A DNA stretch of 64,000 nucleotides from Microcoleus sp. bin38.metabat.b11b12b14.051. Its GTDB lineage: Bacteria; Cyanobacteriota; Cyanobacteriia; Cyanobacteriales; Microcoleaceae. This document shows positions 1 to 64,000 of the stretch, piece by piece (within the stretch, counting starts at the first letter, position 1; the number at the start of each line of letters is the position of its first letter). The notes below the pieces were generated by a model. The model did no database searches. It saw nothing but the letters and a program-made list of their open reading frames with translations, and was not told where the DNA came from. The translations under genes and the position numbers were made by a program. The stretch covers positions 1-64,000 of the forward strand of contig NZ_JAAFKD010000001.1 in assembly GCF_013299165.1 (NCBI RefSeq). Reading direction: 5' to 3'.

Positions 1-74
1 GGATAAAATCGGTACTTGAATGCCTTGAGTTTCATTTTTACAGCTTAACAGTTAAAGCGTGAAAGCACAAGTCA

Positions 75-300
75 ATTGTAAAGCCGTCCTAGAAGGACGG
101 GGTTTCCACCCACATTTTTTGATGAACTCAAAAAATACACGCATTCTCAAATTGCGAGAATAGACAAGACGGCGGTTGAAACCGCGTCTACACAAACGAA
201 GTCCGCCGGACGCCGACTGAAAAGATATAACATATTTTAACGGCTTGCTCTTCAACCCGCTCCCGTCGCGTGAGTGTCTGTATCGACGCGGTTTCAACCG
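75..300. repeat. Palindromic repeat family A, first cluster
   Basis: The first 318 bases hold no convincing gene. A short hairpin lies at 84-100 (CCGTCCT/AGGACGG arms), resembling the stems found at IS200/IS605 ends, but nothing else of such an element is visible. From about 168 to 300 there are copies of a repeat built from GACGGCGGTTGAAACCGCG, TCTACACAAACGAAGTCCG and the inverse CGACGCGGTTTCAACCGCC. The same family recurs at 1108-1634, 3546-3900 and 50524-50670. Open frames across it translate to low-complexity peptides and are not genes. Confidence 0.8.
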
Positions 301-318
301 CCCGGTCTTCTATTTCCC

Positions 319-1107
319 ATGAACTTAAAAAAAACTCGCATTCTCAATTTAATTATCGCAGCCCTCGCGACGATCGCACTACTGATCGGTTGGACTCCCG
401 CCACAGCCCAGCAGCGCGCATCTTTAACCGTATCCGCTGCTATCAGTCTCTCGCCAGCCTTAACAGAAATCAAGACTGTTTATCAAAGCAGCAATCCCAA
501 TGTTAATATTAAGTATAATTTTGGTGCTTCCGGCGCCCTAGAGCAGCAAATTCAGCAAGGAGCCCCGGTAGATGTATTTTTCAGCGCCGCGACTAAACAA
601 ATGGATGCTTTGCAGCAAGCTAATTTGCTGCTTAACGAGACGCGGCGCAACTTGCTGACAAACCGCCTGGTTTTGATTACTCCCAAAAATGGCGCAGTTT
701 TGATCGATTTTAAACAGTTGACAGATGCCAAAATCAAGAAAATTGCGATCGGCGAACCCAAAAGCGTACCCGTCGGACAATACGCCCAAGAAATGCTAAC
801 TAAACTGGGATTGTGGCCGCAACTCCAACCGAAATTAGTGTTCGGAAATAACGTCCGCCAAGTGCTGACATTTGTCGCAAGTGGAAACGTTGATGCTGGC
901 ATAGTTTATGCGACTGACGCCAAAGTATCGGACAAAGTAACCGTACAGCTAACGGCTGCGGAAAACTTGCACTCGCCCATTGTTTATCCCCTAGCAGTTA
1001 TCAAAAATAGCCGTAACCAAGCTGCCGCAAAAACCTTTGTTGACTTTTTGGCAGGCGATCGGGCTAAAATAGTATTTCTGAAATACGGATTTGGTTTAGC
1101 CCGTTAA
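319..1107 (+). CDS. modA: Molybdate ABC transporter, periplasmic molybdate-binding protein ModA
   Basis: Periplasmic receptor that captures molybdate (possibly tungstate) and passes it to the ModBC complex encoded next. The protein is 262 aa. It opens with a charged MNLKKTR start and a hydrophobic segment ending in TPATAQQ, a typical Sec signal. ModA features follow: LTVSAAISLSPAL near the mature N-terminus, FGASGALEQQI, and GAPVDVFFSA. The open frame extends 45 bases upstream to 274, but that extension is only translation of the palindromic repeat, so ATG 319 is chosen. The stop is followed at once by another repeat array, which separates the gene from modBC by about 530 bases. Confidence 0.93.
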   Translation: MNLKKTRILNLIIAALATIALLIGWTPATAQQRASLTVSAAISLSPALTEIKTVYQSSNPNVNIKYNFGASGALEQQIQQGAPVDVFFSAATKQMDALQQANLLLNETRRNLLTNRLVLITPKNGAVLIDFKQLTDAKIKKIAIGEPKSVPVGQYAQEMLTKLGLWPQLQPKLVFGNNVRQVLTFVASGNVDAGIVYATDAKVSDKVTVQLTAAENLHSPIVYPLAVIKNSRNQAAAKTFVDFLAGDRAKIVFLKYGFGLAR

Positions 1108-1634
1108 TTAGATTGAGACGGTGGTTTCAACCGCCCGGTCTGGTAAGATTAAGACGGCGGTTGAAACCGCGCCTACACAAACGAAGTCCGCCGGACGCCG
1201 ACTAAGATTGAGACGGCGGTTGAAACCGCGCCTACACAAACGAAGTCCGCCTCCGCGGACTGAATAAAATAACCTAATTTTAACGGCTTGCTCTTCAACC
1301 CACGGAGGTGGGTTTTGTCTGTGTAGACGCGGTTTCAACCGCCCGGTCTGTGAATAAAATAACCTAATTTTAACGGCTTGCTCTTCAACCCACGGAGGTG
1401 GGTTTTGTCTGTGTAGACGCGGTTTCAACCGCCCGGTCTGTGAATAAAATAACCTAATTTTAATCGCCTGTTCTTCAACCCACGGAGGTGGGTTTTGTCT
1501 GTATAGACGCGGTTTCAACCGCCCGGTCTGCTGAATAAAATAACATAATTTTAATCGCCTGTTCTTCAACCCACGGAGGTGGGTTTTGTTTGTGTAGACG
1601 CGGTTTCAACCGCCCGATCTTCTTAATCCCAAAT
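1108..1634. repeat. Family A repeat array with four 90-bp tandem units between modA and modBC
   Basis: Two single copies (about 1115-1260) are followed by four near-identical units of about 90 bp beginning at 1261, 1351, 1441 and 1532. Each unit carries an AT-rich lead (TGAATAAAATAACCTAATTT), a small palindrome (AACCCACGGAGGTGGGTT) and the family A core GACGCGGTTTCAACCGCC. No gene is supported; the long minus-strand frame here is a translation of the repeat. Confidence 0.88.
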
Positions 1635-3545
1635 ATGGAATTTGACTTATCTCCATTGTGGATATCCCTAAAAGCATCAGCCATCGCCACCTGCTTTACC
1701 TTCTTTCTCGGAATCGCCGCCGCCCGATGGATGCTTTCAACTCGCATCCGAGGTAAAGCCTTGATTGAAGGCATTTTCATCTCTCCCTTAGTTTTGCCGC
1801 CCACAGTAGTCGGATTCTTGCTGCTGCTGCTGTTTGGCAGAAATGGCGCGATCGGTCAATTGTTGCTAAAATTTGACTTAACCATCATCTTCACTTGGCA
1901 AGCCGCTGTAATTACAGCCACAGTCGTATCATTTCCCCTGATGTACAAAACTGCTTTGGGAGCTTTTGAGCAAATTGATGCCAATCTGATCAACGCAGCC
2001 CGCACTTTAGGCGCTTCGGAATGGACAGTTTTTTTGCGGATTATGTTACCGCTAGCGTGGCCGGGAATTTTAGCAGGAACTATTCTCGCATTTGCACGCG
2101 CTTTGGGTGAATTCGGCGCGACGTTGATGTTAGCTGGAAATATTCCCGGAGAAACTCAAACTATCCCGATGGCAATTTATTTTGCTGTGGAAGCTGGGGA
2201 TATGAGGCAAGCTGCTATTTGGGTTTTGATTATTCTCAGTCTGGCTTTGAGTGTGTTAACTGCGGTTAATTATTGGACTGATTTACAAAGGCGATCGCCC
2301 AAACCGAATCCCAACTATAGCAATCCCAATTCAGCCACAAACCTGGTTCGGGGTGATCGCCGGGACGGGCAAGATGCCCATCCCACAAATTATGTAGGAT
2401 TGCCCTATAAGCTGCAATCTAATCTCGTTACTGCTGCTCGTTATAATACCACAAAACTGCCACAAGAGCAATCACACAGTGGACTTTTTGCAAACATCTT
2501 TAAACCTCTTTCTGGCTTTACCTTAAATGTCGGCTTCGATATCGGGCAGGAAGTTCTGGGAATTTTGGGTGCGTCGGGTTCTGGTAAGAGTATGACTCTG
2601 CGCTGCATCGCTGGTTTGGAAACTCCAACTAGCGGTAAGATTGCTGTCAACGGTAAGGTTTTATTTGACTCAGCAGAGGGCATTAATTTACCGTCTAAAG
2701 ACCGTCGCATCGGTTTTTTGTTTCAAAACTATGCTTTGTTTCCGCACTTGACTGTGGCTGAGAATATTGCTTTTGGGTTGCAGCATTTATCGGCAAGCGA
2801 GCAACAACTTCGAGTCAAAGAACAATTGATTTCGGTGCAAATGTCGGGACTCGAAAGCCGCTATCCTCACGAACTTTCGGGAGGCCAGCAGCAGCGGGTG
2901 GCTTTGGCGAGGGCTATAGTGAACTCGCCGGATTTGCTGCTGTTAGATGAACCTTTTTCGGCTTTGGATACGCACTTGCGGAGTCAACTGGAACGGGAGT
3001 TAATGCAGACTCTGGCTAATTATCGGGGCATTACTTTGTTTGTGAGCCACAATTTAGAGGAGGTTTACCGGGTGTGCGAGAATCTGTTGGTTTTGGCTGA
3101 CGGAAGTGCGATCGCCTTTGATACAAAAGAGCACATTTTCGATCGCCCGCGCAACTTCACCGTCGCCCAGTTGACGGGCTGTAAGAACTTCTGCGCTGCT
3201 AAACAGGTTGCTGAAACCATCGTCGAGGCGATCGACTGGGGTTGCACTTTGACTGTTGTCGAACCAATTCCCAAATCCTTAGTTTTCGTGGGAATTCGAG
3301 CTCATCAAGTCAGTTTTGTTAGCGGGTGCGATCGCGAAAATACATTTGCTTGTTGGATCGCCTCAACCGTGGAAACTCCCCACCGGGTGACATTATATCT
3401 CAAGTTGCACTCACCTCCCCACGATTCCCAAGATTATCACTTGCAAGCTGAAGTTTTCAAGGAAAAGTGGCGCGCGATTAAAGACAATCCTTTTCCCTGG
3501 TATGTTCATTTGGAGCCAATTAGGTTAATATTAATGGAAGCATGA
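1635..3545 (+). CDS. modBC: Fused molybdate ABC transporter permease and ATPase ModBC
   Basis: A single 636-aa chain joins the inner-membrane permease ModB to the ATPase ModC, an arrangement known in cyanobacteria. Residues 1-225 are hydrophobic with the permease EAA-type loop (ALGAFEQIDANLINAARTLG). The ATPase half has Walker A GASGSGKS at 312-319, signature LSGGQ at 414-418 and Walker B LLLLDEP with Asp438. The last 120 residues look like the regulatory TOBE/MOP region. ATG 1635 is chosen because the 15 codons upstream are translated repeat. The linker between halves carries an in-frame fragment of another repeat family (2361-2390). It works with modA upstream, with a large repeat array between them. 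Confidence 0.92.
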   Translation: MEFDLSPLWISLKASAIATCFTFFLGIAAARWMLSTRIRGKALIEGIFISPLVLPPTVVGFLLLLLFGRNGAIGQLLLKFDLTIIFTWQAAVITATVVSFPLMYKTALGAFEQIDANLINAARTLGASEWTVFLRIMLPLAWPGILAGTILAFARALGEFGATLMLAGNIPGETQTIPMAIYFAVEAGDMRQAAIWVLIILSLALSVLTAVNYWTDLQRRSPKPNPNYSNPNSATNLVRGDRRDGQDAHPTNYVGLPYKLQSNLVTAARYNTTKLPQEQSHSGLFANIFKPLSGFTLNVGFDIGQEVLGILGASGSGKSMTLRCIAGLETPTSGKIAVNGKVLFDSAEGINLPSKDRRIGFLFQNYALFPHLTVAENIAFGLQHLSASEQQLRVKEQLISVQMSGLESRYPHELSGGQQQRVALARAIVNSPDLLLLDEPFSALDTHLRSQLERELMQTLANYRGITLFVSHNLEEVYRVCENLLVLADGSAIAFDTKEHIFDRPRNFTVAQLTGCKNFCAAKQVAETIVEAIDWGCTLTVVEPIPKSLVFVGIRAHQVSFVSGCDRENTFACWIASTVETPHRVTLYLKLHSPPHDSQDYHLQAEVFKEKWRAIKDNPFPWYVHLEPIRLILMEA

Positions 3546-3900
3546 GTTAACAAGATCGGACAGATCAGACGGCGGTTGAAACCGCGTCTACACAAACGAA
3601 GTCCGCCGGACGCCGACTCAATCAAGAAGTAATTGCAACCGCCGGGTATTCTTCAACCCGCGGAGGCGGGTTTTGTTTATATCGACGCGGTTTCAACCGC
3701 CGGGTATTCTTCAACCCGCGGAGGCGGGTTTTGTCTGTATCGACGCGGTTTCAACCGCCCGGTCTTCTTCAACCCGCGGAGGCGGGTTTTGTCTGTATCG
3801 ACGCGGTTTCAACCGCCGTGTTTTATTCAACCCGCGAAGGCGCGTGAGTGTCTGTATCGACGCGGTTTCAACCGCCGTGTTTTATTCAACCAGCCAATTT
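3546..3900. repeat. Family A repeat array, 58-bp tandem form
   Basis: After the modBC stop there is one GACGGCGGTTGAAACCGCG copy, then tandem units of 56-58 bp beginning near 3646, 3704, 3762, 3818 and 3874. Each unit pairs a CAACCCGCGGAGGCGGGTT palindrome with CGACGCGGTTTCAACCGCC. The spacing differs from the 90-bp units upstream of modBC because the AT-rich lead is missing. No gene is supported in this stretch. Confidence 0.85.
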
Positions 3901-3922
3901 CATCTACACCAAACATTAAACC

Positions 3923-4321
3923 ATGACAGACAAAGTTAAGAAAACCGACGCCGAATGGCAACAGCAACTCACGCCAGAACAATTCAAAGTCACCAGAAAA
4001 AAGGGAACAGAAAGAGCTTTTAGCGGCGAATATCACGACAACAAAAAGCCCGGAACTTATAAGTGTATTTGCTGCGGCACCGAACTATTTACATCAGAAA
4101 CAAAATACGATTCCGGTACCGGTTGGCCGAGTTTCTACGCTCCGGTAAAAGAAGAAAATGTCAGAAATGAAGCCGATAACGCCTTATTCATGCGCCGCAC
4201 TGAGGTACTGTGTGCTGTCTGCGACTCTCATCTGGGCCACGTATTTAACGACGGGCCCAGGCCAACCGGTCAGCGTTACTGCATGAATTCTGCTGCGCTT
4301 GATTTCGTTCCCAAGGAATAA
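3923..4321 (+). CDS. msrB: Peptide-methionine (R)-S-oxide reductase MsrB
   Basis: Repairs the R epimer of methionine sulfoxide in oxidised proteins, using thioredoxin as reductant. It is 132 aa, normal length for the single-domain enzyme, with no signal peptide, so cytosolic. Two zinc-binding CxxC pairs are visible (Cys48/Cys51 and Cys97/Cys100). The catalytic Cys120 lies in RYCMNSAAL, and the core motif GTGWPSF is intact. The start at ATG 3923 directly follows the repeat array and matches usual N-terminal lengths. It reads in the same direction as modBC but is separated from it by repeats, so co-transcription is uncertain. Confidence 0.95.
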
Positions 4322-4453
4322 ATTCGGCAAACACTTCGGCGCAAAGTTTTCTGGAACAAGCTCAAAAGCCTGTTCCAGGCAATTGATGTTCAAAATGCAC
4401 CCATGCTGCTATCTTATGGTGGAGGCAAACAGAAGTAAAAAAATAGTGGCGGC

Positions 4454-5182
4454 ATGGGGATGGTTTATCAGCGGGTTTTGCTGAAGCTCAGCGGTGAAGC
4501 GCTGATGGGGGGCTTGGGCTACGGTATCGATCCGGTAGTCGTTGGGTCGATCGCCCAGGAAGTCGCCAAAGTAGTGTCCGAAGGCATTCAAATCGCGATC
4601 GTTGTCGGCGGCGGCAACATTTTTCGTGGCGTGAAAGCTGCTTCGGCTGGGATGGATCGGGCAACAGCCGACTATGTGGGCATGATTGCTACGGTGATGA
4701 ATGCTATCACTTTGCAGGATGCACTAGAACAAGCAGGAGTGCCAACGAGGGTGCAATCGGCGATCGCCATGCAAGAAGTAGCTGAACCCTACATTCGGCG
4801 GCGCGCCATTCGTCACCTTGAAAAAAAACGAGTAGTGATTTTTGGTGCCGGTTCTGGCAATCCTTTTTTTACTACTGATACTACAGCCGCTTTGCGAGCT
4901 GCGGAAATTGATGCAGAGGTGATTTTTAAAGCTACTAAGGTAGATGGGGTGTACGATTCTGACCCCCACGTCAACCCCAACGCGCGCAGGTATCAAACCC
5001 TCACCTACGCCCACGTCTTGAACCAAGACTTGCGGGTGATGGACAGTACCGCGATCGCCCTGTGCAAAGAAAATAATATTCCTATTATGGTATTTGACCT
5101 CTCGGTATCGGGCAACATCTACCGAGCCGTAATGGGAGAATCTATTGGAACTCTTGTCGGAGGATTTTGTGAAGTTAGCTGA
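4454..5182 (+). CDS. pyrH: UMP kinase PyrH
   Basis: Phosphorylates UMP to UDP in pyrimidine nucleotide synthesis, acting as a cytosolic hexamer. The 242-aa length is typical. The N-terminal nucleotide-binding stretch [12 protein letters not shown], the glycine-rich [11 protein letters not shown], the [13 protein letters not shown] segment and the [12 protein letters not shown] region identify the bacterial amino-acid-kinase-fold enzyme. An alternative ATG six bases downstream (4460) is equally possible. Its 3' end overlaps frr by 14 bases, the usual bacterial pyrH-frr pairing and a sign of translational coupling. Confidence 0.95.
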
Positions 5183-5717
5183 AGCTGAAGATCATATGCA
5201 AAAGGCAGTTGAGGCTACTCAACGGTCTTTTAATACTATCAGGACGGGACGGGCCAACGCCTCCCTCCTCGATCGAGTCATGGTAGATTATTACGGAGCT
5301 CCAACTCCGATCAAATCCCTTGCCAATATCGGCACCCCGGATGCGACAACGATCAACATTCAACCGTTCGATCGCACAGCGCTTACCTCAATCGAAAAAG
5401 CAATTTCCCTGTCCGATGTAGGCCTCGTACCTAACAACGACGGTTCAGTTATTCGCTTGAACATTCCACCGCTTACCAGCGAAAGACGCCAAGAATTTGT
5501 CAAAATGGCCGCGAAGTTTGCCGAAGAAGGTAAAATCGCAATTCGCAATATCCGTCGCGATGCCGTTGACTCGATTCGCAAGCAAGAAAAAAGCAGCGAT
5601 ATCTCTAAAGATGAATCGCGAGACTTGCAAGATAAAATTCAAAAACTGACGGACAAGTACATTGCCAAAATAGAAGATGTTCTGGCATCGAAAGAGAAAG
5701 ATATCACGACAGTATAA
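5169..5717 (+). CDS. frr: Ribosome recycling factor
   Basis: Splits post-termination ribosomes together with EF-G. An ATG at 5145 would give 190 aa with an odd leader. GTG 5169 lies 5 bases after a strong GGAGG (5159-5163) and yields 182 aa beginning at [17 protein letters not shown], the normal start of the family, so GTG is preferred. Signature segments include [15 protein letters not shown] and a helical C-terminus rich in Lys/Asp. It overlaps pyrH by 14 bases with the ribosome-binding site inside pyrH. A repeat array begins right after the stop. Confidence 0.95.
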
Positions 5718-6423
5718 AAGTCATTGGTCATCTCGCCCGAAGAGCGAAGTCGAAGGGTGGTCATTAGTCATCTTGCCCGAAGAGCGAAGTCGAAGGGTGG
5801 TCATTGGTCATTAGTCATCTCGCCCGAAGAGCGAAGCCGAAGGGTGGTCATTAGTCATTAGTCATTGGTCATCTCGCCCGAAGAGCGAAGCCGAAGGGTG
5901 GTCATTGGTCATTAGTCATCTCGCCCGAAGAGCGAAGTCGAAGGGTGGTCATTGGTCATTAGTCATTTTAGACGCTCGCGAAGTCGAAGGCTGGTCATTG
6001 GTCATCTCGCCCTGAGCGAAGTCGAAGGGTGGTCATTGGTCATTAGTGTGATCTCGCAAGTGCGATCGAACAGCCCTCATTAGTCAGCTTGTTCTCCGAG
6101 CGACTTGCGAGCCCGCTCTCGTCGATGAGAGCCAGAAGGGTAGTCAGCAGTCATTAGTTGCCAACTCACAAATCAGGAACAATGACTAATAACGGTTGGA
6201 CATCAACAGTCGTTGACGCACGATAGTCTTAAGAAACCAAGTTTCTGTGACAATCTTGCTGCCACGACTGTTGATATTATTAAGCAAGAAACGGGCTTCA
6301 TTTGTCCAAGAAAGTTAAACTAAGGACAAATGACAAATGACCACCCTTCGACTTCGCTCTTCGGGCAAGATGACCAATGACCACCCTTCGACTTCGCTCT
6401 TCGGGCGAGATGACCAATGACAA
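5718..6423. repeat. GTCATTA-type short tandem repeats with CGAAGAGCGAAG cassettes, direct then inverted
   Basis: The 700 bases between frr and the next gene have no gene. From 5718 to about 6040 runs an irregular array alternating GGTCATTAGTCATT heptamers with the cassette CTCGCCCGAAGAGCGAAG plus TCGAAGGGTGG, at least six times. The reverse-complement form (CCACCCTTCGACTTCGCTC, ATGACCAATGAC) runs from about 6338 to 6423, up to the start codon of the next gene. The middle (about 6050-6320) carries degenerate copies and a CAACAGTCGTTG/CACGACTGTTG inverted pair. Confidence 0.85.
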
Positions 6424-7527
6424 ATGACAAAAATATTTGATTGCATTATTGTCGGTGCAGGCCCAGCCGGCAGCACAGCAGCTTATCATCTGGCTCTGCT
6501 GGGACGTTCTGTTGTGGTACTGGAAAAAGCGTCTTTACCCCGCAATAAACCTTGCGGTGGTGGCGTGTCTCCGGCGATCGCCCAATGGCTGGATTTTGAC
6601 CTGACACCAGCTATTTCTCTGAAATCTAACAAAGTTAGCTACACCTGGAAAATGGGCGATCCGACACAAAGTCAGGTAAGTTCGCCAATGTGGATGGTAC
6701 AGCGAGATATATTTGACGATTTTTTAATTAAACAAGCTCAAAAAACTGGTGCGGAACTTAGAGACTCAACAGAAGTTAAAGGTATTGAGTTTAAAAATTT
6801 TATTTGGGAAGTTAAAACTAACTCAGAACCCGTTTACGGCCGCTATTTGATTGCTGCTGACGGTGCCGGCGGGCCGATGACTAAGTGGTTGGGATTCAAA
6901 GAACCAAAGCTCTGTATCAGCGCCAGTTTAGAAACTCGCTCGATTAAGGGCGATTCGCTCAATTTCGATTTTGGCACTATTAAAAAAGGTTTTATCTGGT
7001 GTTTTCCCAAGGCTGACGGCTACTCTTTTAGTATTGCTGCGATGCGCGGCGACAAGCCAAAAAATCTGAAGAAAATTTTAACCGACTATGCCACTAAGTG
7101 CGGTGCTGATGTTAGTGTCAGCAACGTGCGGGAACACCCGCTTTCTCTGTGGAATGGCGATCGCCAATTGCACTCTCAAAATGCGCTGCTTGTTGGAGAA
7201 GCCGCTAGTCTCGCCGATCCCCTCACCGGTGAGGGGATTCGACCAGCCATATTTAGCGGATTTAAGGCCGCTGGGGCGATCGATCGCTCTCTCTCAGGTG
7301 CAGCCGACGCCCTAGAGCAGTACACTCAGGCGATCGCCGCCGAATGGGGAACTGATATGGTTTGGGCCGCTCGCTTGGCTGGGCCCTTCTATCAGTTTAC
7401 TGGCTCTGCTTACAGAGCAGGCGTCAAGTCACAGAGCGCTACTCAGTTGATGGGCAAGATTTTGTGCGGGGAATTGCGTTATGCCGATATTGCTAACCGC
7501 GCTCTTAAAAAGCTGATGCCGTTTTAG
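6424..7527 (+). CDS. FAD-dependent oxidoreductase, geranylgeranyl reductase family
   Basis: A 367-aa flavoprotein with an N-terminal dinucleotide-binding fold (IIVGAGPAGSTAAYHLA, residues about 8-24). Next come the family motif PRNKPCGGGVS and a C-terminal FAD segment NALLVGEAASLADPLTGEGIRPA (second GD-like motif). These match the geranylgeranyl reductase/digeranylgeranylglycerophospholipid reductase group. The chain is shorter than cyanobacterial ChlP and its N-terminus differs, so it is probably a paralogue with another isoprenoid-like or unknown substrate. ATG 6424 falls in the inverted repeat array, which ends within the first codons. Confidence 0.85.
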   Translation: MTKIFDCIIVGAGPAGSTAAYHLALLGRSVVVLEKASLPRNKPCGGGVSPAIAQWLDFDLTPAISLKSNKVSYTWKMGDPTQSQVSSPMWMVQRDIFDDFLIKQAQKTGAELRDSTEVKGIEFKNFIWEVKTNSEPVYGRYLIAADGAGGPMTKWLGFKEPKLCISASLETRSIKGDSLNFDFGTIKKGFIWCFPKADGYSFSIAAMRGDKPKNLKKILTDYATKCGADVSVSNVREHPLSLWNGDRQLHSQNALLVGEAASLADPLTGEGIRPAIFSGFKAAGAIDRSLSGAADALEQYTQAIAAEWGTDMVWAARLAGPFYQFTGSAYRAGVKSQSATQLMGKILCGELRYADIANRALKKLMPF

Positions 7528-7644
7528 AAGTCCGAAGGCCTCAAACACTTCGCTCGGGTTCAAGAGCAGCCAGAAGGAACAGGAAGAGGTTCGAGGAAAT
7601 AAAAAATATTTTTAAATCCCTACTACTTACGCACTCCTTTGTCA

Positions 7645-7708
7645 GAAACCGGGTTTTTTACGAAAATCCTGCGTTTTTACCCGCAGATTCGGTAAAAAAC
7701 CCGGTTTC
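7645..7708. repeat. Long inverted repeat (hairpin)
   Basis: Arms GAAACCGGGTTTTTTAC (7645-7661) and its exact reverse complement (7692-7708) enclose about 30 bases that contain a smaller CTGCG/CGCAG stem. It sits about 120 bases after the oxidoreductase stop. It could work as a transcription end, but no clean U-run follows, and it more likely is one of the dispersed palindromes of this genome. The rest of 7528-7833 shows no gene. Confidence 0.8.
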
Positions 7709-7833
7709 TTTAATCTTGATGCGTCCAGGACTGAACCCAATAAAGTCAGGTGTGCCACAAACACTATACATTATAGAGGTTAGGCATAAATCCTGTACAA
7801 TTTTAAATCTCATATCTCATATCTAAAATAATT

Positions 7834-8304
7834 ATGGTAATTTATTTTTATAAAGTAGAGGAGCCTTACGGCTGCTTTTCCAATTTTTCACCACACCAAA
7901 TTTGTCTGCACGGGCAAGATTGGTTAACGGTGGAACATTACTATCAAGCCCAAAAATTTGTCGGTAGCGTCGATCGCAGATTAGTGGCGGCGATTCGAGC
8001 CGTAGCAACTCCTCAGGAAGCCGCCGAATTAGGTCGCGATCCGAACCACCGGATGCGCGATGATTGGGAAGCTGTGAAAATTCCGATTATGCGTCAAGCC
8101 GTTTTAACTAAGTTTCTTGCTCATTCAGACATTCAAGCTATTCTCCTCGCCACAGGGGATCGAGTGATTGTGGAGGATTCGCCAAAGGATTACTACTGGG
8201 GCTGTGGCTGCGACGGCAGCGGTCAAAATCATTTGGGTAAAATTCTGATGAGCGTGCGGAGCGAAATTTCTCAGCGCCGGGCGGTCGATCAAAACTCACC
8301 TTAA
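7834..8304 (+). CDS. NADAR family protein (YbiA-like)
   Basis: A 156-aa protein with the hallmarks of the NADAR/YbiA (DUF1768) family: PYGCFSNFSPH near the N-terminus, LTVEHYYQAQKF, MRDDWEAVKIPIM and a C-terminal DYYWGCGCDGSGQNHLGKILM. Known members are N-glycosidases that hydrolyse damaged riboflavin-pathway intermediates; others act on ADP-ribosylated substrates. No partner gene for either role is next to it. Full length, no signal peptide, so cytosolic. The family call is firm; the substrate is not known from sequence. Confidence 0.9.
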   Translation: MVIYFYKVEEPYGCFSNFSPHQICLHGQDWLTVEHYYQAQKFVGSVDRRLVAAIRAVATPQEAAELGRDPNHRMRDDWEAVKIPIMRQAVLTKFLAHSDIQAILLATGDRVIVEDSPKDYYWGCGCDGSGQNHLGKILMSVRSEISQRRAVDQNSP

Positions 8305-8647
8305 TTATTTTCTATGAAGTTATATAAATAAATGTCAAGATAAGTTGACAATAAATAATTCTGCTTTTAATAATTTAAGATTGCGAGAAAATTATAAGAG
8401 GATTAAAATAATAATTATCATTTGGTTGAGTAGCTCAGTCTGTTAAAGGCAAGGAATACACCTTACCATCGCCGATTTTTGTTTTTTGGGGTGCTAAAGG
8501 CGAGACACCCTCGTCTCTAACGAGTGAACAACTATTAAAAGTACAGTTCGGTTGCATCTATAACTCAGGCTGATGTAGTGCGCGTCCGCTCGATCGAGCA
8601 GTAGGTAAAAAATTCTTATTATCACTCATAATTGCCAAAGGAGATTT
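8305..8647. other. Intergenic region before the phytochrome-like kinase
   Basis: An AT-rich first half is followed from about 8424 by a stretch with tRNA-like letters (TAGCTCAGTCTGTTA) that does not fold as a tRNA. A possible stem GGCGAGAC/CTCGTCTC lies near 8499-8516. A strong ribosome-binding site, AAAGGAG, lies at 8637-8643 just before ATG 8648. No gene or recognised riboswitch was seen. The promoter of the kinase gene is presumably here. Confidence 0.5.
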
Positions 8648-11647
8648 ATGCAACTCACAGAAAATACAGAACAATTAAATCATAAACTAGACAGAGAAAT
8701 TTTGGTGCGGCGGATAACAGAACGCATCCGCAAATCTCTAGAATTAGAAGAAATTTTAACCAGTACGGTAGCAGAAGTGCGCTCTTTTTTGAAAACGGAT
8801 CGCATCATGATGTACCAGTTTAGTGCCGACGGCAGTGGAGAAGTTGTTGCCGAATCAATTAATAACAACCGTCTCCCTTCCTTGAAAGGTCTGCACTTTC
8901 CAGCAGACGATATCCCCCCCCACGCCCGGGAGATGTATGTCAGTATGCGCCAGCGGACAATCGTAGATGTTAACTCCGGGACGATCGTCCTGAGCCCCCT
9001 CGATGCAGCAGACACGGGTCAACTTTTAGTACCCCAAGAAATCCACTACCGATCGCTCGATCCTTGCCACACAGCTTACTTGATGGCAATGGGAGTACAA
9101 TCTTCCTTCGTAGTGCCGATTTTGCACCGCAGGAGCGCGTCGCAAAACACCACAACAGAGAAGTGCGAAGCCCCTGCGTGCGTGACGAGATACGAGCCAG
9201 GAAACAATCAAGCAACTCACATTGACCTTTGGGGACTTTTAGTGTCTCACCACTCGACGCCCCGCAATATTTCAGCAACAGATTTAGAAGTAGTTCAGCT
9301 CGTAGCAGATCAATTGTCCAACGCCATCGGCCACTCGCTCCTGCTCGAGCAAACCCGTTGTAGGGCGGCCCGGGAAGCCACCGTCAGCCGCATAGCAGTT
9401 TTGTTGTACGGCCACGCCAACATTCAACTGCAACAAGCTTTAGAAGCCACTGTCACTGCTTTGGGCGGCAGCGGCGGCAGACTCTATCTCAATCCCCCGA
9501 AAATTAATCGTGAAAAGTTATCGGCTGCAAAGCTCGATCGCGAAGTTTCCGTAGCCCTTGCTGGGAGTGATGCTAGCTTTGAACTGTTCGTCACGGGCGA
9601 GCAACCAACACTTCCCCACTGGGAAAAAGTTAGGGCGATCGAAGCTCATCCGCTGTGGCAGGAATGGCTAACCAAAGGATGGAAAAATACCCAAGAAACT
9701 CTCAATTTCCCAATTTTAAATTCCCAATTCCCAGTTTGGATAATTACAGATTTACACAAAGAATCTCTATTTAGAGTTTTAGTTCCAGCTTTCCAATCAA
9801 CTAAAATTCGGGGTTTGCTGGTAATTCCCCTCCACTACCAACAACAAGTAGTCGGCTGTTTGACGATTTTTCGCAATGAAATTGATACCGAAAAAATGTG
9901 GGCGGGGCACTTGGACACCAGCGCTGCACAAATCCTTCCCAGGCAATCCTTTGAAGTCTGGCGAGAAATCAAAAAAGGTCAGTCCCCGGAGTGGAAGTTA
10001 GAGGAGATCGAGCAAGCTTTGGCGATCGGCAGCCAATTTTGTGCGGCAATTGGGCAGTACATTCTTTATCAAGAAGTGCAAGCCCTGAATGCCAACTTAG
10101 AGCGCCAAGTTCAAGAACGCACCGCTCAATTGCAAAAATCCTTGGACTTTGCTCGAGTATTGACGCGAGTGAGAGAGCAAATTTGCAGCACCTTGGATTT
10201 GAAAACCATACTGCAAACTATTGTGCGAGAAGTAAGAGTTTTGTTGGATACCGATCGCACGGTAATCTACCAATTTTCCACAGCGCAAGATGGCGAGGTA
10301 GTTGTGGAAGCGGTTCGCGGCGAGTGGCCGTCAATTTTAGGTATCAAATCTCCAAAAGATTGCTTTCCCTCTCGCTCAGACTGCTTTTATCGAGAAGGAC
10401 GGGTACGAGCAATTAATGATATTTATACTGATGATTTAACTCCCTGTTACCGCGAATTTTTGGAAAAATTGCAGGTGAAGGGCAGTTTAATTGTGCCGAT
10501 CGGCAAAGATACCCAATTCTGGGGGTTGCTGATTGCTCACGAGTGTTCCGGGCCGAGGGTTTGGCAAACAGCAGAACAGGAGTTGCTGCAAAATTTGACT
10601 ACTCAGGCGGCGATCGCCATTCACCAAGCAGAACTTTATCAAGAAAGTCTGGATGTCGCAGCCGCCGATCGAGTAAAAGCCGAACAGCTAGCTAAAACCG
10701 TCACCGAATTGCACAATACCCAAGCTCAACTGATTCAAACCGAAAAAATGTCAAGTCTGGGACAACTGGTAGCGGGAGTCGCCCACGAAATCAATAACCC
10801 CGTTAACTTTATCTACGGGAATTTGTCGCACGCCAGCGAATACAGCAAAGATTTGCTGTGCTTGGTGGAACTCTACCGCCAGCACTACCCCAATCCCCAC
10901 CCAGAAATTAGTGAGTGTGCCGAAGCGATAGAGATAGAATTTCTTACCGAAGATTTGCCCAAAATTTTGGGCTCCATGAAAGTAGGAGTTGAGCGCATCC
11001 GCCAGTTAGTTGTATCTTTGCGTAATTTTTCCCGGCTCGATCAAGCTGAAAAAAAAGGTGTGGATATTCACGAGGGCATCGACAGTACCCTGTTGATTTT
11101 GCAGCACCGGATCAAAGCCCAGTCGGATCGCGCCACCGTAGAAATCATCAAAGAATACGGCAATTTGCCCTTAGTAGAATGCTATGCCAGCTCGCTCAAT
11201 CAGGTATTTATGAATCTGATCAGCAATGCCGTTGACGCCCTAGAAATGGGAAAAACAGATCGAGTTGTGAATGTTAACGCCCTAGGGGTCAGTCCAGTCG
11301 CGACATATTTAAGCTCGCAAAACCTGGATGTCGAGACAGTAGATATAAATGCCAGCACCGAGTGTTTGATTCCAGATTTTCCATCTCCTTGCATTCGGAT
11401 TCGCACCGAATTAATCGAGGAAAAAAACGTAAGAATTAGTATTGCCGACAACGGTCACGGCATCCCCAAAGAGTTAATTTCTCACATATTTAATCCTTTT
11501 TTTACGACTAAACCCGTCGGTCGCGGGACGGGTTTAGGACTGTCTATTAGTTATCAAATTGTAGTTGAGAAACACCAGGGGGTACTCAAGTGTGTGTCTG
11601 TACCGGGTCAGGGTACTGAGTTCTCGATCGAAATTCCGTTGAATTAG
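8648..11647 (+). CDS. Phytochrome-like hybrid photoreceptor histidine kinase: GAF-PHY, second GAF, HisKA, HATPase
   Basis: A 999-aa cytosolic kinase. Residues 20-235 form a phytochrome-type GAF domain with the DIPxxAR motif at 88-94 and a Cys140-His141 pair in LDPCHTAYLMAMG, the place where bilin attaches. Residues 240-475 carry PHY tongue motifs (WAG 418-420, PRQSF 431-435), and no PAS precedes the GAF, so this is a Cph2-type (knotless) module. A second GAF (501-660) resembles cyanobacteriochromes, with DCF at 571-573 and Cys600-Tyr601. HisKA has His713, and a HATPase domain with DNGHG and GTGLGLSI follows. ATG 8648 has AAAGGAG upstream. A roughly 35-residue insertion interrupts GAF1 after VVPIL. 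The role is probably light sensing; bilin binding is inferred. Confidence 0.87.
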   Translation: MQLTENTEQLNHKLDREILVRRITERIRKSLELEEILTSTVAEVRSFLKTDRIMMYQFSADGSGEVVAESINNNRLPSLKGLHFPADDIPPHAREMYVSMRQRTIVDVNSGTIVLSPLDAADTGQLLVPQEIHYRSLDPCHTAYLMAMGVQSSFVVPILHRRSASQNTTTEKCEAPACVTRYEPGNNQATHIDLWGLLVSHHSTPRNISATDLEVVQLVADQLSNAIGHSLLLEQTRCRAAREATVSRIAVLLYGHANIQLQQALEATVTALGGSGGRLYLNPPKINREKLSAAKLDREVSVALAGSDASFELFVTGEQPTLPHWEKVRAIEAHPLWQEWLTKGWKNTQETLNFPILNSQFPVWIITDLHKESLFRVLVPAFQSTKIRGLLVIPLHYQQQVVGCLTIFRNEIDTEKMWAGHLDTSAAQILPRQSFEVWREIKKGQSPEWKLEEIEQALAIGSQFCAAIGQYILYQEVQALNANLERQVQERTAQLQKSLDFARVLTRVREQICSTLDLKTILQTIVREVRVLLDTDRTVIYQFSTAQDGEVVVEAVRGEWPSILGIKSPKDCFPSRSDCFYREGRVRAINDIYTDDLTPCYREFLEKLQVKGSLIVPIGKDTQFWGLLIAHECSGPRVWQTAEQELLQNLTTQAAIAIHQAELYQESLDVAAADRVKAEQLAKTVTELHNTQAQLIQTEKMSSLGQLVAGVAHEINNPVNFIYGNLSHASEYSKDLLCLVELYRQHYPNPHPEISECAEAIEIEFLTEDLPKILGSMKVGVERIRQLVVSLRNFSRLDQAEKKGVDIHEGIDSTLLILQHRIKAQSDRATVEIIKEYGNLPLVECYASSLNQVFMNLISNAVDALEMGKTDRVVNVNALGVSPVATYLSSQNLDVETVDINASTECLIPDFPSPCIRIRTELIEEKNVRISIADNGHGIPKELISHIFNPFFTTKPVGRGTGLGLSISYQIVVEKHQGVLKCVSVPGQGTEFSIEIPLN

Positions 11648-11657
11648 CTAACTTTCA

Positions 11658-12431
11658 CTAAGGCAAGATTAACTTCACCAGTACCGAACCGATCGATCCC
11701 AGAAGACTCATCAAGTCCCCGCGCCCAGTGCGCGGTTCCGTTGGCTTTTGGCGTGCCACAATCGCTTCTGCTAACTGCTTTGACAATTCCTGACCTTGGG
11801 GATTTCCTTGAGCGACAAACAGTTGGTTTGCTGTTGCGACATCTTGAGTCGCGCCGGCGAAGTCTCCCAAGTCAGCCCGAGACATACTGCGCGCAAAATA
11901 AACGGCGGCTAAATCCGATTTCTGATTCAGGGCTTGATTGTAATAATCGATCGCGTTTCTGTAGTTTCCCGCTTGAGCTTCCAACACTCCCAAGCGGTAG
12001 AAATCTTCTGCGGTGCCGATATTAGTTGGCATTCCTCTAACTCCCAGCAGTTGGGCGTTAGCTAAATTGGTGTCAGTTAAATTGGCGTTGGTGAGATAGG
12101 CGCTTCTCAAGTCAGCACCGCTGAGGTTGGCTCCGCTGAGGTTGGCGCCCGTCAGGTTGACGCCAAACAAACTCGTGCCGCTGAGGTTGGCTCCGCTGAG
12201 GTCTGCTCCGGTGAGGTTGGCTCGGCTGAGGTTAGCCATTCTCAAGTCAGCACCTTTAAGATTTGCTCCTGTTAAGTTCGCTAACACCAGACCAGCATTG
12301 CTGAGGTCGCAGTTGGGGCACTGTCGAGTGGCTAGTAATTGTTGCGTGTGTTGGATGTTCTCGGCGCGTGCCGGAGCGATCGGGGCGATCGCGCTCAGCA
12401 CCGTTGCAGCAGCGAGGATTCTGAGTTTCAT
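11658..12431 (-). CDS. Exported pentapeptide-repeat protein with TPR-like C-terminus
   Basis: A 257-aa protein. Residues 1-23 are a signal peptide ending in PARA. Residues about 41-135 are pentapeptide repeats of the A(D/N)LxG type, predicted to form a right-handed quadrilateral beta-helix. Residues about 140-215 look like tetratricopeptide units (FYRLGVLEAQAGNYRNAIDYYNQAL). It ends with a hydrophobic LLGSIGSVLVKLILP. A Cys pair (CPNC, about 38-41) precedes the repeats. Such proteins are common in cyanobacteria and mostly lack known functions; a lumenal or periplasmic scaffold is a guess. It converges on the phytochrome-like kinase gene with 10 bases between stops. Confidence 0.85.
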   Translation of the reverse strand: MKLRILAAATVLSAIAPIAPARAENIQHTQQLLATRQCPNCDLSNAGLVLANLTGANLKGADLRMANLSRANLTGADLSGANLSGTSLFGVNLTGANLSGANLSGADLRSAYLTNANLTDTNLANAQLLGVRGMPTNIGTAEDFYRLGVLEAQAGNYRNAIDYYNQALNQKSDLAAVYFARSMSRADLGDFAGATQDVATANQLFVAQGNPQGQELSKQLAEAIVARQKPTEPRTGRGDLMSLLGSIGSVLVKLILP

Positions 12432-12820
12432 CTTAACCGTCCAAAATCCAAAATAGTAAATCTAAAATAGCTTTTATCGAAGCACTTGAAAATCAACATA
12501 CCAGATATTGCTAAATATAGCCTGATTCTCTGGCATTGCATAAATTTTTGATGGAGCCGTCAACCCACGAGCTGCGGACGCCCGCAAGCAGATAATTTCC
12601 GGATAGTCGCAAACTGAATGAATGCAATGCCAGTCTAATCTGTGGTACGGGCACCTCGCAAGTCGCAAACAACGTTTTTTTTCGAGCTGCGAAGAGATCC
12701 TTCTTGTTCTGGGCTGTACGCAATTCTCTAATACATATTTAGCTGCCCACAAATTAGGGTAACAAAAAAATGTTACCCTCGATCGGCGGTTCTCGCAAAC
12801 CATAAAATTTAACAGATAAA
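12432..12820. other. Intergenic region with a small hairpin
   Basis: No supported gene; the two minus-strand frames here lack recognisable features. A perfect 9-bp hairpin with an A6 loop lies at 12756-12779 (AGGGTAACA arms), about 40 bases beyond the stop of the pentapeptide gene that reads toward it. It may help end that transcript, although there is no strong U-run. Confidence 0.5.
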
Positions 12821-13465
12821 TTAGTCGTGGATAGTACCATCAGGCATCGTCGTACCTTTGAGATATACTCCGCTCAAATTGACTTTTGTCAGGTTGGCTC
12901 CCAGCAGGTTTGCGCCGCTTAAGTCTGATGCGCTTAAAACCGCTTCAGTCAAGTCTGCCCTAATTAAGCTCGCCCCCATTAAGTCGGCTCCGCTGAGGTC
13001 TACTTTGCTTAAATTTGCGCCAATTAAATCTGCTTCTGTGAGCACAGCCCTGCGTAAGTTTACTCCGTAAAGATTTACTCCGTGCAAGTCTGCACGGGAG
13101 AGTATTGCCCGAGAGATGTTGGCTCCAATTAAAGTTGCTTGGATCAGGGAAGCTCCGCTCAAATCTGCTTTGCTGAGATTAGCTCCCATCAACTCCGATC
13201 GATACAGGTTAGCTTCCGCTAAAAGTGCTTCTGTGAGATCGGCTCCACCTAACTCAGCTCTGCTCAAATTGATCTTGCACAAATTGGCTTTGCTAAAGTT
13301 GACTCTATTAAGTTTGGCTTTGTACAAATTGGCTCCAATCAAATCGGCTTCAGACAGATTGGCTCCAATTAATTCTGCTTCATAGAGGTACACTTCGTGC
13401 AGGTAGACCCCGCTAAAATTTCTTTCTCCTGTTGCGTATAGCTTGAGCAGTTCGTCAACGTTCAT
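12821..13465 (-). CDS. Pentapeptide-repeat protein
   Basis: Almost the entire 214-aa chain consists of A(D/N)L(S/I)(G/R) pentapeptides, starting soon after the N-terminal MNVDELLKLYATGERNFSGV, a leader common to cyanobacterial members. ATG 13465 is preferred for that reason. The frame also allows an ATG at 13534, giving 237 aa with a 23-residue extension (MAEDPVQAAGKEY...). No signal peptide or other domain is seen, so it is probably cytosolic. The function is unknown. It is co-directional with the exported pentapeptide protein downstream but about 390 bases away, so joint transcription is doubtful. Confidence 0.83.
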   Translation of the reverse strand: MNVDELLKLYATGERNFSGVYLHEVYLYEAELIGANLSEADLIGANLYKAKLNRVNFSKANLCKINLSRAELGGADLTEALLAEANLYRSELMGANLSKADLSGASLIQATLIGANISRAILSRADLHGVNLYGVNLRRAVLTEADLIGANLSKVDLSGADLMGASLIRADLTEAVLSASDLSGANLLGANLTKVNLSGVYLKGTTMPDGTIHD

Positions 13466-14529
13466 TTTGGCTTCTCTACACCTTTTAAATGAAGAATACT
13501 CTTTGCCGGCTGCTTGCACCGGATCTTCTGCCATTTTCTATTTTAAATCTTGAAAGATTCTCGCCCACCACGATACTTTCCTTAATCGTTTGGCGAGAGT
13601 GAATGACAAAATTAGCTAATTTTTAATTGAGCAAAAAAATAATATGCCAGATTTTTCACAACCAGGTTGATCGCCCTGGATAACTAAATTACACAATTTG
13701 AGGCGGGAAGTGCGATCGAAGCCATAACTTTTTGTTGGTAGTTGAGTTTACTGAGGATTGGTGTGATAAAGATCACTCAGCGATGTTAGTAGCATCACAT
13801 AGAAATAACTGTTTCGATCACGGCTGGCAGGAAAAAATAGCAGATAGTGGTACTGTGCTCGTAAAAAATTGACAACTCCACCGTCAGCGTGTTTTACTCA
13901 ATTGGCGATCGAGCTAGTGGTTTTACAGATACTTGCTCGCGGCAGGAAAATCGGTTGAAACATCACTCGGCGCAACCTGCTCAGGCTGATGAAAGTGATG
14001 ATGTCCCAGGATTTCTCGCACACGCAAAGCTAGAAAGAGACTTCGGGGTACAGGGGAATGTATGTGTAAAATGTCGATCGCTGGTGTACAAACCAAGCCT
14101 CTATGCTAGCAGCTCAGGGCTAAAAACCACCAACACATCAGCAATAACTACGAATAAATACCAGGAAAACCATGATGTACGTTTAGCAAAAATAGAATAA
14201 ACGACCTTGATGAAAACTTAACTATTGCAGTTAATGTCACACTCGGCGGTCAACAGAGATAAGTATTAGCAATAAAGCCGGCACCATCAAATATAAAACT
14301 ACCCAGAAGTAGGTGCTTTTAGTTGGCAAAATACTTGGTTGCATCCCTGGCTCAAGGTGAAAAATTTATCCTTTTGAACATCTGAGTGCATCCCGGGCAC
14401 GAAAAGTTTAATTAGAGCTTTTTTGTATTGCCCTCCCAGCAAGCAAAAAGCCAGCAATCAGGATAGGAGCGGGTTTTCCTCCGCTGTCAAACAGAGTTAT
14501 TGTAAAGCGCGAATCGTGAGGTAAACGGT
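13466..14529. other. Long region without a supported gene
   Basis: About 1 kb. A 103-codon plus-strand frame (13889-14200) has no recognisable motif and no good ribosome-binding site, so it is not called. A palindromic TGTGA-N6-TCACT sequence at 13762-13777 resembles a cAMP receptor protein site. No promoter or RNA could be assigned. The region looks like decayed sequence leading into the transposase-like remnant at 14530. Confidence 0.45.
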
Positions 14530-14967
14530 ATGGCTGGAGTATGTAGGCTGAGCATCGCAGAGACAACTGAAGAGCTAAAAAGTTTGTTAACAGAACAAAA
14601 AACGGCAAGTGGCTTTCAAAAAATTCAAGCACTTTACCTGTTCAAAATTTGTCACGTTAAGACAGTTAAAGAATTAGCAATGACAATCGGAGTCAACCGA
14701 ATTACAGTGCAGCGGTGGCTGAGAAAATACCGCTCGGAGGGACTAGAAGGACTTCTGGAAACAAAGCACAGTGGCGGCCGCAAGCCAGCAATTCCTCCTC
14801 TAGCCCGCGCTAGTTTGGCAATGCGCCTCAGCGACCCCCAAAAAGGCTTTAAAACCTATGGAGAAATTCAAGAGTGGTTGCAGCAAGAATACAGCATTGA
14901 GGCTTCATATAAAGCCGTTTATGCAACAGTCAGGTACCAGCTAAAAGCCAAACTAACGAAAGTTTAG
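14530..14967 (+). CDS. IS630-type transposase N-terminal fragment or HTH protein
   Basis: A 145-aa protein. Residues about 30-95 form a helix-turn-helix (VKELAMTIGVNRITVQRWLRKYRSEGLEGLLE), then GGRKPAIPP and a second winged-helix-like part (YGEIQEWLQQEYSIEASYKAVYATVRYQLKAKL). This is the DNA-binding half of IS630-family transposases. The DDE catalytic half is absent: after YQLKAKLTKV a stop occurs, and no frame in the next 300 bases continues it. It is therefore probably a truncated insertion sequence. A domesticated DNA-binding protein is possible. A GAGGTAAAC site precedes ATG 14530. Confidence 0.7.
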   Translation: MAGVCRLSIAETTEELKSLLTEQKTASGFQKIQALYLFKICHVKTVKELAMTIGVNRITVQRWLRKYRSEGLEGLLETKHSGGRKPAIPPLARASLAMRLSDPQKGFKTYGEIQEWLQQEYSIEASYKAVYATVRYQLKAKLTKV

Positions 14968-15103
14968 AAACTTCGTACTAAATCGGGTTAATCAGCATCC
15001 AATTTTTCCCAGTCAGCCTTGGAAGCTGTTAACAACATCCGCAGTCACAACAAACTGACTAATTGTTTCTTGATCCCAAATGGCTCTCAGAAGCTGCGAA
15101 GCA

Positions 15104-15218
15104 TATATAGCCTTTCTCAAAAAGGTGAGGTATATCGGCCGCAGAGGGCATAGGGCATAGGGCATAGGGCAAACCGGCCAAACCGGGCATACCTCATGTT
15201 TTTGAGAACCGCTATATA
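15104..15218. repeat. Inverted-repeat element with tandem core (family D, copy 1)
   Basis: Terminal arms TATATAGCCTTTCTCAAAAA plus GGTGAGGTAT (15104-15133) and the imperfect inverse ATACCTCATGTTTTTGAGAA plus CCGCTATATA (15189-15218) enclose a core made of GGGCATA tandem units (about 15144-15169) and an AACCGGCC/AAACCGGGC pair. The same arms with a different tandem core occur at 17365-17461, and a lone right-arm copy lies near 60235-60260. Elsewhere in 14968-15378 nothing coding is seen. Confidence 0.8.
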
Positions 15219-15378
15219 ATGTGTGTTCTAGTGATGGAGCTAAGGGAAAAATTTAATTTTGTTCCCAGGTTTGTGAAAGCTCCTTAGCATTAAAAAATGG
15301 GCAATCAGTAATAACTTGCAAGTTTTGTCTAATTTGCAGGTTTTGCTATATAATTAAACATTTAAACTTGGCCATGGA

Positions 15379-15732
15379 CTAAGGCAAAAACCGATCTAAA
15401 GCTGCTTTCAACTCTTCTATTTCCGTATCGATATTGCCTTCTTTAGCGGCTCTGGCAATGCACTGAGTTAAATGTTCGTCTAAAATGATTCTCGCGACAC
15501 GATCGAGCGCTCCTCGAACCGCGGCAACTTGCACGAGAACTTCGGGACAGGGACGGTTTTCTTGCACCATTGTTTTGATGCCGCGCACGTGTCCCTCAAT
15601 CCGAGACAAGCGATTGACGAGCCGCCGCATGGATTCTTCATCGTGATGGTGAGGGTGGACAGATTCATCGCCGTGATGGTGGTGGGAATTTGAGGGTAAG
15701 GATTTGTCAGTAGAAGTATCAGATAGAATCAT
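15379..15732 (-). CDS. CsoR/RcnR-family metal sensor, InrS-like nickel repressor
   Basis: A 117-aa all-helical DNA-binding repressor of the DUF156 family. The metal-ligand pattern Cys62, His87, Cys91 has the same spacing (25 and 4) as Cys53-His78-Cys82 of Synechocystis InrS. The N-terminus is His-rich (HHHHG at 17-21, HPHHHD at 26-31), also an InrS trait. It probably represses a nickel-export gene until Ni(II) binds. No exporter lies beside it; the divergent neighbour is an HtrA protease. Copper sensing is less likely given the His-rich tail. The family is sure, the metal inferred. Confidence 0.88.
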   Translation of the reverse strand: MILSDTSTDKSLPSNSHHHHGDESVHPHHHDEESMRRLVNRLSRIEGHVRGIKTMVQENRPCPEVLVQVAAVRGALDRVARIILDEHLTQCIARAAKEGNIDTEIEELKAALDRFLP

Positions 15733-16017
15733 CAGGGTTATACCATTTTAGATTTTAGATTTTAGATTGAAGAATTGGGAATGAGTTATTCTGTAATGGT
15801 TTGGAGCGCGGGACTAGAGTTGCATTCTTTTTTTGAAACTGGCATTACTAGAGAAAATTTTCAAGTTAGAATTGAGAATATGTTGAGTTTGTGCTGGCTC
15901 CAGAGTCGTGTATGGTAGCTGTCAAAATATATTTAGGATCTTCATAGGGGCAGATTATTGAGTCCGCACGATCGCACACCTTTACCAGAATAACCCAGAC
16001 TAACAAAGATTGACGCT

Positions 16018-17307
16018 ATGCGACTATTTAAGTTTTTTGGTTCCGCACCCCGCACCGCCGAGCGCTGGCTAGCCCCGCTCTTAGCAATAACCATCGCCCT
16101 GAGTGTTCTATTCATCAATCCTGCACTTGCTTGGGCCGCTGAGGGCAAAAATCCGCCAAACTGGCGCCAACAGCCTAAAACAGCCGCAGACAAAGCACAG
16201 TTCCCTAGTTCTCCAGCAATTGCTCAGAATCCGCAACTCCTAGCGCTGCGGGGCCCCGAACTCCCGGCGCAGGTGGCGGGAGACACCAGCAGTTTTGTGA
16301 CTGCTGCCGTCGAGCGAGTAGGCCCCGCCGTAGTTCGCATTGATACCGAGCGCACAGTCAGCCGCAACCTCGACCCGTTAATGGAAGACCCATTCTTCCG
16401 TAGATTTTTGGAAGAAGATCCGCGCAACAAAACTCCCAGACAAGAACACTTGCGCGGTCAAGGTTCTGGTTTCATCATCGACAAAAGCGGGGTTATTTTA
16501 ACTAACGCTCACGTAGTTGATAAAGCCGATCGAGTAACTGTCACCTTAAACGACGGCCGGACTTTTCCAGGAGAAGTGCAAGGTACTGACGAAGTAACAG
16601 ATTTGGCTGTAGTCAAAATTAATACCAAACAAGCCAACTTGCCCGTAGCAACACTGGGAGATTCCGATGCGGTGAAAGTGGGTGATTGGGCGATCGCCGT
16701 GGGCAACCCCCTCGGATTTGACAACACCGTCACACTAGGCATTATCAGCACCCTCAAGCGATCGAGCGCAGCCGTCGGAATTCCCGACAAGCGACTCGAT
16801 TTCATTCAAACAGACGCCGCCATCAATCCCGGCAATTCCGGCGGGCCACTGTTAAACAGCAGAGGAGAAGTCATTGGTATCAATACGGCGATTCGGGCGG
16901 ATGCAATGGGTATTGGGTTTGCAATTCCGATCGACAAAGCCAAGGCCATCTACGCGCAATTAGCCAAGGGAGAAAAAGTCAGCCACCCATTTTTGGGTAT
17001 TCAGATGATTGCTTTGACTCCCGAAATGGCTAGAGAAAATAATTCCGATCCCAATGCTCCTTTGATTGTGCCGGAAGTGACAGGGGTTTTGGTGATGCGA
17101 GTAGTCCCAAATACGCCTGCTGAAAAAGCGGGGGTACGTAAGGGTGATGTGATCGTTCAAATTGAGGGCGAGAAAGTGACTCAACCCGAACAGTTGCAAA
17201 ATTTGGTGGAAAATAGTCAAATCGGTCAAATTTTGCAACTGAAAGTGCGCCGCGGTTCTCAGGTTCAGGAAGTTGCCGTTACAACTGCTCAATTGAGGGA
17301 TTTTTAG
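16018..17307 (+). CDS. HtrA/Deg-type serine protease with PDZ domain
   Basis: A 429-aa envelope protease of the cyanobacterial HhoA/HhoB/HtrA group, which degrades or refolds damaged periplasmic and lumenal proteins. Residues 22-42 are a hydrophobic signal or anchor. The trypsin-like domain has the triad His165 (TNAHVVD), Asp195 (DLAVVKI) and Ser274 ([10 protein letters not shown]). One PDZ domain spans about 325-425, with a GVLVMRVVPNTPAEKAGVRKGD stretch. The length matches the family. It is divergent from the metal sensor gene, with 285 bases between. A second HtrA lies at 52164-53402. Which of the three cyanobacterial paralogues it is cannot be told. Confidence 0.94.
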   Translation: MRLFKFFGSAPRTAERWLAPLLAITIALSVLFINPALAWAAEGKNPPNWRQQPKTAADKAQFPSSPAIAQNPQLLALRGPELPAQVAGDTSSFVTAAVERVGPAVVRIDTERTVSRNLDPLMEDPFFRRFLEEDPRNKTPRQEHLRGQGSGFIIDKSGVILTNAHVVDKADRVTVTLNDGRTFPGEVQGTDEVTDLAVVKINTKQANLPVATLGDSDAVKVGDWAIAVGNPLGFDNTVTLGIISTLKRSSAAVGIPDKRLDFIQTDAAINPGNSGGPLLNSRGEVIGINTAIRADAMGIGFAIPIDKAKAIYAQLAKGEKVSHPFLGIQMIALTPEMARENNSDPNAPLIVPEVTGVLVMRVVPNTPAEKAGVRKGDVIVQIEGEKVTQPEQLQNLVENSQIGQILQLKVRRGSQVQEVAVTTAQLRDF

Positions 17308-17364
17308 AGCTGAAAGGGAAGGGGGGAAATTGTTAAAAATCCCTTTCCTTCTTCCTTCTTCCTC

Positions 17365-17461
17365 TATAGCGCTTCTCAAAAAAGTGAGGATAGCCCGATG
17401 CCCGATGCCCGATGCCCGATGCCCTCGGATAGTACCTCATCTTTTTGAGAAAGGCTATATA
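17365..17461. repeat. Inverted-repeat element with tandem core (family D, copy 2)
   Basis: Arms TATAGCGCTTCTCAAAAAAG plus TGAGGATAG and the inverse TAGTACCTCATCTTTTTGAG plus AAAGGCTATATA flank a core of four GCCCGAT units (17393-17424). The arms match those of 15104-15218, but the tandem core differs (GCCCGAT rather than GGGCATA). The right arm runs into the ATG of the RNA ligase gene, so this element supplies the immediate upstream region of that gene. Confidence 0.8.
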
Positions 17462-18111
17462 TGACACGAGTTCAACTTGCCTATCCCAAAATTCGCGATA
17501 GTAAAAATTGCCCTAATGAACAATGTGTAGCTTTTGAGAAGTACGATGGTACTAATTTGCATTGGGTTTGGGAAATTGAACTTGGTTGGTATGCTTTTGG
17601 TACGCGCCGCAGTAGATTTGATTTGGATGAGATGGGAATTGCAGAATTTAATGCTGCACATCCAGGTTTAGAAGCAGCACCCGAAATATTTAAAAGAGAC
17701 TTTGCTAGTCCGTTAGAGTCTATATTTCGAGAAAAAGAACAGTATCACTGCGCTGAAATTACTGTGTTTACAGAGTTTTTTGGTGCTAACTCGTTTGCGG
17801 GAATGCACCAAAAGGACGATCGCAAACAACTGGTGCTTTTTGATGTGAAAACCGATCGCGGTATGGTTATTCCCGATCGGTTTATTCAGGATTTTGGTAA
17901 ATTAAATATTGCGCGAGTGATTTATCGCGGCAAACTGACGGGCAAGTTTATGGACGATCTTCGCAAGGGGAAATATGGTGTAGATGAAGGTGTTGTGTGC
18001 AAGGGAGGCCGCAATGCTAATAATTTGTGGATGGTGAAGATTAAGACTGATGCGTATATGCAGAGATTGCAGCAAGCTTTTAAGGATGATTGGGAAAAAT
18101 ACTGGGAGTAA
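17461..18111 (+). CDS. RNA ligase-like nucleotidyltransferase
   Basis: A 216-aa protein with the covalent nucleotidyltransferase signature: motif I Lys27-x-Asp29-Gly30 (FEKYDGTN), motif III around FTEFFGANSF (103-112), motif IV EGVVCKGG (176-183) and motif V WMVKIKT (190-196). This matches the RNA ligase (Rnl2/RNA_ligase) superfamily, which adenylates itself and seals RNA ends. There is no C-terminal OB fold as in DNA ligases and no separate kinase-phosphatase gene adjacent. ATG 17461 lies on the edge of an inverted repeat with no clear ribosome-binding site. The cellular substrate is unknown; RNA repair is an inference. Confidence 0.85.
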   Translation: MTRVQLAYPKIRDSKNCPNEQCVAFEKYDGTNLHWVWEIELGWYAFGTRRSRFDLDEMGIAEFNAAHPGLEAAPEIFKRDFASPLESIFREKEQYHCAEITVFTEFFGANSFAGMHQKDDRKQLVLFDVKTDRGMVIPDRFIQDFGKLNIARVIYRGKLTGKFMDDLRKGKYGVDEGVVCKGGRNANNLWMVKIKTDAYMQRLQQAFKDDWEKYWE

Positions 18112-18236
18112 TATAACATCTGAAGAATAAGTTTTTTCATGAATCGATCGAGTAGTGCGATCGCTAAAACCCTCTTTTGCTTGAGTACAATTAACCTTGT
18201 CGTTTTCTTCAACCTAATCTGGATTCAATACTTGGT

Positions 18237-18811
18237 TCAATCAGAGCCATGTGCTAAAGAATTAGCTATCTCATCCCCTAGTATTCTTGCTCCTAGCGCG
18301 TCAATTTCCTGTAACTGCCCCAACAAAGTTTGCAGACCACTAAGTCGAAGTTGTCTATCTATTATCCAACTGCGATCTGAATCCCAGAGTTCAGCAAGAA
18401 GTTGAACTAAAAGTTCACTTTCGTCATTTCTGTTACTGGGTAAGAGTTCCTGTTTTTGGATGAGTATTTTGAAAAATAAACGTCGAAAGTATCTATAATT
18501 CGTTGATTTGCCAACACGGTACAATTTTATTCTCAAGCACCAATCAGGAAGTAATACTTCTTGAAAATGCTCTAAAAACTCCATAAGCCATTGATCGGCT
18601 TGAGTTGCATACTTAACATTTTCCTGAGACCATTGCCACAGTAAGTCAATTAATTTTTTCCAGACATCTCTGGTTTTACCGAGGAATCGTAGATTTGACT
18701 CCTGTTGATTTCTAAGATCAAAAAGATATTCTCCAACTGTACAGGCTATGTGATTTCTAAATGAGTTGTCAATTATATATGAAGAACTCCCCTCAACAAC
18801 ACAGTAACTTA
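18237..18811 (-). pseudogene. Broken gene of unknown function, 5' end lost at an inserted element
   Basis: The minus-strand frame is open from 18237 to about 18854 and reads as a plausible protein (LDLLWQWSQENVKYATQAD, then MEFLEHFQEVLLPDWCLRIK), with an ordered composition. It has no ATG upstream of the internal Met codon at 18584, which starts in mid-domain. Its upstream side is interrupted at 18811 by the miniature inverted-repeat element. Reading across the presumed empty site soon meets a stop, so the missing 5' part is not recoverable here. I do not recognise the family. A functional 115-aa product from 18584 is possible but less likely. Confidence 0.55.
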
Positions 18812-18945
18812 AGGCTCTCCTGATGTTGTGGTTATAAGTCAGGCTTATTAATTGTCAAGCTATTGCCCTATAAGGCTTTCAATTCAATATGAATAACGAA
18901 GCTATCAGTTACCCCCACTTTTTCACCACAACATCAGGAGAGCCG
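18812..18945. mobile_element. Miniature inverted-repeat transposable element (MITE), unassigned
   Basis: A 134-bp element. Its 20-bp terminal arms are perfect inverses: 18813-18832 (beginning GGCTCTCCTGATG) and 18925-18944 (ending CATCAGGAGAGCC). The 92-bp interior is AT-rich with no coding capacity. It is flanked by the direct repeat ACTTA on both sides (18807-18811 and 18946-18950), consistent with a target-site duplication. The parent transposase is not in the window and the family is not recognised. It lies at the 5' break of the pseudogene on the minus strand. Confidence 0.82.
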
Positions 18946-19110
18946 ACTTAAAGAGCGGCTATCGCCGCCCCGTAGAAAAAATCCCCAACCTAAATCCTAT
19001 GTATCTGCGTAGGGTCAGCCTGAAGTCGAAATGTAGGAAAATTTTTCAACTATCCAGAAATCCTTCATTACTCGATGCTATATTTTTCGCCCCCCAGCTT
19101 TTGCATTGCC

Positions 19111-19473
19111 CTAATCTTCAATATCTAAATATCGAGCCAAAATCAGTTGAATTTCGGATATTTGTTGCAACTCTAATTGCCCAAGACAGCGCACAAGTCT
19201 GCGTTTATCAAACGTCATCGGATCGACACACACGATAAAACTCTCGGCACTCAGACCATTGAGAGTCGAAGGAATCACAGGCAAAACAACAGCTCGTAAA
19301 CCCTCGTTGGGAACAGCAGAAGTGATGGGTAGAACAGTGACCTTGCTGCGTTGATTAAAAGCAGTTCCTGAAATAATTACCGCTGGTCGAGTCTTACGGA
19401 TTTCTGTACCAACTGACGGATCGAAAGTTACAAGCCAGATGCTTCCCAGTCGGTAATCGCTGCTTGCTGCCAT
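19111..19473 (-). CDS. Type II toxin, PemK/MazF family endoribonuclease
   Basis: A 120-aa protein with the MazF fold signs: GSIWLVTFDPSVGTEIRKTRPAVIISG at the N-terminus, the VTVLPITSA strand and CVDPMTFDKRRLVRCLG. Such toxins cut mRNA at short motifs when the antitoxin is lost. Its start overlaps the end of the upstream antitoxin gene by 46 bases, the usual order of antitoxin before toxin. The length is normal and no catalytic loss is obvious. The exact cleavage motif cannot be read from sequence. Confidence 0.9.
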   Translation of the reverse strand: MAASSDYRLGSIWLVTFDPSVGTEIRKTRPAVIISGTAFNQRSKVTVLPITSAVPNEGLRAVVLPVIPSTLNGLSAESFIVCVDPMTFDKRRLVRCLGQLELQQISEIQLILARYLDIED

Positions 19474-19658
19474 GCTGGCTCCTCATCGGTTAATTCATCA
19501 CTTAGTTCATCCAGCAATAAACAGGCTTCTACCATTGCCTGCTGTTCTTGTTGTTTGCGCCATGCTTGCAATAAAACCTCAACTAGCCGACTGCGATTTT
19601 CTACACGCTCGTCAATGTAACGCACTAGCTCATCTGGCAAAGAGATAGATACTTTCAT
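19428..19658 (-). CDS. Antitoxin, ribbon-helix-helix (CopG/MazE-like)
   Basis: A 76-aa protein starting MKVSISLPDELVRYIDER, a ribbon-helix-helix DNA-binding N-terminus. An acidic C-terminal tail (LLDELSDELTDEEPAWQQ) probably wraps the toxin. ATG 19658 is preferred over an upstream start at 19709, because the family begins at the RHH strand. It overlaps the toxin gene by 46 bases. The pair probably represses its own promoter, located between 19659 and 19769. Confidence 0.87.
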   Translation of the reverse strand: MKVSISLPDELVRYIDERVENRSRLVEVLLQAWRKQQEQQAMVEACLLLDELSDELTDEEPAWQQAAITDWEASGL

Positions 19659-19769
19659 ATTATTTATGCCACTTTTAATACTACCAATGGTAGCACATCG
19701 ATCGAGCATATAGCAAGCTGATGAATTAGAGCAGCAGCAACGCCCATTCCGTCTGATTTCGATCGCCCC

Positions 19770-20978
19770 CTACACAAAATTAGCCGGATCTTGATCTCGC
19801 CGGTGCTTCGCGAGAATCGGAGTACCTTGGCCGTCACCCGCTAAAGCCGCCGTTTCCTCCAAAGCTTCCCTCAAGCGCTTGGCCGCGTAAATAGACATAT
19901 CTCTGGGCACATTTACCCGATCGCGCAAATACCGCAGGGCCGCATCAGAGCCAGGGGGTGGAGTACAAACTTGATTCGTCATCATCAAAGTTAAAGCACA
20001 GCGCAGGGCTTCATCGAATAAATTGTCATCAGCAGGGTTGACTCGAATGATGTTTTGGCGGTGTTTGATGACGCGCTGGAGTGCTTCAGCGCGAGAGGTT
20101 TCAGGTTCTGGATACATCACATCTGGTAACAGCGCCCAAGGCCCACAATCCACCCGGGCTTTGTTGAGCAGCATCTGAGGTTCGCCGTTTTCATAGCAGC
20201 CGCCCATCTGAGGCGGTAAATCGTGGACGTGGGTGTGGAAGTCGCTTTGAGTGCCGCGATAGGTGGGGCGACTTTCCATCCCTGCAAACCAGTCAGCAAA
20301 GCGCGGGTTTTCTTCCCGCAGCGAGTAGCCTTTGTAGTAGTAAAGACTCGCATTCATCCGTTCGACGTAGGGTGTAAAGATCACATCCGCAGTGCCAAAT
20401 TCATCGAGGAAATAAGGGCCGGGCGTGCGCGAGAGTGCTGCTTCGACTTGGGCGACAACGCTGGTGAATTGGTTGCGGTTGCGCTGATCTGCTCCGCCTG
20501 TACTGACGCGGCACAGCCAAGTGCACCAAGCACTAAACAACATTCGCTCTAGCTGTCGGAGGGGAAGGACTTGGGGGTTTTTCATTCCCAAACTCAAGGG
20601 GCCGAAGACTTGTTCTAGGGCGATTAAAATGTCGTCGCTTTCGGTGATGATGCGGCCGTCTAGCTCGATCGCGGGTAACATTCCCGACGGCACTTTACGC
20701 TTGTACCAACTTTCTTTTTCCCCATAGCAGAACATGGTAACTTTTTCAATGCGATAGGGGATTTGTTTTTCTTCCAACCACAGCCAGATTTTCTGACAAT
20801 AGGGACACCACGCATGATGATCGCGGTACAGCGTGACTCTGACATCGGATTCCGGGTGTCCGAAGAGGCGCAAGCGGGCTTGAGAGTTGGTGGGGCCGTT
20901 GACGGTATCGATTTGAAAGTTTGTGAGTGCCTCTATTTCTGTCCAGCTTAAGGGGGCGATCGGTTCGGTGGATGTCAT
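19770..20978 (-). CDS. Glutathione S-transferase family protein with glutaredoxin-type CPYC motif
   Basis: A 402-aa cytosolic protein. After about 45 residues comes a thioredoxin-fold domain with Cys58-Pro-Tyr-Cys61 ([22 protein letters not shown]) and the cis-proline loop [12 protein letters not shown] helical GST C-terminal domain follows (DRAQ-like acidic and aromatic helices, [18 protein letters not shown]), with a long extension. It is much longer than a standard GST (about 210 aa). Upstream in-frame codons to 21050 are translation of TTTTAGA-type repeats, so ATG 20978 is chosen. The substrate is unknown; glutathione-linked redox or detoxification is likely. Confidence 0.85.
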
Positions 20979-21150
20979 AGGTAATACTATTTTAGATTTT
21001 AGATTTTGGATTTTAGATTTACAATTGGAGATTGGATTAATTGGTTCCAAGGCTCAGCCTTGGAATCCAGATCCAAGAGTACATCTTTGGTCAGCTACGA
21101 AATGCTTTGATGAATCTCTGTACTCACGACTAACCTAACTATAATTAAAG

Positions 21151-22116
21151 TTACAATTGGGGAGATGGTGGGGCGTCTTGAATTTTGGCGAGTGCTGCTT
21201 TAATTTGGGGGGTAGCGAGGAAGTTTTGGGTGGCTGCAATTAAGCGATCGCCCCAGAGGTTTTCTTTGAGAAAAGTTACTGTGGCATAGCGTTTGTCTAA
21301 TTTTAGGGCTGCTTCTCCCATTGCTAAACCTTTTTCTCGATCGCCTTTGGTGTAGAGCGCTACTGCTAGGGCTAGCATTGGTTCTGCGGCTTTGTTGTCG
21401 ATGGCGATGGCTTGTTCCCAGCGGCTGATGGCGCTATTGATATCTCCTGTTTCGTATTTTACTAATCCGATATTGTTGATAGCGGGCCAGAGGTTTTTTT
21501 CTAAACTAAAGGCTTTTTCGTACTGGGCGATCGCGCGATCGAACTGCTTGAGCTTGTAAAAAGCGTTGCCCAAATCAAATAATGCACCTGGAGTGTCTGG
21601 TTTTATTTTCAAACCTGCTTGCAAATATTCGGCTGCTTTCTCGTAGTTCGCTTTGCGAAAGTGAGCTTCTCCCAAGACAAACTTAATTGAGGCATTTTCT
21701 GGCGATAGAGATTGAGCTTGTCCCAAAGCTTCAATCCCTTTGTCAAACTGCTCGATTTGAAGGTACAAGCTGCCTAACAAAGTCCAAGTTTGAGCATTCT
21801 TGGGGGCTAACTGTGTGGCGAGTTCCGCTCTGGGGACGGCGAGTTGGTACTGCTGGAGTCTGGCTAGCTGGACGGCTTCTTCTGCAAGGCTCAAGGCTGT
21901 CTGCTCGAACTGAGCGGAGTCAATTTGCAGGGTGTAAGGCAAGAGTGCCTGTGCGACAACTGGCTCGGGCATTGTCCACAAACCGAGTGCGAGCACCAGA
22001 GAGATTAAAGGAATGCGATTAGGCACTGTACAGCCCCAGAAAAAAATATAAGGGTTTCTCGATCGTTTATAATAACCCATATTTTTGACTTTTGATATTG
22101 TTTTTTGAATCATCAA
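21151..22116 (-). CDS. Membrane-anchored or exported TPR protein
   Basis: A 321-aa protein. A hydrophobic stretch at about 35-56 (PLISLVLALGLWTMPEPVVAQA) is a signal or anchor. From about 70 to 285 there are six tetratricopeptide units (for example AQTWTLLGSLYLQIEQFDKGIEALGQA and ALFDLGNAFYKLKQFDRAIAQYEKA), a helical scaffold for protein binding. A later ATG (residue 13, MGYYKRSRNP) is an alternative start. No catalytic domain is present. It is co-directional with the GST-like gene downstream but 170 bases away. The role is unknown beyond protein-protein interaction. Confidence 0.87.
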   Translation of the reverse strand: MMIQKTISKVKNMGYYKRSRNPYIFFWGCTVPNRIPLISLVLALGLWTMPEPVVAQALLPYTLQIDSAQFEQTALSLAEEAVQLARLQQYQLAVPRAELATQLAPKNAQTWTLLGSLYLQIEQFDKGIEALGQAQSLSPENASIKFVLGEAHFRKANYEKAAEYLQAGLKIKPDTPGALFDLGNAFYKLKQFDRAIAQYEKAFSLEKNLWPAINNIGLVKYETGDINSAISRWEQAIAIDNKAAEPMLALAVALYTKGDREKGLAMGEAALKLDKRYATVTFLKENLWGDRLIAATQNFLATPQIKAALAKIQDAPPSPQL

Positions 22117-22696
22117 GCTTTACGGTTGTTAGTTAAATAGTTCCTAATTTATGTTTTTACTCACGAATAATCCTTACGATCTGTCCGATGATTAACTGCA
22201 CGGCAAAGGTTTGTAGTGCGGACGCCAGGACGCTCTCAGGCTGAGGAGCCAACGTCCGCACGCGCCATCAGTTGGATGGCGATCGCCATCCACCGGACGC
22301 GATCTGATGATGTTTCGGATCGAAAACTGAATTCGGCACCAATAAACTTTTGGAAGCTGTTTTATAAATGACTTAAATCGAAATTATTGCACCTTAAATT
22401 ATGAATTTATAGCATAAATAATTGCTTGAGGGCGAATCCCTTGTAGTAAGAAATTAAAAGCAGACAATTCATTAATCCAATCATCTTGGTTCGAGGTAGA
22501 GGTCGCCCTCAACTGTCAACTGAGGGCGGGCACGGCGTTGCACCGCCCCTACCAACTGTCAACTCTTCGACTTCGCTCGGGGGGATCTTCTGTCAACTGT
22601 CAACTGTCAACTGTCAACTGTCAACTGTCAACTGTCAACTGTCAACTGTCAACTGTCAACTGTCAACTGCCAACTGCCAACTGCCAACTGGCAACT
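22117..22696. repeat. Intergenic region with CAACTGT tandem heptamers
   Basis: No gene is supported. From 22572 to about 22690 runs an array of GTCAACT/CAACTGT heptamers, drifting into CAACTGC and CTGGCAACT at its end, directly before the stop of the histidine kinase. Around 22208-22262 an inverted pair GTGCGGACG/CGTCCGCAC encloses about 35 bases, related to the GTTCGTAGTG-type palindromes elsewhere. The plus-strand open frame across the array is a repeat translation. Confidence 0.8.
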
Positions 22697-25600
22697 TTAT
22701 CGAGTTAATAAAGCGTGTTGGATTTTGTCTAAAAGTTGTGCGGCGGACAAGGAAGAAGGCAGAATTTTGGCAGATACTTCTTGCAGCAAAAAGTCGATCG
22801 CCTCCGATTCGGAATTTACAGCAGAGCGATAATCCCAGACTAAAATCGGCAGTTTTACTGCCATTTGGCGCAGGTGGGAGAGTGCCTGCAACATGGGGGG
22901 GGATTCTGAGGGGGCATCTCGCAAGCACAGCAGCACTAAGTCAACGCTTTGATATTGCAACTGCTGCAAAACTTCTGTCCAGCAGGGAGCGATCGACCCT
23001 CGAAATCCTGCGGTTTGGACGTACTGAATCAATGCTTGAAAGTTGGGGGTAGCAAACTGGGAATTGAAGGCAGGAATCTCGGGATTTGTCACTGGATCGC
23101 GATTTGCCAATTCTGCTGTCGGATTCCCGGATGTTGTGCGGTACAAGTCAGGTAAAGTGGCAATGTCAGCAAATAAAATGCTGGGCTTCCAACTCATGCC
23201 TGCTGCTACTTGAATTACTTGCCACAACGCAGACGCCCCCAATCTGGTGCCTGAGGTTTCACTGTCGTCGTAAGAACTCCCGGCGGCCAAACAGGGAAAT
23301 ACTGATAATCCTTTGACTTGATTTGCCAGTTGGGTAGTTACAGGGTCTAAAGTTACTAAGGGGAGAGAACCCAAATTGCGCGATCGGCTTAACTGTTCGA
23401 TAAAAGCTAAGGGGTTTTGCAGGTGGCTGGTACCGTCTAAGACGATCGCCGCAGGGCGCCAAATTCGCGCGACAAGTTCTGCTTGACCGAGGTCGTCTGC
23501 TTCTAAAACCCGGCAGTAGGTGGGGTTTAGCAATAAGGCAGAGCCTTGAGAGGAACTGTTTTGCGGGCTGAGCCACAACACGGTTAAAGAACTTCTTACT
23601 TGGGGGCTACCAGCATGATTGCGGGCGATCGAGTTGGCGAGGAGTTTCCGCAAAGCGGGTTCTTCGACTGGCAAACTCAAAAAGCCTTCGGCGAGGTTGA
23701 CAGAAGCCCGTTCTTTTTCGCCTCTGGTGGCTGTGATAATCGCTGGAATCGATCGGGTATCCGGGTCGCTCTTGAGCAGCGTCAGCACGTCCCAACCGGA
23801 CAACAGCGGCAGCAACGGGTTGAGGAAAATCACTTCGGGACTGAACCTGCGAGCTTTTTCTAGGGCTTCGGTGCCGGAACGGGCGATGATTACTTGGTAG
23901 CCCAAACCTGAGAGGACGTTGGTTAAATCTTCGATATATTTGGGAACTGCTTCGACGATTAAGACTAAACGAGAGCGAGAATTGCCGATCGGAGTTTGAT
24001 ATTTTGGTTTGAATAATTCTGCCTCGGCTGCTGTACGTGCCGGGGTTTCTTCATTGCTGTGTCCCGCTGGATTTGGCGGCAGCAGCAGAGTAAATTGAGA
24101 GCCTTGGTTTTCCGAGGAAATAAACGAAACGTCTCCGCCGTGGAGACGGGCGAGGCGTTGAGTCAGTACCAGTCCCAGTCCGGTGCCTTGAAAGCGGCGG
24201 GTGAGGGGGCTTTCTAGCTGTTGGAATTTCTGAAAGATCAGGTGTTGTTTGTCGGCGGGGATGCCGATGCCCGTGTCCCAAACTGTGAATGCAATCCAGC
24301 CTTCCCAAACATTTACTTTTAAGCCGATTTTTCCGCCCGGTTCTGTGAATTTTAGGGCGTTAGAAAGCAGGTTGACCAGCATTTGCCGCAGTCGCAATTC
24401 GTCGGCAATTAAGTAACTCACTCCCGGTTCTATTTCGAGTGTAAATTCGATTTGGGTTCCGACTTCTGGCTCCGCTGGGGCGTTGGTTAGCTTCGGCGCG
24501 GCAGGGGATTTTTCTTCTTGCTGTTGCAGTTGTTTTGCTTGTTCAAAGGCTCTTTTGCAGGTGGCTGCTATTTCTACCTGTTCGGGAATTAGTTCTAGCT
24601 GCCCGGTTTCCATGCGGGTCAAGTCTAAAATGTCGTTAACTATAGTCATCAAATGCCGCCCGCTTTGATGGATTAGTTTGGCGTAGCGTGTTTGGCGATC
24701 GTTGAGTTCTCCGATCAATTTATCTTTGAGCAGGCTGGACAAACCTAGGACTGCGGTGAGCGGGGTTTTTAGTTCGTGGCTGATGCAGGATAAAAATTCG
24801 TCTTTTAGTCGGTTGAGGTGGATTAAGTCTGCATTTTTTGCTGCTAGTTCTTTGGCGACTAAATGTTCTTCGGTGACATCTTGTCCCATGACTAAAATTA
24901 GCTCGTCTGAGAGTGGCTGTTTGACAAATTGCCACATCCGTTCTTGACCTTTTTGTACGGGGCACTCGCAAATGTAGGTGTCTGGTTTGCCGGCGATGGG
25001 GCACCAAGCTGGAGCGGTTAAGGTGGATGGGGAGGCGGCAGCGTACAGGGGTAGCGGGCAACTGGTGGCTGCGGTTGAATCACGCGCGGCCAAGCTATCC
25101 CGCACGGAATCGCCCGAGGCTCGACCTGCTCCTACTAGGCTCCTGCATTCAGACTTGAGGGTTTCTTTTGGGCTCTTGTCTTCGCTGGTGAGATGGCTGG
25201 GTTTGTGGGGCCGTTTGCCCAAATTTGTTGCTGGTTCTGCAACTGGTTCTGGGCCTGCTCCGAGCAAAATCCGCCACGCTGCGTTTTGACTGACTATTTG
25301 TCCGGTGGGGGTTTGCAATCTCAGCGGTAGGGGCAGTTTTTCTAGGAGTTGGACTAGGGAGTTGAGGTTTTCCGAGGGCTTCAATCCTGCTTCTAGGAAC
25401 CGCACTTGAGCGTCTAGGGCGGTGGCTATGGCTTGTGAGACGGGCGTTAATTGGATTTCTTTGACTGCTGTTGGCTGTGCCTTCTGGCTGCTGTTGAGTG
25501 TAGCGATATATTCCAGCAGGCTCTGGCTGTCTAGCATTCCTAAAAATTTACCGCTGGCATCTGTCACACCGATCGGGCTATTTTTGGAGCCACCGGAGGT

Positions 25601-25933
25601 AAGTCCTGGCTGCGCTGGGGTTTGTGCTTCGTCGGTTTGCAGGTACTGCCAGAATTCGCTGACGCTCAGAGCGGCTGATACTGTTCTGATGGGTTCGATC
25701 GCGATCGGGCTTTCTGACAAAGGTTGAGTCCAGTTGTGGGTACCAGATGCAGCGCCAGCCCACAGGCTGCGAAGGTAAATTAACCCTAGGGGCTGTAGCT
25801 GTTCGTTGACTACTGCTACTCGATCGCAATTGCCCTGACTGAATATTGACCGCAACGATTCTAGCATCGCCGTCGGGCGGCACAGCGGCACTCGATCGAT
25901 AAAATTCTTGAGACTGGGGCTGGTGGTTAGCAT
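22697..25933 (-). CDS. Hybrid histidine kinase with CBS-like input and degenerate receivers
   Basis: A 1078-aa protein. Residues about 1-150 resemble a CBS-type pair, and a PAS-like segment follows at about 200-360. HisKA has His386 (CISHELKTPLTAVLG). The HATPase covers 490-620 (ADELRLRQMLVNLLSNALKF, DTGIGIP, GTGLGL). At 655-765 is a receiver whose phosphoacceptor Asp is replaced by Asn705 (VIFLNPLLPLLSGWD) and whose acidic pocket and Lys are also lost. Two further receiver-like segments (about 780-890 and 915-1075) are also poor in conserved residues. ATG 25933 is preferred to TTG 25942. The gene is divergent from kaiA, 350 bases away, suggesting but not showing a clock link. Confidence 0.85.
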   Translation of the reverse strand: MLTTSPSLKNFIDRVPLCRPTAMLESLRSIFSQGNCDRVAVVNEQLQPLGLIYLRSLWAGAASGTHNWTQPLSESPIAIEPIRTVSAALSVSEFWQYLQTDEAQTPAQPGLTSGGSKNSPIGVTDASGKFLGMLDSQSLLEYIATLNSSQKAQPTAVKEIQLTPVSQAIATALDAQVRFLEAGLKPSENLNSLVQLLEKLPLPLRLQTPTGQIVSQNAAWRILLGAGPEPVAEPATNLGKRPHKPSHLTSEDKSPKETLKSECRSLVGAGRASGDSVRDSLAARDSTAATSCPLPLYAAASPSTLTAPAWCPIAGKPDTYICECPVQKGQERMWQFVKQPLSDELILVMGQDVTEEHLVAKELAAKNADLIHLNRLKDEFLSCISHELKTPLTAVLGLSSLLKDKLIGELNDRQTRYAKLIHQSGRHLMTIVNDILDLTRMETGQLELIPEQVEIAATCKRAFEQAKQLQQQEEKSPAAPKLTNAPAEPEVGTQIEFTLEIEPGVSYLIADELRLRQMLVNLLSNALKFTEPGGKIGLKVNVWEGWIAFTVWDTGIGIPADKQHLIFQKFQQLESPLTRRFQGTGLGLVLTQRLARLHGGDVSFISSENQGSQFTLLLPPNPAGHSNEETPARTAAEAELFKPKYQTPIGNSRSRLVLIVEAVPKYIEDLTNVLSGLGYQVIIARSGTEALEKARRFSPEVIFLNPLLPLLSGWDVLTLLKSDPDTRSIPAIITATRGEKERASVNLAEGFLSLPVEEPALRKLLANSIARNHAGSPQVRSSLTVLWLSPQNSSSQGSALLLNPTYCRVLEADDLGQAELVARIWRPAAIVLDGTSHLQNPLAFIEQLSRSRNLGSLPLVTLDPVTTQLANQVKGLSVFPCLAAGSSYDDSETSGTRLGASALWQVIQVAAGMSWKPSILFADIATLPDLYRTTSGNPTAELANRDPVTNPEIPAFNSQFATPNFQALIQYVQTAGFRGSIAPCWTEVLQQLQYQSVDLVLLCLRDAPSESPPMLQALSHLRQMAVKLPILVWDYRSAVNSESEAIDFLLQEVSAKILPSSLSAAQLLDKIQHALLTR

Positions 25934-26283
25934 AACAAACAAACCTGAGAGCCTGCTATCGATAGCAGTAATATTTTTGATACCCGATGTAGCTGCCGAT
26001 TTCTGTATCTTAATTGTTTTATATCAGCTCCCCCTGCGCCCGAAAGCTGCACCGAAAAGGGCGAGTTCGAGGCCTGCACCTGATTTGAGCCGACTATCAA
26101 TTATTTTAAGGCTTAAGCTTAATTGCAGAAATCAGGCTCAGGGTGCTTGACATTCCTGCCCGGGAGTACAATTTGATTATTCCTGTATTACAAGCTGGGA
26201 GTAATTTTTGGGGTTAAGATTGTTTACAATAAATGTTGAAATGAGTTAACAATGTTAAGTGTTTTGTAAAGGAGATATCAACT
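25934..26283. promoter_or_regulatory. Divergent intergenic region between the histidine kinase and kaiA
   Basis: This 350-base region must hold the promoters of both divergent genes. No clean -35/-10 pair could be fixed. A CCTGCACC/CGAGGCC-rich central part lies near 26060-26090. A strong ribosome-binding site AAAGGAG occurs at 26268-26274, before kaiA. Nothing coding was seen. Confidence 0.5.
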
Positions 26284-27249
26284 CTGAGCGATCCAGCACT
26301 TTCGGGTAACTTGGGAGGTTCACCTACAAGTTTGCTTTCCCAACTGTCGATCGGTATTTTTGTCCGCTCTGAAAAAATAGCATCATCGGCGATCGAGCTG
26401 TTGAACGGCGAACGCTATAGCTTAACGCACATCAAGTCGGTGGCGGATTTTTTGGGATTCGTCAAACACAATTATCACCTAGATTGTTTGGTTTGTGAGG
26501 TAGATGGCGATGGCGATGGGCGATCGGTTCTGAGCAAGCTGCAAGAACGATCGATATTTTTGCCTGCGGTAATTTTTTGGCCTGTAGTAGAAAATGGCGG
26601 GGTAGAAGCACAACTTTCCGAGAGTTTGGAGGCGGCGCCCAGTATCGGCGATGCAAGTCAAGAGCAAAGTTGTACTTTTTTTTATCACCCTGCGGAGGTG
26701 CAACTGTCAATCGGTAGATTGAACACCATAGGTGAAAGTATCGATCAGGCGATCGCGCAGTTTCTCAAACTTTCCACTCCTGTGCCGGTGAATGACCAAT
26801 CCGCAACAGTAGATGCGACAGCCCAATTGACTGCTCAAAGTTTGCTCCAGCTACAGCAGCGGCGGCTTGCGGAAAAATTACGGGAGCGATTAGGATACTT
26901 AGGCGTGTATTATAAAAGAAATTCCCAGATTTTTTTGCGAAATCTGTCGGGACCTGAAAAGCAAAAGTTTTTGGATCAACTCAAGTCAAGTTATCGCAAC
27001 ATCGTTTTGGATTATTTTTCTGAAGATAGTGCGGTCAACAATCAAATAGATGAATTTGTGAATTTGGCTTTTTTTGCTGATGTTCCCGTGACTCAACTTG
27101 TAGAAATTCACATGGAATTGATGGACGAATTTGCCAAACAGCTAAAATTAGAAGGGCGCAGCGAGGAAATACTGCTGGACTACCGATTGACTCTGATTGA
27201 CGCCATCGCTCATCTGTGCGAGATGTACAGGCGATCGATTCCGAAATAA
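26284..27249 (+). CDS. kaiA: Circadian clock protein KaiA
   Basis: KaiA stimulates KaiC autophosphorylation in the cyanobacterial clock. The C-terminal four-helix domain is nearly identical in wording to Synechococcus KaiA (LRERLGYLGVYYKRN, FADVPVTQLVEIHMELMDEFAKQLKLEGRSE, LIDAIAHLCEMYRRSIPK). The N-terminal part (LLSQLSIGIFVRSEKIASS) is the pseudoreceiver. No ATG or GTG is available. CTG 26284 lies 9 bases after AAAGGAG and is taken as start (321 aa). TTG 26311 has no such site, and TTG 26332, which aligns with the Synechococcus start, has GGGAGG 13 bases before it. kaiB and kaiC follow in the same direction. Confidence 0.93.
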   Translation: MSDPALSGNLGGSPTSLLSQLSIGIFVRSEKIASSAIELLNGERYSLTHIKSVADFLGFVKHNYHLDCLVCEVDGDGDGRSVLSKLQERSIFLPAVIFWPVVENGGVEAQLSESLEAAPSIGDASQEQSCTFFYHPAEVQLSIGRLNTIGESIDQAIAQFLKLSTPVPVNDQSATVDATAQLTAQSLLQLQQRRLAEKLRERLGYLGVYYKRNSQIFLRNLSGPEKQKFLDQLKSSYRNIVLDYFSEDSAVNNQIDEFVNLAFFADVPVTQLVEIHMELMDEFAKQLKLEGRSEEILLDYRLTLIDAIAHLCEMYRRSIPK

Positions 27250-27459
27250 CCCACTCAAGCTAAAAAGTAGAAGTCAAACAACAGAAATTAAGAAAAATCA
27301 GGTAGAAGGTAGAATTTAACAAACAAGAAAGCAGAAGGCATCGGGCAGGGTGATCCCCAAGCTGAAATTATTATAAAATAACAAAGAACAGCCGATTCAA
27401 CACAAATAACAACTACAACTAACATTTGACAACTAATACTCACGATTGAAAAAAGGTTC

Positions 27460-27774
27460 ATGAGTCCTCTAAAGAAAACCTACGTTCTCAAGCTGTACGT
27501 TGCGGGGAATACTCCCAACTCAGTACGAGCTTTGAAAACCCTCAAAGACATCCTCGAACAAGAATTTCAAGGAGTCTACGCCCTGAAAGTCATAGACGTT
27601 CTCAAAAATCCTCAGCTAGCAGAAGAGGACAAAATTCTAGCAACCCCAACGCTGGCGAAAATCCTGCCGCCCCCGGTGCGAAAAATTATTGGCGATTTGT
27701 CCGATCGCGAGAAAGTTCTGATAGGATTAGATTTGCTATATGAAGAACTTCGCGAAGAAGACCTCAATTCATAA
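27460..27774 (+). CDS. kaiB: Circadian clock protein KaiB
   Basis: The fold-switching 104-aa clock protein that binds phosphorylated KaiC, sequesters KaiA and signals output. The sequence follows the family throughout: [60 protein letters not shown] and [12 protein letters not shown]. The length is typical. ATG 27460 has AAAGG a few bases upstream. It sits 210 bases after kaiA and 282 before kaiC, wider spacing than in Synechococcus kaiBC. Confidence 0.97.
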
Positions 27775-28056
27775 GATAATCAGATGACAGTCAGTCGATT
27801 TTAGATTTTAGATTTTAGATTTTAGATTTTTTAGTCCACAGATGAATCTGGGAACTTGAATTCTAGTCAAAAATTTTGAGCTCTCCACGACTGCGATCGG
27901 AAAGCAAGTATCCGTTTTAGGGCAGGGGTAATTAATCACCCGTCAGCAGTCATTAGTTATTGAGCCAGAACCCAAACTAAAAGCTGGGTATAAAGACTCA
28001 TGAGCTGGGGTTAATGAGTGACAGATCAAGAATACTGAGAGTTGACAAAAATCGAC
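27775..28056. other. kaiB-kaiC intergenic region with TTTTAGA tandem repeats
   Basis: A run of TTTTAGA heptamers at about 27800-27830 is followed by mixed sequence up to kaiC. No gene is present. The 282-base length would allow a separate kaiC promoter, but none could be identified with confidence. Confidence 0.6.
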
Positions 28057-29616
28057 ATGAATGAAATTAGTCAAACGGTGCAACCAGAAGGATTGGTAAC
28101 GGCAGGCGTTGAAAAAATTCGCACGATGATCGAGGGTTTCGACGACATCAGTCACGGCGGAATGCCAGTAGGCAGAACTACCCTAGTCAGCGGCACGTCA
28201 GGAACGGGTAAAACTTTATTTGCCGTACAATTTATCTATAACGGAATCACCCATTTTGACGAACCCGGAGTGCTCGTTACTTTTGAAGAATCTCCGACAG
28301 ATATTATTAAAAATGCTTGCAGTTTTGGTTGGAATCTGGCACGGTTAATCGACGAAGGTAAGCTATTTATTTTGGACGCTTCCCCCGACCCAGAAGGTCA
28401 GGATATTGTGGGAAACTTCGATCTATCTGCTTTAATTGAGCGCATTCAGTACGCCATTCGCAAATACAAAGCCAAGCGCGTTTCTATCGATTCAGTGACA
28501 GCCGTATTTCAACAGTACGAAGCTGCATCTGTGGTGCGCCGAGAAATCTTTCGCTTAGTTGCGCGCCTCAAACAAGTAGGTGCAACTACGGTTATGACTA
28601 CCGAACGGGTTGAAGAATACGGCCCGGTGGCGCGGTTTGGAGTGGAAGAGTTTGTGTCGGATAATGTTGTGATTGTTCGCAACGTTTTAGAAGGCGAACG
28701 CCGCCGCCGCACCATCGAAATTTTGAAGTTGCGCGGTACAACTCACATGAAAGGTGAATATCCTTTTACCATGACCAATGATGGCATTAATATTTTCCCG
28801 TTGGGGGCGATGCGATTAACTCAAAAGTCTTCTAACGTGCGGGTTTCTTCCGGCGATAAAACTCTCGACGAGATGTGCGGCGGCGGTTTCTTTAAAGACT
28901 CGATTATTTTGGCTACCGGCGCGACGGGAACCGGCAAAACCCTATTGGTGAGCAAGTTTTTGCAGAATGCTTGTATGAACGGCAATCGGGCCCTACTTTT
29001 TGCCTACGAAGAGTCGCGGGCTCAGTTGTTCCGCAATGCCTATTCTTGGGGCATTGATTTTGAGGAAATGGAACACAAAGGACTGCTGAAACTGCTGTGT
29101 ACTTACCCGGAATCTGCGGGTTTGGAAGACCATTTGCAGACGATTAAATCAGAAATTGCTGAGTTCAAACCTTCTCGAATAGCGATCGACTCGCTGTCGG
29201 CTTTAGCTAGGGGTGTCAGCAATAATGCTTTCAGGCAATTTGTGATTGGGGTAACAGGTTTTGCGAAGCAGGAAGAAATCACCGGCTTTTTCACGAATAC
29301 CAGCGACCAGTTTATGGGTTCTCATTCGATTACAGACTCTCATATTTCTACGATTACTGATACGATTATCATGCTTCAGTATGTAGAGATTCGAGGCGAA
29401 ATGTCGCGGGCAATTAATGTGTTTAAGATGCGCGGTTCGTGGCACGACAAAGGGATTCGAGAATACACGATTACTGAAAGAGGCCCGCAAATTAAAGATT
29501 CGTTCCGGGGTTACGAACGGGTGATCAGCGGTTCTCCTACTCGGATTTCGGTTAATGAGAAGAGTGAGTTATCGCGGATTCTCCAGGGCGTCCAAGGTCA
29601 AGACGATGATATGTGA
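28057..29616 (+). CDS. kaiC: Circadian clock ATPase/autokinase KaiC
   Basis: The central clock protein: a hexameric double RecA-like ATPase that phosphorylates and dephosphorylates itself over about 24 h. With ATG 28057 it is 519 aa, the Synechococcus length, and every key residue falls on the same number. CI Walker A has Lys52/Thr53 with catalytic Glu77/Glu78. CII Walker A has Lys294/Thr295 with Glu318/Glu319. The phosphosites are Ser431 and Thr432 in SITDSHISTITD. A TTG at 28042 in frame is a less likely start. A strong terminator follows, then a convergent tRNA gene. Confidence 0.98.
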   Translation: MNEISQTVQPEGLVTAGVEKIRTMIEGFDDISHGGMPVGRTTLVSGTSGTGKTLFAVQFIYNGITHFDEPGVLVTFEESPTDIIKNACSFGWNLARLIDEGKLFILDASPDPEGQDIVGNFDLSALIERIQYAIRKYKAKRVSIDSVTAVFQQYEAASVVRREIFRLVARLKQVGATTVMTTERVEEYGPVARFGVEEFVSDNVVIVRNVLEGERRRRTIEILKLRGTTHMKGEYPFTMTNDGINIFPLGAMRLTQKSSNVRVSSGDKTLDEMCGGGFFKDSIILATGATGTGKTLLVSKFLQNACMNGNRALLFAYEESRAQLFRNAYSWGIDFEEMEHKGLLKLLCTYPESAGLEDHLQTIKSEIAEFKPSRIAIDSLSALARGVSNNAFRQFVIGVTGFAKQEEITGFFTNTSDQFMGSHSITDSHISTITDTIIMLQYVEIRGEMSRAINVFKMRGSWHDKGIREYTITERGPQIKDSFRGYERVISGSPTRISVNEKSELSRILQGVQGQDDDM

Positions 29617-29705
29617 TAATCAGCAGGCTGTTGTAGGCTGTGTACTAGGCGCTGCTGTGTTCTGAAATCGCCCACACAGCCAGAAGTCCTTTACCATTAA
29701 TCATT

Positions 29706-29739
29706 AAAAAAGATCGATCGTTGGCGATCGATCTTTTTT
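29706..29739. terminator. Bidirectional intrinsic terminator between kaiC and tRNA-Arg
   Basis: A perfect 15-bp stem: AAAAAAGATCGATCG (29706-29720), loop TTGG, and CGATCGATCTTTTTT (29725-29739). It has A/T runs on both sides, so it can terminate transcription in either direction. It lies about 90 bases past kaiC and 12 bases past the 3' end of the convergent tRNA gene. Confidence 0.93.
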
Positions 29740-29750
29740 ATTAATTTCAG

Positions 29751-29823
29751 TGAGCACGGAGGGATTCGAACCCCCGACCCTCAGGACCGGAACCTGATGC
29801 TCTATCCACTGAGCTACGTGCCC
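29751..29823 (-). tRNA. tRNA-Arg (anticodon CCG)
   Basis: The 73-nt minus-strand sequence folds as a full cloverleaf. The acceptor is GGGCACG/CGTGCTC with one G-U pair, and the D arm is GCTC-AGTGGATA-GAGC. The anticodon stem TCAGG/CCTGA has loop TTCCGGT, giving anticodon CCG. The T arm is GGGGG-TTCGAAT-CCCTC, followed by discriminator A. It reads the CGG arginine codon. The 3' CCA is not encoded. Confidence 0.96.
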
Positions 29824-30187
29824 TCGATGTTTTTTAAGTATAACACGTCTTGCCGAAAATGGCTAGTGCGATCGAGCAAATTCGATCGACCCTCTCCAAA
29901 CCGCTGCACCAATGAGGTGCAACTCACGCTGAAAGACAGAATCAAGGAGTTGTCGCAGCCAGAGACGGCAAATTTTACCTAAATCGCCAAAATAATCGAC
30001 AATGGGTACAATAACAGGCATTGATACAGCAAAGATTAGGTTCATATTCGATCGGGGTTCAGCGCCTACCACTGCTAATACAGCCCGCATCAATTTCCTC
30101 TACCTAGTAAGTAATGGATGGCACTGCTGTTAAAACAAGCTCTGTAAAAACGGTTCTCGGCTAAGTTCACCAAACCTCTGAATCTGA
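29824..30187. other. Intergenic region between tRNA-Arg and the Cache-type kinase
   Basis: No supported gene. A 76-codon minus-strand frame (29863-30093) has a hydrophobic middle but no ribosome-binding site or known motif. It could be a tiny membrane protein or chance, so it is not called. The promoters of the tRNA (minus) and the kinase (plus) should lie here. Confidence 0.45.
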
Positions 30188-33055
30188 ATGATTTATAAAA
30201 TTTTAGATAAATTAGCGCTGCGAACTGTTCTCATAGTTCCATTTGTACTGCAAATCGTCGGAGCAGTGGGACTTGTAGGATATCTCTCTTTTAGAAACGG
30301 ACAACAAGCAGTTAATAACCTGGCGAGTCAGTTAATGAGCGAGGTGAGTTTGCGTGTCGAGCAAAATCTGGAAGTTTACCTGACAACTCCCCATCGCATC
30401 AATCAAAGCAAGCTGGATGCTGTCAAGCTGGGGTTCTTAAAGATGGAAAACTTATCAACTTGGGAGAAATATCTTTGGCGGCAAGTACAATTATATCCCT
30501 ATATCAATTTTACGGCAGTTGGCAACGAGAACGGAGATTATCGCTCTGGAGAACAACTTTCTAACGGCTCCAGAACGATGAATGCGATCGAAAAATCTAC
30601 CGGATTAAATTTTTATTCTTACAATACTAATAATCTGGGCGATCGCACTACAGTCGCCACCGTTGTCAAAAGCTTTGATAATCGGCAACATCCTGCATAC
30701 AAAATTGCGGTAAAAGCAGGGAAACCAACTTGGAGTTCAGCTTATGTTTCCTTCCTAGAGCCGACATTAATCATCAGCGCTATTCAACCCGTATACAGCG
30801 AGAAATATCAGCTAGAAGGAGTATTGATTGCTGCTTTGCGCCTAGACTATATAGGGAAATTTCTAAACAGTTTAAAAATTGGTAAATCTGGACAAGCCTT
30901 TATTATAGATCGCCAGGGTAATTTATTAGCAACTTCCACCTCCGAAAAGCCATTTCGGACTCGTGGTAAGGAAAGACAATTGTTTAAAGTCGAGGAAAGC
31001 AGTAACCCTTTTACTCAAGCTACAGCTAATTTTTTGATTACACATTTTCAGGAATTAAGTAAACTTCAAAATTCTGAGTTATTGAACTTTAAAATAAATA
31101 ACAGGCGACAATTCTTAAAAGTCCTACCGTTTCAAGATGGCAAAGGTTTAGACTGGCTGATTGTGGTAGTTGTTCCCGAAGCAGATTTCACTGAAGAAAT
31201 AAATGCCAATACCCGCACCACGATTGGGCTGTGTTTTGTCGCTTTAGGAGTAGCTGTCGCGATCGGTATTCAGACTTCTCGCTGGGTGACAAATCCTATT
31301 TTGCGCTTAAATACAGCAGCTAAAAATATTGCTAAAGGTGAATGGGACACCACAGTAGAAAGCAAACGCTCTGACGAGTTGGGGGAATTAGCCAAATCCT
31401 TTAATAGCATGGCCCAACAACTGCAACAATCTTTTGAAAATTTAGAACACCGAGTGCAAGAGCGGACTGCCCAATTGGCTGTAGCCAAGGACAAGGCGGA
31501 AGTAGCGAATCAAGCTAAAAGTGCTTTTCTGGCTAATATGAGTCACGAATTGCGATCGCCTCTCAATGCAATTCTCGGCTTTTCCCAACTGATGACTCGC
31601 AGCCAAACTCTATCTCCAGAACATCAAGAAAATATTAGCATAATTAGCAGCAGCGGAGAACACCTGCTCACCCTGATTAATAACGTGCTCGATTTATCTA
31701 AAATAGAATCGGGGCGCACTACCCTCAATCCGAAAAAATTTGACCTCTATCGCCTGCTCAACGACTTGGACGATATGTTTCAACTTAAAGCAGATGACAA
31801 GCGCTTGCAGTTAGTTTTTGAGCGCAGTCCCGACGTGCCGCAATACATAGAAACTGATGAGTTAAAGTTGCGACAAATCTTAATTAATTTGCTTAATAAT
31901 GCTCTTAAATTTACAGACAATGGCAGTGTTCATGTCAGAGTTAGTAAGCAATTAAATAGTCTAAATTACCAGGAAGCAGCAGAAAACAATCTGACATCGA
32001 AGCACTACCATAGTACAGAATTTTCGGCAATCAATGGTGTTAACATATCCCAGTTAACTCTGTCAGAAAATGCGAGTTATGCAACCCACAATGACGGTTT
32101 ATATGCTCCCTCTTTCTTCTTTATTCATTTTGAGGTCGAAGATACAGGCCCAGGTATTGCTGCCAATGAATTAGACAATGTTTTTGAAGCTTTTGTGCAA
32201 ACCAAAACAGGCCAAGATTCGCAAGAAGGTACAGGCTTGGGATTGCCAATCAGTCGCAGATTTGTGGAATTAATGGGTGGCGAAATGAGCGTCACTTCTG
32301 CTACCAAAAAGGGAAGTAATTTTAAGTTTAACATTCAAGTTATTGCGGTAGATGCGGCTGAAATTTCTTTCCCCAAACCGACGCGCCATGTGATAGCCCT
32401 GGAACCCAACCAACACCCATATCGAATTTTAATAGTAGACGATAAACCTCTCAATCGCCAACTGTTAATTAAGCTTCTCAATCCTCTGGGTTTTGAACTG
32501 AAAGAAGCTACTAACGGTCAAGAAGCTATTGATATTTGGGATAGTTGGGAGCCGCATTTAATTTGGATGGATATGAGAATGCCTGTGATGGACGGCTATG
32601 AAGCAACGCAATACATTAAAGGCACTATTAAAGGTCAAGCTACTGCTATTGTTGCGCTGACTGCGAGCGTTTTGGAGGAAGAACGGGCTGTGATTTTGTC
32701 GGCGGGCTGCGATGCTTTTATGCGGAAACCTTTCCGGGAAGCTGATATTTTTGATGCTATGCACAAACAGATCGGAGTGCGCTATATTTATGAAGATCCG
32801 GGTCAAGCTAACTCATCGGCAGTCAAAGAGCGCGATCGCCAAATAACTGCGGCTGACTTCGTTAAATTACCTGAATCGCTGGTAGCCGAGTTAAACCTGG
32901 CGATACTGAAGGTAGATATGGATTTAATTGAGAGTTCGATCGAGCAAATTAGATTAAAAGATACAGCAACAGCCAGTGCGATCGCCAATTGTATAGAAAA
33001 TTTCGAGTACGACAAAGTTTTAAAGTTAATCTATCAAGCAAGCTCACATGAATAA
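30188..33055 (+). CDS. Membrane hybrid histidine kinase: Cache, HAMP, HisKA, HATPase, receiver
   Basis: A 955-aa protein. TM1 is about 13-34, and a large extracytoplasmic double-Cache sensor covers about 40-335 (GEQLSNGSRT, KIGKSGQAFIIDRQGNLLATS). TM2 is about 344-362, followed by HAMP and a coiled coil. HisKA has His453 (MSHELRSPLNAILGF). The HATPase is interrupted by a roughly 50-residue Ser/Asn-rich insertion before the DTGPGI motif. An intact C-terminal receiver has Asp795 (IWMDMRMPVMDG). It probably senses a small periplasmic ligand. Its stop overlaps the next gene by 8 bases, indicating one operon with the response regulator-kinase downstream. Confidence 0.93.
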   Translation: MIYKILDKLALRTVLIVPFVLQIVGAVGLVGYLSFRNGQQAVNNLASQLMSEVSLRVEQNLEVYLTTPHRINQSKLDAVKLGFLKMENLSTWEKYLWRQVQLYPYINFTAVGNENGDYRSGEQLSNGSRTMNAIEKSTGLNFYSYNTNNLGDRTTVATVVKSFDNRQHPAYKIAVKAGKPTWSSAYVSFLEPTLIISAIQPVYSEKYQLEGVLIAALRLDYIGKFLNSLKIGKSGQAFIIDRQGNLLATSTSEKPFRTRGKERQLFKVEESSNPFTQATANFLITHFQELSKLQNSELLNFKINNRRQFLKVLPFQDGKGLDWLIVVVVPEADFTEEINANTRTTIGLCFVALGVAVAIGIQTSRWVTNPILRLNTAAKNIAKGEWDTTVESKRSDELGELAKSFNSMAQQLQQSFENLEHRVQERTAQLAVAKDKAEVANQAKSAFLANMSHELRSPLNAILGFSQLMTRSQTLSPEHQENISIISSSGEHLLTLINNVLDLSKIESGRTTLNPKKFDLYRLLNDLDDMFQLKADDKRLQLVFERSPDVPQYIETDELKLRQILINLLNNALKFTDNGSVHVRVSKQLNSLNYQEAAENNLTSKHYHSTEFSAINGVNISQLTLSENASYATHNDGLYAPSFFFIHFEVEDTGPGIAANELDNVFEAFVQTKTGQDSQEGTGLGLPISRRFVELMGGEMSVTSATKKGSNFKFNIQVIAVDAAEISFPKPTRHVIALEPNQHPYRILIVDDKPLNRQLLIKLLNPLGFELKEATNGQEAIDIWDSWEPHLIWMDMRMPVMDGYEATQYIKGTIKGQATAIVALTASVLEEERAVILSAGCDAFMRKPFREADIFDAMHKQIGVRYIYEDPGQANSSAVKERDRQITAADFVKLPESLVAELNLAILKVDMDLIESSIEQIRLKDTATASAIANCIENFEYDKVLKLIYQASSHE

Positions 33056-34481
33056 CGACCTTCCCAGTACCGAGATTGGTAATATTTTAGTAGTGGACGA
33101 TACCCCAGCTAATTTGCGGCTGCTAGCTGGAATTTTGAATGGCAAGGGTTATAAAGTCCGCCCCGTACCGAGCGGCGAGTTAGCGATTTCTGCCGCCCAA
33201 GGTATGCCTCCAGATTTGATTTTGCTGGATATTATGATGCCAGAAATGAACGGCTATGAAGTTTGCGAAAAAATCAAAGCTGACGAACGCACTCGCGACA
33301 TTCCGGTGATTTTTATTAGCGCGATTAATGACGTGTTAGATAAGGTCAAAGCCTTTGCAGTGGGCGGGGTTGATTATATTACCAAACCGTTTCAGGTGGA
33401 AGAGGTTTTAGTTAGGGTAAAAACCCATTTAGCAATGTGTCAGTTGCAAAAAAAGCTTCAGGAAAAAAATTATGAACTAACAGTCACTTTAGACCAACTG
33501 CAAGCAACTCAAAATCAATTAGTTCAATCGGAAAAACTGGCAGCACTAGGGCAACTGATTGCGGGCATTGCTCACGAAATTAATACGCCTCTGGGGGCCA
33601 TTCGATCGTCTATTGGCAATATTACCAATTTCTTGGATAACAATATTGAAAATTTGCCAGTTTTTTTCAAAGAACTATCACCAGAACGCCAGCAGGATTT
33701 CTTGAGTTTAATGTACTGTTCTCGCCAACAAACTTACTCTTTATCTACGCGAGAAAAACGTGAATTTAAAAGAGGCTTAAAGCAGCAAATAGAATCGGAA
33801 GGGATTGGCAATGCTGACACCCTTGCTAGCATTTTAGTAAATATCGGATTGCAGGGAAATCTCAAAGAATTCTTGCCTTTGCTCCAAGACCCTGAAAGCG
33901 AAAATATTATCAAAACTGCCTACGAGTTTGCTAGCATTCACAAAAGCGCCAGAACCATCGCTACCGCAACAGAACGCGCCGCAAAAGTCGTTTTCGCCCT
34001 AAAAAATTATGCGCGTTACGATGTAAATGGAGAAAAGTTACAGGTGAATATTACCGAGGGGATTGAAACTGTATTAACTCTTTATCAGAACCAGATCAAG
34101 CACGGTGTGGAAATCGTGAGAAACTATCAAGATCAATTACCTGCGGTACTGTGTTATCCTGATGAACTCAATCAAGTTTGGACAAATTTAATTCACAATG
34201 CTTTACAAGCGATGGACAATCAAGGAAATTTAACAATTGACGCCCAGCAGCAAGATACGAGCGTGGTAGTAAAAATTACCGACAGCGGTAAAGGTATTCA
34301 ACCGGATATTTTGCCAAAAATTTTCGAGCCGTTTTTTACTACGAAACCAGCAGGAGAAGGCAGCGGGTTAGGATTGGATATTGTCAGAAAAATTGTGGAA
34401 AAACATCACGGTCAAATTGATGTGGAGTCGGTGCCGGGTAAAACTGCCTTTACAGTATGTTTGCCGATTAATTTGATTTAG
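33048..34481 (+). CDS. Receiver-histidine kinase hybrid
   Basis: A 477-aa cytosolic protein. An N-terminal receiver has phosphoacceptor Asp61 (LILLDIMMPEMNG), then a coiled coil (about 125-160). HisKA has His176 (IAGIAHEINTPLGAI) with an unusually long helical insertion (about 190-310) before the HATPase (LNQVWTNLIHNAL, DSGKGI, GSGLGLDI). This order suggests a relay: the upstream Cache kinase may phosphorylate the receiver, which then controls the kinase. It overlaps the upstream gene by 8 bases. Confidence 0.92.
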   Translation: MNNDLPSTEIGNILVVDDTPANLRLLAGILNGKGYKVRPVPSGELAISAAQGMPPDLILLDIMMPEMNGYEVCEKIKADERTRDIPVIFISAINDVLDKVKAFAVGGVDYITKPFQVEEVLVRVKTHLAMCQLQKKLQEKNYELTVTLDQLQATQNQLVQSEKLAALGQLIAGIAHEINTPLGAIRSSIGNITNFLDNNIENLPVFFKELSPERQQDFLSLMYCSRQQTYSLSTREKREFKRGLKQQIESEGIGNADTLASILVNIGLQGNLKEFLPLLQDPESENIIKTAYEFASIHKSARTIATATERAAKVVFALKNYARYDVNGEKLQVNITEGIETVLTLYQNQIKHGVEIVRNYQDQLPAVLCYPDELNQVWTNLIHNALQAMDNQGNLTIDAQQQDTSVVVKITDSGKGIQPDILPKIFEPFFTTKPAGEGSGLGLDIVRKIVEKHHGQIDVESVPGKTAFTVCLPINLI

Positions 34482-34614
34482 CTGGTAAAGTACCCCAGAC
34501 TAAAGTCTAGTCGGGGGCTAAAACTTTGCAGTCTCTAGCCGCGGAATGTAAAATTTGGAAAAGGGTGTGCTGCTGATTGAGCTAGCCCTAGGAGACTAAA
34601 GGAGGAAACTAGCC

Positions 34615-35010
34615 ATGTCTAAACCAGCAATTTTGTGTGTTGACGATGAAGTAGCGGTGTTGGAAAGTCTGGAAATTGAACTGCAACAAGCCTTTCACGG
34701 TAAATATCTTTGCGAATTTGCTGAAAGTGCTGCTGAAGCACTGGAAATTATTGAAGAGTTCTGTGAAGATGAGGTTGACATTCTAGTGATTGTTTCTGAT
34801 TGGTTGATGCCCGGGATGAAAGGAGATGAGTTGCTGATTGTAATTCATAAAAAATATCCGCAAATTGTGACAGTGATGCTGACGGGTCAAGCAGACAAGG
34901 AAGCCATCAAACGGACGAAAATGCACGCTAATCTTCATGCTTTTATACAAAAGCCTTGGCAAAATAAAGAATTAATTGAAGCAATCAAGTCTGGTCTAGC
35001 AAAGTTATGA
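34615..35010 (+). CDS. Single-domain response regulator
   Basis: A 131-aa stand-alone receiver. The acidic pocket is VDDE at 9-12, the phosphoacceptor is Asp62 (VSDWLMPGMKGDE), and the MLTGQAD switch threonine and QKPW lysine are in place. It has no output domain. A strong AAAGGAGG precedes the ATG. Its stop overlaps the start of the cyclase gene (ATGA), and the two receivers resemble each other (both ILCVDDE/IICVDDE, DELL, MLTGQAD, KPWQ). They probably arose by duplication and act in the same pathway. Confidence 0.93.
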   Translation: MSKPAILCVDDEVAVLESLEIELQQAFHGKYLCEFAESAAEALEIIEEFCEDEVDILVIVSDWLMPGMKGDELLIVIHKKYPQIVTVMLTGQADKEAIKRTKMHANLHAFIQKPWQNKELIEAIKSGLAKL

Positions 35011-37613
35011 AAAAACCCGTCATTATTTGTGTCGATGATGAGCAGATTATACTCGATAGTCTGGAAATTGACTTACTAAAAGCCTTTGAAGATAAATATT
35101 TAATTGAAACTGCCCAAAGCGGCGAGGAAGCTTTAGAGTTGCTGTCTGAACTTTTAGCAGAACAGTATGAAGTTCCTTTGGTTATTTCCGATCATATTAT
35201 GCCAAATATGAAAGGAGATGAACTTTTGAGAAGCGTTCATGCTATATCGCCTAAATCTCTCAAAATTATGCTGACTGGTCAGGCTGATTTAGAGGCGGTA
35301 GCCAATGCTATTAACTATGCTAAATTGTACCGATACATACCTAAGCCTTGGCAACCTGAGGATTTAAAATTAACTGTTACTGAGGCCATATACAGATATT
35401 TTCAAGACAAACAGTTAGCTGAAAAACAAATTGAGCTTCAGGAGATGAATCAGGAGTTAGCAAAATTAAGTCGCAAGCAGGCGATGCTGATTGCCAAACT
35501 TCACGAGAACGAAAGTCGGCTGACGCAATACCTGGAAGCTATGCCGTTGGGTGTGTGCGTGCTTGATGCGAATGGTCAATCTTTTTATGCAAATCAAAAG
35601 GCACGGGAGGTATTTGGGAAAGGCAATGTGCCACATATTAATTCGGAGCAGAAAGCAGCAATTTATCAATTCTATAAAGCGGGAACTAATGAGAGATGCC
35701 CTGTGGAAGAATTGCCAATTATGCAGGCGCTCCGGGGCGAAAGTGTGCGGACTGAGGGTGTAGAAATTCGGACTGGTAATAAGGTGATTCCGGTGGAGAG
35801 TTGGGCGACTCCTATTTATGATTCTCTCGGGGATATTTCCTACGGGATTATTGCTTTTACTGATATTACGGAACGCAAGCAAGCTGAAGCAGCTCTGATG
35901 CAAGCTGAGGAGAAGTATCGCCGGATATTTGAAAATGCTCTTGAAGGTATTTTTCAGACTAAACCTGACGGCACGTTAATTAGTGCTAATCCGGCTCTGG
36001 CTCAAATCTACGGCTATGATTCTCCTGAAGAATTGATGGCTAGTGTTAACGATATGGATCGGCAATTATACGTGCAACCACACCGCCGTCAAGAGTTTTT
36101 CGCGCTGATGAAAAAGTACGGTACTGTGTCTGAGTTTGAGTCGGAAGTTTACCGCCGAGATGGCAGTATTATCTGGATTTCTGAGGATGCGCGTGCTGTT
36201 TGCGATGCTAGGGGTGAGCTGCTTTACTATCAGGGTTTTGCTGAGGATATTACTTTGCGCAGACTGGTAGATGTGGAACGGCTGAAGTTTACGAATGATT
36301 TGGAAAAAGCTTTGGTTGCTGAAGAAAAGTTAAATGAAGCGCTGTTGGAAAGCGAAAATCGCTTGACTCAATTGCTGGAAGCGGTGCCTGTGGGTATATT
36401 TGTAGTAGATAGTATGGCGAAACCTTTCTACATTAATTCTTGGGCCGAGAAAATACTTGGCAAAGGGTTAGTTTCTGAGGTTGTTTCTAACGATTTGCCG
36501 GAAATTTATCAAACTTACTACGCTGGGACTAATGAGCTTTATCCGGGGGAAATGCAACCGATCGCGCGGGCGCTGCGGGGAGAAGTGGTGCACGCTGATG
36601 ATGCGGAAATTCACCGCCCGGAAAGGATTGTGCCGATCGAGGTTTGGGCGACTCCCATCTACGACGAACGGAAAAATATTGTTTACGCGATCGCCGCTTT
36701 TCAAGACATCACAAAGCGTCTAGAGCTAGAAAACGACCGCCGCCTATTCACAAACGAGCTGGAAAAAGCTTTAGTGGCGGAAGAAAAATTAACTGATGCT
36801 TACGGGCGGTTTGTGCCGCATGAATTTCTGCACTTTCTGGGATATGAAAGTATTCTGGAGGTAAAATTAGGCGATCAGGTACAGAAAGAAATGTCGGTGC
36901 TATTTTCAGATATTCGCGATTTTACGGCTCTTTCTGAAACTATGACTCCGGCACAAAATTTTCAATTTATTAATTCTTATTTGTCGCGGATGGAACCGGC
37001 AATTACTGAGAATTTTGGGTTTATTGATAAATACATTGGCGATGCGATTATGGCGCTGTTTAACGGCAGTGCGGACGATGCTGTGAAAGCGGGAATTGCG
37101 ATGCTAGAACAGCTTAACGACTATAATATTAGTCGCACTAAACCCGATCGCCCGCCGCTGCAAATTGGCATTGGCATCAATACGGGTTCTTTGATGTTAG
37201 GCACCGTTGGTGGCCAAAGTCGCATGGATAGTACGGTGATTAGCGACTCGGTAAATTTAGCCTCTCGGGTGGAAAATTTGACGAAAGAGTATGGAGTTTC
37301 GATGTTAATTACTCACCATACTTTTATACAGTTGAACGATGTTTATGATTTTAGGTTGATCGATCGCGTCACAGTTAAAGGCAAATCGCGGATGGTAACG
37401 GTTTATGAAGTATTTGCAGCCGATCCGCCCGAGTTGCGACAAAAAAAGTTAGAGACTAAGACAATGTTTGAGCAAGCTTTGGTATTCTACAATAGTGACA
37501 GGCTTGTCGAAGCTACAAGATTGTTTTCGACGTGCCTGCAAATCAACCCTGGGGATAAGGTAGCTCAAATTTATATGCAGCGGTGCGTGAAACGGGCGAT
37601 CGCTCCTACATAA
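35007..37613 (+). CDS. Response regulator-type class III adenylate/guanylate cyclase with PAS domains
   Basis: An 868-aa protein. A receiver with Asp62 (ISDHIMPNMKG) is followed by a coiled coil, three PAS domains (about 170-292, 300-425, 450-580) with linking helices, and a class III nucleotide cyclase domain (about 630-790). The two metal-binding aspartates are Asp635 (LFSDIRDF) and Asp679 (IDKYIGDAIMALF), and the SRMDSTVISDSVNLASR segment is intact. It likely makes cAMP in response to phosphorylation by the kinases upstream. It ends with a TPR-like tail. The start overlaps the preceding regulator gene by 4 bases. Confidence 0.92.
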   Translation: MKKPVIICVDDEQIILDSLEIDLLKAFEDKYLIETAQSGEEALELLSELLAEQYEVPLVISDHIMPNMKGDELLRSVHAISPKSLKIMLTGQADLEAVANAINYAKLYRYIPKPWQPEDLKLTVTEAIYRYFQDKQLAEKQIELQEMNQELAKLSRKQAMLIAKLHENESRLTQYLEAMPLGVCVLDANGQSFYANQKAREVFGKGNVPHINSEQKAAIYQFYKAGTNERCPVEELPIMQALRGESVRTEGVEIRTGNKVIPVESWATPIYDSLGDISYGIIAFTDITERKQAEAALMQAEEKYRRIFENALEGIFQTKPDGTLISANPALAQIYGYDSPEELMASVNDMDRQLYVQPHRRQEFFALMKKYGTVSEFESEVYRRDGSIIWISEDARAVCDARGELLYYQGFAEDITLRRLVDVERLKFTNDLEKALVAEEKLNEALLESENRLTQLLEAVPVGIFVVDSMAKPFYINSWAEKILGKGLVSEVVSNDLPEIYQTYYAGTNELYPGEMQPIARALRGEVVHADDAEIHRPERIVPIEVWATPIYDERKNIVYAIAAFQDITKRLELENDRRLFTNELEKALVAEEKLTDAYGRFVPHEFLHFLGYESILEVKLGDQVQKEMSVLFSDIRDFTALSETMTPAQNFQFINSYLSRMEPAITENFGFIDKYIGDAIMALFNGSADDAVKAGIAMLEQLNDYNISRTKPDRPPLQIGIGINTGSLMLGTVGGQSRMDSTVISDSVNLASRVENLTKEYGVSMLITHHTFIQLNDVYDFRLIDRVTVKGKSRMVTVYEVFAADPPELRQKKLETKTMFEQALVFYNSDRLVEATRLFSTCLQINPGDKVAQIYMQRCVKRAIAPT

Positions 37614-37908
37614 GGAAGGAAGAAGGAAGAAGGAAGAAGGAAGAAGGAAGAAGGAAGAAGGAAGAAGAAGGCTTTAGTTCAATACGGTTCACTTAAGACA
37701 GAGCCCCCCTTAAAAAGGGGGGGAAAGAAGCGATATTGCGTCCCCCTTAAGAAGGGGGATGCTGCAAGGGATCTATGGGCAATAAACAGTGTTAACTGAA
37801 CTGTATTGGGCTTTAGTTATCGTCGCGAGAGAAGGAAGAAGCAATCGATCGCATGGAGAAAGTGCAATGCGAGAAAGTCCTAAACATCGGGCGCGGTTGC
37901 TATATTAT
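37614..37908. repeat. GGAAGAA tandem repeats and a CCCCCTTAAAAAGGGGG palindrome
   Basis: Directly after the cyclase stop lies a run of about nine GAAGGAA heptamers (37614-37670). Two related palindromic stretches follow (CCCCCCTTAAAAAGGGGGGG near 37703-37725 and CCCCCTTAAGAAGGGGG near 37742-37759). They separate the plus-strand operon from the convergent minus-strand kinase and may end transcription. No gene was seen. Confidence 0.78.
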
Positions 37909-38997
37909 TTACACTGGCAAGGAAACGGAAACTATTGTTTCTTGCTGTGGCAAACTTTCTATTTTAAATTGTCCTCCGTGCAATTCTGCTAGGCGTTGAA
38001 CTATGGCTAAGCCCAATCCCAAACCTGCTTGTTGGTACAGTTTGCGATCGAACTGTCTGTAAGCTTCTAGTTGGGCAATTTGATCGGGAGTCATGCCGCG
38101 GCCTTGGTCTTTGACAGATAGAATAAAAGTCTGATTTTCCACCAAACTGCTTAATAAAACTGGTGTTCCTTCTGAAGAAAATTTGAAGGCATTGTCGAGC
38201 AGTTCCTCAACAATTTTTGCGAGTCTTATAGAATCAATAGCGACGGATGAATCGTGCAAATTTAATTGTAAATCGTCTGTTCTATTCACGTGTTTAGCTT
38301 GCTGCATAGCTTTTTGAGTTATCAAAGATTTTACGCAGCTAAATTCGCTGCTACGCATCTCCAGCAACAGTTCGGGATTTGTAGCTGCTATCTCCAGTTC
38401 TGCATACAGTAAAAAGTTCTGAATCAGTCGGTACAAGCGATGACCGGAAGTGTTAATTTGACCGATCATTTCTAAAATTTCTGCTTCCTCAAATAGCTTA
38501 TATTCTGACATGATTAGCTCAGAGAAACCCAGAATTGCGTTCAACGGCGTCCGCAATTCGTGGGGGATCGACATACTAATGTTGGTCCGCAATTCGTCGA
38601 GAGTTTTTTGAGAATGTTTGCTAATAGTTTTCTGTTTTTCAAGGCGAATAGCAATTGCTTTTAGGAGTTCTTGCGGCGTACAAGGTTTAGTAATGTAGTC
38701 GTCTGCGCCCATTTCCATGCCCGCGCGAATGTCACTTTTATCGGCTTTGGCTGTGAGGAAAATAAACGGAATTGTGGCGGTTAGGGGTTCGGAGCGCAAA
38801 GCTGTAAGGACGCCGTGACCGTCAATTTCCGGCATCATCATGTCGCACAAAATTAAATCGGGGATTTGTGCGATCGCCAGTTTGATGCCTGCTGTGCCGT
38901 TAATTGCTCCAATTCCTTGAAAATCCTCGGCTTCCAGCAACTCTAAAATGTTTTCTCTAATCGCTTCTTCGTCTTCAATTACCAAAATTTTTACCAC
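37909..38997 (-). CDS. Receiver-histidine kinase hybrid
   Basis: A 362-aa cytosolic protein. An N-terminal receiver (VIEDEEA, phosphoacceptor Asp52 in ILCDMMMPEIDG, Lys in ITKPC) is followed by HisKA with His146 (IPHELRTPLNAILGF) and a HATPase domain with DQGRGM and GLGLGLAI. This compact REC-HK layout is common in cyanobacteria and may act as a phosphorelay step. It stands alone on the minus strand between the convergent cyclase operon and another kinase 250 bases upstream. Confidence 0.93.
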   Translation of the reverse strand: MVKILVIEDEEAIRENILELLEAEDFQGIGAINGTAGIKLAIAQIPDLILCDMMMPEIDGHGVLTALRSEPLTATIPFIFLTAKADKSDIRAGMEMGADDYITKPCTPQELLKAIAIRLEKQKTISKHSQKTLDELRTNISMSIPHELRTPLNAILGFSELIMSEYKLFEEAEILEMIGQINTSGHRLYRLIQNFLLYAELEIAATNPELLLEMRSSEFSCVKSLITQKAMQQAKHVNRTDDLQLNLHDSSVAIDSIRLAKIVEELLDNAFKFSSEGTPVLLSSLVENQTFILSVKDQGRGMTPDQIAQLEAYRQFDRKLYQQAGLGLGLAIVQRLAELHGGQFKIESLPQQETIVSVSLPV

Positions 38998-39250
38998 GGT
39001 TATTGCTCCTTTTCGCTAGTAGTTGTTGAAACCAACTGCATTCATACAGTTAATTAATTTTGATAAATGTGTTTGTTTATGGGATTAATTGAGCGTTATT
39101 CTGCGAGTGCGTCTCGTTAATATTTTAGTTGTTAACTCCGGTCTTCAAATTGTATGTTTTAATATTGTTTTATGTTTCTCATGCTCTACCCTATGGCTTA
39201 CTCTTCTCTCATTTTCAACATAACAGACATCTGGATCGCGCTGCTGCGGC

Positions 39251-40753
39251 TTATGGGTTGGGATCGCAAATTAAAGGCAAAGTAATAGTGAAAGTGGTGC
39301 CGTGTCCTTCTTGGGTGTCGATCGCCATTTTGCCGCTGTGCAGTTCCACAGCCCTTTTCACAATGGCTAAACCGAGACCTGTTCCCGAAATAGTACCGAC
39401 ATTTGTTGCTCGGTAAAAAGTTTCTAAGATGCGTTCTAAATCGGCTTGGGGAATCCCGATTCCCTGGTCTTGAACTTGGAACACAGCTTCTTGGTTTTGA
39501 CAGGTGAGATGCAGGCAAACTGAACTGCCAGCGGGGGAATATTTGATGGCATTTGACAGGACGTTTCCCAAGATTTGCCGCAGCAGTTTTTCATCCATTT
39601 GAGCCTCGCAGTTGTTGCCTTCATTTATAAAGGCGATCGGGTGTTGATTGCTGTCGTTGAGCTGCTGTTCTTCTACCAGTTGACGGCAAAATTTTTCGAG
39701 GTTTAAGGAAACCGGTTGAAACGGCAAGGTATTTGCTTCTATTTTACCAATTACCAGGATATCTTCTAGTAACTCTGTCATGCGTTTGATGGCTAATTGA
39801 ATCCGCACAAAATGAGTATTTTTTTTATCCTCCGCCCACTTAGAACTGTAATCTTGTAGCAATCCAGCGGAAAATTGGATGGTTGTCAAGGGGGTGCGGA
39901 ACTCGTGGGAAACCATTGTGACAAATTTAGCTCGCAGTTCTGAAAGCTCCTTTTCTCGTGCTAGGGCTTTGAGGGTTTCGGCTTCTGCACGTTTGCGATC
40001 GCTAATGTCGCGGGCTTCAGCAATCAGCAGCAAAACTTGTCCTGTTTCATTTTTAACAGGTTTGAGTGAAAAATCAACTGTCACAATTTGGCCGCTTTTG
40101 CCTAACAAGTCGATTTCGCTGCGGAAAAACTCGCCGCGGCTGGCTTTGGCGATCGCCAACTGCAATTGTTCGTAAAAATTTCGGGACTGAGGCCAAATCG
40201 CCATTTGCCAAATCGGGCGGCCGACAATATCCTCAGATCGCAAGCCGGAAAAATCGAGGGCTGTCTCGTTTACTTCCAGCACTACTCCTTCGGGAGTCAG
40301 CAGCTTGGTGAGTTGAAACGAAGAGTCAAAAATCGCCCGAAAGCGCCGCTCGCTTTCCCGCAGCATTTGAAATGTTTGGGATCGTTCGATCGCGTAGCGG
40401 ATCGTCCGCACTAATAGTTGAGTAGTAATTTGACCTTTAACGATGTAATCTTGAGCTCCCAAGCGAACTGATTCCAGGGCGATCGCCTCATCGTCCAAGC
40501 CGGTCATTACCACCATTGCTGTATCGGGAGCAACTTCTCGCAGGCGAGTTAGCGTTTCCAAACCGCGGCTGTCTGGTAAAGAAAGGTCGAGCAAAACTAC
40601 ATCAAAGGGTTGTTTTGACAGTTGGGCGATCGCCTCGTGCAAGAACTCAACCAACACCAGTTCCCACTGGACTCCAACAGATACTTCTAACAGTTCTGCA
40701 AGCAAATCAGCATCCGCAGGATTGTCTTCTACTAACAGAATCTTAATCCACAT
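39251..40753 (-). CDS. Receiver-PAS-histidine kinase hybrid
   Basis: A 500-aa cytosolic protein. The receiver (LLVEDNPADADL, phosphoacceptor Asp56 in VVLLDLSLPDSRG) is followed by a PAS domain (about 140-260), HisKA with His283 (MVSHEFRTPLTTIQF) and a HATPase domain with DQGIGIP and GTGLGLAI. ATG 40753 (MWIKILLVEDNP) is preferred over a start at 40795, which adds a leader not seen in receivers. It lies downstream of two small response regulators in the same orientation. The input is unknown. Confidence 0.92.
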   Translation of the reverse strand: MWIKILLVEDNPADADLLAELLEVSVGVQWELVLVEFLHEAIAQLSKQPFDVVLLDLSLPDSRGLETLTRLREVAPDTAMVVMTGLDDEAIALESVRLGAQDYIVKGQITTQLLVRTIRYAIERSQTFQMLRESERRFRAIFDSSFQLTKLLTPEGVVLEVNETALDFSGLRSEDIVGRPIWQMAIWPQSRNFYEQLQLAIAKASRGEFFRSEIDLLGKSGQIVTVDFSLKPVKNETGQVLLLIAEARDISDRKRAEAETLKALAREKELSELRAKFVTMVSHEFRTPLTTIQFSAGLLQDYSSKWAEDKKNTHFVRIQLAIKRMTELLEDILVIGKIEANTLPFQPVSLNLEKFCRQLVEEQQLNDSNQHPIAFINEGNNCEAQMDEKLLRQILGNVLSNAIKYSPAGSSVCLHLTCQNQEAVFQVQDQGIGIPQADLERILETFYRATNVGTISGTGLGLAIVKRAVELHSGKMAIDTQEGHGTTFTITLPLICDPNP

Positions 40754-40846
40754 AGCTCTGAAGTTTTTGACTGTAACATTTTCATGGCGTACCAATCTCA
40801 GATTAAACTTTTGTGCTTGACCAAACCCAATTTAACTTGAAAATTA

Positions 40847-41293
40847 TTATTTTGGAACTGTCGCGACCGCTAGCCACGAATCCTCAATCCATTTTACCAA
40901 TCTAGATACTTGACTAAAATCGGCAGGTTTAGTAGGATAGCACCGAGCTGACAGCGCACAAGACTGGACAATCTCTCGATCGTCGGCTGCTGAAGCGATC
41001 GTCATTACTACCGGAATCATTTTCAACTCGGGATCTGAGTTAATTTCGGCTAAGACTTCCAAACCGATTTTTTTGGGCAAATTCAAGTCAAGCAGAATCA
41101 AACAGGGACTGGGTACGCCAGCAGACAAACCTTCTTGCTTCAAAAAATTGATTGCTGACACCGCATTTTCCACCACGTACAACTTATTGAAAAAATTGCT
41201 TTGGGCCTGATTTTCTAAAGCCAAGTCACCATGGCTGGGCGAATCTTTCACCAGCAGAATGTCAAGATGTTTAGCAATTTTTATATCGAGCAT
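40847..41293 (-). CDS. Rcp1-like response regulator, divergent paralogue
   Basis: A 148-aa receiver of the Rcp1 type, with the short insertion typical of regulators paired to phytochrome-like kinases. Phosphoacceptor Asp69 (LILLDLNLPKK) is kept, but the acidic pocket is altered: LLVKDSPSHGD, with Lys16 where its neighbour has Glu16, and the VLSTSA switch is changed to VMTIAS. It is 19 bases downstream of the intact paralogue (41312-41758), so a tandem duplication with divergence. Magnesium binding may be weakened. Co-transcription with the large PAS kinase upstream is likely. Confidence 0.9.
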   Translation of the reverse strand: MLDIKIAKHLDILLVKDSPSHGDLALENQAQSNFFNKLYVVENAVSAINFLKQEGLSAGVPSPCLILLDLNLPKKIGLEVLAEINSDPELKMIPVVMTIASAADDREIVQSCALSARCYPTKPADFSQVSRLVKWIEDSWLAVATVPK

Positions 41294-41311
41294 AAGCTAA
41301 GTATATGTTGT

Positions 41312-41758
41312 TTAAATTACAGGAAGTTTGACGACGGCGAGCCAAAATTCCTCAATTAACCTGACTACTTTAGTAAATTGTACGAAGTCTACAGGCTTGG
41401 TTATGTAACAGTTGGCGTGGAGTGAATAGGACTTGAGAATATCTTCGGGAGCTGCTGAAGTGCTGAGAACTACTACAGGAATTAATTTTAACTTGTGGTC
41501 GGTTTTTATTTCTTCTAGCACTTCTACGCCGCTTTTTTTGGGCAGATTCAAATCTAGCAAAATTAAATCGGGACGCGGTACGTCCAGATAGGGTTCTTTT
41601 TTCCGCAAAAACTTGATTGCTTCGACTCCATCCTCCACAAAATGCAAGTTATTCAATATTTTACCTTGACCGAGGGCTTCTATTGCCAAATCGGCATCGC
41701 TGGGAGAATCCTCAATCAGTAGAATCTCTATGGGTTTAACAGTGTGTCGATCGCTCAT
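41312..41758 (-). CDS. Rcp1-like response regulator
   Basis: A 148-aa stand-alone receiver of the Rcp1 family. The acidic pocket IEDSPSD, phosphoacceptor Asp69 (LILLDLNLPKKSG), VVLSTSA switch and ITKPVDF lysine are all intact. Regulators of this type usually accept phosphate from an adjacent sensor kinase; here the 929-aa multi-PAS kinase lies 44 bases upstream in the same orientation and is the likely partner. A second, altered copy lies just downstream. Confidence 0.93.
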   Translation of the reverse strand: MSDRHTVKPIEILLIEDSPSDADLAIEALGQGKILNNLHFVEDGVEAIKFLRKKEPYLDVPRPDLILLDLNLPKKSGVEVLEEIKTDHKLKLIPVVVLSTSAAPEDILKSYSLHANCYITKPVDFVQFTKVVRLIEEFWLAVVKLPVI

Positions 41759-41802
41759 CAGCGGTATCCTTTTGATTACAGGAAAAAATTAACTTCGAGG
41801 CT

Positions 41803-44592
41803 TTAGGTACTAATTATAGGAATAGTAAAGTAAAAAGTCGCTCCTTTTCCTTCCTGAGATTCTACCCAGATGCGGCCGCCGTGGCGTTCCACAATGCGCT
41901 TGCACATCGCCAAACCTATACCAGTACCGGAATATTCGCGACGGGAGTGCAGGCGTTGAAAAATGATAAAAATGCGATCGGCATACTCCGGATCGATTCC
42001 AATGCCGTTATCGCTGACGCTAAAGAGCCATTCGCTCTCTTGCCGGCCCGCAGTGATATGTATCAACGGGATATCTTGGCGGCAAAATTTAATGCCGTTG
42101 GCGAGCAGATTTTGAAATAATTGCACCAGTTGAGATTCATCAGCCATCACTGTAGGCATCTCGTCGTAGGTAATGACAGCTTTGGTTTCGGCGATCGCAA
42201 TTTGTAAATTGCATAGAGTTTGCTTGATCGCAGCCTTGCACTGCGCCTGCTCAAATTCTTTACCTCGGGTTCCCAGGCGCGAATAGGCCAACAAATCGTT
42301 AATTAACTGCTGCATTCTGGTAGCGCCATCGACAATATAATTAATATATTTATCGGCGCGATCGTCCAAATTTGCCTGATAGCGCTGTGCCAGCAATTGA
42401 GTATAACTGGTAACGGCTCGCAGCGGTTCTTGCAAATCGTGGGAAGCCACATAGGCAAATTGTTCTAATTCCTCATTTGAACGCTTCAAATCTTCTGTAA
42501 GTTGCAGCATTTGCTCCTCTGCTTCTTTGCGGCCTGTAATATTGTAAACTAAGGCGCAACAAGAAACCATATTTCCCCGAGCGTCCAATACTGGACTGGT
42601 AGAAATATAAGTCCAAACATCCTTTCCATCCTTGCTTTTTAGTTTAAATTCCTGTTGTTGGGCCAGAGTCCAGCGCCGATCTACACCATCCTGATATTGC
42701 TGTTTTTCCTCAGAGTCCGTAAAATCTAAAAGCGGTCGCCCGAACATTTCTAATTCATCATAGCCAAGCATTCGCGCCATGGCATGGTTCACGTAAGTCG
42801 TGAGAGCTCTACTATCAATTACCCAAATACCTTCTTCTGCTAATTCGACTATTTGCTTGTACTTAAATTCGCTTTCCATCAAAGCTGTTTCAGTTAGTTT
42901 GCGCTCGGTTATATCTTTCATAAAACAGTGGTGGCCGTTAAATATTCCTTGGGTGTCGCAAGCTTTTACCATCATTATGTGCTTGTAAAAAAACGAGCCA
43001 TTTTTCCGCACACCTCTAGCTTCTACTTCTACTTTGCCAGAAATCAGCATTTCTTGATAAGCAGCTATCAGCATTTCAACATCATCCGGATGTACGGTGA
43101 GCGGCCACTCCATGCCCACCATTTCTTCTGGTTCGTAACCGCAGGTATGAGCGTAAGCTCGGTTAGCATTGATGTAGCGTCCGTCAATATCCAGTCGCGA
43201 AATACCTTCTACCGCGTTTTGCAGGGCATTGGTGAGGTCGCACAGCTCTTTTTCAGCTTGTTTGCGATCGCTAATATCCTGAGCAATCCCCAAAAAACCG
43301 TTAATATTTCCGCTGTTGTCAAATAACGCAGTCACAGACAGCATTACCGGAAATCGTGAACCATCTTTGCGAATGTAAGTCCATTCATTTTCATCAGCTA
43401 TTCCCCGGCACGGCAAGGCAACAAAAACCTCAAATCCTGGATCTATTTTTACTTCCAATTGTTGAGAAAGAATTTGTGCTCTCTTACCGACCTCCACAGG
43501 ATCGTGAATGATTTGTGGCGTGACTTTTCCTACCACTTCTTCAGGGGAATAGCCTAAAAGTTGCTGTGCTGCCCGATTGAATGTTTTAATTTTACCGTCG
43601 GGTTCTGTAGAAATAATTGTGTAGTTAGCGCTATTAAGAATTGCATTTTGCAGTTGCGTCAACTCCAGCAAAGTGATCGCAATTTTTTCTCGCGATGCTA
43701 TTTCTTTTTGCAATTTATAGTTATAAATTTCGATTTGAGCGGTGCGATCGGCAACTCGACGCTCCAGAGTTTCATTGAGCAGTCGATTTTCCTCTTCTAC
43801 CTGCTTGCGTTCTGTAATATCAGTAATAGTACCAACATAACTTTTCACCTCCCCATTTTCTCCGATTTGACCGACAGCTTGAGCGAATACCCAAGATATT
43901 TGAGTGCGATCGATGCCTTGAAAGCGGTACTCTGATTTAAACGGCAATTTCTCATCAACAGCGCTGTACCATTGGGCAAAAACCCGCTGGCGGTCGTCTC
44001 GATGAATGCCTTGGAACCACCCTTGACCCACAGCTTCGTCGCTAGCCATTCCCGAAATTTGACACCAGCGCTCGTTGACATACAAGCAGTCTCCTACAGC
44101 GTCTGCATAAAATATTCCCACCGGCGAAGCTTCAGTTAAAGTTTGATAGCGAGCTTCTGTTTCTCGGCGTTCGATGATTTCTTGTTGCAATATGCGATCG
44201 ATCATCCCTAATTGAGTTGGACTCAGGATAGTTAATGCTTGGGGAACTAAAGGAATTAATGCAAAAGCCGTGTAAGCAGAAATCGCGGCGGTAATTATTT
44301 TAAGACAGCCAGAAACCCAATAAACCGGATGCCAAAGCGTCCAAACTTCCATGACATGAGTAGTGCCGGAGGAGATAATAAAAGCTGCAAACAGCCAAAA
44401 AATGTTGCGAAATGGCAAGTCTTTTCGCTGACTGATAAAATAAATTAGTGATAGCGGTATTGAATAGTATGCGAGGGCAATTATCGAGTCTGACACTATG
44501 TGGAGCGCCACCAGTTCTCGCTGCCAAAGGTAACAGTGGCCGTGCGGGATATACCCAGTGAATAACAGGTTATTTAACAAATTCCAAATCAT
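41803..44592 (-). CDS. Multi-PAS histidine kinase with ethylene-receptor-like membrane domain
   Basis: A 929-aa protein. Residues about 25-125 carry three membrane helices laid out like plant ethylene receptors (VSDSIIALAYYSIPLSLIYF, then FIISSGTTHVMEVWTLW). Asp35 and His79 match the receptor's Asp25 and His69, but the copper-ligand Cys is Ser75. Four PAS domains follow (about 145-260, 310-440, 450-570, 575-690). HisKA has His718 (ASHDLQEPLRAV), and a HATPase domain ends the chain (DNGIGID, GTGIGLAM). Two Rcp1-like regulators follow in the same direction. The ligand is unknown; without the Cys, copper-ethylene binding is doubtful. Confidence 0.9.
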   Translation of the reverse strand: MIWNLLNNLLFTGYIPHGHCYLWQRELVALHIVSDSIIALAYYSIPLSLIYFISQRKDLPFRNIFWLFAAFIISSGTTHVMEVWTLWHPVYWVSGCLKIITAAISAYTAFALIPLVPQALTILSPTQLGMIDRILQQEIIERRETEARYQTLTEASPVGIFYADAVGDCLYVNERWCQISGMASDEAVGQGWFQGIHRDDRQRVFAQWYSAVDEKLPFKSEYRFQGIDRTQISWVFAQAVGQIGENGEVKSYVGTITDITERKQVEEENRLLNETLERRVADRTAQIEIYNYKLQKEIASREKIAITLLELTQLQNAILNSANYTIISTEPDGKIKTFNRAAQQLLGYSPEEVVGKVTPQIIHDPVEVGKRAQILSQQLEVKIDPGFEVFVALPCRGIADENEWTYIRKDGSRFPVMLSVTALFDNSGNINGFLGIAQDISDRKQAEKELCDLTNALQNAVEGISRLDIDGRYINANRAYAHTCGYEPEEMVGMEWPLTVHPDDVEMLIAAYQEMLISGKVEVEARGVRKNGSFFYKHIMMVKACDTQGIFNGHHCFMKDITERKLTETALMESEFKYKQIVELAEEGIWVIDSRALTTYVNHAMARMLGYDELEMFGRPLLDFTDSEEKQQYQDGVDRRWTLAQQQEFKLKSKDGKDVWTYISTSPVLDARGNMVSCCALVYNITGRKEAEEQMLQLTEDLKRSNEELEQFAYVASHDLQEPLRAVTSYTQLLAQRYQANLDDRADKYINYIVDGATRMQQLINDLLAYSRLGTRGKEFEQAQCKAAIKQTLCNLQIAIAETKAVITYDEMPTVMADESQLVQLFQNLLANGIKFCRQDIPLIHITAGRQESEWLFSVSDNGIGIDPEYADRIFIIFQRLHSRREYSGTGIGLAMCKRIVERHGGRIWVESQEGKGATFYFTIPIIST

Positions 44593-45065
44593 ATAGAAAT
44601 GGGAATGGGGAATGGGAATTGGGAATTGGGAATTGGGAATTGGTAATTGGTAATTGGTAATTGGTAATTGGGAATTGGGATTCGGGGAATTTAACCCAAT
44701 AACTTATAACTTATCTCAAATTTCTGAAATATACAGAATACCGGGCGAATGTAATTCGCACGCCACATAAACGAAACCCGCCTCCGCGGGTTGCAGAAAT
44801 ATACAAGACCTCTTGCAAAAATAGCTAGGAACGGGCTCTTCGGCCCGTTCCAAAAATTGAGCAAAAAGACTTTTGCAAGAGATCTACAGAAGACCGGGCG
44901 AATGGAATTCGCATCTACGCAAGCGCAACACGCCTGTGCGGGTTGAAGATTCGCCCGTGGTTGAGATTCCCGGCGAATGGAATTCGCGTCTACACAAACG
45001 AAACCCGCCTCCGCGGGTTGCAGAAATATACAGAAGACCCGGCGAATGGAATTCGCGCCTACTTT
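44593..45065. repeat. GGGAATT tandem repeats and family B palindromic repeats
   Basis: From 44600 to 44680 runs an array of GGGAATT/GGTAATT heptamers. From about 44740 to 45065 there are four copies of a repeat with GGCGAATGGAATTCGC, TCTACACAAACGAAACCCG and CCTCCGCGGGTTG, partly shared with family A (the TCTACACAAACGAA block). One inverted-repeat element (44806-44885) is set among them. No gene is supported; an open frame across it is a repeat translation. Confidence 0.85.
44806..44885. repeat. Inverted-repeat element, family E copy 1
   Basis: An 80-bp element with terminal arms AGACCTCTTGCAAAA (44806-44820) and TTTTGCAAGAGATCT (44871-44885), inverse with one mismatch. It contains an internal hairpin GGAACGGGC/GCCCGTTCC. 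It lies between family B repeats. A second copy at 49702-49868 is enlarged by another palindrome inserted inside it. Confidence 0.82.
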
Positions 45066-45131
45066 CTTTTCCTATAAAAAAAGGGGCGAGCCCGAAGCCC
45101 GCCCCGCCAAAAATTATGCTGCTGCTATTGA

Positions 45132-47147
45132 TTAACCCAACAGCGCCTGAGCTTTAGCTACGACATTATCAACGGTGTAGCCAAACTTTTCTAAAGCAAC
45201 CGGGCCTGGTGCAGAAGCGCCGAATCTGTCGATGCTGATGCTGTCACCTTCGGAACCTAAGTAACGTCCCCAGCCGAAGCTAACAGCGGCTTCCACAGCC
45301 AACCGCTTGGTAACAGCTTTGGGGAGTACAGATTCGCGGTAAGCGGCATCTTGCAAGTCGAACAATTCCCAGCAAGGCATTGAAACGACGCGGACTTTAT
45401 TGCCTGCGGCGCGCAATTTTTCAGCGGCATCAACGCAGAGGTATGTTTCGCCACCGGTGCCGATTAAAATGATGTCTGGTGTGCCGCCGTCGTCGGACAA
45501 AATGTAAGCGCCTTTGGCTGTTCCTTCGATCGAGCTTCCGGCCAAATTTGGCAAGTTTTGACGGGACAAAGCCATTAAAGTCGGGCGTTTGCGGCTTTCA
45601 ATTGCGACTTTGTAAGCGCCGGATGTTTCGTTACCATCGGCTGGGCGCATTACCAACAAATCGGGGATTACGCGCAGGGAAGCGATGGTTTCGACTGGTT
45701 GGTGAGTGGGGCCGTCTTCGCCTAAGGCTACGGAGTCGTGAGTCATGACATAGATGACTCCGGCTTCGGAGAGTGCGGAGAGGCGAATTGCACCGCGCAT
45801 ATAGTCGGCAAAGACTAAGAAAGTTGCACAGTAAGGAATTAAACCGCCGTGCAATACCATACCATTGGCGATCGCGCCCATGCCATGTTCCCGCACGCCA
45901 AACCGGAGGTTGCGTCCTTCGTATTGACCTTTTTGGAAATCTTTTTCACCCTTGAGCAAAGTCATGTTAGAAGATGCCAAGTCAGCAGAACCACCGATTA
46001 ATTCAGGTAGAACAGCAGCCAAAGCATTCAAACATTTGCCAGAATGATTCCGGCTGGAATCTGCCTTATCTTCCGGCTTGTATGTTGGCAAAACTTTATC
46101 CCAACCTTCGGGAAGTTTGCCTGCTACTGCGCGATCGTATTCTGCTGCTTCAGCAGGATATGCTGCTTTATAAGCTGCAAAAGCTGTTTCCCATTCTTGC
46201 TCAGCCGCAGCGCCACGTTCTACTGCTTTGCGGAAGTGTGCCAAAGCATCACTAGGAATTTCAAAGGGTGCGTGTTCCCACTTCAAGAAATCGCGAGTTG
46301 CTTTGACTTCATCGGTACCCAAAGCAGCACCGTGAGAGCTGTAGGAATTGCGCTTGTTAGGAGAACCAAAACCAATGATGGTGCGGACTTTAATCATGGA
46401 CGGTTTGTCCGTGACTTTTTTGGCTTCTTCAATAGCTTTGTGAACTGCTTCTAGGTTAGTATCATCGTCTAGAGCGGTATTGTCTACTGTAATAACGTGC
46501 CAGTTATAAGCTTCAAAACGCTTGCCGACATCTTCAGTAAAGGCCAAGCTGGTGTCGCCTTCAATAGAAATGTGATTGTCATCGTACAGGGCGATTAATT
46601 TGCCGAGTCCGAGGTGTCCGGCCAAGGAAGCAGCTTCGCCGGAAATGCCTTCCATGTGGCAGCCGTCACCCATGATGACATAGGTGTAGTGGTCAACAAT
46701 GGTGTGGTCGGGCTTGTTAAATTTGGCAGCGAGGTGAGCTTCTGCCATTGCCAAACCGACGGCGTTAGCAATCCCTTGTCCGAGGGGGCCGGTGGTAACT
46801 TCTATGCCTTCGGTGATGAAGTTTTCTGGGTGTCCGGGGGTTTTGGATTCCCACTGACGAAATTGCTTGATGTCGTCGAGGGTGACGCTATCGTAGCCGG
46901 TCAAGTGCATGAGGGCGTACTGTAGCATACAGCCGTGGCCGGCGGAGAGGACGAAGCGATCGCGATTGAACCACTTAGGGTTTTTGGGGTTGAACCGCAT
47001 AAACCGATCCCACAGCACGAAGGCCATAGGAGCAGCGCCCATCGGCAGTCCCGGGTGTCCTGATTTTGCTTTTTCTACCGCATCGATGGCGAGAAAGCGG
47101 ATAGAGTTGATGCAGAGTTCTTCGAGTGATTGAGTTGCAACAGCCAT
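45132..47147 (-). CDS. tkt: Transketolase
   Basis: A thiamine-diphosphate enzyme that moves two-carbon ketol units in the Calvin cycle and pentose phosphate pathway. The 671-aa length is standard. The N-terminal [20 protein letters not shown], the cofactor motif [19 protein letters not shown] (Gly160-Asp-Gly162), [13 protein letters not shown], and the pyrimidine-domain [16 protein letters not shown] all fit. No signal peptide. It is monocistronic: tandem repeats lie on both sides. It is essential for photosynthetic carbon fixation. Confidence 0.98.
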
Positions 47148-47334
47148 AATTCTGGTTTTTATATGTAAGAGAGAGTGTGTGGTCGATTCTGGCAGAGGTG
47201 CGATGAGTCGAGTTCGATCGCCCGCGTCTCTGCTGTTGTATTGTGGAACTGCCGTGAGGCTGCACTACATATCATCTCACCACTTGCGATCGACAGACAA
47301 CTTAATTTTTTAAGGTTTCGGTCGCTTTGGCAGT

Positions 47335-47455
47335 TGGCAGTTGGCAGTGGACAGTTGACAGTTGACAGTTGACAGTTGACAGTTGACAGTTGACAGTTGA
47401 CAGTTGACAGTTGGCAGTTGACAGTGGACAGTTGACAGTGGACAGTTGGTAGTCG
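47335..47455. repeat. ACAGTTG tandem heptamer array upstream of tkt
   Basis: An array of about 15 heptamers of GACAGTT/GGCAGTT type, mostly perfect. It is the reverse complement of the CAACTGT arrays at 22572, 53717 and 55600. It lies about 190 bases upstream of the transketolase start. No coding content. Confidence 0.9.
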
Positions 47456-47599
47456 TTGATATATAAGGGGTTTAGTTTTTATTCGTGAGATTGTTTAAGT
47501 CCGCGCCAGATGTGGCGGTTGCTGTAGCAGATTTTAGTCAACAGTCAAGGCAGGGTGGACGATCGCAAGTGTATCTTGATTGTTTGAAAAATTCATCTG

Positions 47600-47880
47600 T
47601 GTTGCGCGGTTGTCAGTAACTCAGCCCTAAAGCGACTGAGCTTGCAAGAGAAATCGAGCAAGCTGTGCTGACCAGCCTAAGACTGTCGAGGTCTACGTTA
47701 TTCGGGTCACGATACCGGAGAATGCGACGCTAGTTTTCCGCTCTATCGCTAGTAGTTAAACAGTCTTAAAGTCACTGAGACAGTGCTCCTAGCCTCACAA
47801 GCCCTTATAACATTGGCGAAGCGAACATTACCCCGCAAGGGAGCCCAACAAAGGCAACCATTATGCGTACAGGATTGTGA
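47600..47880 (+). ncRNA. Candidate structured RNA, possibly an orphan omega-RNA (HEARO-like)
   Basis: This non-coding block is G/C-rich compared with its flanks and holds nested complementary arms. GTCAG/CTGAC (47612-47616 with 47668-47672) encloses AGCTTGC/GCAAGCT (47639-47645 with 47658-47664). AAGACTGT/ACAGTCTT (47679-47686 with 47760-47767) encloses a branched segment. CACTG-AGA-CAGTG forms a small hairpin (47773-47785). The terminal part (CCCCGCAAGGGAGCCCAAC) reminds me of omega-RNAs found before IscB/IsrB-type genes, but no such gene follows. The strand and ends are guesses. Other intergenic sequence from 47148 to 48045 shows no gene. Confidence 0.42.
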
Positions 47881-48045
47881 AGCTTGAAATGGTAATTGTC
47901 CCATTGAAAGTACATTACAAAAGTACACAAAAGTCAAACAATCCCAAGGCGGTAATGGAAAGATTCACGGTGGTTAAAACCACCCGTGTCGTTTCCCTCT
48001 CCGAGGCTCAAGCCACGCTTGTTTCCCACTTACCGAATTTTTTTT

Positions 48046-49599
48046 ATGACTCTGAGTGAAGCCGAAGTCCGCAGTCAAAAAGTAGACGAACTGCGATCGC
48101 AAGGCATAGAACCGTATCCTAGCCAATCCTACGCGCGATCGCACACAGCCCAACAAGTTCGCGAAATATTTAGTCAGCCGGGAAAAGAACTCGCCAATGG
48201 AGAAAGCGATCCCGAAGAAATTTCCCTGCGATTAGCAGGCCGGATTATTTCCAAGCGAGACAGCGGCAAAATTGGTTTCATCGATTTAAAAGACGCCACA
48301 GACAAAATTCAACTCAAAATCGAGAAAGCAATCGTCACCGGTGCAGTCGGTTTGAGCTTTGAACAAATTAAAAAATTGCTTGATATCGGCGATTTTGTCG
48401 GCGTCGAAGGCATCGGCTGCCGCACACCACGGGGAGAACTTTCTATTTTAGTGCGGGAATTAACACTATTATCAAAAGCTACGATCCAATTTCCCGATGC
48501 TCATTACGGCATTAACGACCCCGAAGTTTGCCGTCGCCACCGCGAAGTAGATTTAGCTAGCAATCAAGATGCGCTCAACCGTTTTATGTTGCGGAGCCGC
48601 ATTGTCCAAAGCATCCGTTCCTATCTCTGGAAATCCGATTTCTACGAAATAGAAACGCCTACACTCCAAGCTATTTACGGTGGAGCTGCTGCTAAGCCAT
48701 TTATTACTCATCATAATGCTTTGGAAGTAGATTTGTATTTGCGAGTTGCACCCGAATTGTTCTTAAAAAGAGCAATTTGCGGTGGATTTGAGCGAGTATT
48801 TGAACTTGGAAAAGCCTTTAGAAATGAGGGTATTGACAGCACTCACAATCCCGAGTTTACCTCTTTAGAAGTTTACCAAGCCTATGCAGATGTGTTCGAC
48901 ATTTTAGGAGTTGTCGAAGATGTGATGTGTTTTGCCGCGGCGGCTGTTTTCGGGGATGTCCTGGAAATTGAAAATCAGGGAGAAACCATCAGTTTAGAGC
49001 GCAAGTTCGACTACAGCGACAAATATCCCGGTTTCAGCGGCAAACACTGGCAAGTTAAAACGATGGTGGAAGCTGTCAGAGACGAGTTTGGGCTGGATTT
49101 TGACAATTTGGACTTGGAAAGTGCGATCGCATCCGCAAGCAAGCTAGAACTGCACCTGTCGAAGTTAGAACAACAGAGTTTAGGCTACGTACTGTACGCA
49201 GTTTTTGATAAATTAGTTGTTCCCAAACTAATTCAACCGACATTCATCATCGACTATCCCGTCGAAGTCAGTCCCCTAGCCAAAGGACACCGCAGCAAAC
49301 CGGGATTTGTTGAACGTTTCGAGTTATTTATCAACGGTACAGAATACTCGAATGGTTTCTCGGAATTGAACGATCCGAAGGAGCAAAGAAAGCGGTTTGA
49401 AGAACAGCTAGCTCAGAAAAATGCAGGCGATGACGAAGCCCATCCTATGGATGAAGATTTCATCCAAGCCCTATCTTTGGGAATGCCGAACTGTGCGGGA
49501 ATGGGCATCGGTGTAGACAGATTGGTGATGCTTTTAACTAATACTCAAAGCATCCGAGATGCGGTGATGTTCCCGACTATGCGGCCGGTCAAAGATTAG
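48046..49599 (+). CDS. lysS: Lysyl-tRNA synthetase, class II (divergent form)
   Basis: Charges tRNA-Lys. It is 517 aa. The N-terminal OB anticodon-binding fold (LRLAGRIISKRDSGKIGFIDLKD) is followed by class II motifs: motif 2 FRNEGIDSTHNPEFTSLE and motif 3 GIGVDRLVMLLT. Lysine-site elements GGAAAKPFITHHNALEVDLYLRVAPE are present. Some wording differs from typical LysRS: the stretch before motif 3 is MPNCAGMGIG where PPTGGLGIG is usual, and the motif 1 region is diverged. ATG 48046 (MTLSEAEVRSQKVDELR) is chosen over an upstream start at 47986. It could be a second LysRS or the only one. Confidence 0.9.
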   Translation: MTLSEAEVRSQKVDELRSQGIEPYPSQSYARSHTAQQVREIFSQPGKELANGESDPEEISLRLAGRIISKRDSGKIGFIDLKDATDKIQLKIEKAIVTGAVGLSFEQIKKLLDIGDFVGVEGIGCRTPRGELSILVRELTLLSKATIQFPDAHYGINDPEVCRRHREVDLASNQDALNRFMLRSRIVQSIRSYLWKSDFYEIETPTLQAIYGGAAAKPFITHHNALEVDLYLRVAPELFLKRAICGGFERVFELGKAFRNEGIDSTHNPEFTSLEVYQAYADVFDILGVVEDVMCFAAAAVFGDVLEIENQGETISLERKFDYSDKYPGFSGKHWQVKTMVEAVRDEFGLDFDNLDLESAIASASKLELHLSKLEQQSLGYVLYAVFDKLVVPKLIQPTFIIDYPVEVSPLAKGHRSKPGFVERFELFINGTEYSNGFSELNDPKEQRKRFEEQLAQKNAGDDEAHPMDEDFIQALSLGMPNCAGMGIGVDRLVMLLTNTQSIRDAVMFPTMRPVKD

Positions 49600-49701
49600 C
49601 AATCAGTTCGATAGTTCGGACTTCAGTCGTCATAGTTTCCTTAAATAAATAAGGACTTGCATTCCTGAGCGCGAACAATATGCAGCGAGGTGGGCAATGC
49701 A

Positions 49702-49868
49702 CGCCTCTTGCAAAAATAACCAGGACTGCTCTGGGGCCCGTTCCACAATTTCGTTCGTAGTGTGGACTTTAGTCCGCAACATACTGCGGACTAAAGTCCA
49801 CACTACGAACCTTACTTATTACAGTCAATCGACTGGATACGATATAAATTGACTTTTGCAAGAGTTCT
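49702..49868. repeat. Family E element with an inserted GTTCGTAGTG palindrome (nested)
   Basis: The outer arms CGCCTCTTGCAAAA (49702-49715) and TTTTGCAAGAGTTCT (49854-49868) match the element at 44806-44885, including GGGCCCGTTCCA. Inside lies a 58-bp hairpin with perfect 26-bp arms (49753-49778 and 49785-49810, beginning GTTCGTAGTGTGGACTTTAG) and a tail CTTACTTATTACAGTCAATC shared with the copy at 61613-61700. This looks like one palindromic element inserted into another. Confidence 0.85.
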
Positions 49869-49885
49869 AATCCACACCTACATTT

Positions 49886-50485
49886 TTAGCGCATAAACGA
49901 ACTGACAACACCGTTCAAATCTTCAGCCAAAGGGTTTCCCAAGGCCTTGAACTTCCACTCGCCGCTTTCTCGATAAACTTCTCCCATCAACATATTTACT
50001 TTTCCTTCATAGGAAGGATCGCTTGACAAGCGATAGCGCGCTATTTCTTTCCCGGCTGCATCTACAGCCCTCACATAAGCATTTTCTACCATGCCAAAAT
50101 GCTGTTTTCTCGCTGGCGCATCGTAAATATTGACGCCCAAAATAATTTTGTGATATTCTGCTGGCAAAGAGCTGAGTTTGACAAATATTTGTTCGTCGTC
50201 TCCTTCGCCTGCTCCCGTCAGGTTGTCGCCGGAGTGAATCACAGTTTTGTCCTTTGATTCTAAATGAGAGTAATAAATTACATCCTCTTTATAATTTTTC
50301 AATTTGCCATTTTCTCCCAGCAGCAAAGCGTAGGAATCTAAGTCAAAATTTGCACCGCTGCTTCTACCGAAAAGATTTGTTTTAGCTTTCGCTACATCCC
50401 AGCCCAAAGCTACTGTCAATCGGGATAAGTCGAATTCGCTTTTGCTGAGTACGATCGATTGTCCTTTGGTCAAGTTGATAGCCAT
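49886..50485 (-). CDS. TerD-family protein
   Basis: A 199-aa protein of the tellurium-resistance/stress TerD family. MAINLTKGQSIVLSK, the calcium-binding NFDLDSYALLL, and GEGDDEQIFVKLSSLPA are characteristic, with a C-terminal GEVYRESGEWKFKALG. TerD proteins bind calcium and take part in stress or surface-linked functions that remain unclear. A second, better-conserved paralogue lies 200 bases upstream in the same direction. No other ter genes (terB, terC) are next to them, so tellurite resistance itself is not implied. Confidence 0.92.
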   Translation of the reverse strand: MAINLTKGQSIVLSKSEFDLSRLTVALGWDVAKAKTNLFGRSSGANFDLDSYALLLGENGKLKNYKEDVIYYSHLESKDKTVIHSGDNLTGAGEGDDEQIFVKLSSLPAEYHKIILGVNIYDAPARKQHFGMVENAYVRAVDAAGKEIARYRLSSDPSYEGKVNMLMGEVYRESGEWKFKALGNPLAEDLNGVVSSFMR

Positions 50486-50523
50486 AATTTTGTGATTTTG
50501 TAAGGTTTATCGTGCAATATGCT

Positions 50524-50670
50524 TGGGATCAGACGGCGGTTGAAACCAGGTTTATAAAGACAAAACCCGCCGACGCGGGTTTGCGAGTGGGCGGTTAAAA
50601 TTACCTGACTTTCTTCAGCCCGCTTGGCATGGACTTTGTGTTTGTAGACGCAGTTTCAACCGCCGTATTA
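50524..50670. repeat. Family A palindromic repeat between the two TerD genes
   Basis: AGACGGCGGTTGAAACCAGG (50531-50550) begins the cluster, followed by an AAACCCGCCGACGCGGGTTT palindrome and the inverse arm GACGCAGTTTCAACCGCCG (50648-50666). The copies are more degenerate than those near modA. They separate the paired terD-like genes. Confidence 0.82.
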
Positions 50671-50684
50671 TCTATTTCCTTCGA

Positions 50685-51254
50685 TCAGGCATACTTATCT
50701 ACAAAGCTTTGCAAGCCGGAATTGTAACCTTGTCCCACAGCTTGGAACCTCCACTCGCCATCTTTCTTGTAAAGTCTGCCAAACTCCACCGCCGTCTCCC
50801 GAGAAAAATCCTCATCCAAATCGTACTTAGTTACTTCTGTGTTAGTAGTAGTGTCGTAAATCCTGATAAAAGCATTCCGCACTGAACCGAAGTTTTGCCT
50901 TCTCGATTCTGCTTCGTGGATTGTCACCACAAACACAATCTCTTCTACCGCCGGATCGACTTTAGTTAAATCGACTGTAACGGTTTCATCATCGCCAACT
51001 CCTTCTCCGGTTCTGCTGTCTCCCAGATGTTTTACAGAACCGTCCGGCGACTCTTTGTTATTGTAGAAAACAAAGTATTTTTCGCTGGGAATTTTCGTAT
51101 TTGTCCCCAACATAAACACGGAAGCATCTAAGTCAAATGCCCCGCCTGTGTCTGTATCGTTGGTATCCCATCCCAAACCAATCCCGGCATTTTTCATTCC
51201 CGGTGCTTCTTTAGAAAGATTGATTCTTCCGCCTTTCTCTAAATTGATTGACAT
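50685..51254 (-). CDS. TerD-family protein (canonical)
   Basis: A 189-aa protein, close to canonical TerD/TerE: MSINLEKGGRINLSKEAPGMKNAGIGLGWD, calcium-binding AFDLDASVFML, GVGDDETVTVDLTKVDP, SRRQNFGSVRNAFIRIYD and EFGRLYKKDGEWRFQAVGQGY. ATG 51254 fits the family start; eight codons of an upstream frame are dropped. It is full length and without a signal peptide, so cytosolic or peripherally membrane-bound. It probably forms a stress-related calcium-binding pair with the gene downstream. Confidence 0.94.
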   Translation of the reverse strand: MSINLEKGGRINLSKEAPGMKNAGIGLGWDTNDTDTGGAFDLDASVFMLGTNTKIPSEKYFVFYNNKESPDGSVKHLGDSRTGEGVGDDETVTVDLTKVDPAVEEIVFVVTIHEAESRRQNFGSVRNAFIRIYDTTTNTEVTKYDLDEDFSRETAVEFGRLYKKDGEWRFQAVGQGYNSGLQSFVDKYA

Positions 51255-51309
51255 TTGCTCTCCTGTTCGCAACATCACTCTTAGTTACCGATCGCAATTA
51301 TATCAATTA

Positions 51310-51843
51310 TCATAGGAGCTTGACAAATTGCTGCTGATACTCATCCTCTGTCATGAGTTCTTTGGTACTTTCCACCCTGTCTAAAAAGACAATGCCATCT
51401 AAATGATCGTATTCGTGTTGAACAATCCGAGCCACAAAATCTGTCAATTCTTGTCGGTGAAGTTTGCCGTCTCTACAAGTGTACTCTATCTCGATCGCCC
51501 TACTTCTCGGCACCAATCCCCGAATCCCCGGAATGCTCAAACAGCCTTCCCAGTCTTTGACTGTTTCTGTGGATGCAGCGACAATCCGGGGATTAATCAT
51601 CGCTGTCGGTTCCATGTGCGGTGCTTGGGGATAGCGCAGGTTGGGGCGAGATGCGACGATGAACAGCCGATCGCACATCGCCGCTTGAGGCGCCGCAATC
51701 CCCACTCCGTGCGCGTGTTGGACGGTAGATATCAGGTTGTCGATGAGCTGTTGAATGCGATCGGCCTTCACATTCTCCACAACTTGCGACGGTTGGCGCA
51801 ATACGGGATTTCCTAATTGAGAAATTTGCAATATTTTAGTCAT
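51310..51843 (-). CDS. def: Peptide deformylase
   Basis: Removes the formyl group from the N-terminal methionine of new proteins. It is 177 aa. All three motifs are intact: GVGIAAPQ (46-53), EGCLSIPG with metal ligand Cys101, and QHEYDHLDG with metal ligands His143 and His147 and catalytic Glu144. ATG 51843 lies immediately beside the GTCATTA tandem repeat array. Cyanobacteria often have two such genes; whether another exists elsewhere cannot be told. Confidence 0.96.
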   Translation of the reverse strand: MTKILQISQLGNPVLRQPSQVVENVKADRIQQLIDNLISTVQHAHGVGIAAPQAAMCDRLFIVASRPNLRYPQAPHMEPTAMINPRIVAASTETVKDWEGCLSIPGIRGLVPRSRAIEIEYTCRDGKLHRQELTDFVARIVQHEYDHLDGIVFLDRVESTKELMTEDEYQQQFVKLL

Positions 51844-52160
51844 TTGTCATTAGTCATTAGTCATTGGTCATTGGTCATTTGTCATTAGTCATTGGTCATT
51901 TGAATCCGCTACATCCGCTACAAAATCCGCTGCCGAACCGCTCTCTTACATCCGCTACATCCGCTACAAAATCCGTTGCCGAACCGCCCTCTTACATCCG
52001 CTACATCCGCTACAAAATCCGCTGCCGAACCGCCCTCTTACATCCGCTACATCCGCTACATCCGCTACAAAATCCGCTGCCGAACTGCCTCTTACATCCG
52101 CTACATCCGTTACAAAATCCGCTGCCGAACTGCCTCTTTCATCCGTTACATCCGTTACCC
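51844..52160. repeat. GTCATTA heptamers and CATCCGCTA minisatellite
   Basis: From 51844 to 51900 runs a GTCATTAGTCATTGG heptamer array. From 51904 to 52160 runs a minisatellite. Its units of about 45-70 bp combine ACATCCGCTACATCCGCTAC, AAAATCCGCTGCCGAACCGC and CTCTTACATCCG, with five or more copies of variable internal number. It reaches the stop codon of the HtrA gene at 52164. The plus-strand frame here is a translation of the repeat and not a gene. Confidence 0.9.
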
Positions 52161-52163
52161 AAC

Positions 52164-53402
52164 TTACCGAACTTGTTGAACAGGCAAACTCCCCGGTTTA
52201 ACAATCAAATTAACTATTTGCCCATTGCGGTTAATCTCCATTTGCAAAGTGCCGCCAACTTTCGCATTCTGCACAAACTCCTGAACAGCTTCCGACTGAA
52301 TAATCGGCTGATTGTTAACCTTTTGAATCACATCTCCAGCGCGCAAACCTGCTGCGGCTGCGGGAGAATTAGGAACAACGCTCACAATTGCCACACCCCG
52401 ATCGACTGCAACTCGCAGATTGCTGTTAGCATTGCTGTTAATTTGCTGCTTCACCTCCGCAGTCAGCGTCGCCATTTCAATGCCAAGATAAGCGTGTTCG
52501 ACTTTCCCCGTCGAAATCAGTTCCTTCGCCACCTCTTGCGCGGCCTGAATCGGAATCGCAAACCCCAATCCTTGCGCGCCTTGAATAATCGCCGTATTCA
52601 TCCCGATAACTTCCCCCGAAGCATTCAGCAGCGGGCCGCCGGAATTCCCCGGATTGATTGCAGCGTCTGTTTGAATAAAACCGATCCGCTTGTCGGGTAC
52701 GCCCACATCGGTACTCGATCGCCCTGTAGCGCTAATTATCCCCGCAGTTACGGAATTGTCCAAGCCCAAAGGATTGCCGATCGCGATCGCCCATTCCCCA
52801 GATAGCAGTTTATCAGAATTGCCGATCGGCACCACAGGCAGATCATTCGCCTCAATCTTCACCACAGCCACATCCGTCACCTTATCCGCCCCCAAAACTC
52901 GCCCCTGATAGCTGCGGCCATCCTTGAGAGTGACATTTACCGTATCCGCACCTTCCACAACGTGAGCGTTAGTGAGAATTACGCCGTCGGCGCCAATCAC
53001 AAAACCCGAACCCGTACCCCGTTCGATCCCGCCCCTACCAGAATTCGGTTGTCCGCCAAAAAAATCTTCCGGCGACAGCCCTTTATTTCCCGGTTTCACC
53101 CGACGCGAAGCATCGATCCGCACCACCGCCGGGCCAACTTTTGCCACCGCAGTCACAATAAAATTCACGTTAGCGGCATCGCCCGACAAGGGAACTTGCG
53201 GCAAAACTTTGCTAGCTTGAGGCTTAGTATTAGCAGGCAATTGCAATTTCGGTTGCAGCGCCTTTTGTGCCGAATCGCCAGAATTTGTACGTAATTGAGA
53301 AACCGATAGCCGATCGCCCAACATTGCTGCTCCGGCTCCCGTTACCAGCAGCAATATGTAAATTGCCGGTTGCTTCCAAAATTTGCCAGTAGAACTCTTC
53401 AT
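52164..53402 (-). CDS. HtrA/Deg-type serine protease with PDZ domain
   Basis: A 412-aa envelope protease. An N-terminal membrane anchor or signal ([16 protein letters not shown], about 14-29) is followed by a trypsin-like domain with His147 (TNAHVVE), Asp177 (DVAVVKI) and Ser254 ([10 protein letters not shown]). One PDZ domain follows (about 320-405, [16 protein letters not shown]). It belongs to the same group as the protease at 16018 but is only partly similar outside the catalytic core. It probably takes part in periplasmic or lumenal quality control. Its 3' end abuts the minisatellite. Confidence 0.94.
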
Positions 53403-53896
53403 CGCGACGTTTTAAGGCTTTCCTGCCAAATTTAAATATTTGCCTAGCGGTTCCCCGATACCTGCTCTATCGCCTGCGTCCGACAAAAATTTTGCGCGAT
53501 CGGCAGACTCCTATAAACTTTAGCATTCAGCTTCTCATTTTGGATTTGTGATCGCCAATTTTGGCTAATTTGGTAAAATAAGCCAGCTTTCGCCCCTAAA
53601 TCCCAAATCCTTTCATTTCAAACGTAATTTATAGCAACCGCCAAAGCTGTTAAGACATAGATAACCTCATGAATAGAGCCCGAGACCCCTCTACCCTAAA
53701 CGGTTTGATTCCTGTAGCTGTCAACTGTCAACTGTCAACTGTCAACTGTCAACTGTTAACTGTCAACTGTCAACTGTCAAGCGGTCAACTGTCAACTGTC
53801 AACTGTCTGTCGGTCTAGCTTCCCAACGACCAACTCGATTAAACTAAACTCTCTGGACTTGACAATCTCTTGAATGCCGATCGGCAGAGGTAAGCA
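53403..53896. other. Region upstream of dnaA with CAACTGT array
   Basis: About 490 bases between the HtrA start and dnaA. A GTCAACT heptamer array covers about 53717-53808. No gene is supported: the minus-strand frame from 53792 is a shadow of dnaA. No clear DnaA box was seen here; these cluster instead between dnaA and dnaN. The dnaA promoter is presumably in this region. Confidence 0.6.
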
Positions 53897-55267
53897 GTGG
53901 ACATCACCCTCGAAAGTCTGTGGAATCAGATACTTGAACGTCTCCAGGTACAACTGAGCAGACCTAGTTTTGAGACGTGGATCAAAACTGCCAGAGCCGA
54001 ACAACTCGAAAATAACTGTTTGATTGTCAGCGCCCCCAACCCCTTTGCTCGCAATTGGTTGCAAAAATATTACGTCAAAACCATCGCCGACGCCGTTGAA
54101 GAAATTCTCGGCTACCCCGTAGAAATCTACTTGACAATTGCCGGGGGAAATGAAACAGGCGGCAGCAACGACTCCGCCACGATTTGGCCGCAGCCGATCG
54201 CCGATAGCCCCGAAAGCCATTCGCTACACCCCCCTAAACCTGCCCATTTAAACCCAAAATACGTATTTCCCCGGTTTGTCGTCGGTTCCAACAACCGCAT
54301 GGCTCACGCCGCAGCCCTCGCCGTAGCCGAGTCTCCGGGACGGGAATTCAATCCCCTATTTTTGTGCGGCGGCGTCGGTTTGGGGAAAACTCATTTGATG
54401 CAGGCGATCGGTCATTATCGCCTAGAAATCGACCCCAGCGCCAAAGTTTTTTACGTTTCAACTGAGAAATTCACTAACGATTTAATCGCCGCCATTCGCA
54501 AAGATAGTATGCAAACTTTCCGCGACCACTATCGGGCAGCGGATGTTTTATTAATAGATGACATCCAGTTTATCGAAGGTAAAGAATACACGCAAGAAGA
54601 ATTTTTTCACACTTTTAATACTTTGCACGAATCCGGAAACCAAGTCGTTTTAGCTTCCGATCGCCCGCCGCAGCAAATCCCCCGCCTGCAAGAGCGCTTG
54701 TGTTCCAGATTTTCCATGGGATTAATTGCCGATATTCAATTGCCAGACTTAGAAACACGGATGGCAATTTTGCAAAAAAAATCCGAGTATGAAAATATGA
54801 GGCTGCCGCGAGATGTGATTGAATACATTGCTTCTAGTTACACTTCCAACGTTCGGGAACTAGAAGGTGCTTTAATTCGAGCCGTAGCATATCTTTCCAT
54901 TACCGGTTTGCCGATGACGGTGGAGAATATCTCCCCGGTTTTGAACCCGCAAACTGAAACTGTAGAGGCGACGCCGGATGCAGTAATTGCCGTTGTGGCC
55001 GAGGTATTCGATGTTTCTGTGGAGGATTTGAAGGGTGTTTCCCGCAGGCGAGAAATTAGCTTTGCCCGTCAAATCGGGATGTATTTAATTCGGCAGCATA
55101 CTGGTTTGAGTTTGCCGAAAGTTGGCGAAGTTTTCGGCGGCAAGGATCACACGACTGTGCTTTACAGTTGCGACAAAATTGCTCAGTTGCGGAACACCGA
55201 TCCGACTTTGGCCCAAACTTTGCGTCAATTGAGCGATCGAATTAACGTTGTCAGCCGCAAAACTTAA
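53897..55267 (+). CDS. dnaA: Chromosomal replication initiator protein DnaA
   Basis: An AAA+ initiator that binds DnaA boxes and opens oriC. It is 456 aa. Domain I is about 1-85 ([22 protein letters not shown]). Domain III has Walker A GGVGLGKT (158-165) and Walker B LLIDDIQF. Domain IV carries the helix-turn-helix with the DnaA signature [15 protein letters not shown]. The start is GTG 53897 (read as Met, [10 protein letters not shown]), with AGAGG nearby. It is followed by the DnaA-box cluster and dnaN in the same direction. Confidence 0.97.
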
Positions 55268-55354
55268 TTACGTCGGGTGCGTCAGCCGCGAAATTTCTCA
55301 GTCTACTGTCAAAATATTCAGCCCGCTGACGCACCCTACAATAACCGATCGCGC

Positions 55355-55590
55355 CCGCCTGTGGAAAAACCTGTGGAAAATTTGCCCTGATCATGTGAAA
55401 AACTTTACTCTATCGCCCACAACAATTTTTGCAGCAACATCGGCGGGCGATCGGCTTTTACCAGCTTTTCCCCAAGTTTTTCACAGGATTTATCAGCTAC
55501 AACTCAACCCCAGCAAGCACCAATTTTATTTTTCCACAGTTTCCACAGGGCGATCGTCCAAAAATACTTCAATAAATTAAAAAAATAGCG
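55355..55590. other. Probable origin of replication (oriC), DnaA-box cluster
   Basis: Between dnaA and dnaN lie six DnaA-box-like nonamers (TTTTCCACA or near). On the minus strand they are 55360-55368, 55372-55380 and 55394-55402; on the plus strand, 55477-55485, 55530-55538 and 55539-55547. Three match TTTTCCACA exactly and three differ by one base. An AT-rich run (AATAAATTAAAAAAATAG) follows at about 55571-55588. The inward-facing arrangement and the dnaA-dnaN setting support an origin. Just upstream (55275-55340) a GGGTGCGTCAG/CTGACGCACCC hairpin occurs. Confidence 0.82.
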
Positions 55591-55725
55591 TTCCGCCAAC
55601 TGCCCACTGCCAACAGTCAACAGCCAACAGTCAACAGCCAACAGTCAACAGCCAACAGTCAACAGCCAACTGCCCACTGCCAACTGTCAACTGCCAACAG
55701 TCAACTGTCAACTGCCATCAGCTTT
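55589..55725. repeat. CAACAGT/CAACTGC heptamer array between oriC and dnaN
   Basis: About 18 heptamers of CAACAGT, CAACAGC and CAACTGC type, less regular than other arrays. It ends about 50 bases before the dnaN start. No coding content. Confidence 0.88.
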
Positions 55726-55772
55726 CTGTGATAGGATTTGCTTCTATCTCAAATCCGGTTAATTAACCTCCC

Positions 55773-56912
55773 ATGAAATTGGTTTGCACCCAAAGTGACC
55801 TCAACGCCAACCTCTCGTTGGTAAGTCGGGCCGTTCCCTCCCGCCCGACACATCCGGTACTAGCCAACGTACTCCTAGTAGCGGATGAGGAAAATCAGCG
55901 GGTTAGCTTAACAGCTTTCGATCTCAGTTTAGGCATTCGCACCAGCTTTGCAGCAGAAGTAACTGGCGGCGGCAGTTTTACCATACCCGCGAAATTGCTC
56001 AACGATATTGTTTCCAGACTCCCAGGCGGAGAGGTTACTTTAGAAGACGAAGCAGGCGACACCGTAGCGTATCTTACTTGCAGTTCTGGCAGCTACCAAG
56101 TTAGAGGCATGGGCCCCGAAGAATTCCCAGAATTGCCCGCCATCGAAGCCGGAACAATCCTGAAATTGCCGCCAGAAGCCTTGATAGAAGGACTCAAAGG
56201 AACTTTATTTGCTACTAGCCCCGACGAAGCAAAACAGGTACTGGCAGGGGTACATTTAAAAGTGCTAAAAGACTGCCTAGAATTTGCAGCTACAGACGGC
56301 CACAGATTGGCAGTAGTTCAAACTGCCAACGAAAAAGCAGAAGGTGAAGAAACCGCAGAAGAATTTGAGGTGACTGTTCCCGCTAAAGCATTGCGGGAAG
56401 TAGAAAGAATGCTAGTGATGCGACAGTGGACTGAACCAGTCACCCTGCATTTTGAACAGGGTCAAGTAGTGTTTGAATGGGCCGAGCAGCGCCTGACAAC
56501 CCGCACCTTAGAAGGCCAATATCCCGCCTACAGACAGTTGATTCCGCCCTCCTTTGAGCGGCAAATTACTGTAGAGAGGCGATCGCTCCTAGCAGCAGTA
56601 GAAAGAATTGCAGTGTTTGCAGACCAAAAAAATAATATCCTCAAATGCAGCATCGACGAGGAAAATCAGGAAATCACTTTGTCGGTAGATGCCAAAGATG
56701 TCGGCTGCGGTAAAGAGTCAATGCCCGCACAGATTTCGGGAGACAGCATAGATATTGCTTTCAACGTGAAATACTTAATCGACATTTTGAAAACGGCTCA
56801 GTCTTCCGAAATTCAACTGCAATTAAACGGCGCTCTTGCTCCTGTAATTTTTCAGCCTTTGGGCGGAGTCAATGCCACATTCTTGATCATGCCCGTTCAG
56901 CTTCGACCGTAA
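55773..56912 (+). CDS. dnaN: DNA polymerase III beta subunit (sliding clamp) DnaN
   Basis: A ring-shaped clamp that tethers DNA polymerase III and other partners to DNA. The 379-aa length fits three tandem clamp domains. Typical segments: MKLVCTQSDLNANLSLVSRAVPSRPTHPVLANVL at the start, FAATDGHRLAVV, LEGQYPAYRQLIP and the C-terminal VIFQPLGGVNATFLIMPVQLRP. It follows dnaA and the DnaA-box cluster, in the same direction. A large tandem array follows it. Confidence 0.98.
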   Translation: MKLVCTQSDLNANLSLVSRAVPSRPTHPVLANVLLVADEENQRVSLTAFDLSLGIRTSFAAEVTGGGSFTIPAKLLNDIVSRLPGGEVTLEDEAGDTVAYLTCSSGSYQVRGMGPEEFPELPAIEAGTILKLPPEALIEGLKGTLFATSPDEAKQVLAGVHLKVLKDCLEFAATDGHRLAVVQTANEKAEGEETAEEFEVTVPAKALREVERMLVMRQWTEPVTLHFEQGQVVFEWAEQRLTTRTLEGQYPAYRQLIPPSFERQITVERRSLLAAVERIAVFADQKNNILKCSIDEENQEITLSVDAKDVGCGKESMPAQISGDSIDIAFNVKYLIDILKTAQSSEIQLQLNGALAPVIFQPLGGVNATFLIMPVQLRP

Positions 56913-56940
56913 TTGACAGTTGACAGCTTAGTCAGTTGAC

Positions 56941-57545
56941 AGCCGTAGGGTGCGTCAGTTTAGTAGTTGTGAATCATCACCCCTCATCTAATGCTGACGC
57001 ACCATTCCCGGCGCTTGTTTAGTGGTGAGATTTTGACGAAAGCCGTAGGGTGCGTCAGTTTAGTAGTTGTGAATCATCACCCCTCATCTAATGCTGACGC
57101 ACCATTCCCGGCGCTTGTTTAGTGGTGAGATTTTGACGAAAGCCGTAGGGTGCGTCAGTTTAGTAGTTGTGAATCATCACTGAATCATCACCCCTCATCT
57201 AATGCTGACGCACCATTCCCGGCGCTTGTTTAGTGGTGAGATTTTGACGAAAGCCGTAGGGTGCGTCAGTTTAGTAGTTGTGAATCATCACTCCTCATCT
57301 AATTCTGACGCACCATTCCCGCCACGCCTCACACAGCCGTAGGGTGCGTCAGTTTAGTAGTTATGAATCATCACCCCTCATCTAATTCTGACGCACCATT
57401 CCCGCCACGCCTCACACAGCCGTAGGGTGCGTCAGTTTAGTAGTTATGAATCATCACTCCTCATCTAATTCTGACGCACCATTCCCGGCGCTTGTTTAGT
57501 GGTGAGATTTTGACGAAAGCCGTAGGGTGCGTCAGCTTAGGATCG
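56941..57545. repeat. Tandem array of 83-bp and 100-bp units downstream of dnaN
   Basis: Units begin with AGCCGTAGGGTGCGTCAG at 56941, 57041, 57141, 57252, 57335, 57418 and 57518. Their lengths are about 100, 100, 111, 83, 83 and 100 bp. Each holds an inverted pair GGTGCGTCAG/CTGACGCACC around a TAGTTGTGAATCATCAC core. The 100-bp type ends with GGCGCTTGTTTAGTGGTGAG and the 83-bp type with CCACGCCTCACAC. One unit has an 11-base internal duplication (GAATCATCACT). No gene is present. Confidence 0.93.
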
Positions 57546-57566
57546 CGAATTAAATAATTTACACAA

Positions 57567-57621
57567 GTTTGTGGGGTGTCCCGCCCGCCCTTTCGGGACG
57601 GGCGAGACGCCCATCCCACAA
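57567..57621. repeat. Family C palindrome (GGGACGGGCGAGACGCCCATCCC)
   Basis: A hairpin-like repeat beginning TGTGGGGTGTCCCGCCCG and ending CGGGACGGGCGAGACGCCC plus ATCCCACAAG. Nearly the same right arm is found inside modBC (2361-2390), and a related copy lies at 62579-62690. The rest of 57545-57890 shows another fragment of the dnaN-downstream array and no gene. Confidence 0.82.
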
Positions 57622-57890
57622 GAATAAAAGTGTAAGTTATTAAATTTTCATTCCTTAGTAGTTTTGAATCATCACCCAAAATCTAATGCTGACGCACCAT
57701 TCCCGGCACGCCTCAGTTGTGAAATTATGATAAAGTAACCAAAATTTCCCTAACTGACGCACCCTAATTCTTACTTTTTACTCGCAATAACCATGTTCGT
57801 AGTGAGGAATGCGAGTCCTCAGATTTTGAGAAAAAATTTCATTCCTCACTACCAACTAATATTAGTATCGAATTGCATCCTAAACTCTCT

Positions 57891-59354
57891 TCAAATCAAA
57901 GGCAACAAAATTTCAAACTCCGTACCAGTACCGGGCGTTGAATGTAAATTCAACTTACCTTTATGCTTTTCTGTAACAATTTGATGGGTAATTGCTAGCC
58001 CCAAGCCAGTACCTTTACCCGCAGGTTTAGTCGTGAAAAATGTATCAAAAATCCGGCGCTGAATTTCTGGCGAAATTCCCGGCCCGTTGTCGGCAATTCT
58101 AATCGCTATCCAAGCGTTATTTTGATTTTTTTCTGCTGTATCCGGGCTAGAATCGCCGTTGAGGCCCGCGGGCGATTCCCTACGGGATAGCTGCGCTTCA
58201 CGCAATATTGCATCTTTTCGCTCGCCCAAAACATAATTTTGAAGTAATTCCGAATTTACGCAGTCTCCGTCAGAACTGTCTATTAGCTCAGTTTCAATAG
58301 TAATCGCAGGTACAAAACCTTTTTCTCCTTTGAATTCTTCCAAAGCATCCATCGCATTGCTGACAATATTCATAAATACCTGGCTCAACTGACCAGAATA
58401 ACACTTGACCAAAGGCAAATCCCCATATTTTTTAACTACTTTAAACCCGTACTTAAGACGGTTTTTCAGAATTAGCAGGGTGCTGTCAATACATTCGTGG
58501 AGGTTAGCTTCTTTTAAGTGGGTTTCATCCATGTGAGAGAAAGTGTGCAGGCTGGTGACGAGTTCAGTCAGCCTCTGGGATGAAACTTTCATGCTTTTGA
58601 GAATTTCTTCCCAATCTTCTTGCAAAAAATCAAATTCTATGTCTGCTTTTAGTTTGTCAATTTTTGGGCTGGGGCCGACAATTTCTTCGTAAGCGCACAG
58701 CAAGTCCATGATATCTTGCGAGTAGTTCGACAAAAAGCCCAAATTTCCGGTGATGCAGGTGACGGGATTTCTAATTTCGTGGGCGACTCCAGCTACCATC
58801 TGCCCCAAACTAGCTAGTTTTTCGGTTTGAATGAGTTGAGATTGAGTTTGCTGTCTCAGCAATTTTGTCGCTAGTTCGTGAATGTTGGATTGGGCTACTA
58901 AAAGTTCGTGTACGTCTACCAAACTATAAGAAACAGGGGACAATTGAACTACAATCGGCTCGTAAAGCAGTTCTTTCGATCGCTGTAGCGACTTCCGGGC
59001 TGCATCCACAATTAAAGTATTGCTAGGAAAAATTAAATTCTCTATTTCAGCAAAGCGGTACAAAGCCCTGACAGGTCGCTTTAAAAATAATTCTCGCCCG
59101 AAAGGACGGCTGATAAATTCTAAAAATCTCCGCCGCGAAATCATGCCCGCAAATTCACCTCGATCTGTCAAAATGACTCCAGGTAACAGCGGATTAGCTT
59201 CTAGCATCTGGGAAATTTGCATTCCCAAATCTGTAGCTTCTACCTTAAAATCGTAAAGCGATAATTCTTGAAGAGTAGAGTCTAAACAAAGTTCTTTTAG
59301 CTCAGTCTCGGACATGGCTTGAATTGGTCTTTCGACGCAGGAGGTATTCAACAT
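57891..59354 (-). CDS. Histidine kinase with N-terminal CBS-like region
   Basis: A 487-aa cytosolic kinase. Residues about 20-150 look like a CBS-type pair (LPGVILTDRGEFAGMISRRRFLEFISRPFG is typical). A coiled linker leads to HisKA with His192 (VAGVAHEIRNPVTC). The HATPase has DNGPGI and GTGLGLAI. A low-complexity insertion inside the HATPase (LSRRESPAGLNGDSSPDTAE) is coded by a dispersed repeat (58170-58203). It is related in layout to the kinase at 33048 and the C-terminal half of 8648. The partner regulator is unknown. Confidence 0.9.
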   Translation of the reverse strand: MLNTSCVERPIQAMSETELKELCLDSTLQELSLYDFKVEATDLGMQISQMLEANPLLPGVILTDRGEFAGMISRRRFLEFISRPFGRELFLKRPVRALYRFAEIENLIFPSNTLIVDAARKSLQRSKELLYEPIVVQLSPVSYSLVDVHELLVAQSNIHELATKLLRQQTQSQLIQTEKLASLGQMVAGVAHEIRNPVTCITGNLGFLSNYSQDIMDLLCAYEEIVGPSPKIDKLKADIEFDFLQEDWEEILKSMKVSSQRLTELVTSLHTFSHMDETHLKEANLHECIDSTLLILKNRLKYGFKVVKKYGDLPLVKCYSGQLSQVFMNIVSNAMDALEEFKGEKGFVPAITIETELIDSSDGDCVNSELLQNYVLGERKDAILREAQLSRRESPAGLNGDSSPDTAEKNQNNAWIAIRIADNGPGISPEIQRRIFDTFFTTKPAGKGTGLGLAITHQIVTEKHKGKLNLHSTPGTGTEFEILLPLI

Positions 59355-60382
59355 AAAATCATCAGGACGCTTGTTTCAGGTTCTATTCGCCAGCAGAGAT
59401 TCAGCTACCAAAGCTCAGCAGGTAAGTCGCTGAGTGCTTGAGCCGAGATCCCTGGCAAACTGCATTTTCAATTACACAAAAAACTCACGGTGGTAAATGA
59501 GATTTTACCACTTCAAATATTAGGCAAGTTCGAGTATGACTGAAATAGATGCGCCCTGGCAATTATGCCTCACTTTATTTTATATTGACTTGAGGACTGT
59601 TGACGCTTAATTATCCTATTTAATTATTAATTAACCTTGAGCAGGTTATTGTTAACCTGTTGTTAACAATAACCTGCTCTTCCTCACTAAATCTATAATT
59701 TCCGGAACTATAAAATTTAAAATGGGCGATCGCTCCTGCGATGCACCAAAATCCAAGAAGTTAAAACGCGCGATCGCCCGCCACGCCTCAAATACCGCCA
59801 GATCCGTTAGCCCGCGTACTAATACCGCCTACAAAAGCTTGCCGATTTCATTATTGATTGGCTGCTCCCAGCGAATCAAGCAGAAATATCGAGCGCAATT
59901 TAAGCAACTTTAATTATTTGAAAATATACTAATTATGGGAATTAATTCAATAATCGGAAACACAAAATGTATCTTTAATAAAAACAAATTTAATTAATTT
60001 TATTTAAATTAGTTATCAAAAAGCTGGAAATATAGATATTGTACGCCATATAGATATCTAGCGAAACAGCACGGCGCCGTGCTGTTTCCCGGAGCTACAA
60101 ATTTTGATAATTGGTATATAGCAATTCGCGTGAAAGCTCGGGTATTTACGAATCAATCCCTGAATCTAAAATCTAAAATCTGAAATCTAAAATCTGAAAT
60201 CCCTCAATTCCTAAATCTAAAATCAAAACCTGTAGCTCATCTTTCTGAGAAAGGCTATAAGATTCATGATGGTAGCAAAATTTTTTTAACTTAATCTTAA
60301 ATTAGGGCTGTCAAGCAGGTATGATCGACAGGGGTTCTGCTAAAGACGTGCAACTAGATAGGAATTTACCAGTAGGCGATCG
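59355..60382. other. Long region with two perfect palindromes, no supported gene
   Basis: About 1 kb, AT-rich. A perfect 18-bp hairpin with a five-base loop lies at 59639-59679 (arm GAGCAGGTTATTGTTAAC). A perfect 26-base palindrome lies at 60063-60088 (arm GAAACAGCACGGC). TCTAAAA-type heptamers occur at about 60165-60225, and a lone right-arm copy of the family D element at 60235-60260. A 63-codon frame at 59722-59913 has no motif and is not called. Confidence 0.6.
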
Positions 60383-61462
60383 ATGCAACCAGTCCTAACG
60401 AATCAGTTAAACAATGCTTTTACCCTTTTTCTCAGCTTGTTAGTAGAAGCAATACCTTTTCTGCTGCTGGGAGTTTTATTCTCAGGCTTGCTGCTGGGAT
60501 TTGTAGACGAGCGCAAACTCGTATCCCGCATCCCGCGAAACCCTCTGCTGGCGGCTTTGATTGGTAGTTCGATCGGCTTTTTGTTTCCGGTATGCGAGTG
60601 CGGTAACGTGCCCGTAGCCCGCAGGTTGCTGATGCAGGGAGTCCCCGCACCAGCCGCGATCGGCTTTTTGCTCGCAGCCCCCACCATCAACCCCGTGGTA
60701 ATTTGGGCGACTTGGACAGCATTTCGCGATCAGCCCGAAATTGTAGTTTTGCGAGTAGTGTTTTCTCTGTTGATAGCCACAATTATCGGCTGGGTGTTCA
60801 GCACTCAAACAGACTTGCGCCCTCTGTTACACCCCTATGTAGCCCGCGCGATTCCGCTCCCAAAACCAGAGCTTTCCGAAAAAGAACTCGCCCAAGCCAA
60901 CACTCCTCTGCTGTTGCAGTCGGGAACATTTATGCTCGGTCAGCCCGGTGGCGCGGTGCCGATCGAATCTTTGCTACAAGAGGACTGGAAGCCCTTAAAA
61001 ACAGCCAAAACCGAAAAAACCTCGAAACCTTCGTCAATGTTCCACCGCGTTTCTAAAGAGCGCCTGCGCCTGCTTTTAGATACTATGGTACAGGAGTTAC
61101 GGGAATTGGGAGGAGTGTTAGTTATCGGAAGTGCGATCGCAGCCATCATTCAAGTTGGCGCACCACGCGAACTAATTCTCAACCTCGGCCAAGGCCCCGT
61201 CTCATCGATTCTCGCTATGCTGCTCTTAGCCGCCATCGTATCGATTTGTTCTACAGTAGATGCCTTTTTTGCCCTTTCTTTTGCTTCCACATTTACCAGC
61301 GGTTCGCTATTAGCATTTCTCGTTTTCGGCCCGATGATTGACCTCAAAGGTATCGGTTTAATGCTGTCTATTTTCAAAGGTCGCTCCGTAATTTACTTAA
61401 TGGTTTTAGCAGCTCAGTTAACCTTTTTAATGACGCTCGCTGTCAATTTGTATCTAGGTTGA
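60383..61462 (+). CDS. Permease of the DUF318/UPF0718 family
   Basis: A 359-aa integral membrane protein with two bundles of hydrophobic helices (about 10-145 and 225-359) separated by a hydrophilic loop. The family mark CECGNVPVARRLL (about 71-83) and a second-half NPVVIWATW/ICSTVDAFFALSFAS arrangement match the YraQ/YcgR-type permeases. Substrates are debated (metal or anion export; related ArsP exports organoarsenicals). The next gene encodes the DUF1980/TIGR03943 partner, a pairing well known in bacteria, so the two probably form one transporter. A repeat lies between them. Confidence 0.88.
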   Translation: MQPVLTNQLNNAFTLFLSLLVEAIPFLLLGVLFSGLLLGFVDERKLVSRIPRNPLLAALIGSSIGFLFPVCECGNVPVARRLLMQGVPAPAAIGFLLAAPTINPVVIWATWTAFRDQPEIVVLRVVFSLLIATIIGWVFSTQTDLRPLLHPYVARAIPLPKPELSEKELAQANTPLLLQSGTFMLGQPGGAVPIESLLQEDWKPLKTAKTEKTSKPSSMFHRVSKERLRLLLDTMVQELRELGGVLVIGSAIAAIIQVGAPRELILNLGQGPVSSILAMLLLAAIVSICSTVDAFFALSFASTFTSGSLLAFLVFGPMIDLKGIGLMLSIFKGRSVIYLMVLAAQLTFLMTLAVNLYLG

Positions 61463-61612
61463 AAAATGAGCTAAGGATCGAAAAGTTAATAAATTAAATA
61501 GCTCCTACAGTCCTCTTTCCTGTAAGTTGGGAGATCGAAGGAGGCAGAGCCTCCGGATCTGCATTACCAGGCAGAGCCTGGTGACAAGCAAACAAGCAAA
61601 ATAACAAAAACC

Positions 61613-61700
61613 GTTCGTAGTGAGGACTTCAGTCCGCAGCATTTTACGGACGCCAGGACGCACTACGAACCTTGCTTATTGCGGTCAATTGACCGAACAT
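61613..61700. repeat. GTTCGTAGTG palindrome, second copy
   Basis: An imperfect hairpin beginning GTTCGTAGTGAGGACTTCAG (61613) and ending GCACTACGAAC (61670), with the tail CTTGCTTATTGCGGTCAATT that is also present after the copy at 49753-49810. A short GACCAATGACTGATGACC heptamer run follows. It separates the two subunits of the permease pair. Left-arm relatives lie near 22208 and 57795. Confidence 0.83.
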
Positions 61701-61752
61701 GATATGACCAATGACTGATGACCAATGACCATTGACTAATGACTATTAAAAT

Positions 61753-62541
61753 ATGAATCTTAAAAAACTTAGCCCTTGGCTGGACGCCCTAGCTATCTTA
61801 GCGTGGGGAATATTGCTCCTCAAATATTGGATCACCGGGAAATTAAGCATTCTCATTCACCCGAATTACTTTGGATTGACTGTAGCCGGAGGTATCGGCT
61901 TAATGGTGATTGGCGGGTTGAAAATTTGGGAACTGGTAAAGGGCGATCGCACCAAAAAGCAATCCCGGACATCCCCGGCAAATAAATCTCTCAGAATGAC
62001 AGAAGTTGAACACGTTACTTTATTTCCCCCCAGTATTGGTAGCACCTTAATGTTGAGCGTCGCATTAATCGGTTTAGCAACCACGCCACGCACGTTTACC
62101 AGCCAGACAGCATTAGAACGAGGTCTCACCGAATCTCTGCCAATCACCAGACTGCAACCGCAAGAATTTCGCAATACTACAAAACCCGAAAAGCGATCGC
62201 TCGTCGAATGGGTGCGGCTGTTAAATTTCAATCCCGAACCCGATACATACAGAGGTCAAAAAGTCAAGGTTCAAGGATTTGTAATTCACCCGCCCAACGT
62301 AGCAGAACAATATCTGTGGATCGGGCGTTTTATCATTACCTGCTGCGCGGCGGACGCCTATCCGATCGGGTTGCCGGTAAAATTACCGATCGGTCAAAGC
62401 CGCACCGCCTTTACCCCCGACACTTGGCTAGAAATAGAAGGAGAAACGATCGTAGAAGAACTGCAAGGCAAGCGCAAATTAATTATTCAAGCATCCTCCC
62501 TCAAACCAATTTCCGAACCAAAAAACCCTTATGATTATTAG
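61753..62541 (+). CDS. TIGR03943/DUF1980 family putative permease subunit
   Basis: A 262-aa membrane protein. Hydrophobic helices lie at about 5-25, 35-55 and 97-113 (ILLKYWITGKLSILIHP between the first two). A C-terminal extramembrane domain has YRGQKVKVQGFVIHPPN and the conserved double cysteine FIITCCAADAYPIGLPV. This is the known partner of the permease family encoded upstream (YcgQ with YcgR). The Cys pair may bind a metal. ATG 61753 lies 290 bases after the partner, with a palindromic repeat between. Confidence 0.87.
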   Translation: MNLKKLSPWLDALAILAWGILLLKYWITGKLSILIHPNYFGLTVAGGIGLMVIGGLKIWELVKGDRTKKQSRTSPANKSLRMTEVEHVTLFPPSIGSTLMLSVALIGLATTPRTFTSQTALERGLTESLPITRLQPQEFRNTTKPEKRSLVEWVRLLNFNPEPDTYRGQKVKVQGFVIHPPNVAEQYLWIGRFIITCCAADAYPIGLPVKLPIGQSRTAFTPDTWLEIEGETIVEELQGKRKLIIQASSLKPISEPKNPYDY

Positions 62542-62792
62542 ACATGGTGCAAGGCAAGAGATTAAATTTTACCTTGTTGATTGTGGGATGGGTGTCCCGC
62601 CAGTGTGCCAGTGTCATCTCGCGACATGAAATCTGTTGTATTTGAGATTGTGGGATTGGCCCGAAAGCCCGTCCTCCGTAAAAAATTAACACGCGGTAAA
62701 GTCAGCTATAAAAGTAGTCGCAACATCCTGTAGGAGTTGCAGACAGCAGATTCAGCAACTAAACTCATAATTAGAAAATAAGTTCTCACTAT
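62542..62792. repeat. Family C palindrome copy and intergenic region
   Basis: Around 62579-62690 lies TTGTGGGATGGGTGTCCCGCC followed later by GATTGTGGGATTGGCCCG, related to the palindrome at 57567-57621. No gene is supported. The promoter of the flippase gene is presumably here. Confidence 0.65.
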
Positions 62793-64000
62793 ATGTCATC
62801 AGAAAAAAAATTAGCCATCAAAGGTGCTATCTGGACGATCGCCAGCTATGGAAGCAGTCAGGTGATCCGATTCGGTAGCAACCTAATCCTGACTCGCCTG
62901 CTGTTACCTGAATTATTTGGTCTGATGGGCTTAGCCTACGTTTTCATCACAGGTGTCCACCTGTTCACAGACATAGGTTTGACCCCAAGCATCATCCAAA
63001 ACAAGCGTGGAGAAGAGCCAGAATTTCTCAACACGGCTTGGACAATGCAAATTATTCGCAGCTTCATTGTGTGGTTGTGTTTAATTGCAATCACCTGGCC
63101 CGTGGCTAATTTTTATGCAGAACCCCGTCTGCTGTGGTTGATTCCACTCATAAGTATAAATACCCTAATTGGAGGATTCAAATCCACTGCGGTAGCCAGT
63201 CTAGAACGCAAAATGACAGTCAAGCCAGTAGTAATTTTTGAGCTGGTGATACAGTTCGTTTCTACAGCCGTGATGGTTGTCTGGGCCTGGTTCGATCACA
63301 GCATCTGGGCAATCCTGGCCGGCGGCTTTTCTGGTTCTATAATTGAGTTAGTATGGAGCCATTTTTTAATTCCCGGCAAGTCTAACCGTTTCGCTTGGGA
63401 GCGATCGGCAGTTAAAGAAATATTTTCTTATGGAAAATGGATATTTCTGTCTACGATTTTATTTTTTCTGTGTTCTCAAGCCGACAGGCTAGTTCTAGGA
63501 AAAATATTTACTTTAACAATGTTAGGGATTTACGGCATCGCTTTTACCCTCGGCGATATGCCGCGCCAAGTCATCATCGCCGTCGCTAGCCGGGTGATTT
63601 TTCCGTCTATTTCTATGCTAGCAGAGCTGCCTCGTGAAGAATTGCGCGCCAAAATTCTCAAAAACCGCAACTTGATTCTGATACCTTTAGCCATAGGCTT
63701 AGCAATTTTTGTCAGCTTTGGAGATCAGCTAATATTACTACTCTACAGGAAAGAATATGTTGCAGCATCTTGGATGATGCCAATCTTGGCTTTAGGTATC
63801 TGGCACACAACTCTCCACAATTTGATGGGTTCCTGTTTGTTAGCTGTAGGAAAATCTCAATACGGAGCTATGGGTAATCTGGCGACTTTTTTGAGTATCA
63901 GCATCGGCATCCCGATCGGATATCATTTCATGGGGAATTTAGGGGCTGTGATTGCTGTAGCTGTCGGCGATATTCCTACTTATTTAGTAACTACCTACGG
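62793..64000 (+). CDS. Polysaccharide biosynthesis flippase (Wzx-like), 3' truncated by window end
   Basis: At least 402 codons, open at the window end. It begins MSSEKKLAIKGAIWTIASYG, then GSNLILTRLLLPELFGLMGL, a pattern typical of oligosaccharide flippases of the MATE/MVF fold. Alternating hydrophobic helices follow throughout (SFIVWLCLIAITWPVANF, ILAGGFSGSIIELVW). It probably moves lipid-linked sugar units across the inner membrane for exopolysaccharide or O-antigen. There is no strong ribosome-binding site before ATG 62793. Neighbouring glycosyltransferase genes are expected beyond the window. Confidence 0.88.
   Translation, partial: MSSEKKLAIKGAIWTIASYGSSQVIRFGSNLILTRLLLPELFGLMGLAYVFITGVHLFTDIGLTPSIIQNKRGEEPEFLNTAWTMQIIRSFIVWLCLIAITWPVANFYAEPRLLWLIPLISINTLIGGFKSTAVASLERKMTVKPVVIFELVIQFVSTAVMVVWAWFDHSIWAILAGGFSGSIIELVWSHFLIPGKSNRFAWERSAVKEIFSYGKWIFLSTILFFLCSQADRLVLGKIFTLTMLGIYGIAFTLGDMPRQVIIAVASRVIFPSISMLAELPREELRAKILKNRNLILIPLAIGLAIFVSFGDQLILLLYRKEYVAASWMMPILALGIWHTTLHNLMGSCLLAVGKSQYGAMGNLATFLSISIGIPIGYHFMGNLGAVIAVAVGDIPTYLVTTY

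Follow-up and report, generated by a model that had tools for sequence, protein, structure and literature searches.

The window considered here is the whole stretch of DNA that was analysed, namely 64,000 nucleotides from the start of contig NZ_JAAFKD010000001.1 of Microcoleus sp. bin38.metabat.b11b12b14.051 (assembly GCF_013299165.1). Positions 8648-11647 of its forward strand form one open reading frame of 999 amino acids with no internal stops, and the start region, AGGAGATTTATG, is identical across all six aligned sequences. The gene and its upstream neighbourhood comprise the following features.

7834..8304, + strand: NADAR protein, the upstream neighbour (PF08719, 144.5 bits; cut-off 35.1)
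8305..8647, + strand: gap of 343 bases between the NADAR and photoreceptor genes, with a promoter-like match at 8381-8409
8648..11647, + strand: whole gene, read from its translation and Pfam as knotless phytochrome, cyanobacteriochrome-type GAF and histidine kinase
8690..9352, + strand: GAF1, about residues 15-235, a phytochrome-type bilin domain with R22-I23-T24, D88-I89-P90, Cys140-His141 and His201
9134..9217, + strand: hairpin extension of GAF1, residues 163-190, with Cys173-x4-Cys178
9353..10117, + strand: PHY domain, about residues 236-490 (Pfam PHY at 373-468), with WAG at 418-420, PRQSF at 431-435 and WRE at 438-440
10154..10651, + strand: GAF2, about residues 503-668, of cyanobacteriochrome type, with K570-D571-Cys572-F573, Cys579 and the canonical Cys600-Tyr601
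10715..11644, + strand: histidine kinase, about residues 690-999, with His713 in HisKA and D934-x-G-x-G in HATPase_c

Domain order and conservation

GAF, PHY, HisKA and HATPase_c each score above their Pfam cut-offs, with GAF reaching 139.8 bits in total over three stretches, and the kinase output, consisting of a HisKA domain with a phosphorylatable His and a HATPase_c domain, is that of a two-component histidine kinase, as the original prediction had it. The PHY match, which that prediction had sought at residues 240-475, scores 42.4 bits (cut-off 27) and covers profile positions 78-178 of 183; therefore, the N-terminal half of the PHY domain is divergent. No PAS domain appears among the Pfam families at E≤1 and GAF1 already starts near residue 15, which rules out a canonical PAS-GAF-PHY phytochrome. 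The absence of PAS before a bilin GAF with Cys140 and DIP, followed by a PHY domain with the WAG, PRQSF and WRE tongue motifs, is the arrangement of knotless (Group II, Cph2-type) phytochromes. DIPxxAR (88-94), Cys140-His141, WAG and PRQSF all lie where the prediction had placed them, and its reading of a knotless phytochrome with a cyanobacteriochrome-type GAF on a histidine kinase, possibly sensing two colours, agrees with the sequence. A second GAF domain is likewise present, but this stretch holds three cysteines (572, 579 and 600) rather than the two candidates proposed. In our own reading of the letters, R22-I-T would correspond to the RIT motif described in PMC11264168. Among 25 of 71 NCBIfam families listed, none scores above its own cut-off, and hence none names the protein.

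The reading frame is more than a chance one, because its GAF1-PHY half occurs in 26 of 27 genomes of the same genus and because dN/dS for the whole gene is 0.19-0.28 in five comparisons with relatives, of which that with L016 is near saturation (dS 1.33). Residues His713, Asp934, Gly936 and Gly938 are present in all 41 aligned proteins, and Cys140 and the tongue residue Trp438 in 40 of the 41 each. The hairpin insert of GAF1 (163-190) is faster-evolving (dN/dS 0.38-1.62 in five relatives), and its C-x4-C pair is kept in seven of the eight closest rows (best 80 of 571 relatives), the exception being L011; this pair (window 9134-9217) could conceivably form a disulfide or serve as a redox or metal site. 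The same genome holds six other PHY matches, four of them near end-to-end and two late-starting (from profile positions 89 and 96), both of which adjoin GAF1-like stretches.

Against PDB sequences, the GAF-PHY part matches SyB-Cph1 (8w26, 1.2e-65), the first GAF domain of All2699 (All2699g1; 6oza, 8.3e-58) and Cph2 (4bwi, 3.1e-49). The fold of an AlphaFold2 model (mean pLDDT 74.0 and pTM 0.45, good for domain folds and not for their arrangement) is nearest to the GAF-PHY part of SyB-Cph1 (8w26, TM-score 0.86 by target length) and then to Cph2 (4bwi), and its GAF1 reaches TM-scores of 0.89-0.92 by target against All2699g1 (6oza and 6ozb).

The second GAF domain and its relatives

The relatives compared are the best 80 of 571, and their alignment holds 41 rows, that is, the window protein and 40 open reading frames. 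At least 850 query residues were covered by 75 open reading frames, of which those longer than 1070 amino acids were left out, except for L011 and L085, which were added; the second open reading frame of L018, L064_923 and L088_1019 were also left out. All2699 is represented by L035 from Nostoc parmelioides, the GAF1 of which is 95.9% identical to the 6oza segment.

In the GAF1-PHY tree of these 41 rows (best 80 of 571 relatives), 13 All2699-type proteins are parted from 28 proteins of the window group with support of 100/99. Across the same best 80 of 571, the window protein is 46-58% identical to the 13 All2699-type rows in GAF1, 37-48% in PHY and 62-66% in the kinase, and only 27-34% in GAF2; in contrast, GAF2 is 49-82% identical to that of 26 of the 27 other members of its own group, with L040 at 23%. 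The branch separating the groups measures about 0.24 for GAF1-PHY; for GAF2 it is about four times longer, with a length of at least 0.95. The GAF2 tree splits into 27 and 14 rows because L040, which sits on long branches, changes side. In the kinase-domain tree the two groups are not recovered, as 11 window-group rows stand apart and the rest are joined with the All2699-type rows (93/55, weak). This last result, the identical domain order and an overall identity of 47-52% to the 13 rows of All2699 type (best 80 of 571 relatives) would suit an ordinary orthologue of All2699 whose second sensor is red/orange. Such an orthologue is nevertheless highly improbable, and we take it as ruled out by the GAF1-PHY and GAF2 trees and by GAF2 lagging so far behind the kinase in identity; in addition, most All2699-type GAF domains go with AnPixJ and Slr1393 and bear a W-N-D type motif, and the window GAF2 does neither.

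A PDB-anchored tree was built from 21 of the 41 GAF2 rows, 19 GAF domains of at least 140 amino acids from the same genome and seven PDB segments, with L115, L116 and TePixJ left out and with 8k9o labelled as RcaE because its sequence matches 7ckv. Six of the eight All2699-side GAF domains, L040 included, lie beside AnPixJ (3w2z), 6bhn and Slr1393 (5dfx), and beside this set also stand L024 and L038, which are All2699-type by GAF1-PHY and carry a true D-H-C-F GAF. The window GAF2 belongs to the other half of the tree (98/97), together with RcaE, PPHK and several GAF domains of its own genome. Membership of the RcaE branch itself was ruled out, since GAF2 and RcaE have only the wider half in common, the partner of RcaE being a different GAF of the same genome (99/95). 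From these trees and identities, the second colour sensor has probably been exchanged, and repeated exchange within the family would explain them most simply; GAF2 alone may instead have diverged faster. Two further objects in the genome may be mentioned here. The open reading frame L110 (G000:C12:5639-6676) is a GAF with P-D-E-C-F and Cys-His, possibly of a DXCF ancestor type, and forms the next outward branch to the window GAF2 group (94/79), on a long branch. L112 (G000:C8:162900-168400) is a second knotless-phytochrome kinase relative, a broken gene or one affected by assembly errors; besides GAF1 and PHY it has two GAFs of the D-x-C-F kind, one of which is divided between frames, and a GAF with W-E-N-T-Y, distributed over several frames.

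Of the three cysteines in GAF2, Cys572 occupies the DXCF position and Cys600 the canonical one, and the spacing between these positions is 28 in all 41 aligned rows. Within the window group (28 proteins; best 80 of 571 relatives), Cys600 is found in 27, Cys572 in 26 and both in 26, L022 having lost both and L040 being without Cys572. Two residues ahead of the second Cys, Asp occurs in 13/13 All2699-type proteins and in 2/28 of the window group (L064 and L085), the window protein having Lys570, and 17 of the 28 carry Glu or Asp at position 571 (both counts from the best 80 of 571). Since RcaE has a Glu there in the alignment as well, the acidic residue may have shifted by one place relative to the DXCF Asp. 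Asp variants of two insert-Cys cyanobacteriochromes photoconvert less efficiently (PMC5240096), which speaks against a Cys572 adduct. Residue 601 is His in 25 members, Gln in two and Tyr in one, so that Cys-Tyr is peculiar to the window protein among the 28 (best 80 of 571).

A structural GAF that has given up bilin binding, with light sensed by the red/far-red part alone, would be in line with this Tyr601 in place of the usual His and with L022, which shows that loss of both cysteines does occur in the group. However, miRFP670nano is a bilin protein and likewise has Cys-Tyr, Cys600 is nearly invariant, GAF2 identity within the group is high save for L040, and dN/dS of GAF2 is low (0.20-0.41 in five comparisons), indicating constraint; we therefore regard this possibility as improbable. 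Less easily dismissed, yet still unlikely, is the same two-sensor kinase with GAF2 working on Cys600 only, in which Cys572 would be a free thiol and the photocycle a single-Cys one (red/green, green/red or similar). The DXCF Asp is missing in 26/28, the best solved matches of GAF2 (PPHK, RcaE and miRFP670nano) have no Cys at the 572 position, and GAF2 shares its half of the tree with RcaE and PPHK. Against this, Cys572 is kept across proteins from several families and, in L022, is lost jointly with Cys600.

Neighbourhood and distribution of the gene

Of the 59 genomes of the family, 30 carry the GAF1-PHY half at E≤1e-90; within the genus these are 26 of 27, counting the source genome, and outside it 4 of 32. 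In the one genus exception, G030, only a remnant is present (L119, G030:C116:108000-116500), which matches residues 919-999, the last 81 codons, with 86% identity and sits between the NADAR and pentapeptide genes; the FAD-binding gene at window 6424-7527 has no match in this stretch. This natural near-deletion suggests that loss of the gene is tolerated.

The NADAR open reading frame also matches the NCBIfam family TIGR02464, riboflavin biosynthesis intermediates N-glycosidase, with 167.6 bits (cut-off 73.7). Of 27 window-group loci, 22 have a NADAR match on the same strand, 226-825 bases upstream of the gene (L017, L018, L019, L040 and L064 being without it), and the All2699-type loci have it in 0/13 (best 80 of 571 relatives); among 40 further loci of the same best 80 of 571, it is upstream in L047 and L048. 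In L020, L033 and L043, NADAR alone, out of ten window neighbours compared, turns up close to the gene, with L033 and L043 having one short flank each. Counted by genome, NADAR is directly upstream in 26 of the 30 that have the gene, and in 24 of 26 within the genus, where contigs of the two other cases, G038 and G054, stop 449 and 558 bases away from the gene start; G021 and G018 have the gene and lack the neighbour. Two NADAR genes occur in 23 of 27 genus genomes (two pieces in G057 counted as one), and therefore one of them is not linked to the photoreceptor gene. As G030 keeps NADAR without the kinase, the tie between the two is not absolute.

The promoter-like match at 8381-8409, a consensus match only, lies in a block partly common to six aligned sequences. 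Such a block between the genes would allow separate transcripts, and we therefore do not claim an operon. A structured RNA in this gap was ruled out, the one Rfam match, SNORD72, scoring 23.3 bits where the cut-off is 43. No response regulator gene adjoins the kinase, which is flanked by the NADAR gene and by one for a pentapeptide-repeat protein; this is common for such kinases and is no bar to membership.

Among the neighbours compared are genes that we take to be pyrH, frr, MsrB, CsoR, DegP and GGR. About 15 kb from the photoreceptor gene lies a circadian clock cluster (26311-29616) with KaiA and KaiC by Pfam and, between them, an open reading frame of 104 amino acids that is KaiB-like and presumably KaiB. 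A response regulator-PAS-nucleotide cyclase protein is encoded at 35007-37613, where several sensor kinases also lie.

The roles proposed for NADAR proteins include removal of riboflavin intermediates, motility and removal of guanine ADP-ribose (PMC11125620). One might imagine a Microcoleus- and Nostoc-type group of kinases in which the second sensor was exchanged, the second Cys kept and the motif Asp dropped (P-x-x-C-F), and which is functionally tied to the upstream NADAR; this is a tentative and rather doubtful proposal. If it were true, red/far-red and blue light would jointly affect the clean-up of riboflavin intermediates or the removal of guanine ADP-ribose. A literature listing for NADAR with phytochrome gave nothing relevant, only an unrelated editorial, and the passages available from the All2699 literature name no target for that protein. 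The NADAR neighbour might thus be a first lead to the control target of an orphan photoreceptor kinase.

Proposed mechanism and comparison with known systems

The reading we favour, with a probability of about 0.6, is that a red/far-red sensor and a second-Cys sensor for shorter wavelengths are combined on one orphan histidine kinase. The protein, probably a dimer, would be a sensor histidine kinase responding to two bands of light. Phycocyanobilin (PCB) would be bound at Cys140 of GAF1, with the PHY tongue placed over the pocket, and GAF1-PHY would switch between red- and far-red-absorbing forms, as the corresponding unit of All2699 does. In GAF2, a bilin would be attached at Cys600 and Cys572 would form a photolabile second thioether to its C10, thereby shortening the conjugation and moving one state to the blue or violet, as in TePixJ; for second-Cys GAF domains other than the blue/green TePixJ, the colours are general background. 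The joint retention of Cys572 and Cys600 and their TePixJ-like spacing speak for this role of Cys572, whereas Lys570 in place of the DXCF Asp, Cys-Tyr where most of the group have Cys-His, and the lack of a Cys at the 572 position in PPHK, RcaE and miRFP670nano speak against it. Because both modules lead via helices into the kinase, autophosphorylation of His713 would report the combined light bands, and the combination of red/far-red with shorter wavelengths would be passed to a putative unlinked response regulator, with either sign of the kinase response conceivable. In the genome, heme oxygenase is matched once (296.7 bits) and bilin reductase three times strongly (254.6-275 bits) and once weakly (31.5 bits, with two stops); therefore, a supply of PCB is plausible. 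This group allows one to ask how a dual-sensor kinase swaps its second colour with the first sensor and the output kept, and whether the DXCF Asp is needed for second-Cys photochemistry.

The closest known system is All2699 of Nostoc sp. PCC 7120, in which three GAF domains are combined with a histidine kinase and PCB is carried on GAF1 and GAF3 (PMC6696110). Its GAF1 absorbs at 638/685 nm, with a photoproduct at 705 nm when the second domain is present; this second domain is PHY-like, with the tongue motifs W(G/A)G, PRXSF and WX(D/E), and GAF3 absorbs at 645/595 nm (PMC6696110). Its GAF1-PHY unit has been termed a knotless phytochrome (PMC12907550), and SyB-Cph1 is a PAS-less phytochrome (PMC11264168). 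Cph2 of Synechocystis PCC 6803 joins an unknotted red/far-red module and a separate blue/green cyanobacteriochrome in one protein with c-di-GMP output (PMC5812497), a likeness to the window protein. From these precedents, both a knotless phytochrome on a kinase and an added bilin GAF were already known. Consequently, the original prediction's view of a less common build does not hold, as All2699 has the same order with PCB on both sensor GAFs; SyB-Cph1 from Synechococcus JA-2-3B'a, which, compared over its GAF-PHY part only, likewise has GAF-PHY without PAS, with a tongue, and the PDB chain of which is named a histidine kinase, undercuts it further.

The window protein shares with All2699 the order GAF1, PHY (the PHY-like GAF2 of All2699), a further GAF (its GAF3) and histidine kinase, and two chromophore domains on one kinase (those of the window protein being predicted), and its GAF1 is 59% identical over 146 amino acids to the 6oza segment. 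The two differ in that the third GAF of All2699, judged via the stand-in L035, belongs to the red/green type, has W-N-D-T-Y and lacks a second Cys, whereas the window GAF2 has Cys572 with no Asp two residues before it, lacks WxDxxL, is 30% identical to the L035 GAF and is placed in the opposite half of the tree. Furthermore, the GAF1 and PHY insertions are longer in the window protein, and its NADAR neighbour has no counterpart at the All2699-type loci among the best 80 of 571 relatives. It is therefore a real, conserved two-sensor kinase of All2699 build that forms a distinct group, its sensing roles being predicted. Judged from sequence, the fusion itself is known and GAF2 is what differs; a GAF2 lineage unlike that of All2699, with a conserved second Cys lacking the usual Asp, goes beyond what the original prediction had seen. 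In the titles and abstract openings of the open-licence literature searched, we found no description of a GAF-PHY unit with a second-Cys cyanobacteriochrome on a kinase.

For the second sensor, the nearest model is the DXCF protein TePixJ, a blue/green photoreceptor that has its second Cys (C494) 28 residues before the canonical one (C522), as in the window GAF2, and D492 two residues before C494; the bond between C494 and bilin C10 is broken on photoconversion (PMC6955287). The window GAF2 shares the canonical Cys and a second Cys at the DXCF position, and differs from the DXCF cyanobacteriochromes in having Lys570 at the position of the Asp, which is replaced in nearly all of its group.
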